Positions 1 through 35,868 of a stretch of DNA of 35,868 nucleotides are shown piece after piece. Under the pieces are notes generated by a model. The model made no database searches, was not told the origin of the DNA, and saw only the letters and a program-made list of their open reading frames with translations. The DNA lies in contig LXRJ01000005.1 in the NCBI GenBank assembly GCA_001684025.1, positions 4,262-40,129 on the forward strand, written 5' to 3'. Origin of the DNA: Candidatus Glomeribacter gigasporarum (GTDB lineage: Bacteria; Pseudomonadota; Gammaproteobacteria; Burkholderiales; Burkholderiaceae). The position numbers and the translations under genes were made by a program. The stretch's first letter is position 1; each line of letters opens with the position of its first letter.

Positions 1-1
1 G

Positions 2-2269
2 GCGTTGGGCGCGTATTCATCCGTGACTGAGAGGAGCGCGGTCGCGCTGGGTTATAGGAGCCAGGCAGACCGCGGCTATGCCGTGTCCATCGGTAGACCC
101 GATGGGCTACGGCAACTGATTTATTTAAATAAAGGCACGGCCGATACCGACGCCGTCAACGTCAGCCAGCTCAAGGGCGCATTGGACGGACTGGGCGGCG
201 GTGCAGGGCTGGATAAGGACGGCAATATCATCGCGCCGAGCTATAAGGTAGGCAATAAGACGTATGGCAACGTCGGCGATGCGCTGGCAAACATTCAATC
301 GGGGACAGCAGATAGTCAGTACTTCAAAGTTAACCCTGTGCCAGCGGGGATTACTACGCAAGCCGTATCACCCGGTGATACGGCAATTGGTGAGAACGTC
401 ATTGTCCAGTCAGGTACAAAACATCAGGGTTCAACTGGAATTGGGGAAGGGGAACGTTTATATGGAATTGAAGGCGCTTCGCTAGGTATACATACGGTAA
501 TAGGAGAAGAAAAACGGCCTGTTCATTATGGCGTTGCGCTGGGTGCTAGGGCTGAAGTACGTGCCGAGAACAGCGTCGCGTTAGGCGCAAAGTCAATCGC
601 AGACCGTGCGAATGCGGTATCAGTCGGAACATCTAAAGCGCCGCGGCAAATCATCTATCTGGGGAATGGTACCGCCGATACCGACGGGGTCAATGTCAGC
701 CAGCTCAAGGGCACTTTGCTTGGATTGGGAGGCGGCGCAGGACTGGATAAAGAGACAGGGAAAGTGATAAAACCCAACTATACGATCGATGGCAAAACGG
801 CCGATAACGTCGGCGACGCAATTACGCACCTCACCGAGAAAATTGCTGAAGCGGGCGTGGGCCTGGTCAAGCAGGATCCGATATCTAAAGATATTACGGT
901 TGCCAAAGGGTTGGATGGTGCGCGCGTTGATTTCACCGGACTAGACGCCGATCAACAACCGGCCAACCGCGTCTTGACTGGTGTTGCAAATGGTTCGAAC
1001 AGTAACGATGCAGTGACCGTGGATCAGTTACAACAAGCGCATATCATCGATAAGGTGGGCAAAATTGAAGACGTTGTGGTCTATGATGATCCACTTGAAA
1101 ATAATATCACCTTCGGCGGCGCAAACGGCACCCAACTGCACAATATCGCGGACGGTCGCGGCGATATGGATGCGGTCAATATCCGTCAACTCAAAGCAGC
1201 CGGTTTGACGGGCCCTAACGGTGACATTCTAAATGCGGTTGTGTACAACAATGCGGCCAAAGATCAAGTCGCTTTCGGCGGCGCAACCGGCACCGTGCTG
1301 GCAAACGTTGCAAAAGGTGATGTCTCCGCCGGAAGTATGCAGGCGGTCAATGGCAGCCAACTCTTCGCGTTACAGCAGCAAGTCAGCGCCTTGGATGACC
1401 GGGTAAAGGATACAGAACAATCCATCCATGATCTGAACAATCGGGTCGGTGATAGCCACGGTGGTCGCAGCGGCGGAAACAATGGTGACAATGGTTCTTT
1501 TTCAGATGGAGATAATGCCGATGCTTTGGGCGATAACTCAACCGCATTAGGTCAAGACGCCAAAGCCTCCGGAGAAAACTCGACATCAACCGGCCAAGGC
1601 TCCAAGGCAACGGGCGATAACTCCACTGCCAATGGCCAAGGTTCGATCGCTTCCGGTCTGAATTCAAAAGCAGACGGCCAACATGCGCGCGCCACCGGGG
1701 ATAACTCAACCGCAATCGGCCAAAATGCATTGTCTTCCGGTAAAGACTCGACCGCGCTCGGCCAGAATTCCAGTGCAACCGGCGCCGGTTCGCTCGCCTT
1801 GGGTCAGAATGCAAAAGCGCCGGCGGCAAATGCCGTTGCGCTGGGCAAAGATTCCGTTGCCGACCGTGACAATACGGTATCGGTAGGTGCCGCAGGACGC
1901 GAACGCGTGATTGCGAACGTGGCGGCGGGCACACAGGGGACTGACGCCGTCAACGTCAATCAGCTGAATCAAGGTTTAAGTAGTACGCTTGCAAAAGCCC
2001 GGCAATATACAGATGAGAAGTTTAATGAACATCGACGCGACTCAGAAGCCGGCGCAGCGTCGGCCATTGCGATTGCAGGACTGCCGCAAGCCACCGCCGC
2101 GGGCGAAAGCATGGTTGCCGTTTCAAGCGGGGTCTATCGAGGGGAAGGGGCGATTGCGCTGGGCCTCTCAACAATTACTCAGGACAATCGCTGGGTATTT
2201 AAATTATCCGGAACTGCCAACTTCCGTGGCACGGTAGGCGGAGCCGTTGGCGCTGGATATAAATGGTAA
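2..2269 (+). CDS. Trimeric autotransporter adhesin (YadA/Hia type), 5'-truncated by the window
   Basis: This is the C-terminal part of a type Vc surface adhesin. The frame is open to the left edge (the first codons read A-L-G-A, inside a head motif), so the true start lies outside the window. Visible order: YadA-head repeats (ALGxxSxA...AVSIG), a neck/connector with the D-AVNVSQLK motif, a second copy of the same head-plus-connector module, further connectors (AVTVDQL, AVNIRQL, AVNGSQLF), and a short coiled coil (LQQQVSALDDRVKDTEQ). Then come a Gly/Asn/Asp-rich linker, a long array of 14-residue head repeats (nt about 1525-1887), a final DAVNVNQL neck and a roughly 75-residue YadA anchor ending in GAGYKW. 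The anchor forms the trimeric outer-membrane barrel and the repeats form the surface stalk, probably for host contact. A head array placed directly next to the anchor is less usual. Signal peptide and full length cannot be judged. Confidence 0.93.
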   Translation, partial: ALGAYSSVTERSAVALGYRSQADRGYAVSIGRPDGLRQLIYLNKGTADTDAVNVSQLKGALDGLGGGAGLDKDGNIIAPSYKVGNKTYGNVGDALANIQSGTADSQYFKVNPVPAGITTQAVSPGDTAIGENVIVQSGTKHQGSTGIGEGERLYGIEGASLGIHTVIGEEKRPVHYGVALGARAEVRAENSVALGAKSIADRANAVSVGTSKAPRQIIYLGNGTADTDGVNVSQLKGTLLGLGGGAGLDKETGKVIKPNYTIDGKTADNVGDAITHLTEKIAEAGVGLVKQDPISKDITVAKGLDGARVDFTGLDADQQPANRVLTGVANGSNSNDAVTVDQLQQAHIIDKVGKIEDVVVYDDPLENNITFGGANGTQLHNIADGRGDMDAVNIRQLKAAGLTGPNGDILNAVVYNNAAKDQVAFGGATGTVLANVAKGDVSAGSMQAVNGSQLFALQQQVSALDDRVKDTEQSIHDLNNRVGDSHGGRSGGNNGDNGSFSDGDNADALGDNSTALGQDAKASGENSTSTGQGSKATGDNSTANGQGSIASGLNSKADGQHARATGDNSTAIGQNALSSGKDSTALGQNSSATGAGSLALGQNAKAPAANAVALGKDSVADRDNTVSVGAAGRERVIANVAAGTQGTDAVNVNQLNQGLSSTLAKARQYTDEKFNEHRRDSEAGAASAIAIAGLPQATAAGESMVAVSSGVYRGEGAIALGLSTITQDNRWVFKLSGTANFRGTVGGAVGAGYKW

Positions 2270-2274
2270 ATAGA

Positions 2275-2297
2275 TAAAAAGAAGGATTAGAATCCTT
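2275..2297 (-). terminator. Rho-independent terminator for the gap operon
   Basis: On the minus strand a 7-bp hairpin (AAGGATT/AATCCTT, 2-nt loop) is followed by a T-rich stretch (CTTTTTAT). It lies 50 nt beyond the gap stop codon, so it would end minus-strand transcription of tkt-gap. Confidence 0.6.
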
Positions 2298-2301
2298 ATT
2301 G

Positions 2302-2330
2302 GGGGGAAGCGCCGCTTCCCCCTTATTATT
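2302..2330 (+). terminator. Rho-independent terminator of the adhesin gene
   Basis: A 9-bp GC-rich stem (GGGGGAAGC/GCTTCCCCC, 3-nt loop) is followed by TTATTATTT, 33 nt after the adhesin stop codon. With the minus-strand hairpin next to it, it separates two convergent genes. Confidence 0.85.
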
Positions 2331-2346
2331 TCATTGAGTCAACTCT

Positions 2347-3360
2347 TTATTCCACAGCGGCGAACGCCACAGCGACATCGAGCATCCGGTTTGAAAATCC
2401 CCATTCGTTATCGTACCAACTGGAGACTTTGACAAGGTGGCCAGAGACTTTGGTCAAGGTGGTATCAAAGATGGACGAGGCAGGATGATGATTGAAATCG
2501 ATCGACACCAGCGGCAGCGTATTGACGGCTAGGATGCCTTTTAAGGGCTCTGAAGCGGCGGCTTCTTGCACGATGGCATTGACTTCATCGACGCTCGTCG
2601 CGCGCGCGGCGATAAAAGACAGATCAACGATCGAGACATTGATCGTCGGCACGCGGATGGCGAAGCCGTCCAGCTTGCTGTTCAGTTCCGGCAACACAAG
2701 ACCCACCGCCGCCGCGGCGCCGGTCTTCGTTGGAATCATGCTTTGGGTTGCGCTGCGCGCGCGGCGCAAGTCCGCGTGGCGGACATCGGTGAGCACTTGG
2801 TCGTTGGTATAGGCGTGCACCGTTGTCATCAGACCATTGACAACACCGATTTTTTGATGTAGAGGCTGAACCAGCGGCGCCAGGCAATTCGTCGTGCATG
2901 AAGCGTTTGAAATCACGGTATGTTCTTTTCTGAGAGTGTGATGGTTAACGCCATAGACAATCGTTGCATCGACATCTTTTCCGCCGGGCGCGGAAATAAT
3001 CACTTTTTTTGCGCCGCCCTGCAGATGCGCTTGCGCCTTTGCTTTGCTGGTAAATAAACCCGTGCATTCCAGCACCACATCGATGTCTAACGCGCCCCAC
3101 GGTAATTCGGCGGGATTGCGCTGCGCAAACACCCGGATCCGGTCGCCGTTGACCAGCAGATCATTGCCGTCCACCGCTACCGTGCCCGGAAAAGCGCGAT
3201 GGGTTGTATCGTACTGCATCAGATGCGCATTCGTATGCGCATCGCCCAAATCGTTAATCGCCACAATTTCGAGATCGTGTTTTTTGCCGCCTTCATAAAA
3301 TGCGCGCAGCGTATTACGGCCAATCCGGCCATAGCCATTAATGGCAACGCGAATGGTCAT
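2347..3360 (-). CDS. gap: Glyceraldehyde-3-phosphate dehydrogenase, type I
   Basis: This enzyme catalyses NAD-dependent oxidative phosphorylation of glyceraldehyde-3-phosphate to 1,3-bisphosphoglycerate in cytosolic glycolysis/gluconeogenesis. The 337-residue protein begins with the Rossmann fingerprint [13 protein letters not shown] and carries the active-site motif [13 protein letters not shown] around residue 155. The C-terminal [13 protein letters not shown] motif is also present. Length is normal for the family. An AGGAAA ribosome binding site precedes the ATG by about 9 nt. It lies 42 nt downstream of tkt on the same strand, so the two are probably co-transcribed, linking the pentose phosphate and glycolytic branches at glyceraldehyde-3-phosphate. 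The next gene (the adhesin) is convergent, with terminators between them. Confidence 0.97.
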
Positions 3361-3402
3361 GTATTTTTTTCCTATGAAATCAAAATGCCTTAAGTATCCA
3401 TT

Positions 3403-5427
3403 CTAAATTGTCTTAAGAACCGTATTCACCACGTTTTCTACGGTAAAGCCAAAATACTCGAACAGCGCCTGCGCCGGCGCGGATTCGCCAAACGTGTCGA
3501 TGCCAACGATACCGCCTTCAAGCCCGACATATTTACGCCAGAAATCGCTGACGCCCGCTTCAATTGCCACCCGTTTAACGCCGCACGGCAATACGTTCCC
3601 CCGCCATTGCGGATCCTGACGATCAAATACCGTCGTCGCCGGCATCGATACGACGCGCGTCGCGATGCTGCGAGACGCCAGAGGTTCAATCGCGGCGAGC
3701 GCGATTCCAACTTCCGATCCGGTGGCAATCAGGATGATTTTTCGGGTGTTTTCATCTGAAGTCGCCTTGATCTTCCAATCGCGCAGAATATAACCGCCCT
3801 TCTCGATCTGCTCCAGCTGCGCCCCGCCGCGAGTGATAAAAGGCACTTTCTGACGGCTCAATACCAAACAACTCGGCGCCTGGCGCACAATCGCCTGAGT
3901 CCATGCCACCGCGGTTTCAACGCTATCCGCTGGCCGCCAAACGTCGAGATGCGGTATCAATCGCAATGCTGCCAAATGCTCAATCGCCTGATGCGTCGGC
4001 CCATCTTCGCCTAATCCAATTGAATCATGAGTGAACACAAAAATAGTGCGCGCACGCATCAGCGCTGCAATGCGAATGGCATTGCGGCTGTAATCGGAGA
4101 AAGTCAGGAAAGTGCCGCCGAAAGGCAAGTAACCGCCGTGCAGCGCAATCCCATTCAGCGCGGCGCTCATGCCGAATTCGCGCACGCCGTAATTGATGTG
4201 ATTGCCCCATTGCACGCCGTTCGCATCCGAGCGCACTGGCTTGGCTGCAGGCCATTGGGTGAGATTCGAGCTGGTCAGATCGGCTGAACCGCCAAGCAGT
4301 TCAGGCAGCGCTGCCGCGATACCGGCGATGGTCTGCTGCGATGCTTGACGCGTTGCCAACGCTTCAGCGCGTTGATCGGCGCGCGCAATCAGTGCACGCG
4401 CCGCTTTGCCCCAGTTTGCAGGCAATTCGCCTGCGGTACGGCGCTCGAACTCAGCAGCTTTGGCAGGATATTTTGTCCGATAGGCATTAAAGCGTTCCCG
4501 CCAGCGGTGTTCGGCACATGCACCCGCCTCCCGCGCATCCCAGGCTTTATAAACCTCATCTGGAATGACAAAAGGCTCAAAGGGCCATCCAAGCGCTGCG
4601 CGTGTTGCAGCCACTTCCTCAGCGCCCAGCGGCGCACCATGCATGTCATGCCCCCCCTCTTTATTAGGCGCGCCTTTGCCAAGCACGGTTCGGCAGCAAA
4701 TTAAAGTGGGTTGAGCGGAACACCGGGCGCTCGCAATCGCAGCATCGACGGCTTCGACATCATGGCCGTCCACAGCGCGGATCACATGCCAGCCGTAGGC
4801 TTCAAAACGCCGCGGCGTATCGTCGGAAAACCAGTGTTTGACGCGGCCGTCGATGGAAACGCCGTTGTCGTCATACAACACGACCAGCTTATTCAGTTTC
4901 AATGTGCCCGCCAAAGAACAGGCTTCGTGCGAAATGCCCTCCATCAGACAACCATCGCCCGCGAACACGTAGGTCCTATGATCGACAATCTTGAGCGCTT
5001 CATCGTTGAATTCGCGCGCGAGCAGCGCTTCGGCCAGCGCCATGCCGACGGCATTGGCTAAACCTTGTCCAAGCGGCCCGGTGGTTGTTTCGACGCCCGG
5101 CGTGCGCCCGAATTCGGGATGACCGGGCGTTTGGCTATGCAGTTGTCTAAAGCGTTTTAATTGTTCGATGGATAAGTCATAGCCTGAAAGGTGCAGAAGC
5201 GCATAGACCAGCATCGAACCGTGACCGTTTGAGACGATGAAGCGATCACGATCCGGCCAATGCGGATTGGCTGGGTTATGTTTTAAATGGCGGCGCCATA
5301 GTGCAAGCGCAATCTCGGCCATGCCCATTGGCATGCCGGGATGTCCAGCGTTGGCTTTTTGAATCGCATCGATCGCTAGAATACGAATTGCGTTTGCCAT
5401 AAACGCAGTCCGACACTTAGAGGTCAT
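3403..5427 (-). CDS. tkt: Transketolase
   Basis: Thiamine-diphosphate-dependent transketolase transfers C2 ketol units between sugar phosphates in the non-oxidative pentose phosphate pathway. The 674-residue protein has the full domain set. The N-terminal ThDP domain carries [14 protein letters not shown] and the GDGCLMEG...N motif. The middle domain carries [16 protein letters not shown] and the glutamate-containing [18 protein letters not shown] region. The C-terminal domain includes [10 protein letters not shown] and [11 protein letters not shown]. Length matches the family. The start chosen ([15 protein letters not shown]) leaves a short N-terminal lead as in related proteins, although no strong ribosome binding site is visible and the internal ATG at MANAIR is an alternative. 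It is the promoter-proximal gene of tkt-gap. Confidence 0.96.
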
Positions 5428-5482
5428 TATTATTTGGTATCCGCGCGCGTTCCGCGTCTCTATCGGCCTGCGTATTGTTGTT

Positions 5483-5896
5483 CTAAACAGAAAATGACGA
5501 ACCGCACCCGCACCTGGTCACTGCATTTGGATTTTTAATCACGAATTGGGCGCCATTGAGATCGTCTTTATAGTCGATTTCCGCACCGACCAGATACTGA
5601 TAGCTCATCGAATCAATCAATAGCTGGACGCCGTTTTTCGCAGTGAATACATAATCTCCAACCGGCTCTTCATCGTCATCCTCCGTCTCGCTCCGGTCTT
5701 CATCCTCTTCTTTATCTTCGAAAGTAAAGCCATATTGGAAACCGGAACATCCGCCGCCCTGGACAAAGACGCGTAACTTCAGCTTGGGATTATCTTCTTC
5801 GTCAATTAACTGCTTGATTTTATCGGCTGCGCTATCGGTAAAAGTCAGCGCTGCCGACCCGGTTTCAAGCGTTGAAGAATCAAGCGCTGCACTCAT
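5483..5896 (-). CDS. erpA: Iron-sulfur cluster insertion protein ErpA with an acidic insertion
   Basis: This is an A-type Fe-S carrier that delivers clusters to apo-proteins such as those of isoprenoid synthesis and respiration. The three ligand cysteines are present: C50 in [11 protein letters not shown] and the C-terminal CGCGSSFSV. The start was set at the ATG preceded by TGGAGAG (137 residues) rather than 15 codons upstream. Against E. coli ErpA as I recall it (114 residues), the protein has about 14 extra residues between strands after GFTFED (residues about 62-80). That stretch is almost entirely Glu/Asp plus R, S and T. Flanking conserved sequence is intact and in frame, so this is an insertion and not a frameshift. 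It is followed 87 nt downstream by no same-strand gene before the tkt start region. Confidence 0.93.
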
Positions 5897-5945
5897 AAAA
5901 CTCTCCAGAAGATTTGAACTCGTTATTTTACGGCGATCCATAAAC

Positions 5946-5966
5946 TTCTAGAAGTCATTTCATAAA
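5946..5966. repeat. Dispersed 21-bp motif, copy 1
   Basis: This 21-bp sequence beginning TTCTAGAAGTCATTTC recurs with one mismatch, in reverse orientation, at 33627-33647. Its 14-nt core TAGAAGTCATTTCA is also one arm of the palindrome at 21466-21494. It sits in the 121-nt spacer between erpA and the next minus-strand gene. It may be the end of a lost insertion sequence or a small repeat family; no transposase is near. Confidence 0.6.
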
Positions 5967-6017
5967 TAACCGGATGTGTTCATTCTTGTTGCATCATGCG
6001 ACGAGAAGGATAAACAC

Positions 6018-6839
6018 CTAATGAAGCGAGGCGGCGCAATCGCGCATAACGTCCGCTTTGCGGCGCAGGTATTCGGTAAACAATGTCCGCGCCGATGGCG
6101 CGGAAATTTCCGTTTGCATCGCATCCGTAAATGCGGTGGTTGCATTCACGGCATGACCGAAGTGATTTTTCTCGGTCCCGTTGGTATGGACTGTGACCCA
6201 CGCTACGATGTAACGCACCCGCTCCGGCTCAATTCCCATGTGCTGTTCAAACCATATTTGGTAAAGAGGATGGATAAATTCAACTTCTGCGTGCGTGTAG
6301 ACTTCATGCACTAAAGTGGTGAGGAGGCCTTTGATCAAATCGCGCGCGCGAAGACGCTGCTGGTCCGTCCAGTCCTTGAATTGATGCGCCGAGGGCAAAC
6401 AGTTTGACTTGAGCAACCACTCGTCATCGCCGCAAAGCGCGCTCGCCATGATATAGAACAGATCGGCGTGCAAAACACCGCCGAGCGCCCCAAGGTCTTC
6501 GTCGGTAATGCGCTGAAGGTCGGAGCACACTTCATAAAGCTTCTGCAAAGCGGCGCAGCCCGCGTTCGAGCGCACCAGCAGCGTGATCCGGTTTGCGAGT
6601 CCAGCAACGCTTGCGGCGGAGTGATTCGTCTTGGCCCAGCTCGCAAAAAATCGTCTTAGGTTGGCCGGCGCGTGTTTTCTCGCCGTCAATTCCCGAAATG
6701 CGTCTTCGATGTCGAGTAGCGACTGTCGCTCTGATCGAAATGCGTCAACGAGCGCTTGACGCAATACCCCTGTAGGCATTTCCAGAAGCGCTGTTTCAAT
6801 AATGGCCTGCATGGCGCCTGCCGCGGTTAGATTTGGCAT
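6018..6839 (-). CDS. Uncharacterised 273-residue protein, possibly haem-oxygenase-like helical metalloenzyme
   Basis: I do not recognise this family with certainty. The start was chosen at an ATG with GGGAGA 8 nt upstream; an ORF 37 codons longer would run into the upstream transporter gene. The protein is predicted all-helical, soluble, with no signal peptide or membrane segment. The C-terminal half is rich in His and Glu: LHADLFYIM around residue 123, LVHEVYTHAEVEFIHPLYQIW around 177-195, and a cluster HTNGTEKNHFGHAV at 218-231 (H218, E223, H226, H229). Such spaced His/Glu clusters in long helices are compatible with the haem-oxygenase-like di-iron/TenA superfamily, but this is an inference from pattern only. 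It lies 64 nt downstream of an MFS transporter on the same strand, so enzyme plus exporter for one small molecule is a reasonable guess. It does not match known neighbours of erpA. Confidence 0.8.
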   Translation of the reverse strand: MPNLTAAGAMQAIIETALLEMPTGVLRQALVDAFRSERQSLLDIEDAFRELTARKHAPANLRRFFASWAKTNHSAASVAGLANRITLLVRSNAGCAALQKLYEVCSDLQRITDEDLGALGGVLHADLFYIMASALCGDDEWLLKSNCLPSAHQFKDWTDQQRLRARDLIKGLLTTLVHEVYTHAEVEFIHPLYQIWFEQHMGIEPERVRYIVAWVTVHTNGTEKNHFGHAVNATTAFTDAMQTEISAPSARTLFTEYLRRKADVMRDCAASLH

Positions 6840-6903
6840 TTCTATTTCTCCCAGTGAATGAGCAAGATAGCGCACCGTCACCGACTTCGCTGCCCTCCAT
6901 ACT

Positions 6904-8133
6904 TCAGAGCCTGATTGGATCCGCTGGCGGTTTCCAGTAGAGGCGCGCAATAAAAATAGCGAGCAATTGAATCAAGATGATAAGCGCTACGCAGCCATGC
7001 CAACCAAAACGTTTCCAAATAGGCATAGGCGCAATCGAGCCGACACTTCCGCCAAGATAATAAGAAGTTAAATATAAACCAACCGCGACAACCCTCGCAC
7101 GCTTGACAGTGTGAGCCACAAACGAATTCGCGGCGGTCTGTGCGACGAACGTGCCGGATGCACTCAAAGCCAAGCCCAGCAAGATTTCAGGCAGCGTTGG
7201 TCGAAGCGTCAACAGTGAGCCGATCATGCCGAGCGCCATAGCGGCCAAAAGCAAATCCGAATGCGGCCGCCGCTTGGAAAGCCGGCCCGCCATTGGCGTG
7301 ACGATCATGGCAAGCAGGAACACCGCATAGATTGAGCCGATCGCCGCGGCGTTCAGGCAAAAAGGCGGCTGACTCAGATAGAGACTGATATAGGTAAAGG
7401 TCGTGACTTGTGCGAAGAGAATGCACGCGCCAACGAAAAATGCGGCCTGTATCGCCGGGCTTTTTAGCTCTTGCTTAAGTCCAGCTTGACTGAGTTTGCG
7501 TTGTGATCGCTCGGGAGACTGGACTGTGGCTGTCGTTGACCCAGGAAACAGTGTGTAGATACCTATTCCCAAAATCAGAGCGATGCCGCCAAGGGCGGCA
7601 AAACCGTGGCGCCATGTGCTCATCGCCGCCATCATGTTCGCAACGAAGCGTCCTGCGAAGCCGCCAAGCGTTGTGCCGGCAACGTAGAAGCTCGTCATTT
7701 CTATCACATTCCACCGTTCTTTTTGTTCTCCGATAAAGGCAATCGTCACCGTAAACAATATCGGTATCACAAGCCCTTGGATAAACCGAGACAAAAGAAA
7801 CGCAATAAAAGTCCCGCTTCCCCCAGCGAAGAGGGCCGGCGCCGCCGACAAAATGGCGGCAAATGAAATGACTGCACGCTTCTCAAAGCGCCCTATGAAG
7901 ATATTTACAAAAGGCGCGGTCACCGCGACCGCAAACGTTGTGGCCGTGATGCTCAAACTGGCGCGCGCCACACTGATGTGAAACGCCAATGCGATCTCGC
8001 GCAAAATTCCCTGCGGTGAATATAAATTCAAGAAAGCCGCGCACCCGCAGAGAAAAACGGCGAATGAGGCTGACAAATGTTTAACTGAATTCACCGTTTT
8101 GGCCTGCACGTTTATTGACTTGAGTGGCTCCAT
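6904..8133 (-). CDS. Major facilitator superfamily transporter (YnfM-like)
   Basis: This 409-residue integral inner-membrane protein has about 12 hydrophobic segments and a roughly 25-residue cytosolic N-terminus. The opening FLNLYSPQGILREIALAFHI followed by SLSITATTFAVAVTAPFVN resembles the YnfM/arabinose-efflux group of MFS exporters. A central charged loop (PERSQRKLSQAGLKQELKSP) joins the two six-helix halves. A Gly-rich motif (YLGGSVGSIAPMPIWKRFGWHG) lies in the C-terminal half. The substrate cannot be told from sequence. It is the promoter-proximal member of a two-gene unit with the uncharacterised 273-residue protein, and its start lies 52 nt from the divergent tRNA-Ser gene, a typical place for acquired DNA. 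No strong ribosome binding site precedes the ATG. Confidence 0.9.
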   Translation of the reverse strand: MEPLKSINVQAKTVNSVKHLSASFAVFLCGCAAFLNLYSPQGILREIALAFHISVARASLSITATTFAVAVTAPFVNIFIGRFEKRAVISFAAILSAAPALFAGGSGTFIAFLLSRFIQGLVIPILFTVTIAFIGEQKERWNVIEMTSFYVAGTTLGGFAGRFVANMMAAMSTWRHGFAALGGIALILGIGIYTLFPGSTTATVQSPERSQRKLSQAGLKQELKSPAIQAAFFVGACILFAQVTTFTYISLYLSQPPFCLNAAAIGSIYAVFLLAMIVTPMAGRLSKRRPHSDLLLAAMALGMIGSLLTLRPTLPEILLGLALSASGTFVAQTAANSFVAHTVKRARVVAVGLYLTSYYLGGSVGSIAPMPIWKRFGWHGCVALIILIQLLAIFIARLYWKPPADPIRL

Positions 8134-8185
8134 GGAACTGGGTCATTTAAACGGTTCGCCTGCGCTACAATATCAACGCTTTTTT

Positions 8186-8272
8186 GGAGGTGTGGCCGAG
8201 CGGTTTAAGGCACTGGTCTTGAAAACCAGCGAAGGGGAAGCCCTTCCGTGAGTTCGAATCTCACCGCCTCCG
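8186..8272 (+). tRNA. tRNA-Ser(UGA)
   Basis: An 87-nt class II tRNA. The acceptor stem GGAGGTG pairs with CGCCTCC. The anticodon stem CTGGT/ACCAG encloses the loop CTTGAAA with anticodon TGA. It has a long variable arm (CGAAGGGGAAGCCCTTCCG) and the T arm GTGAG-TTCGAAT-CTCAC. The discriminator is G73. The next bases are CCC, so the 3' CCA end is not encoded and must be added by tRNA nucleotidyltransferase. Confidence 0.97.
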
Positions 8273-8303
8273 CCCGCCCGCAGTAATAAATCTCCTAGCC
8301 CGC

Positions 8304-9782
8304 CTAGACCATTTTCCGCCGCGCTTCGCCTATCCCGAACGGCCGCGTCTTCGCATTGAATTCCCTTGTTTTAATGGCTTGAGCGGCTCTGGCCTCCCAT
8401 ACATCCGCTGCAAGTTTGCTGGCCAATGCTGGCGGCAAAATAGTCCGATTAAAAACAGGTTCACGGATGCCTGCGCGGCGTTGCGCCTTGTAGTCTTGCC
8501 ACGCAATGAGCGCATATTTACCAAGACATGCAATCGCGGCCAGATTAATGAGCGCCATGACCGCCATGCTGATATCAGCCATCTGCCAGACTTGTGTTGA
8601 ACGGCTTAGACTACCGACGACAATAAAGCCAAGCACCGCCAAGCGAAATAGTACGAGCACGATTTTCTTACGGCACAAAAACGAAATATTGCCTTCGGCA
8701 TAGGCATAGTTGCCGATCAGGGTTGTCCAAGCAAAAAAGAAAATCGACCAGGTCATAAATAATCCGCCCCAATCGCCCACCGCGCTCGCCAGCGCGCGCT
8801 GCGTGAGCGCAGCGCCTTCCATCGGTGCGCCTGCCACGTATTGGCCTGAAACCAAAATCATAAAGGCCGTTGCACTGCATATCACAAGGGTATCAATGCC
8901 TGCTGCGAGCATTTGGAGCAGGCCTTGGGAGACCGGATGGCGGACCGTTGCAGTCGCCGCTGCATTTGGCGCGCTCCCCATACCAGCCTCATTTGAAAAC
9001 AATCCGCGCCGAACGCCTGTCATCACCGCCTGAGCAAAGGCATAGCCGGCCAGCCCGCCCGCAGCCTGCTGCACGCCGAACGCGCTTTTAAAGATCAAAC
9101 CAACCATCTCAGGCAATACGGATAAATGCTGCCAGACAGCGTATGCACACAGCATTAGATATCCGAATGCCATCGCGGGTACAACCACGCTCGTGACATA
9201 GCCTACGCGGCGCACACCGCCGAACAAAATGGGCGCGCTCAGCAATGCCAACGCGACGCCCGTTAAGCCGCGTTCCCAACCAAATGCCTGATGAAATGCA
9301 TCGGCGATGGAATTGGTCTGAACGGCATTAAATGTGAAGCCGTAAGCAAAAATGAGCGCCAGCGCAAACAATGTGCTCCACAGGCGCGAATTCAAACCCA
9401 TTCGGATGTAATAGGCAGGGCCGCCGCGAAAGGTTTGATTTTTATGCGGCACTTTGAAAATCTGCGCCAACGTAGATTCGACAAAGGCGGTCGACATGCC
9501 CAGCAAAGCCGTCAACCACATCCAGAAAATGGCGCCTGGCCCGCCGACTGTAAGCGCCACCGCAATGCCAACGATATTGCCCGTTCCAACCCGGCTTGCT
9601 AAACCAATGGTGAGCGCCTGAAAGGGTGTAATACCTTCTTTACCCGCCCTTTTCCAAAGCATTGCCACGCTATGCGGCAATGCGCGCGCCTGTACGCCTG
9701 CGAAGCGCAGCGTAAAATATCCGCCTGCGCCGAGCAGACACGCGATCAGAGCGGAAAACAACCATTCAGTGATGAGGTCCAT
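8304..9782 (-). CDS. Alanine/glycine:cation symporter (AGCS family)
   Basis: This sodium- or proton-coupled uptake carrier for alanine/glycine belongs to the AGCS family. It is an inner-membrane protein of 492 residues with about ten or eleven hydrophobic segments. Family signatures are visible: GLASRVGTGNIVGIAVAL near residue 60, FRGGPAYYIRMGL near 118, and the NEAGMGSAPNAAATA motif near 265. The start has a clean AGGAG ribosome binding site 7 nt upstream. It is a single gene between tRNA-Ser and tolQ, transcribed away from tolQ; the 162-nt spacer to tolQ must hold promoters for both. In a host-associated bacterium it would support amino-acid scavenging, which is an inference. Confidence 0.95.
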   Translation of the reverse strand: MDLITEWLFSALIACLLGAGGYFTLRFAGVQARALPHSVAMLWKRAGKEGITPFQALTIGLASRVGTGNIVGIAVALTVGGPGAIFWMWLTALLGMSTAFVESTLAQIFKVPHKNQTFRGGPAYYIRMGLNSRLWSTLFALALIFAYGFTFNAVQTNSIADAFHQAFGWERGLTGVALALLSAPILFGGVRRVGYVTSVVVPAMAFGYLMLCAYAVWQHLSVLPEMVGLIFKSAFGVQQAAGGLAGYAFAQAVMTGVRRGLFSNEAGMGSAPNAAATATVRHPVSQGLLQMLAAGIDTLVICSATAFMILVSGQYVAGAPMEGAALTQRALASAVGDWGGLFMTWSIFFFAWTTLIGNYAYAEGNISFLCRKKIVLVLFRLAVLGFIVVGSLSRSTQVWQMADISMAVMALINLAAIACLGKYALIAWQDYKAQRRAGIREPVFNRTILPPALASKLAADVWEARAAQAIKTREFNAKTRPFGIGEARRKMV

Positions 9783-9944
9783 ATTGGCTCCTATGGAAAT
9801 AATCCAGTTGCTGATTTAAAGACCGCGACATATTTTAACCAGAAGGTGAATTCTGAAACTAATGAGTTATCCCTGAATGAGTGATCTCTGGATTTTGAGG
9901 AATATCACGTCTGAGTTCAGACACGCTTGCAAACGCTATATACC

Positions 9945-10628
9945 ATGCACACGACCCAAGACCTATCCATACTTTCACTGATTCTGAACGCCAGCCTGCT
10001 TGCGCAGGCGGTCATGCTTTTGCTGCTCTTCTTTTCGATGGCGTCGTGGACCATTATTTTTAAAAAGGGTGCCGTCATTCGCGCAGCCCGCGCGCAGACT
10101 GAATATTTCGAACATCATTTTTTGTCGGGCAGCGATGTAGAAGCGCTCTACCAGCAGGCGGAAAAGCGCCGCCGCAACAGCGGGGCGCTTGAAAGAATCT
10201 TTATCGAAGGGATGCGCGAGTTTTTAAAAGCCAGAGGCCATAACGTTGCAAGCCACGCAGTGCTTGATGCCGCGCGGCGCGCGATGCATGCGGCATTTCA
10301 GCGCGAAACGGATGCGCTGGAAACACACCTGGCGACACTGGCCTCCATCGGTTCAGTCAGTCCGTATATCGGATTATTCGGCACCGTCTGGGGCATCATG
10401 AATTCGTTTCGCGGACTCTCCAATGTCCAGCAAGCGACACTTGCGAATGTCGCGCCCGGCATTGCCGAAGCGCTCGTGGCCACCGCGATAGGTTTATTCG
10501 CAGCGATTCCAGCCGTGATGGCCTATAACCGGTATATGCACGATATTGACCGCTTAGCGATCCGCTTTGAAACGTTTATTGAAGAATTTTTGAATATTTT
10601 GCAACGCCATAAATCCGCCCATATTTGA
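9945..10628 (+). CDS. tolQ: TolQ, proton-channel subunit of the Tol-Pal system
   Basis: TolQ is the inner-membrane motor subunit of the Tol-Pal machine, which uses proton-motive force to constrict the outer membrane during division. The 227-residue protein has TM1 at about residues 15-36, a cytosolic loop, TM2 in SIGSVSPYIGLFGTVWGIM and TM3 in ALVATAIGLFAAIPAVMAYN, all typical of the ExbB/TolQ/MotA family. The ATG at 9945 was chosen because MHTTQDLSILSLILNASLLAQ matches the usual N-terminus. An in-frame TTG 18 nt upstream is less likely, and no strong ribosome binding site is seen for either. It starts a tolQ-tolR-tolA operon with 15- and 20-nt gaps. The ybgC gene that often precedes tolQ is absent; the symporter gene lies there instead. 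Confidence 0.96.
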   Translation: MHTTQDLSILSLILNASLLAQAVMLLLLFFSMASWTIIFKKGAVIRAARAQTEYFEHHFLSGSDVEALYQQAEKRRRNSGALERIFIEGMREFLKARGHNVASHAVLDAARRAMHAAFQRETDALETHLATLASIGSVSPYIGLFGTVWGIMNSFRGLSNVQQATLANVAPGIAEALVATAIGLFAAIPAVMAYNRYMHDIDRLAIRFETFIEEFLNILQRHKSAHI

Positions 10629-10643
10629 AAACAGGTTCGTAAT

Positions 10644-11090
10644 ATGTCCACCTGCTCTGTGCGTTCCAGTTCGCGCCGCGCACGCGGCCGGCGCACGATG
10701 GCCGATATCAATGTGGTGCCGTATATCGACGTCATGCTGGTGTTGCTGGTGATCTTTATGGTGACGGCGCCGCTTGTGGTGCCGTCAGTGATTGATTTGC
10801 CCAGCGTGGGTCACATTGCGCCGCAGCAACGCATCCCGCCCGTGGTCATCACCGTCCGCGCGGATGGTGCGCTCTCGGTGCGTAAACGCAGCGGCCATAG
10901 GAATCTTGAACAGACGATGACCAAGACTCAGCTTCATCTTTTCCTGCGCGCCCAGCAGCGGGCGACGCCTTCGCTGCCGGTGGTCATTGCCGCCGACAAA
11001 AATATTCAGTACCAAAACGTGATGAATGTGATGGCCGATTTGAAAGCGCAAGGGATTCAAAAGATTGGTTTGCTGGTTCAACCCCGGTAG
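10644..11090 (+). CDS. tolR: TolR, Tol-Pal inner-membrane subunit
   Basis: TolR is the ExbD-like partner of TolQ, with one transmembrane helix and a periplasmic domain that binds peptidoglycan in its active state. The 148-residue protein has a short basic N-terminus and then the conserved MADINVVPYIDVMLVLLVIFMVTAP segment, which carries the essential membrane aspartate in YIDVM. The periplasmic domain contains IDLPSVG, followed by ADKNIQYQNVMNVMADLKAQGIQKIGLL. The ATG follows AGGTTCGTAAT, a weak ribosome binding site, consistent with coupling to tolQ 15 nt upstream. Confidence 0.96.
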   Translation: MSTCSVRSSSRRARGRRTMADINVVPYIDVMLVLLVIFMVTAPLVVPSVIDLPSVGHIAPQQRIPPVVITVRADGALSVRKRSGHRNLEQTMTKTQLHLFLRAQQRATPSLPVVIAADKNIQYQNVMNVMADLKAQGIQKIGLLVQPR

Positions 11091-11110
11091 TTTTTCTCAG
11101 GGACACCTGA

Positions 11111-12037
11111 ATGAACCGCTCTATACGCTCCCCGCGCGAATGCAGCCACCGCCGCGCTGTACTCTATGCAGCGTTGGTACACCTCATCTTATTGACCGTG
11201 TTGTTATACGGGGTGCGCTGGAAAAATAAACCCTCAACAGGCGCAGAAGCGCAGTTATGGAGCGCAGCGGAAATAACGCCGCCTGCGCCTGAACAGCGCA
11301 CGCCGCCGCCCGCGCCTACCCCCGCGCCGCCTGCGCCTGTTCAATCTGCCCCTGCGCAGCCAGATCCGGCTGAGATTGCACTCGAACGCGCGCGTTGGCG
11401 TCAGCAACAGGAAGCGCTACAGCGCGCGCGTTGGCGAGAACAGGAAAAGCAGCGCTTACGCCAGAGGCAACTGGCCGAGCAGGCGGAAAAAGCCGCTCAG
11501 GAAAAAAAACGGCGCGCGCAACGTCAGCAGCAGCTGTTTGAACAGCAACGCCAGCAGCAACTCGCCGAGCAGCAACGGCGGGAACAGAAAAAAGCCGAAC
11601 AGCGTAAGGCGCTGCAAGCACAGCGGCAAGCGGCGCAACAGGCAAAAGAAAAAGCCCAAATCGAACAGCAACGGCGCGCGCGTCTGGAAGCGCTTGCGCG
11701 TGCCGCGGGCGCAGCAACTGGCAGTAGCGGGGCAGCCAAATCCGGCGCAGGCGAAGGTATTCAAGGCTCGCCTGGTTATGCAGACAAGGTACGGCAGCGC
11801 GTTAAACCCAATCTGGTTTTCGATACCCAAACGCTCAGCGGAAACCCCCAAACCGTTGTCTCTGTTCAATGCGCGCCAGACGGCGCCCTCCTGAATGCGC
11901 GTATCGTGCATTCGAGCGGCTTCCCCGCTTGGGACGAGGCCGTGCTGCGCGCAGTGCGAAAATCGGACCCCATGCCGCGGGATGCGAACGGCCGCGCGCC
12001 CAGCCGTTTTACGATTACGTTCCGCCCCAAAGATTAA
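11111..12037 (+). CDS. tolA: TolA, periplasm-spanning subunit
   Basis: TolA links the TolQR motor to TolB/Pal at the outer membrane. The 308-residue protein has a membrane anchor at residues about 16-37 (AVLYAALVHLILLTVLLYGV) and a Pro/Ala-rich stretch at about 53-80. A long Gln/Arg/Lys/Ala coiled coil at about 84-198 has many EQQRxQQL-type repeats. After a Gly/Ser/Ala hinge, the C-terminal TonB-like domain runs from SPGYADKV to the end (VSVQCAPDGALLNARIVHSSG, WDEAVLRAVRKSDPMP). AGGGA lies 9 nt before the ATG. It is the last gene of the operon; tolB and pal, which usually follow, are not here. The next gene, fumC, is convergent. Confidence 0.95.
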   Translation: MNRSIRSPRECSHRRAVLYAALVHLILLTVLLYGVRWKNKPSTGAEAQLWSAAEITPPAPEQRTPPPAPTPAPPAPVQSAPAQPDPAEIALERARWRQQQEALQRARWREQEKQRLRQRQLAEQAEKAAQEKKRRAQRQQQLFEQQRQQQLAEQQRREQKKAEQRKALQAQRQAAQQAKEKAQIEQQRRARLEALARAAGAATGSSGAAKSGAGEGIQGSPGYADKVRQRVKPNLVFDTQTLSGNPQTVVSVQCAPDGALLNARIVHSSGFPAWDEAVLRAVRKSDPMPRDANGRAPSRFTITFRPKD

Positions 12038-12096
12038 GAAGCGGTTCGCGATCTGACCGCGCGCCTATGACCGTGATGGGGGCGCCGGGCGGCGTG

Positions 12097-13506
12097 CTAT
12101 GCGCCCACCATATCGCGCGGCCGCACCCAAGCGTCAAATTGCGCTTCGCTGACGTAGCCGAGCGCCAGCGCAGCGGCTTTTAAGGTTATGCCTTCCCGAT
12201 GCGCTTTTTTGGCAATCTGCGCAGCCTTGTCATAACCGATATGCGGATTCAAAGCCGTAACCAGCATCAGGGATTCATTTAACAATGTCTCGATCCGCTC
12301 ACGGTTCGGCGTAATCCCAACCGCGCAATGGTCATTAAAGCTGCATGCGCCGTCCGCCAATAGACGGATCGACTGCAACACATTATGAATGATCATTGGG
12401 CGGAATACGTTCAATTCAAAGTTGCCGCTCGCGCCGCCGAAGTTCACCGCAACATCGTTGCCGAAGACCTGCGCGCATAACATCGTCATGGCTTCCGACT
12501 GGGTTGGGTTGACCTTGCCGGGCATGATTGAACTGCCGGGTTCGTTTTCAGGAATCGACAATTCACCCAGCCCGCATCTGGGGCCGCTCGCCAGCCAGCG
12601 GATATCGTTGGCGATTTTCATCAGGCTTGCAGCAACCGTTTTTAATGCGCCATGCGCGTGAACCAATGCATCCGCGGCAGCAAGCGCTTCAAATTTATTC
12701 GGCGCGCTGACAAATGGCAGCCCCGTCAACCGGCTGATTTCCTGCGCAGCCCGCCGTGCAAACTCTGGATGCGCGTTGAGTCCGGTGCCGACTGCGGTGC
12801 CGCCGAGCGCCAGCTCGCACAAATGCGGCACCGCTGCTTCAAGATGCGCAATGCCGTGGTCGAGCTGCGCCACATAACCGGAAAACGCCTGCCCCAGCGT
12901 TAAGGGTGTCGCGTCCTGCAAATGCGTGCGGCCAATTTTCACAATCTCGGCGAACGCGCGCGCTTTGGCGTCCAGCGTCTGGCGCAGCGTTTTCAGCGCA
13001 GGCAATCCTCGATTGACGATCCCTTCTGCAGCGGCGATGTGCATCGCGGCCGGAAACACATCATTCGATGACTGGCCGCGGTTCACATCGTCGTTTGGAT
13101 GAATAACACGTTCACCGCCGCGCCCGCCGCCGGAAAGTTCACTGGCGCGGTTTGCAATCACTTCGTTCAGATTCATATTGGTTTGCGTACCTGAACCTGT
13201 CTGCCAAACAACCAGTGGAAACTCTTCTGCATGCTGGCCCGCGATGATTTCATCGGCAGCCGCGATGATCACACACGCCTTTTCGTTTGGCAGAACGCCC
13301 AGCGCAAGATTCACCGCAGCCGCGGCGCGCTTGACCAGCGCCAGCGCGCGAATCAGTTCAGGCGCTTGTTTCTCGGTCGAAATATTGAAATTCTGCAGCG
13401 CGCGCTGCGTTTGCGCGCCCCACAAACGCGTTTCAGGCACGGCGATTGCGCCGAAAGTATCGCGCTCCAGGCGCGTTGCTTCATGGATGGATTCTGTGAC
13501 AGTCAT
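12097..13506 (-). CDS. fumC: Fumarate hydratase class II
   Basis: This iron-independent fumarase interconverts fumarate and L-malate in the TCA cycle. The 469-residue protein begins [27 protein letters not shown]. It carries the substrate-binding [15 protein letters not shown], the catalytic [15 protein letters not shown] and the superfamily signature [17 protein letters not shown]. Length is normal for class II. A ribosome binding site (TAGGAATAGGAA) precedes the ATG. It begins 14 nt after efp and could be read through from it. Together with acnA and mdh in the same co-directional run it supplies three TCA-cycle steps. Confidence 0.97.
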
Positions 13507-13520
13507 ACGAATTCCTATTC

Positions 13521-14078
13521 CTAAACGCGGCGGCGGTATGCGTGCGTTCGAGTATCAATCTCAATCTTGTCGCCGATATTGCAGAAGAGCGGCACCTGAA
13601 TTTCAAACCCGCTCGCCAGTTTGGACGATTTCAGCACCTTGCCCGACGACGTATCGCCTTTGACCGCAGGCTCTGTATAAGCGATTTCGCGCACCAACGC
13701 GGTGGGCAATTCAACCGAGATCGCGTTGCCCTGATAGAGCACAAGTTCGCATGCCATCCCATCTTCGAGATAGTGCAGCGCATCGCCGAGAGGGTCTTTT
13801 TCCACTTCATAGGGGTTGTATTCGCTATCCATAAATACATACATCGGATCGGCGAAATATGAATAGGTGACTTCCTTGCGTTCAAGGATGACGACCTCAA
13901 ATTTGTCATCAGCTTTGTAGACGGCTTCCGATGCGGTATCGGCGAGCAAATTGCGCAATTTCATTTTGACGACCGATGCATTGCGGCCGGATTTGTAATA
14001 CTCGGCTTTTTGCACGACCATCGGCGCGCCGCCGATCATCACGACATTACCAGCGCGCAGTTCCTGAGCGGTTTTCAT
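13521..14078 (-). CDS. efp: Elongation factor P, arginine-32 type
   Basis: EF-P binds stalled ribosomes at polyproline stretches and stimulates peptide-bond formation. The start was set at [12 protein letters not shown], giving 185 residues, the usual length; the longer frame upstream is not conserved. Three beta-barrel domains are complete, ending in [16 protein letters not shown]. The tip of the domain I loop reads YYKSGRNAS, putting Arg at position 32. In families with R32, the residue is rhamnosylated by EarP; the lysine-type modification is not expected here. EarP is not found next to the gene in this window. No strong ribosome binding site is visible. The gene lies 58 nt after the ABC-F gene and 14 nt before fumC. 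Confidence 0.96.
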
Positions 14079-14136
14079 GGGAAAAGAATATTGAAAGAAT
14101 GCGCAATATGCAGCGTTTTCAAAACAATTCTTTATT

Positions 14137-15729
14137 TTATACAAGCCCCCGGCTGCTCAAATACGCTTCATAAGCGCCATGGTAGTCAGTCACTGTGCCG
14201 TCAGTATGAATTTCAATCATCCGGCTCGCCAAGCTACTGACGAATTCACGGTCGTGAGACACGAAAATCAGCGTACCGTTAAAGCGTTCGAGCGCGCTTT
14301 GCAGCGCTTCGATGGACTCCATATCCATATGGTTGGTCGGCTCGTCCAGCATCAACACATTATGACGGCCCAGCATCAGCGCGCCCCAGATCATCCGCCC
14401 TTTTTCGCCGCCGGAGAGCACGCGCACCGATTTTTTCGCTTCATCGCCGGAAAAGAGCAATCGGCCAAGCGTTGCGCGGATGATTTGATCGTCGTCGCCG
14501 TCTTGCGCGTAGCGCGCCAGCCAGTCCGTTAAAGAGAGATCGTCTGGAAATGCTTCAGCAGTATCCTGCGGCATCATGCCAACATGCGCGTGTTCCGCCC
14601 ATTGCACTGTGCCTGCATCAGGCAGCAGATCGCCGCGCAATACACGCAGCAGCGTGGTTTTTCCCGCTCCGTTCTGGCCGATGATGGCGACTTTTTCGCC
14701 CGCTTGAATCGCAACATCGAGCCTTTCAAACAGCGTGCGCTGATAAGCTTTTTGAATGCCCTGCGCGTGAACAGCCAAATGGTGCAATTTCTTATCGCAC
14801 TCAAAACGGATAAACGGATGCTGACGTGAAGACGGCTTGATGTCTTCCACTTTAATTTTTTCGATCTGTTTTAAACGGCTCGTTGCCTGCCGTGCTTTGG
14901 ATTTATTGGCGGAAAAACGCCGGACGAAGTCCTGCAATTCGCCGATTTTCTCTTTCGCCTTCGCACTCGCGGCCAATTGGCGCGCGCGCGCCTGTGTGCA
15001 GGCAAGCATATAGTCGTCGTAATGACCGGGGTAGACTTTCAGCGTGCCGTAGTCGATATCGGCCATATGTGTGCAAACCGCATTCAAAAAATGACGGTCA
15101 TGCGAAATGATGATCATGGTTGAATCGCGTTGGTTCAATATGTCTTCGAGCCAGCGGATGGTATCGATATCGAGGTTGTTCGTGGGTTCATCGAGCAGCA
15201 GTACATCCGGATTTGCAAACAGCGCCTGCGCAAGCAGCACACGCAATTTCCAGCCCGGTGCAACCGCACTCATCAAGCCTTCATGTTGATCGACCGGTAT
15301 CCCGACGCCGAGCAGCAATTCACCCGCACGCGCAGGCGCGGTATAGCCGTCGTATTCGGCGAACTGCGCCTCCAATTCGGCCGCGCGCATGTAATCTGCA
15401 TCGCGCGCGTCTGGATGGGCGTAAATCGCATCGCGTTCGGTCATCGCTTGCCACATCTCGCGGTGCCCCATCATCACCACATCGAGCACGCGTGTTGTTT
15501 CATAGCCAAACTGATTCTGTTTCAGCATGCCGATGCGTGTTCCTGCATTCATGCTCACTGAACCTGAAGACGGCTCAAGCGCGCCGCCTAGAATTTTCAT
15601 AAAAGTGGATTTGCCGCATCCATTTGCGCCGATTAAACCGTAGCGATGCCCGTCGCTGAATTTGACCGAAATATTCTCAAACAGGGGTTTCGTCCCGAAT
15701 TGCATTGTAATTTGGGTGGTGGAAAGCAC
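14137..15729 (-). CDS. ybiT: ABC-F family ATPase, YbiT type
   Basis: This soluble protein with two ABC domains and no membrane segment belongs to the ABC-F translation-factor family, which acts on the ribosome rather than in transport. The 530 residues align along their length with what I recall of E. coli YbiT ([17 protein letters not shown] at the start). First domain: Walker [10 protein letters not shown], signature region [15 protein letters not shown] and Walker [14 protein letters not shown]. Linker: [21 protein letters not shown], the P-site tRNA-interaction motif. Second domain: Walker [10 protein letters not shown], signature [13 protein letters not shown] and Walker [14 protein letters not shown]. 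The start is GTG, with AAAGG about 12 nt upstream. Confidence 0.93.
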
Positions 15730-15770
15730 TTCTCTACGCCTTTACTTCAATGAAGAGTCAGAAAAAAATA

Positions 15771-16394
15771 TTACGAATGAAAAGCAGCGCCGGAATACCG
15801 ACGAATCTTCGGCCAAGCCAGCTTTATGTAATAGAACATCGACAGGAGGGTGAGCGCCGCGGCTAAATGGATCAGCCATAAACCCCAGCTGTGCGTATTG
15901 ATCGCAAAATGTTGGAGAAATCCCGGCGGATGCGCGCCGAATGTCAGCGCGCCGTTGAACAACAACATCGGAATGGCAACCATCTGACACACGGTTTTGA
16001 TTTTGCCGAGCGAGTTCACCGCGATATGCTTGCTCGCGCCGAGCTGCGCCATCCATTCCCGTAGCGCCAGAAGAGTCATTTCACGCCCGACGATCACAAG
16101 CGCAACCGCCGCATCGAGCCGCCTCAGTTGCACCAGCATCAGCAGGGCCGCCGTCACCATTAATTTGTCCGCAACCGGGTCAAGAAATGCGCCAAAGGCG
16201 GATATCTGATTGAGCCGGCGCGCCAGAAGTCCATCGAAAACGTCCGTGACGGCCGCCAGAATAAAAATCAATGTCGCCCCGGTGTTTTTATAAGTCATCG
16301 ACCAGACGGTATCGGGCAGATAAAAAACGCCGACAAAAAGCGGAATCAAAATAATTCGCAACCAAGTCAGAAAAGTGGGCAGATTACAAGGCAT
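15771..16394 (-). CDS. pgsA: CDP-diacylglycerol-glycerol-3-phosphate 3-phosphatidyltransferase
   Basis: PgsA makes phosphatidylglycerophosphate from CDP-diacylglycerol and glycerol-3-phosphate, the committed step to phosphatidylglycerol and cardiolipin, at the inner membrane. The 207-residue protein starts MPCNLPTFLTWLRIILIP. It contains the full CDP-alcohol phosphotransferase motif DGLLARRLNQ...GAFLDPVADK (D-G-x2-A-R-x8-G-x3-D-x3-D) at about residues 54-76, plus several hydrophobic helices. It starts 8 nt after plsY, so two phospholipid-synthesis genes are probably co-transcribed. The excinuclease gene uvrC, a common upstream neighbour of pgsA in proteobacteria, is not present. Confidence 0.95.
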   Translation of the reverse strand: MPCNLPTFLTWLRIILIPLFVGVFYLPDTVWSMTYKNTGATLIFILAAVTDVFDGLLARRLNQISAFGAFLDPVADKLMVTAALLMLVQLRRLDAAVALVIVGREMTLLALREWMAQLGASKHIAVNSLGKIKTVCQMVAIPMLLFNGALTFGAHPPGFLQHFAINTHSWGLWLIHLAAALTLLSMFYYIKLAWPKIRRYSGAAFHS

Positions 16395-16402
16395 TGAATA
16401 CT

Positions 16403-17035
16403 CTAATCCTCTAGTTCATCCGCTTTCTGGCCGATTTTAGGTTCGGTTCCGCAACAGAGATGATGAATATTTGAGCGGTGCCGAAAAATCAGCAAACTGC
16501 TGATCATGATCAACGCAGCCGATATCACATCCGGACCAAATATAAAAATTTGGTAAAGCGGCGCGAATACCGCGGTAACGAGCGCTGCGAGCGATGAATA
16601 GCGGAAGAAGAACGCAATGATGCACCAGGTCGCTGCACTGGCGGCGCCGAGCACTGGATGAACGGCGAACAAAATGCCCGCTGCGGTTGAAACGCCGCGA
16701 CCGCCTCTAAACTGGAAAAAGACCGGCCATAGATGGCCTATGAAGACACCGAGCGCGGCAAGCGCAATGACTTGATCGCCTACTCCGAGCGATGCTCCAA
16801 ATCGCTTGACTACATATGCAGCGCTCCACACCATCAGCCATCCTTTGCCTGCGTCCCCAATCAAAGTGAGTAAAGCGGCGCGCCGATTGCCGCTGCGCAG
16901 TACATTGGTTGCGCCCGGATTTTGAGAGCCGTAACTGCGCGGATCAGCCAAACGCATCGCTTTGCTGACCACGAGCGCAAATGGCGCCGAGCCCACCAGG
17001 TAAGCGAATAGGGCAACGCTCAAATAAACACTCAT
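16403..17035 (-). CDS. plsY: Acyl-phosphate:glycerol-3-phosphate acyltransferase PlsY
   Basis: PlsY transfers an acyl group from acyl-phosphate to glycerol-3-phosphate, the first membrane step of phospholipid synthesis. The 210-residue inner-membrane protein has the three PlsY motifs: GSAPFALVVSKAM near the N-terminus, GSQNPGATNVLRSGNRRAALLTLIGDAGKG at about 36-65, and GHLWPVFFQFRGGRGVSTAAG at about 99-119. The C-terminus carries a polar tail with two cysteines (HHLCCGTEPKIGQK). It lies between acnA (14 nt) and pgsA (8 nt) on the same strand, so its substrate supply and the next lipid enzyme are in one transcription unit. Confidence 0.96.
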   Translation of the reverse strand: MSVYLSVALFAYLVGSAPFALVVSKAMRLADPRSYGSQNPGATNVLRSGNRRAALLTLIGDAGKGWLMVWSAAYVVKRFGASLGVGDQVIALAALGVFIGHLWPVFFQFRGGRGVSTAAGILFAVHPVLGAASAATWCIIAFFFRYSSLAALVTAVFAPLYQIFIFGPDVISAALIMISSLLIFRHRSNIHHLCCGTEPKIGQKADELED

Positions 17036-17049
17036 TTACCGAATGACTT

Positions 17050-19794
17050 TTAAGCGGCCAGCAATGCGCGCAGCACAAAAGGCAGAATCCCCCGATGTCG
17101 GTAGTAGTCAATTTCAATGGGCGTATCGATCCTAAGCAGCAACGGGACTTTGACAGAAGCGCCGTCGATGCGGTGAATAATGAGTTCAACATATTGCTGT
17201 GGCTGGAGCGCTGTATCCAATCCATCGATATCAAAACTTTCTTCACCGGACAAATCAAGCGTCTGCACGCTATCGTCCGCTGTAAATTGCAACGGCAATA
17301 CGCCCATGCCGACCAGGTTCGAGCGATGGATGCGCTCAAAGCTGCGCGCGATCACCGCTTTGACGCCCAGCAATTGCGTTCCTTTGGCCGCCCAGTCGCG
17401 CGATGAGCCGGTGCCATATTCTTCTCCCGCAAATACAAGGGTCGGCACGCCTTCCTGGATATAACGCATCGCGGCATCGTAAATGAACATCTGCTCGCCG
17501 CTCGGCTGGTGAATCGTGATTCCGCCTTCGACGCGCGCGCCATCCGCTTTGGGCGGCACCATCAGATTCTTAATCCTAATGTTGGCGAAGGTCCCGCGCA
17601 TCATCACTTCATGATTGCCGCGCCGCGCGCCATAGCTATTGAAATCGGCTTTCTGAACGCCGTTTTCCTTTAACCACTGGCCAGCCGCAGATGTTTCGCT
17701 AATCGACCCGGCGGGACTGATATGGTCGGTCGTGACTGAATCCCCAAAGATGCCGAGCGCGCGCGCGCTGCGAATCGGCGGCACGCGATCCGCAGGCTGC
17801 ATGCTGAACGCTGAGAAAAAGGGCGGCTGCGCAATATAGGTCGACTTCGGCCAGTGATACACTTGACCTTGCGCGCCTTCAATCGTGCTCCACAGGTCGC
17901 CGGGGCGAGTGAGCTGCGCGTAATTATTACGGAAGACTTCGCCGTCGAGCGCATATTTCATCAACTGATGAATTTCGTCACTGGACGGCCAGATCTCGCT
18001 GAGATAAACCTCGCGCGCTGCACCGTTTGCGCCTATGCCGCGACCCAGCGGCTCGGTCATTAAATCACGCATTACCGTTCCGGCAATCGCATAGGCGACC
18101 ACCAGCGGCGGCGAGGCCAGAAAATTCGCGCGAATGTTCGGATGAATGCGCGCTTCAAAATTGCGGTTGCCCGATAAGACGGCGGCAGCGATGATGTCGT
18201 TCTGGATAATCGCTTCATTGAGTTCAGGCGATAAATCGCCGGAATTGCCAATGCACGTGGTGCAACCGTATCCGGCGAGCGCGAAGCCCAGTTGTTCAAG
18301 GTAGGGCAGCAATCCTGCCGCTTTTAAATATTCGGTGACGACGCGCGAGCCGGGGGCAAGCGAGGTTTTAATATGCGGCGCGACGCTTAACCCCGCGTTC
18401 ACGGCTTTTTTTGCCAGCAGGCCCGCCGCGAGTATCACGCCTGGGTTTGAAGTATTCGTGCATGAAGTAATCGCCGCAATCAGCACATCGCCATGCCGGA
18501 CTTCGATGCCATCGCTGCTTTGATATCTTTGTTCGAGCGCCTCTGGTTTTTTCGCAAAACCGTTTTTGCTGACTTCCTGGCTAAACAGTTCGGAGAAGGC
18601 GGTCTTCACGCATCCGAGATCAATCCGGTCTTGCGGCCGTTTCGGCCCCGCAAGGGAAGGCGAAACGGTCGTCAAATCGAGCGTGATGACTTTGGTATAG
18701 TCGATTTGACCTGCTCTAGGCATGCCGTATAACCGCTGCACATGCAGATAGTTGCGCAGCGCAGTGATGGTTTCGTCAGTGCGGCCGGTGCCTTTGAAAT
18801 ATTCGAGCGTTTGATCGTCGGCCGGGAAAAAGCCCATCGTTGCGCCGTATTCAGGCGCCATATTGCTGAGGGTGGCGCGATCCGGCACCGCAATAGATTG
18901 CGCGCCGTCGCCAAAAAATTCGACGAATTTGCCAACCACCTTCTCGCGGCGCAACATTTCAGTCACTGTGAGCACCAGATCGGTCGCGGTGACGCCTTCG
19001 CGCAATTGACCCTTCAACTCGAAGCCAATCACGTCTGGCGTTAAAAAGTAGATCGGCTGACCGAGCATGCCCGCTTCCGCTTCAATCCCGCCGACGCCCC
19101 AGCCGACAACGCCGAGGCCGTTGATCATTGTGGTATGGCTGTCGGTGCCGACCAGTGTATCTGGATAGTAGATACAGTCAGCCGATGCGGATGAATCCGT
19201 TTTCTTCCGATGCAATCCGCGCGCCAGATATTCAAGGTTAACTTGATGAACGATGCCAACGCCAGGCGGCACCACGCGGAACGTATCGAAGGCTTGCATG
19301 CCCCATTTCATAAATTGATAGCGTTCCTGATTGCGCTGAAATTCGAGTTTCATATTCAAATCGAGCGCATCGGGCCTGCGGAAATAATCTACCTGCACCG
19401 AATGATCAACGACGAGATCAACCGGCACGAGCGGCTCGATGGATTTCGGGTTTTGACCCATCTGTTGGGCAACGTCGCGCATCGCGGCTAAATCAGCGAG
19501 CAACGGCACGCCGGTGAAATCCTGTAACACGATGCGCGCCACAATAAATGGGATTTCATCGTTGCGCGCAGCAACGGGTTGCCAGTGCGCGAGATTCTTG
19601 ACGTGTGTTTCGGTGATTTTGGTCCCGTCGTAATTGCGTAGCACCGATTCGAGGATGATGCGAATTGAGACCGGCAGCCGTTCAATTGCGACGCCAAGCG
19701 TCGCGCCAAGTTGCGGCAATGAGTAAAACAGGCCCTTTCCTGCACCGTGATCGAATGTTTGAAGGGTGTGATAGAGATGATGAGGATGTGTCAT
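17050..19794 (-). CDS. acnA: Aconitate hydratase A
   Basis: This 4Fe-4S enzyme interconverts citrate and isocitrate in the TCA cycle. The 914-residue protein has the AcnA/IRP1 layout. The N-terminal domain contains [25 protein letters not shown]. The cluster-ligand cysteines lie in [10 protein letters not shown] and [11 protein letters not shown]. The C-terminal swivel domain includes [34 protein letters not shown] and [22 protein letters not shown]. Length is normal. No strong ribosome binding site precedes the ATG. It depends on Fe-S assembly, so a link to the nearby erpA gene is functional but not transcriptional. A 67-nt spacer separates it from the small secreted protein gene upstream. 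Confidence 0.97.
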
Positions 19795-19861
19795 AGTAGG
19801 TATGAGGATTGTCCGGTGAATAAAGAATCATCAACGCTTTACGTTTGCGCAGAAGGCGGGT

Positions 19862-20398
19862 TTATCGGCGCAGATGCACAGGCCGATCAAGCGCAGAAGA
19901 TGCGCCTTCGACAATGCCGGATGATTCGGATTCTTCCGTAAACAGGGCTGGCATGGGTTTGGGGTTGACATCCGCCGCCGCCATCTCCACTGTTTTGCAT
20001 TCGTCGACAAGACGGGAGCGTGCGCCATGATCGTTGAACAGCATCGCTTTGAAGGGCAGCACGACCAAGTCCAAGCCGCTGGCTGAATCCTGAAAACGCT
20101 CGGCGCCGGTTGTGGTCGGCACGCGCGGCAAGAGGTAATTCTTGCCGAACCAGTATAAAGTGAGCGCCGGATCGCTTTTAAAATCGCCGCTGAGCCAGAA
20201 CGCCTGATTCTGTTCACAATTCCACTGAACGGCGTTTTTGTCTAGAGGCGGGCTGTTGAGCGCCACACTTTTACTTTGGCTTTTTTTATAGTCGATGTGG
20301 CGCGATGGCGCGGATGGCTTCTTTGGATTGGTTGCGTCCGCGGCGGAGGAAGACAGAACAGTGAATACAAGCGCTGCAGTTAATAAAGGTTTATTCAT
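19862..20398 (-). CDS. Secreted protein with a putative MliC/PliC C-type lysozyme inhibitor domain
   Basis: This 178-residue protein has a clear signal peptide (MNKPLLTAALVFTVLSSSAADA) and no lipobox cysteine, so it is probably periplasmic. The start was set at the ATG with TTGGAGACG upstream rather than a TTG four codons earlier. The body resembles the small beta-barrel of MliC/PliC inhibitors: QWNCEQNQAFWLSG at the start, YWFGKNYLLPRVPTTTGAERFQDSASGL in the middle and VLPFKAMLFND...DEC at the end. Two cysteines would form the expected disulfide. A roughly 35-residue tail follows that I cannot assign. If correct, it would protect peptidoglycan from host C-type lysozyme. It sits 22 nt after mdh on the same strand. 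Confidence 0.75.
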   Translation of the reverse strand: MNKPLLTAALVFTVLSSSAADATNPKKPSAPSRHIDYKKSQSKSVALNSPPLDKNAVQWNCEQNQAFWLSGDFKSDPALTLYWFGKNYLLPRVPTTTGAERFQDSASGLDLVVLPFKAMLFNDHGARSRLVDECKTVEMAAADVNPKPMPALFTEESESSGIVEGASSALDRPVHLRR

Positions 20399-20420
20399 GG
20401 ACGTCTCCAATACTAGAAAT

Positions 20421-21425
20421 TCATGACCGGCCAGTCTGCAATTCGCTCAACAAGGGTTCAATCGCGGCGCGTTCATCGAGCAACTCCTGCGCAGTCGTAT
20501 CCATCCGCGCGCGCGAAAACGCATCGATCTCAAGGCCTGGCACGCGTGTGAATCTGCCCTGTTCCGTCGTCACCGGGCACCCATAGATGATGTCCTGCGC
20601 AATCCCGTATGAGCCGTCCGAGACGATTCCCATCGTGACCCAGCGCCCTTGACTGCCGAGCATCCAATCGCGCATATGATCCAGCGCCGCCTGTGCGGCG
20701 GACGCCGCCGATGACAACCCGCGCGCGTTGATAATCGCCGCGCCGCGCTGAGCGACGGTCGGAATAAACACATCGCGCAGCCATCTTTCGTCCTGAATGC
20801 TGTGCTGCACGGGCGCGCCGCGAACCGTTGCAAAGCGGAGATCTGGATACATCGACGAGGAATGATTGCCCCAGACAATCAGTTTTTCAATCGCGGCCAC
20901 TGATTCACCCAGCTTCGCCGCCAGCTGCGCGCAGGCCCGGTTGTGATCCAGACGCAGCATCGCGGTGAAGTTCTCGCGCGGCAAATCCGGCGCGGACCGC
21001 ATCGCAATATAAGCATTCGTATTGGCCGGGTTGCCGACCACGAGCACTTTGACGTCACGGCGCGCCGCTTCGTTGAGTGCACCTCCTTGCGTTTTAAAAA
21101 CGCCAGCATTCGCATGCAGTAAATCGCGACGTTCCATTCCTTTTGAGCGCGGCCGCGCACCCACTAGAAAAGCGGCATCGACCTCTTTAAAAGCGGTTTT
21201 GGGATCATCGGTCACGACGATCTCTTGCAGCAGTTCAAACGCGCAGTCTTCCAGCTCCATCACGACCCCTTTGAGGGCGGATTGCGCCTGTGGCAGCTCA
21301 AGCAATTGCAGAATAACCGGTTGTTCCTTGCCAAGCAGGTCGCCATTCGCGAGCCGGAACAGGAGGGAATAAGCGATTTGACCGGCGGCGCCGGTGACAG
21401 CAATACGGATGGGAGATTGAACCAT
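20421..21425 (-). CDS. mdh: Malate dehydrogenase
   Basis: This NAD-dependent malate dehydrogenase, which forms oxaloacetate in the TCA cycle, is of the long (about 330-residue) type seen in betaproteobacteria and plant cytosol. The N-terminal Rossmann motif is [19 protein letters not shown]. Also visible are [17 protein letters not shown] (substrate-loop arginines), [20 protein letters not shown] (catalytic Asp) and [12 protein letters not shown] (catalytic His). The ATG giving [10 protein letters not shown] (334 residues) was preferred; a GTG five codons upstream is possible and neither has a good ribosome binding site. Upstream, a perfect palindrome separates it from vapD on the same strand. 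Confidence 0.96.
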
Positions 21426-21465
21426 TGGAATATCGTGCACAGAAGCGGGGGTGATTACGATCTAG

Positions 21466-21494
21466 ATAGAAGTCATTTCAGAAATGACTTCTAT
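21466..21494. repeat. Perfect 29-bp palindrome overlapping the vapD stop codon
   Basis: Two 14-nt arms (ATAGAAGTCATTTC and GAAATGACTTCTAT) are separated by a single A. The left arm shares TAGAAGTCATTTCA with the motif at 5946-5966. The right arm contains the vapD stop codon (21491-21493). There is no T-run, so a classic terminator is unlikely. It could be an operator, a cruciform, or two repeat ends joined head to head. Confidence 0.85.
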
Positions 21495-21772
21495 AAAGCA
21501 GGGCTGAGATCATTGATATCCTCGATGCGCAGCATCCGAATATCACGCACGCTGCTTTTAAACCAGGGATAGGCTTTGCTTAATACCTGTGCGGCCAGCA
21601 CGCACTTCACCGCATTCATATGTTCATCGCCGAAGTACACACTTCCCTGTTGCCATGTAAAACCCAGCGGTATGAGTTCTTTCTTGATATCACCGTAGGC
21701 GTTCTGCCATGAATCATTGGGGTATTGTTGTTTCAGTTGCTCAGTGTCTAGATCGAACGAGATTGCGTACAT
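21491..21772 (-). CDS. vapD: VapD-family endoribonuclease/virulence-associated protein D
   Basis: This 93-residue protein starts at MYAISFDLDTEQL, with a strong AGGAGGG ribosome binding site just upstream; a 14-codon longer frame is rejected. Hallmarks of VapD are present in order: the N-terminal FDLDT with the catalytic-region aspartate, YGDIKKEL, the diagnostic FTWQQGSVYFGD and PWFKSSVRDIRMLRIEDINDL. VapD proteins are Cas2-like small RNases. In Haemophilus VapD is the toxin of the VapXD pair, and in Helicobacter and Rhodococcus it is linked to persistence in the host. No VapX-like antitoxin ORF is visible on either side (mdh downstream, macA divergent upstream), so it appears to be an orphan. 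Its stop codon lies inside a perfect palindrome. Confidence 0.92.
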   Translation of the reverse strand: MYAISFDLDTEQLKQQYPNDSWQNAYGDIKKELIPLGFTWQQGSVYFGDEHMNAVKCVLAAQVLSKAYPWFKSSVRDIRMLRIEDINDLSPAL

Positions 21773-21872
21773 CGACCCTCCTAAAAAGCGATTAAATTGG
21801 ACCATGTCATTCATTGCTCATTCTAAAATACAATCGGCCTGCTTGTGCATTTCATCGTGATTTCAGAATTGT

Positions 21873-21892
21873 CCATTCCATTCCATTCCATT
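21873..21892 (+). repeat. (CCATT)4 pentanucleotide repeat in the macA leader
   Basis: Four perfect tandem CCATT units are followed by TTTTCC and the ATG chosen for macA. Unit length is not a multiple of three. If translation began at the upstream in-frame ATG (21845), slippage would shift the frame. If it begins at 21899, slippage would change leader or promoter spacing. Confidence 0.85.
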
Positions 21893-21898
21893 TTTTCC

Positions 21899-23077
21899 AT
21901 GACAATGAAAAAAATCCGATCTCCCGCGCGCAAAAGCGTCAGAATCGTGATAGGCATTGGATTGGCCGCGGCGCTGGTGATCGTTCTATCCCGCTGCGTG
22001 TTCAGCAAAAAAGCGCCGGAATATTTGACCGCGCCGGTGGTGCGCGCGGAGATTGAAGATACCGTACAGGCCATCGGCACGTTACGCGCTTTTACACAAG
22101 TGGATGTAGGCGCTCGGGTAACGGGTCAAGTGCAGACGCTTCGCGTTCAACTGGGCGATTTCGTAAAAAAAGGGCAGCCGCTGGCTGAAATTGATCCGGT
22201 TCTGGCGAAAAACGCGCTCCAGCAAGCGCAGTTGAATGCGCAAGAAAGCGCGGCAAGAGAGCGCGCCGCAGCGGCGCAGCTTCAACAGGCGGAACTGAAT
22301 AGGCGGCGGCAGCGGCAAATGCTCGCCGCGGATGCCGCTTCGCGTCAGGATGCAGAGAGCGCTGAAGCAGCGCTTAAGGTGAAACAAGCCGAGTTAGCTG
22401 CGCTGAGCGCGCAAGTGAAGCGGATGCGCGTTGAGGTTGAAACGGCGCGCGCGAATCTGGATTACACGCATATTACAGCGCCTATCGATGGCGAAGTGAT
22501 CTCTATCGTGACTCAGGAAGGGCAAATGGTGGTGGCGCAGCAGCAAGCGCCGGTCATGATGAAGCTCGCTGACCTCAACACGATGACCATTGAAGCCCGG
22601 ATACCGGAAGCGGATGTCGTTCGCGTCCATCCCGGTCAAGAGGTGTATTTCACGATTCTGGGCGCGCCCGACCAACGCTATTACAGTCAGCTCAGAGCGA
22701 TTGAACCGGCGCCGCCGGATAATCAGGGGCAAACGCAGGCCGTGTTTTATAACGCGCTGTTTGAGGCGCCGAATCCGCAGCGCGTATTGCGCGTCGGCAT
22801 GACGGCGCAGGTGAGCATTGTGCTCGATAAAGCGCGGGCTGCATTGACGATTCCTGTATCCGCGCTGGGCGAGCCGGATAAAGACGGCCGCGCGCGCGTG
22901 CGCGTATTGAGCGCGGATGGCGCTGTGCACACGCGCGCTGCACGCACCGGCATCAATAATCGCGTTCAGGTGCAAATTTTGTCCGGCCTGAAGGAAGGCG
23001 AGCGCGTCATTCTTGGGGATTCGTCTGAGACGCAGGAGAAAGCGCGCCGGTCGGGGCCTAGAATAGTCCCCATGTAA
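21899..23077 (+). CDS. macA: MacA-like periplasmic adaptor of a tripartite efflux pump
   Basis: This membrane-fusion protein joins the MacB ATPase to an outer-membrane channel. About 392 residues. A basic N-terminus is followed by one transmembrane anchor (RIVIGIGLAAALVIVLS). Then comes the biotinyl-lipoyl-like half (GTLRAFTQVDVGARVTGQVQTLRVQLGDFVKKGQPLAEIDP), an alpha-helical hairpin rich in Ala/Gln/Glu (about residues 95-190) and the second lipoyl half (ITAPIDGEVISIVTQEGQMVV). Beta-barrel and membrane-proximal domains complete it. The start is uncertain: ATGs at 21899 and 21905 are best by sequence, no ribosome binding site is seen, and the frame extends to 21845. It is first in an operon with macB (45 nt) and the outer-membrane factor gene. 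Confidence 0.92.
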   Translation: MTMKKIRSPARKSVRIVIGIGLAAALVIVLSRCVFSKKAPEYLTAPVVRAEIEDTVQAIGTLRAFTQVDVGARVTGQVQTLRVQLGDFVKKGQPLAEIDPVLAKNALQQAQLNAQESAARERAAAAQLQQAELNRRRQRQMLAADAASRQDAESAEAALKVKQAELAALSAQVKRMRVEVETARANLDYTHITAPIDGEVISIVTQEGQMVVAQQQAPVMMKLADLNTMTIEARIPEADVVRVHPGQEVYFTILGAPDQRYYSQLRAIEPAPPDNQGQTQAVFYNALFEAPNPQRVLRVGMTAQVSIVLDKARAALTIPVSALGEPDKDGRARVRVLSADGAVHTRAARTGINNRVQVQILSGLKEGERVILGDSSETQEKARRSGPRIVPM

Positions 23078-23122
23078 TCGCATCTATATTCAGCATATCG
23101 CTGATCCGGCGGCGAGGTATAA

Positions 23123-25117
23123 ATGCAACAGGCACTGCTTGAACTGGTGAATATCACGCGCCGCTTTGCAGCTGGCGATAAAGACGTGGTGGTGCTGAAC
23201 GACATCACGCTGACAATTGGCGCGAGCGAGTTTGTCGCAGTCATGGGCGCTTCAGGCTCAGGCAAATCGACGCTGATGAATGTTCTGGGTTGCCTCGATC
23301 AACCCAGTTCAGGCCATTATCGAATTGGCGGGCGGGAAACCGCAGCGCTCGATCCGGATGAACTAGCGCGCTTGCGCCGCGCGCGCTTCGGCTTTATTTT
23401 TCAGCGCTACCATCTGCTGCCGCATTTGACCGCGGCCGGCAACGTTGAAGTCCCCGCGATCTATGCCGATACCGCGCATGCGGCGCGGCAGCCGCGCGCA
23501 TTTGAATTGCTGCGGCGTTTGGGCTTAGCAGAGCGCGCACATTACCGGCCGGCGCAGCTTTCGGGCGGACAGCAGCAGCGCGTCAGTATCGCGCGTGCGT
23601 TGATGAACGGCGGCGAAATCATTCTGGCGGATGAACCCACCGGCGCGCTCGACAGCACAAGCGGGCGGGAAGTGATGAATATCCTGCATGAACTCAACGC
23701 AAATGGCCATACCATTATCCTGGTGACCCATGACCCACAGATCGCGGCGCACGCGCAACGCATCATTGAAATCAAAGACGGCAGAGTCGTGCGCGACCAG
23801 GCGCAGCCGGCAGCTGCGCAGCACGCTGCCACAGCGCTAAAGACAACGCGCGCGCGCGTTTCATCGAACCCTCAAACAAATACGCCGCAAAAAACTGTCC
23901 GCGCAACATCTGCGCGCTTAAGCCGCTTTAGCGAAGCGTTCAAAATGGCCGCTGCCGCGCTGCGCGCGCACCGGCTGCGGACTTTTCTGACCATGCTTGG
24001 CATCATCATCGGCATTACTTCGGTCGTCTCTATCGTTGCGCTTGGCGCGGGCGCGAAGCAGCGCATGCAAGAGGTGATTCAGGCACTGGGGCCGAATACC
24101 CTTTCTATTTTTCCAGGCCGCGACCGCGGCGAGCGCCATTGGCTGGGCAATAATCAAACGCTCGTGCCGGCGGATCTCGATGCGCTGCGCGCGCAGCCGT
24201 ATGTCGATAGCGTGACACCGGAAACAGGCCAGATGGGACTGGTGCGTTATCGTGACCTGGATGTGAATGCCATCGTCGCCGGCGTCGGGGAAGATTTTTT
24301 CCGGGTTCGGAATCTGAAGCTCGCGCAAGGCATTGCGTTCGGACGCGAGGATATTCGGCAACAGGCGCAGGTGGCAGTGATCGATCAAAATACCCGGCGG
24401 AAACTGTTCAGTGATATGTCCAATCCGCTCGGCCAAATCATTCTGATCGGCCCGGTGCCGTGCACCGTGATTGGCATTACCCAACCGAAGAAAGATGTCT
24501 TCGGCGATCCGCAGAATCTGCAGATTTGGATGCCGTATAGCACGGCCAACAGCAAACTTTTCGGTCAATCGTATTTCGGCCGGGTCACTGTGCGTTTGCG
24601 CGCCGGGCAATCCAGTGAGAGCGCCGAGCAGAGTATCGGAAAATTGCTCACCCAACGGCATGGCGACAAGGACTTTTTTATTTTCAATATGGATAGCATG
24701 CTGAAGGCCGGGCAGCAGCAAAATCGGCTGATGGCACTTTTTCTATCGTCGATTGCGGTGATTTCCCTGGTTGTCGGCGGGATTGGCGTGATGAATATTA
24801 TGCTCGTCTCAGTCACCGAGCGCACGCGTGAAATTGGAATCCGGATGGCGGTCGGCGCGCGGCGGTCAGACATTCTGCAGCAATTTCTGGTCGAGGCGGT
24901 GGTTGTATGCTTAAGCGGCGGACTCATCGGCATTCTGCTCTCATTTGGCATTGGCGCCGTCTTCTCGGCGTTGGCTGAGCAAATGAAGATGATTTTTTCA
25001 ATTGATTCCATTATCACGGCGGTATTGTGTTCAACACTGATTGGCCTCGTATTCGGCTTTATGCCGGCGCGCAATGCGGCGCGGTTAAATCCGGTCGATG
25101 CGCTAGCGCGCGATTGA
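23123..25117 (+). CDS. macB: MacB-like ABC transporter, fused ATPase and permease
   Basis: This ATP-driven mechanotransmission pump of the MacB family exports macrolides, enterotoxin, lipopeptides or haem precursors in different bacteria. The 664-residue protein has an N-terminal nucleotide-binding domain with Walker A GASGSGKST (residues 42-50), signature LSGGQQQRVSIARAL and Walker B IILADEPTGALDS. A linker of about 60 residues follows. The permease has TM1 (RTFLTMLGIIIGITSVVSIVALGAG), a large periplasmic domain, and three C-terminal helices with the FtsX-like motif TERTREIGIRMAVGARRSDILQQFLVEA. GAGG lies 5 nt before the ATG. The stop overlaps the ribosome binding site of the next gene, so the two are translationally coupled. 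Confidence 0.95.
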   Translation: MQQALLELVNITRRFAAGDKDVVVLNDITLTIGASEFVAVMGASGSGKSTLMNVLGCLDQPSSGHYRIGGRETAALDPDELARLRRARFGFIFQRYHLLPHLTAAGNVEVPAIYADTAHAARQPRAFELLRRLGLAERAHYRPAQLSGGQQQRVSIARALMNGGEIILADEPTGALDSTSGREVMNILHELNANGHTIILVTHDPQIAAHAQRIIEIKDGRVVRDQAQPAAAQHAATALKTTRARVSSNPQTNTPQKTVRATSARLSRFSEAFKMAAAALRAHRLRTFLTMLGIIIGITSVVSIVALGAGAKQRMQEVIQALGPNTLSIFPGRDRGERHWLGNNQTLVPADLDALRAQPYVDSVTPETGQMGLVRYRDLDVNAIVAGVGEDFFRVRNLKLAQGIAFGREDIRQQAQVAVIDQNTRRKLFSDMSNPLGQIILIGPVPCTVIGITQPKKDVFGDPQNLQIWMPYSTANSKLFGQSYFGRVTVRLRAGQSSESAEQSIGKLLTQRHGDKDFFIFNMDSMLKAGQQQNRLMALFLSSIAVISLVVGGIGVMNIMLVSVTERTREIGIRMAVGARRSDILQQFLVEAVVVCLSGGLIGILLSFGIGAVFSALAEQMKMIFSIDSIITAVLCSTLIGLVFGFMPARNAARLNPVDALARD

Positions 25118-25127
25118 GGCAATGCAC

Positions 25128-26483
25128 ATGCGCCGGCCCGCCCCTGTTTTGATCGCGCTGATGCTGTTGGCTGGCTGCGCGCGCGCGCGTTGGACGCCGC
25201 CGTCCGTGGAGGTGCCGACCCACTGGTCCACGCCGGCTGACAACAAGGCGATGGCGGAGCAAACGCCACAGGCAGCATGGTGGACAAATTTCAACGATCC
25301 GCATTTAAATGCGCTGATCGATGAAGCGCTTAAAGTGAATAGCGATCTGGCGGCCGCGGTGATTCGCGTGCAGCGCGCGCGGTTAGAGGCCGGCTTGGCC
25401 AATACCACTCTGACTCCGGATATCAGTGCGGGCGCAGATCTGCGTGGATCGCGCCATTTGGACGCACACGCTACCACGCGTTCAGCCGATGTCAACGGTT
25501 CGCTGCGTTATGAACTGGATCTCTGGGGGAAACGGGCCCATCAGCGCGCGGCGGCTGCTTGGGAAGCGCACGCCGCTGAGGCGGACCGCGCGCAAACAGC
25601 GCTGGATCTGATTGGCACGGCTGCGGAGTTATATTGGAAGCTGATCCTTTTAAACGAACAGATCATCGACAGCGAAGCGGATCTGAAGCAAACCCGACAA
25701 ATACTCGATTTAGTCAATGCGCGGTATGCGGCGGGCGCACTCTCAGGACTGGATCGTGTGCAGGCTGAGCAAAATGTATCGAATCAACGGCTCGCGTTGA
25801 GCCGGCTGTATCAGCAGCGCGTTGAAGCGCGCCATGCGCTGGCGGTGTTGTTGAACCGTCCGCCTTCATACGCTTTTGAAGCGCCTGAGCGTTTGCCTGC
25901 CACGCCGCTGCCCGAGATTGAGGCCGGCATACCGGCGCAGGCGCTCAAGCGTCGGCCGGATCTGAAGGCGGCTGAATTGCGCTTACGCAAGTTGTTTGCG
26001 GATATTGAACAGACGCGCGCCAGTTTTTATCCAAGTTTTACATTGACGGGCAGCCTCGGCAGCGCCAGCGAAATGTTGCTACGCGTGTTGCAGAATCCGG
26101 TCGCAACGCTCGGGATTGGCTTGACATTGCCGTTTATTCAGTGGAACACGATGCAGTTAAAAATTAAAGTATCGAAAAGCCAGTATGAAGAAGCCTTCGC
26201 CCATTTCCGCAAGAAACTCTATACTGCATTGGCTGAAGTCGAAGATGCTTTGTCCAAGCGCGCGCAATTGATCGAAGAAGCGGCGCGCCAAGCGCAGATC
26301 GTGTTTCAAGCCGAGCAAGCTGAACAGCAGACCCATGCGCGATTTAACGCCGGCGCAACCGATATTCAGCGTTGGCTGGAAGCGCAGGGCGAGCTGCGCA
26401 GCGCGCGCGCGGCGCTTAAACAGAACCGTTTGGACCAACTCAATAACCGGATGGAGCTCTATCAAGCGCTCGGCGGCGGATAA
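25128..26483 (+). CDS. Outer-membrane efflux lipoprotein (TolC/OprM-NodT family)
   Basis: This is the outer-membrane channel of the tripartite pump. The ATG at 25128 was chosen because GAGG lies 8 nt upstream; an ATG two codons earlier is too close. The 451-residue protein has a lipoprotein signal peptide with lipobox LLAGC, so it is anchored by an acylated cysteine. The mature part starts with the family pattern WSTPADNKAMAEQTPQAAWWTNFNDPHLNALIDEALKVNSDL. Two similar halves follow, each with long coiled helices and barrel strands, including the YELDLWGKRAHQRAAA and RRPDLKAAELRLRKLFADIEQTRASFYPSFTL motifs. It is complete and ends in MELYQALGGG. Having its own channel gene makes the macAB unit self-contained. 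Confidence 0.95.
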   Translation: MRRPAPVLIALMLLAGCARARWTPPSVEVPTHWSTPADNKAMAEQTPQAAWWTNFNDPHLNALIDEALKVNSDLAAAVIRVQRARLEAGLANTTLTPDISAGADLRGSRHLDAHATTRSADVNGSLRYELDLWGKRAHQRAAAAWEAHAAEADRAQTALDLIGTAAELYWKLILLNEQIIDSEADLKQTRQILDLVNARYAAGALSGLDRVQAEQNVSNQRLALSRLYQQRVEARHALAVLLNRPPSYAFEAPERLPATPLPEIEAGIPAQALKRRPDLKAAELRLRKLFADIEQTRASFYPSFTLTGSLGSASEMLLRVLQNPVATLGIGLTLPFIQWNTMQLKIKVSKSQYEEAFAHFRKKLYTALAEVEDALSKRAQLIEEAARQAQIVFQAEQAEQQTHARFNAGATDIQRWLEAQGELRSARAALKQNRLDQLNNRMELYQALGGG

Positions 26484-26785
26484 AATGGCGATCAGCAATC
26501 TAGTTGATCCTAAATTCGATTTTTCTTTTGCCTTGCTTTCGTCGGCTTCGGCTTGCTTCACAAATCCAATGATTTAGTCTTCTGTAAATCGATTTCCTTT
26601 CATGTCCGTCATCCATTCCATTTCTTATAGTTCGATGGATTTAGCTAACTTCCCCTTGGTGCGGTTTAAGGGGAGCAGGTCATTTAAATATGGAACAGGT
26701 TCGTAAACCCAGCGAGCGCCTTTTTCAGTGAGATGACTACTTTCGCGAGCGCATCGCTGCGCCGCGCAAGCCGCTGAAAAACGCG
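26484..26785. other. Intergenic region between the efflux operon and pth
   Basis: These 302 nt hold no convincing gene. The left 200 nt are relatively AT-rich with only a 30-codon ORF. The right end holds the 60-bp hairpin element described separately, abutting the pth stop codon. Both flanking genes end here (convergent), so no promoter is required. Confidence 0.6.
26721..26780 (+). repeat. 60-bp dispersed hairpin element, copy A
   Basis: It begins TTTTTCAGTGAGAT and ends GCGCAAGCCGCTGAAAA. The ends are inverted (TTTTCAG/CTGAAAA), and the wider arms 26715-26728 and 26774-26787 pair at 13 of 14 positions. A copy of exactly the same length lies in reverse orientation at 32030-32089, with about 42 of 60 positions identical by hand alignment. 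Both copies sit between convergent genes, so a bidirectional terminator or REP-like element is likely. Confidence 0.7.
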
Positions 26786-27376
26786 CTAGCTGACGCAATG
26801 TAATCTGTTCATTGCGTGCGTGGTGTCGCCTGTCACAATATGAGGCAATATGGAAAGTGCGCGGCGGATTGCATCGTTGATAAGCGCCTGCTCTTTAGGA
26901 CGCGGCGGCTTGAGCACAAACCGGGTAACCCCAATTTGGGCCTCTTTTGATGAGGAATCACGCGGATGGCCGATACCGATACGAAGCCGCCAATAATCTG
27001 GCGACGAAAGATGCAGAGTAATGTCTTTTAACCCATTATGTCCGCCGCTTCCGCCGCCTTGCTTGAGTTTGGCCGTGCCAGGCGGAAGATCAAGTTCATC
27101 ATGCACAATCAAAATTTCATCCGGCGAGATGTCGTAAAAGCGCGCGACCGCATGCACGGATCGTCCGGAACGGTTCATAAAAGTCTGAGGTTGCAATAAT
27201 CGCAGACTCAGGCCATGAAACCTGGCATGCGCGACATAGCCGTGAAAACGCGCTTCTGAGCGTAATGCGCCGCCTGCTTCGCTTGCGATTGCATCGATTA
27301 CCCAGAAACCGATGTTATGGCGCGTCGCTGCATATTCCGCGCCTGGATTGCCGAGGCCGGCAATGAGCTTAATCAT
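26786..27376 (-). CDS. pth: Peptidyl-tRNA hydrolase
   Basis: Pth releases peptides from peptidyl-tRNA that has dropped off ribosomes, recycling tRNA. The 196-residue protein starts IKLIAGLGNPGAEYAATRHNIGFWVID, which contains the conserved Asn and catalytic His (H20). Also present are the substrate-binding PQTFMNRSGRSV, the catalytic-Asp region ILIVHDELDLPPGTAKLKQGGGSGGHNGLKDI and RLRIGIGHP. Length is normal. It follows rplY by 55 nt, the same order (rplY-pth) seen in many betaproteobacteria, and is last in the prs-rplY-pth run. Confidence 0.97.
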   Translation of the reverse strand: MIKLIAGLGNPGAEYAATRHNIGFWVIDAIASEAGGALRSEARFHGYVAHARFHGLSLRLLQPQTFMNRSGRSVHAVARFYDISPDEILIVHDELDLPPGTAKLKQGGGSGGHNGLKDITLHLSSPDYWRLRIGIGHPRDSSSKEAQIGVTRFVLKPPRPKEQALINDAIRRALSILPHIVTGDTTHAMNRLHCVS

Positions 27377-27431
27377 TTACATTTGCTGAGCGGGCTACGG
27401 TATGCAGCTCAGCCAGCTGTTTCTATAGCTT

Positions 27432-28052
27432 CTATGAAGCGGCAGGCGCTTCATTGCCTTCACTGCTGGTATCCTCCGCGCCGGTCTCTTCAGAGGGAAC
27501 GGTTGCGGACAAGATCACAGGATTTTCTTGGAGCAGATAGAGGGCAAGCTCAACATGAGGCGGCAGCGATACGTCTTTGGCGTGCAGGGATTGGCCTGCG
27601 TTGAGATCCGACAAATCCACTTCGATAAATTCAGGTAAATGTGCAGGCAAGCAGACGATTTCGAGCTCGGTCATCACGTGAGTAATGATTGCGCCGCCTA
27701 ATTTGACTGCCTTCGATGTTTCCTGATTCAGATAGTGCAGCGGCACTTTTTTATGAATTTTCTTCTCTGCTTCGATGCGCTGGAAGTCGACATGGAGCAC
27801 CATCGGTTTGAACGGATGGCGTTGGATATCACGCAATAGCACCTGTTGCGATGTGCCGTCTAATTCAAGATCGAGAATTGAAGCGTGGAACGCCTCTTTT
27901 TCCAGCGCATGAAAGAGCGCATTATGATCTAATTCGACCATTTGCGGCGCGATGCCTGCGCCGTAAATAATGCCGGGCGCCTTTCCGCTCCGGCGCAGGC
28001 GGCGGCTCGCCCCCGTACCCTGCTGACTGCGCAATTGCGCGACGATTTTCAT
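27432..28052 (-). CDS. rplY: 50S ribosomal protein bL25, long CTC form
   Basis: bL25 binds 5S rRNA in the large ribosomal subunit. The 206-residue protein is of the long general-stress (CTC) form. The N-terminal L25 domain reads [28 protein letters not shown], with [17 protein letters not shown] near residue 75. A C-terminal TL5-like domain ([23 protein letters not shown]) follows, and the acidic tail is [27 protein letters not shown] lies upstream of the ATG at good spacing. It lies 39 nt after prs. Confidence 0.96.
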
Positions 28053-28091
28053 TACACTCTCCTATTTAATTGCCCGAGACCGGGCAATACA

Positions 28092-29045
28092 TCAACTCTC
28101 TGCAAATAATGACATCAACGATCCGCCGCACCAAATGCGTGAAAATGTTTCAGCAAACAGCGCGGCGCTCGATAGTTGATGAATTTTTTGGCAACTGCGC
28201 ATATTTTCGCGCAGCGCAATCGTATCGGTGACAATCAACTCGTCCAGTTCCGAAGCAGTGATACGGTTGATCGCATCTGCGGATAATACTGGATGCGTGG
28301 CAAAAGCAAACACCCGCCGCGCGCCGCGCTGCTTTAAAACATGCGCTGCTTTGCACAGCGTTCCCGCCGTATCGACGATATCATCCATGATGACGCAGGT
28401 GCGGTCGTCAACCTCCCCAATCACATTCATCACTTCGGCGATATTCGCTTTAGGACGCCGTTTGTCGATAATCGCAAGGTCAATGCCCAGTTGTTTCGCA
28501 AGCGCGCGCGCACGCACGACGCCGCCCACATCGGGGGAGACGACCAGCAAATTTTCATAATTTTGGGTGCGCAGATGGCTCAGTAAAAGAGGCGTCGCAT
28601 AGATGTTGTCCACCGGAATATCGAAGAAGCCCTGAATTTGATCAGAGTGCAAATCCATGGTGACAATCCGGTCCACGCCGGCAATCTGTAGCATATTGGC
28701 AACCACTTTAGCGGAGATCGCGACGCGCGCAGAACGCGGCCGCCGATCCTGGCGCGCGTAACCGAAATAGGGTATGGCCGCAGTGATGCGGCCCGCCGAT
28801 GCGCGCTTTAATGCATCGACCATAATGATCAACTCCATCAGATAGTCGTTTGCCGGCGCGTTGGTGGACTGTAGAACAAAGACTTCTTTGCCGCGCACGT
28901 TCTCTTGAATTTCGACATGCACCTCGCCGTCGGAAAAGCGGTTGACAACGGCTTTGCCGAGCGAGAGACTGAGGATTTCAACTACAGACTGGGCAAGCTC
29001 AGGATTAGCATTACCCGTGAATACCATCAGGCGATTGTGATTCAT
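28092..29045 (-). CDS. prs: Ribose-phosphate pyrophosphokinase
   Basis: Prs makes PRPP from ribose-5-phosphate and ATP for nucleotide, histidine and tryptophan synthesis. The 317-residue protein has the class I features. [25 protein letters not shown] leads, followed by the flexible loop [27 protein letters not shown]. The metal-binding [17 protein letters not shown] and the PRPP-binding loop [17 protein letters not shown] complete the set. The last 15 residues ([17 protein letters not shown]) look slightly different from the usual SISSLF-type end but are in frame. A 6-bp hairpin (CAGTCT/AGACTG) sits 2 nt before the ATG and could mask ribosome access. tRNA-Gln lies 49 nt upstream on the same strand. 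Confidence 0.97.
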
Positions 29046-29094
29046 GACAGTCTCAAGACTGCTAAGTTTGAGATATAGATAGAAAAATGAGTTT

Positions 29095-29170
29095 TGGCAG
29101 GGGAGGAAGGATTCGAACCTTCGAATGCCGGAATCAAAATCCGGTGCCTTAACCGCTTGGCGACTCCCCT
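29095..29170 (-). tRNA. tRNA-Gln(UUG)
   Basis: On the minus strand the acceptor stem AGGGGAG pairs with CTCCCCT. The anticodon stem CCGGA/TCCGG encloses the loop TTTTGAT with anticodon TTG. The T arm carries GGTTCGAATCC. The discriminator is G and the 3' CCA is encoded (29095-29097). It lies between ispE and prs, its usual place in Burkholderia-type genomes. Confidence 0.97.
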
Positions 29171-29188
29171 GAATTTTGAACGCGCTCG

Positions 29189-30073
29189 TCAGGACGTGTT
29201 TGAGAAAGAAAATAAAGGGTGCATCGCCAAGCTTGATGCCACGATGCTGCGCATTCCTTGCGGTAGTCTGGATTGTGCAGCGTACGCCTGCGCTTTATCT
29301 TTAAAGGCCGCGAACACGCTCGACCCCGTTCCCGTCATCCGCGCTGGCGCGATATGCCTAAACCAGGCAAGGAGATGCACGACTTGCACATATTTTTGCG
29401 CGACAAGCGGCTGCATATCATTGCGTCCAAAACCCTCCGGCCAAAGCGGATCGCATTGCCTCTCAGTAAAATCCGCAATTCTGATGATTTTCGTATGACG
29501 TGTCAATTCTGGCGCTGCGAAAATTTCGGCGGTTGTCACCTGCACATCCGGCGTGACGATCAGGAAATAACGGTTTGGAAGATCGATGGCGTGCAAACGT
29601 TCGCCAATGCCTTCGGCAAAGGCATTGCGGCCAAACACGAAAAACGGCACGTCCGCGCCTAGCGATAACGCGAGATGTTGCAATTGCGCGCGTGGCAAAT
29701 TAAGTCTCCAAAGCCGGTTCAGCGCGAGCAGCACACCGGCGGCATCTGAACTGCCGCCGCCTAATCCGGCGCCGATCGGCACACGCTTGTCGATGCCGAT
29801 CTCGACGCCGAGCGGGCAGCGCGTCTGCGCCTGCAGCAAGCGCGCCGCGCGCATGCTCAAGTCATTTTCCTCCGGCACATCCGGAGAAGCGGTTGTGCGC
29901 CGAATCACGGCATCATCGCGTACTCTGAAATGCAGCGTATCGCCATAATCCAGCAATTGGAAGACCGTTTGAATGGTGTGATAACCGTCTGGCCGTCGGC
30001 CTGTAATATGCAGGAACAGGTTCAATTTTGCAGGCGCTAAGCAAGATAGATGCGGTCGGTCGTCACTGAGCAT
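29189..30073 (-). CDS. ispE: 4-diphosphocytidyl-2-C-methyl-D-erythritol kinase
   Basis: IspE phosphorylates CDP-methylerythritol in the MEP route to isoprenoids. The 294-residue GHMP-family kinase has the N-terminal substrate region [35 protein letters not shown]. The ATP-binding loop is [26 protein letters not shown]-terminal GHMP motif appears as [14 protein letters not shown]. Length is as expected. It begins 6 nt after the rpe stop, so the two are probably co-transcribed; tRNA-Gln follows 18 nt downstream. The lipoprotein gene lolB, the usual upstream neighbour in betaproteobacteria, is missing from this position. Confidence 0.96.
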
Positions 30074-30079
30074 AAAGGT

Positions 30080-30805
30080 TCACGATCCAGCCTGAACGCT
30101 CTTAAACGGAGTGGCTGCGGCTGTAAGCGCACAGCGCATGGCTTGAATCGCTGCGCGATAGTCGGGTTGCTTGAAAATCGCTGAACCGGCAACAAAAGTA
30201 TCGGCCCCTGCCATCGCGATGGCGGCGATATTGTCTGCGTTGACGCCGCCATCGACCTCCAGGCGGATTTCCCGCCCGGTGTGTTGGGTATACGCATCGA
30301 TGCGCGCGCGCGCCGCGCGCAGTTTATTCAGCGCCTCTGGAATGAACGCTTGGCCGCCGAAGCCGGGATTGACTGACATCATCAAAATCAAATCAAGCCG
30401 TTCCATCACATGGTTCAGAATGTGGAGCGGAGTCGCCGGATTAAAGGCCAGGCCCGCTTCACATCCGTGCGCGCGGATCAGCGCGAGCGTGCGGTCGATA
30501 TGATCCGAGGCTTCAGGATGAAAACTAATGATATGGGCGCCTGCTTTGGCGAATTCAATCGCGATTTGATCCACTGGACGCACCATTAAATGGATATCGA
30601 GCGGTATATCTAAATGTTCACGCTCTAAATGTTGACGCAGCGCAGCGCACACTATCGGGCCGACGGTTAGATTCGGCACATAGTGATTATCCATCACGTC
30701 AAAATGGATCCAGTCCGCGCCCGCGTCTGCGACTTGACACACTTCTTCGCCCAAGCGGGCAAAATCAGCAGACAAAATACTCGCGGCGATGCGGTAGCGC
30801 GTCAT
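30080..30805 (-). CDS. rpe: Ribulose-phosphate 3-epimerase
   Basis: Rpe interconverts ribulose-5-phosphate and xylulose-5-phosphate in the pentose phosphate pathway, feeding the transketolase coded earlier in this window. The 241-residue TIM-barrel protein starts [18 protein letters not shown]. It carries [19 protein letters not shown] (metal ligands), IDIHLMV-type [30 protein letters not shown] and [11 protein letters not shown]. The C-terminal end (residues about 226-241) is a little longer than usual. It is divergent from bamC, 67 nt from the bamC start, and sits directly before ispE instead of its common gph/trpE neighbours. Confidence 0.96.
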
Positions 30806-30872
30806 AATACAATCTTGTCATTTCTCTACGATGGTCAATCAGCCGTCTCTCGTTTGTTATCAAAGAAAGCTT

Positions 30873-32006
30873 ATGAAAATCCGTCTTCGTCGCACTTCAT
30901 TTCATATTGCAGTGCTCTCAACTATAACCATGATAAGCCTTGCTGTTTCAGGGTGCAGTCTGCCCAATACAAAGCAGATTGACTACAAAAGCACAGAAAA
31001 ATCGAACGTATCCGCGCTGGAAATACCGCCTGATATTGTATCCGTGCCGGAAAATCCGGTTGAAGTCTCTGATCGTGTGCTGGCGCCTGTTCCTGGCATG
31101 CGTATCGAGCGTGCGGATGATGCACCTTGGCTGGTGGTAGATCATAAAACGCTTGAGCAACTTTGGCCTCAAGTGCGCGAATTCTGGCAGGCGCAGGGCT
31201 TTAAGCTGCCGGTGGATAATCTCGCGCGCGGTGTTCTTGAAACGGACTGGAAGATATCTCGTGCCCATCTTAACCAAGGCGCGATCCGCAATGCATTGTC
31301 GAAAGTAGAGCGGCTTGGCAACGCCTATGTGGCCTCTGAAAAGAATAAATACCGCACCCGGCTTCTTGCCAAGCCGGATGGCCGGACTTGGATATCGATT
31401 CATCATCAGAGCCAGCATGAGATGCTCACAGGAATCACAAAAGAGACGACACAATGGCAGCCCGCACCCAATAATCCGAGTCTGGAAGCGGAATATTTGC
31501 AGCGTTTGATGTATGCGTTAGCAGGCGAGAATATGCCCAAAACGTTGGCAGATGAAAGCACACTCAAAGAAAAATCGCAGCCTAGGGAGCGCCAGGCAAC
31601 GGTGCCTTCCGCACCGGCTTTAGAGTCTATACGCCAAAGTCCAGAAATGCCGGAGAATGCCCCTGCACAACTTAAATTGAATGCTTCATTTGATCAAGTC
31701 TGGATGCAAACGGGCTTAGCGTTAGAGCGCGCAAACTTAACTATCGCTGAGCGCGACCGTATGCAAGGCATTTATATTCTGCGTTATTATGTAGCGCCTT
31801 CTAAGGCTCGGCAGGCTAAGCGAACCAGCGTGTGGCGCCGGATGTTCCCAAAAAAAGAAGACAAACAGGCGCAGCGGTATAGGCTGAAAGTCCAAGCGTT
31901 AGATTCCGGCACCACGCAGATTTTTGTCGCGCATGAACCGGGAAACGCAGATACGTCAGTGCCTGCGCGGCATATTTTGCAACTGCTGGCGCAGCAATTG
32001 CGTTAG
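30873..32006 (+). CDS. bamC: Outer-membrane assembly lipoprotein BamC
   Basis: BamC is an accessory lipoprotein of the BAM complex that inserts beta-barrels such as TolC-type channels and autotransporters into the outer membrane. The ATG at 30873 (MKIRLRRTSFHIAVLS) was chosen because it gives a normal signal peptide; the frame extends 14 codons upstream. The 377-residue protein has lipobox AVSGC and then an unstructured segment (IDYKSTEKSNVSALEIPPDIVS) typical of the BamD-binding lasso. Two helix-grip domains follow: one around LWPQVREFWQAQGFKLPVDN...GVLETDW and one around FDQVWMQTGLALERANLTIAERDRMQGIYILRYY. A linker of about 50 polar residues separates them. The usual upstream dapA is not here. 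Confidence 0.92.
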   Translation: MKIRLRRTSFHIAVLSTITMISLAVSGCSLPNTKQIDYKSTEKSNVSALEIPPDIVSVPENPVEVSDRVLAPVPGMRIERADDAPWLVVDHKTLEQLWPQVREFWQAQGFKLPVDNLARGVLETDWKISRAHLNQGAIRNALSKVERLGNAYVASEKNKYRTRLLAKPDGRTWISIHHQSQHEMLTGITKETTQWQPAPNNPSLEAEYLQRLMYALAGENMPKTLADESTLKEKSQPRERQATVPSAPALESIRQSPEMPENAPAQLKLNASFDQVWMQTGLALERANLTIAERDRMQGIYILRYYVAPSKARQAKRTSVWRRMFPKKEDKQAQRYRLKVQALDSGTTQIFVAHEPGNADTSVPARHILQLLAQQLR

Positions 32007-32029
32007 CGCATTTTTATCGAAACCTTCGA

Positions 32030-32089
32030 TTTTCAGCGGCTTGCGCTAAGCCGCTTCGCACTCGCTCCTTATGCAATCTCGCTGAAAAA
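32030..32089 (-). repeat. 60-bp dispersed hairpin element, copy B
   Basis: On the minus strand it begins TTTTTTCAGCGAGAT-like and ends GCGCAAGCCGCTGAAAA, with the same length and end sequences as copy A at 26721-26780. It contains an additional perfect 8-bp hairpin AGCGGCTT/AAGCCGCT (32035-32055). It fills most of the 87-nt gap between the convergent bamC and hsp20 genes and probably terminates one or both. Confidence 0.7.
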
Positions 32090-32093
32090 AGCG

Positions 32094-32597
32094 TTAAGCG
32101 GGTGCATGCGCTACCGCGATTTCCCGATAACGCTCCGAACCGCCTGCTTTTTTGGGGATTTCAATCCAAAGCATGCCTTTTTTAAAAGTGGCGTTCACCT
32201 TTTCAGTATCGGCCGATTCCGGTAGCGGTATATTGCGCTGATAGGAACCATAGGCGATCTCACGCATCGCGTAGTTTTGGCCTTTATCTTTCTGGGAAAC
32301 CGTTTTTTCGCCTTTGATCGTGAGCACGTGGTCGCTGATTGAAATTTTCAAGTCTTCAGGGCCCATACCTGGCACTTCCGCTTCTACTTTGAGCATATCT
32401 TGAGTATCAATGATATCCACGCAGGGATGAATCATCAGATTTTCCCAATCTCCAAAAGAAGCGGAAGAACGTTCAAAATCGCGATAGAAGTCTTCCATCA
32501 TCCGTTCAAAGGCCGTGTCAAACGGCGAAAATAAATTTCGGCGGACCTGAACGGGAAGGGGCAGTGACCGTCCCCAATGCGTCAAAGGATTTTTCAT
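32094..32597 (-). CDS. Small heat-shock protein, Hsp20/alpha-crystallin family
   Basis: This ATP-independent holdase chaperone prevents aggregation of unfolded proteins in the cytosol. The 167-residue protein has an N-terminal segment with SPFDTAFERMMEDFYRDFE. The alpha-crystallin domain runs from about residue 55 (PCVDIIDTQDMLKVEAEVPGMGPEDLKISISDHVLTIKGEK) through YGSYQRNIPLPESADTEKVNATFKKGMLWIEIPKK. GGAGAT lies 9 nt before the ATG. A perfect FNR box is 86 nt upstream. It would sit at -41.5 if transcription starts near 32648, where a TATTCT -10-like hexamer is suitably placed. It is thus likely induced by oxygen limitation as in Burkholderia low-oxygen loci; the link is inferred. Confidence 0.95.
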   Translation of the reverse strand: MKNPLTHWGRSLPLPVQVRRNLFSPFDTAFERMMEDFYRDFERSSASFGDWENLMIHPCVDIIDTQDMLKVEAEVPGMGPEDLKISISDHVLTIKGEKTVSQKDKGQNYAMREIAYGSYQRNIPLPESADTEKVNATFKKGMLWIEIPKKAGGSERYREIAVAHAPA

Positions 32598-32682
32598 GAT
32601 GAATATCTCCGGAAAGTGATGCGCATAAATCTCAAATCAGTCGTAATAATTTATAGAATATTCCAATCTGATATTCAACACA

Positions 32683-32696
32683 TTGATATAGATCAA
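32683..32696. promoter_or_regulatory. FNR/ANR box between hsp20 and fnr
   Basis: Perfect consensus TTGAT-ATAG-ATCAA. It is in the 236-nt divergent spacer, 86 nt from the hsp20 ATG and 137 nt from the fnr ATG. The spacing to a TATTCT hexamer (32655-32660, minus strand) fits a class II activated promoter for hsp20; autoregulation of fnr from the same site is also possible. Confidence 0.85.
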
Positions 32697-32833
32697 AGTG
32701 AATTGGATCTATCTAAATATTAGAAAATTAAACGGGTTGTTGATTAAAATTTAGAGTGCGCATGAACAATGTAATGTAGCGCAGACAGTTTATTAAGTTT
32801 AATCATCATCCGGAATTTGCGAGGCTGATATTC

Positions 32834-33544
32834 ATGCTCGGGAAACCCAAGGCCGCGGTCAGAAAACATGTTTCATGCAGCGATTGTGCAGTCAATCGCA
32901 TTTGCATGTTCAAAGGCGGTGCGAGGCCGGAGGCTAGAGTCCTCGATCTGATTATTGAAGAAGAGTTGTTCCTGGAAAAAGGCTGTGTGGTCTGCGATTC
33001 GAGCGGGCCTGCGCGTAATTTATATGCTGTACGCGCCGGCACACTGAAGGAATGCACGGTTGATCGAGCCGGCAAGGAAAGAGTGATTGATTTCTATTTT
33101 CCAGGCGAGATCGTCGGTCTGGATGCGCTGAGCCAGCGTATTTATCACTATGCCACGATCTCAATTGAGAAAAGCACCGTGTGCCGAATACCGTTCGACA
33201 GTCTGCTTGAGCGGATCAAACACATTCCAGGGCTGCCCCAGCAGCTTCTCAATCTGATGAGCAGACAATTGTTCAATCGCACTTTGCTGAATCATTTTCA
33301 ATCCGCGGAGCAGCAATTGGCGGCTTTTCTAGTCGCGTTATCGCAACGTTTCGCGCAACCTGGACGATTGGGCGCTTCTTACCGGCTCAGTATGTCCCGC
33401 CACGATATTGCCGGTTATCTGCAACTCACGACAGAAACTGTCAGCCGTGTTTTTACCCGTTTTAGACGGCAGGGGCTGATTACAGTCAATAAAAAATACA
33501 TTGTGATTAATAAACCCGCAGAATTGGCAGAGCTGGCCGCTTGA
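32834..33544 (+). CDS. fnr: FNR/ANR-type oxygen-sensing transcription regulator
   Basis: This Crp/Fnr-family regulator senses oxygen through a 4Fe-4S cluster. The 236-residue protein has three N-terminal cysteines in CSDCAVNRIC (C15, C18, C24) spaced as in E. coli FNR (C-x2-C-x5-C). The fourth, internal cysteine is in STVCRIPF. The cyclic-nucleotide-binding-like barrel and dimer helix (QQLLNLMSRQLFNRTLLNHFQSAEQQLAAFLVALSQRF) are intact. The C-terminal helix-turn-helix YLQLTTETVSRVFTRF keeps E, S and R, the residues that read TTGAT half-sites. GAGG lies 9 nt before the ATG. Two matching boxes flank the gene, so it probably controls its neighbours: hsp20 and the BON-CBS-reductase genes. Confidence 0.95.
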   Translation: MLGKPKAAVRKHVSCSDCAVNRICMFKGGARPEARVLDLIIEEELFLEKGCVVCDSSGPARNLYAVRAGTLKECTVDRAGKERVIDFYFPGEIVGLDALSQRIYHYATISIEKSTVCRIPFDSLLERIKHIPGLPQQLLNLMSRQLFNRTLLNHFQSAEQQLAAFLVALSQRFAQPGRLGASYRLSMSRHDIAGYLQLTTETVSRVFTRFRRQGLITVNKKYIVINKPAELAELAA

Positions 33545-33568
33545 GCGCTGGCAGTGAGCCATCATTTC

Positions 33569-33582
33569 TTGATCCAGATCAA
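33569..33582 (+). promoter_or_regulatory. FNR/ANR box upstream of the BON-domain gene
   Basis: Perfect consensus TTGAT-CCAG-ATCAA, 25 nt after the fnr stop and 91 nt before the BON-gene ATG. A start site near 33617 would put it at -41.5 with CATACT (33605-33610) as the -10 element. It is expected to activate the BON-CBS genes under low oxygen. Confidence 0.85.
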
Positions 33583-33626
33583 TGCTTCGCCTGAGGAAGC
33601 ATTCCATACTACCCAAATAAAAATCG

Positions 33627-33647
33627 TTTATGAAATAACTTCTAGAA
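33627..33647. repeat. Dispersed 21-bp motif, second full copy
   Basis: The reverse complement begins TTCTAGAAGTTATTTC and matches the motif at 5946-5966 at 20 of 21 positions. It lies between the predicted transcription start and the ribosome binding site of the BON gene, so it would be part of that mRNA leader. Confidence 0.6.
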
Positions 33648-33673
33648 AAAAAGAATTGAAAAGGAGGATAGGG

Positions 33674-34333
33674 ATGAAAAAGAGCGAGCAACTCTATGCG
33701 GATGTGATGGAAAAACTCGAATTCGAACCCAGCGTCGATGCGTCCGATATCACGATCCGGGTCGATGGTGAGGTCGTCACCTTAGGCGGTGAAGTCGGCA
33801 GTCTATTCGAGAAACATGCGGCCGAGCGGGCGGTGCAAAGTGTCTCCGGCGTGAAAGGCATTGCCAATGAACTCAAAATCAAGCTCACGCCCGAGTGGCA
33901 GCGGTCTGATACAGACATCGCCAACGCCGCGCTGAATGCGCTGAAGTGGAATAGCGCGGTGCCTAGAGACCGGGTTCAAGTCAGTGTTGAAGACGGATAC
34001 GTCACCTTAAGCGGTACGGTGGATTGGTGGTACCAGAGCGAAGCAGCGGCGAAAGCCGTTCAATGGCTCTCCGGCGTCAAAAATATTGTGAATCACATCA
34101 CTTTACAAAGCCATATCTTGCCGCGCGATGTTCAATCCCAGATCCATCGGGAATTTCATCGGCATGCGCAACTAGATGCCGACCGGATTCAAGTGGAAGT
34201 GTCAGGCAGCCATGTCGCGCTCAAAGGCGAGGTGCGTTCCTGGTTTGAGCTGGAAGAAGCCAGCCACAGCGCCTGGTCGGTGCCGGGCGTGACGCAGGTC
34301 GATAATCAGTTGGTGATCCGCTATACCGCTTAA
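33674..34333 (+). CDS. Protein with three BON domains (OsmY-like)
   Basis: BON domains bind membranes or lipids and occur in osmotic/envelope stress proteins such as OsmY. The start at 33674 has a strong AGGAGG site 6 nt upstream; the frame continues 40 codons farther but without support. The 219-residue protein consists of three tandem BON repeats at about residues 5-70, 78-145 and 150-216. Each has the pattern I-x-V-x2-G-x-V-x-L-x-G-x-V followed by A-x2-A-V/W-x2-V-x-G-V (for example ITIRVDGEVVTLGGEV and VQVSVEDGYVTLSGTV). No signal peptide is seen, so it may be cytosolic, unlike OsmY. It has a perfect FNR box upstream and is followed by the CBS gene 61 nt downstream. Confidence 0.94.
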   Translation: MKKSEQLYADVMEKLEFEPSVDASDITIRVDGEVVTLGGEVGSLFEKHAAERAVQSVSGVKGIANELKIKLTPEWQRSDTDIANAALNALKWNSAVPRDRVQVSVEDGYVTLSGTVDWWYQSEAAAKAVQWLSGVKNIVNHITLQSHILPRDVQSQIHREFHRHAQLDADRIQVEVSGSHVALKGEVRSWFELEEASHSAWSVPGVTQVDNQLVIRYTA

Positions 34334-34394
34334 AAACGGTCAAACACGATTTTTATTTAGAACACGTTAAAGGAAGAAATCTAGGGAGAGCCGG

Positions 34395-34868
34395 ATGATG
34401 ATTCATGAAGTGTGCCAAATGATGCTTGACGATATCAGTAAAAAACAGGTCGCAACTCTTTCTGGTGAGGATTCCATTCAAAAGGCAGCGCAGAAAATGC
34501 GTGACAAGAATGTCGGTAGTATTGTGGTCATGGATGCGCAGCAACATCCGGTCGGTATAGTCACAGATCGGGACATTGTGGTTCAGGTGGTGGCGGAAGG
34601 TGTGGGCCCATCGGGCCAGACGGTCGCCGATATTATGAGCCAGAATTTATTGATTCTGCGCACTTCAAACTCATTACAGGAAGCGGTGCGCAGCATGGAT
34701 GAAAAATGCGTGCGGCGCGCGCCGGTGGTGGACGAGCACGGCGCTTTATACGGCCTTGTATCGCTGGATGACCTGCTGATTCTATTGAGTCAATGCTTAA
34801 GTAAATGCGCTGAATTAATCAAAAAACAAACAAAGTGCGAGAGCACGGAAACGGAATGTTGTGCATAA
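34395..34868 (+). CDS. Twin-CBS-domain protein with a cysteine-rich tail
   Basis: CBS pairs (Bateman modules) bind adenine nucleotides and act as energy sensors. The 157-residue protein has CBS1 at about residues 14-68 (TLSGEDSIQKAAQKMRDKNVGSIVVMD...VGIVTDRDI) and CBS2 at about 80-135 (LLILRTSNSLQEAVRSMDEKCVRRAPVVDEHGALYGLVSLDDLL). The last 24 residues hold five cysteines (QCLSKC, TKC and ECC). I do not know this tail from other CBS proteins; metal or redox sensing is a guess. GGGAGAG precedes the ATG. It follows the BON gene by 61 nt with no box of its own, so it is probably in the same FNR-controlled operon. Confidence 0.93.
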   Translation: MMIHEVCQMMLDDISKKQVATLSGEDSIQKAAQKMRDKNVGSIVVMDAQQHPVGIVTDRDIVVQVVAEGVGPSGQTVADIMSQNLLILRTSNSLQEAVRSMDEKCVRRAPVVDEHGALYGLVSLDDLLILLSQCLSKCAELIKKQTKCESTETECCA

Positions 34869-34885
34869 ACGGATGTTGGAGGTTT

Positions 34886-34941
34886 GGGCGGCCAAAGGTA
34901 AAATGATGTAATTTTATTCATTTTACACCTTGGCTCCGCCC
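34886..34941. promoter_or_regulatory. Long imperfect hairpin abutting the fpr start codon
   Basis: The left arm (GGGCGG, CCAA, GGT, AAAATGA) and right arm (TCATTTTAC, ACCTTGG, CCGCCC) pair over about 20 bp with small bulges, around an 11-nt AT-rich loop. It ends directly at the ATG of the reductase gene, where no ribosome binding site is visible. No T-run follows, so a standard terminator is not indicated. It may control translation or be a former repeat. Confidence 0.7.
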
Positions 34942-35715
34942 ATGATGAATCGAATCAACCGGCACACTGTATTAAGCGTCCATCATTGGACGGATACGCT
35001 GTTCAGCTTCACCTGCACCCGTGATCCTTCTTTTCAATTTGAAAATGGACAATTTACGCTGGTCGGGATCGAAGCGGAAGGGAAATTGCTGATGCGCGCC
35101 TATAGTATGGTCAGCGCAAATGATGAAGCAATATTGGAATTCTTTTCAATCAAAGTGCCGGGCGGCCGTCTGACTTCGCATTTACAACATATCCAGCCAG
35201 GCGATTCAGTCTTTGTGGGTAAGAAGCCTGTCGGCACGTTAGTGATTGGTCATCTGTTACCAGGCGAGACGCTCTGGCTGCTTTCGACTGGAACGGGCCT
35301 GGCCCCTTTCCTCAGCATTATCAAGGATATCCGTATTTATCAGCGCTACCAGCGTATTATTCTGACGCATACTTGCCGTCTCGCCGCCGAGCTGGCGTAT
35401 CGAGAATATCTCACACAAACCTTTCCGCGGCATGAACGCCTTGGCCAATGGGTGCGGGAAAAGTTGATTTACTACCCGAGCGTGACACGGGAACCCTTTA
35501 TCCATCAGGGGCGGATTACCGATTTGATCGAAAGCGGCGGGTTATTTAAAGATTTGGAGCGGGCGCCTTTTACGCCTGAGCAGGACCGCCTGATGCTGTG
35601 CGGCAGCCCGCAAATGGTCAAAGATACGCGTGCCCTGCTACAAGCGAGAGGTTTTCAGGAGAGCAGCGCCGCTCAACCAGGGCATTATGTCGTTGAGAAA
35701 GCATTTGTGGATTGA
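34942..35715 (+). CDS. fpr: Ferredoxin/flavodoxin-NADP+ reductase (bacterial Fpr type)
   Basis: This FAD enzyme exchanges electrons between NADPH and ferredoxin or flavodoxin, supporting Fe-S repair and oxidative-stress responses. The start at ATG 34942 gives 257 residues; a TTG four codons upstream and a second ATG right after it are alternatives. The FAD domain carries RAYSM (residues 52-56) and the phosphate-binding PGGRLTSHLQ. The NADP domain carries LLSTGTGLAPFLSIIKD and MLCGSPQMVKDTRALL. The C-terminus GHYVVEKAFVD is the extended tail of the bacterial plant-type subclass. Length matches. It lies 73 nt after the CBS gene behind a long hairpin, so its transcription may be separate from the FNR-controlled pair. 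Confidence 0.95.
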   Translation: MMNRINRHTVLSVHHWTDTLFSFTCTRDPSFQFENGQFTLVGIEAEGKLLMRAYSMVSANDEAILEFFSIKVPGGRLTSHLQHIQPGDSVFVGKKPVGTLVIGHLLPGETLWLLSTGTGLAPFLSIIKDIRIYQRYQRIILTHTCRLAAELAYREYLTQTFPRHERLGQWVREKLIYYPSVTREPFIHQGRITDLIESGGLFKDLERAPFTPEQDRLMLCGSPQMVKDTRALLQARGFQESSAAQPGHYVVEKAFVD

Positions 35716-35868
35716 GAAGCGGAATGCATCAAATAGTTGAAACCAAAAAGTAGGTTCAATGCCTGTTTAATATCAATATCCCGGTTTAATTATGTATTGA
35801 TAGGTAGAAATGTATCATCAAAAATTAAGTTATCTTTAATGGTGAAATCATTTCTATCGACTGGGAGA
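35716..35868. other. AT-rich right-end segment without a gene
   Basis: I see no coding sequence in these 153 nt. An 8-bp inverted repeat (TAGAAATG at 35805-35812, CATTTCTA at 35849-35856) surrounds an AT-rich stretch. It may be a promoter region for a gene outside the window or the 3' flank of fpr. Confidence 0.5.

Follow-up and report, generated by a model that had tools for sequence, protein, structure and literature searches.

The locus raises the question whether an FNR-type regulator and the two boxes on either side of its gene form a self-contained low-oxygen circuit for neighbouring stress genes in Glomeribacter, a relative of Burkholderia that lives in fungi. The window, i.e. the whole stretch of 35,868 bases that was analysed, was compared with the corresponding locus of Candidatus Glomeribacter gigasporarum BEG34 (NZ_CAFB01000047; BEG34 below), the sole other Glomeribacter genome compared. 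From sequence and comparison, a minimal class II FNR circuit serving Hsp20 and BON-CBS appears probable. The genes concerned, with one ribosome-binding site, are the following.

32094..32597, minus strand: hsp20, small heat-shock protein of 167 aa (Pfam HSP20, 3e-23), predicted target of box 1
32834..33544, plus strand: fnr, FNR-type regulator of 236 aa (domain, profile and structure matches)
33660-33667, plus strand: ribosome-binding site of the BON gene, AAAGGAGG
33674..34333, plus strand: triple BON-domain protein of 219 aa (Pfam BON, 4e-48), predicted target of box 2
34395..34868, plus strand: CBS-pair protein of 157 aa (Pfam CBS, 1e-25), in the same order in BEG34
34942..35715, plus strand: ferredoxin/flavodoxin-NADP reductase-like gene (best NCBIfam match PRK10926, under its cut-off)

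In BEG34, the order hsp20 (reversed), fnr, BON, CBS and reductase is that of the window. Hsp20 and the BON protein are each 90% identical in BEG34 and the reductase-like gene 91%, with alaS next to it there. Comparing the window with BEG34, dN/dS is 0.08 for hsp20 and 0.24 for fnr, the latter above the 0.07–0.18 of its neighbours; fnr is constrained and under purifying selection. The CBS gene, 61 bp past BON, is probably on the same transcript as BON, and the reductase-like gene, 73 bp past CBS, is a possible read-through member. A dispersed intergenic repeat with a core near TTTCAGCGGCTTGCGC is present at 32024-32092 and 26711-26788, and copies with 72–92% identity are found in several other stretches of the window genome and in BEG34. 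An Rfam search of 30000-35868 gave no match.

The regulator had been predicted to be an FNR protein with all four cluster cysteines and the E-S-R recognition residues, which is confirmed by alignment, profiles and structure matches. Its Pfam domains HTH_Crp_2 (3e-17) and cNMP_binding (1e-11) place it in the Crp/Fnr fold. It matches the NCBIfam Fnr subfamily at 3e-52 with 177 bits, under the 228-bit cut-off, and FNR sequences of the PDB at 3e-41. The predicted model has a mean pLDDT of 75.8 and is poor at residues 1–37, the site of the first three cysteines; used as a Foldseek query, it retrieved A. fischeri FNR at every rank from 1 to 11. Equivalents of Cys20, Cys23, Cys29 and Cys122 (C-X2-C-X5-C plus one central cysteine) are found in both Glomeribacter species, and a sensor other than FNR was rejected since all four are kept. 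At the recognition positions Glu209, Ser212 and Arg213, the residues are E, S and R in the window and E, C and R in BEG34. Within AR3, the regulator carries Lys at the Asp86 position and Asp at the Thr82 position. As the Asp86 position is Arg in most Burkholderiales homologues (33 of 40), this Lys is weak evidence against the proposed circuit. A search of the window genome with this regulator as query identified no Crp/Fnr match besides fnr itself.

Two boxes of the form TTGAT-N4-ATCAA flank this gene, both located by pattern scan and by alignment with BEG34.

32683-32696: box 1, TTGATATAGATCAA, between hsp20 and fnr
33569-33582: box 2, TTGATCCAGATCAA, between fnr and the BON gene

The original prediction stated that this box occurs twice in the window, both times around fnr. 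The exact pattern count agrees, with precisely two perfect copies of TTGATNNNNATCAA in the 35,868 bases, both in the intergenic flanks of fnr. The genome-wide scan that had been proposed as a check gives 5 perfect copies in the 2.34-Mb genome (832 contigs) versus 4.4 expected when the window is modelled as a first-order Markov chain, and the remaining three all lie within ORFs. The genome total is thus not above chance, and the signal is placement: for the approximately 365 bp of fnr flanks, the model predicts about 0.0007 perfect boxes, versus 2 observed. In BEG34, the counterpart of box 1 is perfect (TTGATATGGATCAA) and that of box 2 has one mismatch (CTGATCCAGATCAA), each box being identical to its aligned counterpart at 13 of 14 bases. 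The silent-site divergence of the five genes (dS 0.5–0.8) means that unconstrained sequence would be expected to differ clearly between the two species, although part of the box conservation is shared ancestry, the two species being close. The ordinary genome total would suit a reading in which boxes and hexamers are functionless chance matches. Given the expectation in the fnr flanks and the positions and spacing kept in BEG34, that reading is hardly credible. Immediately 3' of box 2, at 33583-33601, the window also holds a hairpin, TGCUUCGCCUGAGGAAGCA (-7.4 kcal/mol, z -2.0), whose stem is not conserved in BEG34.

Next to each box, a -10-like hexamer is found at the same distance.

32655-32660, minus strand: TATTCT, -10-like hexamer of hsp20, 23 nt from the edge of box 1; in BEG34, TATACT likewise at 23 nt
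33605-33610, plus strand: CATACT, -10-like hexamer of the BON gene, 23 nt from the edge of box 2; in BEG34, TACACT likewise at 23 nt

A hexamer beginning 23 nt past the box edge corresponds to a box centred at -41.5, as in a class II promoter. Both hexamers had been proposed at this offset; they are indeed there, and the offset is also kept in BEG34. The predicted sites at all four promoters (hsp20 and BON, window and BEG34) would accordingly have the box at -41.5 with the -10 in register, and the predicted transcription starts lie near 32648 for hsp20 and near 33617 for the BON gene. Among 60 offsets, offset 23 gives the best summed match to TATAAT across the four promoters (17 of 24, the next best being 14). 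The chance of this score is about 0.0002 if the promoters were sampled independently, a figure that overstates their independence, as they form two orthologous pairs. If only the window promoters are taken, both match TATAAT at 4 or more of 6 positions at none of the 60 offsets except 23, and for any one fixed offset the chance of this is about 0.011. The hexamers themselves match TATAAT at only 4–5 of 6 positions, and the yield of a generic promoter scan was not above that of shuffled sequences. Between window and BEG34, the box-to-hexamer spacers show zero indels and, by eye, 14 of 22 identical bases for hsp20 as well as for BON.

Because box 1 lies between the divergent hsp20 and fnr genes, it could serve either of them. 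Autoregulation is common among FNR proteins, and box 1 might mainly be an operator for fnr autorepression, with hsp20 affected incidentally. Such an operator would have to accommodate distances from box 1 to the fnr start that differ between the window (145 bp) and BEG34 (about 46 bp). Toward hsp20, the spacing from box 1 to the hexamer is identical in both. On the fnr side of the box, the window reads ATTAGA at the class II offset, with only 2 of 6 matches to TATAAT. Identical spacing on the hsp20 side, together with a differing distance and hexamer on the fnr side, ties box 1 by position to hsp20 and not to fnr, and we regard the mainly autoregulatory role as very unlikely. A class II promoter for fnr from box 1 was rejected in view of the wrong hexamer in the window and a leader of about 5 nt in BEG34. 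Repression of fnr may still occur in addition to activation of hsp20 at box 1.

In the proposed circuit, the product of 32834-33544 would act as an FNR-type [4Fe-4S] oxygen sensor. At low oxygen, the cluster-loaded dimer would bind box 1 and box 2 and recruit RNA polymerase from -41.5, in class II fashion, activating hsp20 leftward and BON-CBS rightward, perhaps with the reductase gene. The result would be a local circuit for protein and cell-envelope protection and not a global respiratory switch; the endobacterium in which it would operate shows a single oxidase, of the aa3 type. Protein family, boxes, conservation, promoter spacing and gene order are the parts that come from sequence and comparison, and it is from these that we infer cluster binding, oxygen response, activation, operon extent and physiological role. 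The central claim of the original prediction, an FNR regulator flanked by two class II boxes toward hsp20 and BON, is supported at this level and strengthened by the conservation in BEG34. Since both sites and their promoter spacing recur in BEG34, the locus seems to be a genuine miniature low-oxygen circuit, though not a very unusual one.

The circuit had also been described as a compact regulon. Both Glomeribacter genomes were scanned for perfect boxes and for boxes altered at T1 or T5, with nearly all sites taken in and C91:138640 left out. At that stringency, no intergenic box is common to both genomes apart from the two that flank fnr, with the reservation that the ORF filter hid some sites, including 2 of the 4 fnr-flanking boxes (recovered by alignment), and possibly others too. 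The few intergenic T1/T5 variants are scattered. Compactness therefore holds for perfect and T1/T5-variant boxes alone; a scan allowing one mismatch returns at least 170 places and carries little information.

Each Glomeribacter genome shows one heme-copper oxidase subunit I (CtaD-like, L273 and L274), whose length and HPEVY motif, judged by eye, point to the aa3 type, and in neither genome was a cytochrome bd subunit I found. With one aa3 oxidase and no cytochrome bd, the usual terminal-oxidase targets of FNR are missing, which would fit a stress-protein role for this regulator. If so, a bacterium that lives obligately inside a fungus and has one aa3 oxidase would retain its single FNR for protein and envelope protection and not for respiration, suggesting that oxygen tension in the fungus varies enough to merit sensing.

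The most interesting feature of the Glomeribacter FNR is its unusual dimer helix. In both Glomeribacter proteins, the stretch between LMS and AE counts 14 residues versus the usual 17 and contains no acidic residue (segment RQLFNRTLLNHFQS). Position 154 is Asp or Glu in 38 of 40 Burkholderiales homologues, and two homologues have Ser or Asn there. An acidic 154 in a full-length dimer helix is typical of FNR and not strictly defining. In E. coli, Asp154 holds cluster-free FNR monomeric, and the D154A variant is dimeric in air with raised aerobic activity (PMC4214427). With no Asp154 and a helix shortened by three residues, oxygen-controlled dimerisation may differ in Glomeribacter, and its gating may be weaker than that of a standard FNR.

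Taken further, the regulator could derive from an FNR but be largely without oxygen gating, staying dimeric without Asp154 and driving hsp20 and BON-CBS largely constitutively, or following iron-sulfur supply or nitric oxide instead. The absence of an acidic residue where nearly all homologues have one and the behaviour of E. coli D154A point in this direction, as does a structure of an apo-D154A dimer on record (9qlt), and a stable intracellular habitat might relax gating. On the other hand, neither species has lost any of the four cluster cysteines, E. coli D154A retains a 3.6-fold response to oxygen removal (PMC4214427), and the shortened helix may dimerise through other contacts. A largely ungated regulator is consequently considered unlikely, and an oxygen-responsive FNR, albeit one whose gating is possibly weakened, is the preferred reading.

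Next, the origin of the regulator was considered. The aligned homologues from the family and order are 31–40% identical to it, and outside the genus the top score goes to an FNR from a gammaproteobacterium (G523, locus L275 9007-9657) with 40% identity. A search of a plasmid collection gave no closer FNR, the best being 37%. In a tree of 41 sequences, the Glomeribacter regulator and the G523 FNR group together with a support of 95/93, on a long Glomeribacter branch (1.83). In the G523 FNR, the dimer helix is likewise three residues shorter than usual and Asp154 is absent, and the two are possibly a distinct short-helix FNR lineage. Unlike Glomeribacter fnr, the G523 gene adjoins a hemN-type ORF (by eye), and the approximately 10 kb around it contain no hsp20, BON or CBS match. 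With a branch of this length, these data no more than suggest a transfer of fnr from outside the Burkholderiaceae. A short helix without Asp154, found also in one other FNR, offers a clear test of how important the monomer-dimer switch is to FNR function.

A likeness to the low-oxygen-activated loci of Burkholderia had also been proposed, and the cassette might be a reduced lxa locus from a free-living Burkholderia ancestor, a question of origin that leaves the proposed mechanism untouched. A heat-shock protein and a BON protein are among the products of the B. cenocepacia lxa locus, which has about 50 genes (PMC6127331). In four large-genome relatives (G003, G011, G017 and G024), Fnr-type and BON genes, often accompanied by CBS or Hsp20 genes, lie within about 10–50 kb. 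In G024, one fnr homologue next to two BON genes (C2:1193964-1194641; L239, approximately 7968-8636) is reported with one in-frame TGA. In the trees, the Glomeribacter regulator lies with the gammaproteobacterial FNR and outside the clade of those Fnr proteins whose genes neighbour BON genes in the large-genome Burkholderiaceae, a placement that is not final given the long branch; because of it, lxa descent is unsupported. Against such descent are also the position of the locus, between bamC-like and reductase-alaS genes and not in an lxa island, and the upstream regions of the relatives' BON, CBS and Hsp20 genes. With start positions approximate, 5 of these 11 regions have no box within two mismatches, and none of the 11 carries, at the class II offset, a hexamer matching at 4 or more of 6 positions. 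What stands of the proposed likeness is thus the sharing of gene types, while descent from lxa, with which regulator clade, boxes and hexamers disagree, is distinctly unlikely.

Combining origin and helix, one may speculate that an FNR from outside the Burkholderiaceae, with a short helix and without Asp154, began as a respiratory switch and became, in an endosymbiont of fungi, an activator dedicated to a single chaperone and stress cassette and partly independent of oxygen, its regulon being only its two neighbouring transcripts. We consider this broader scenario doubtful.

Compared with known systems, the cassette resembles lxa and similar Burkholderiaceae clusters in its Hsp20- and BON-type proteins, the only types it shares with the lxa gene content; in the relatives, too, an Fnr-type gene is clustered with BON and CBS. 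It differs in having five genes, none of them a universal stress protein by Pfam, versus about 50 that include several universal stress proteins, and in another FNR clade and another genomic place. In the lxa-like clusters of the relatives, strong boxes are rare and without a class II hexamer, unlike in the cassette. The BEG34 locus is alike in genes, order, boxes and spacing, and differs in the one mismatch of box 2, the closer fnr start and the Cys at Ser212. The regulator shares 37–38% identity with E. coli and Aliivibrio fischeri FNR, and differs from both in a dimer helix that is three residues short, the loss of Asp154 and the Lys in place of Asp86; in the window genome, no cytochrome bd or second heme-copper oxidase was found for it to regulate. 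It is like them in fold, in the four cluster cysteines and in the E-S-R helix, and the circuit is like theirs in the TTGAT-N4-ATCAA box and the class II spacing.
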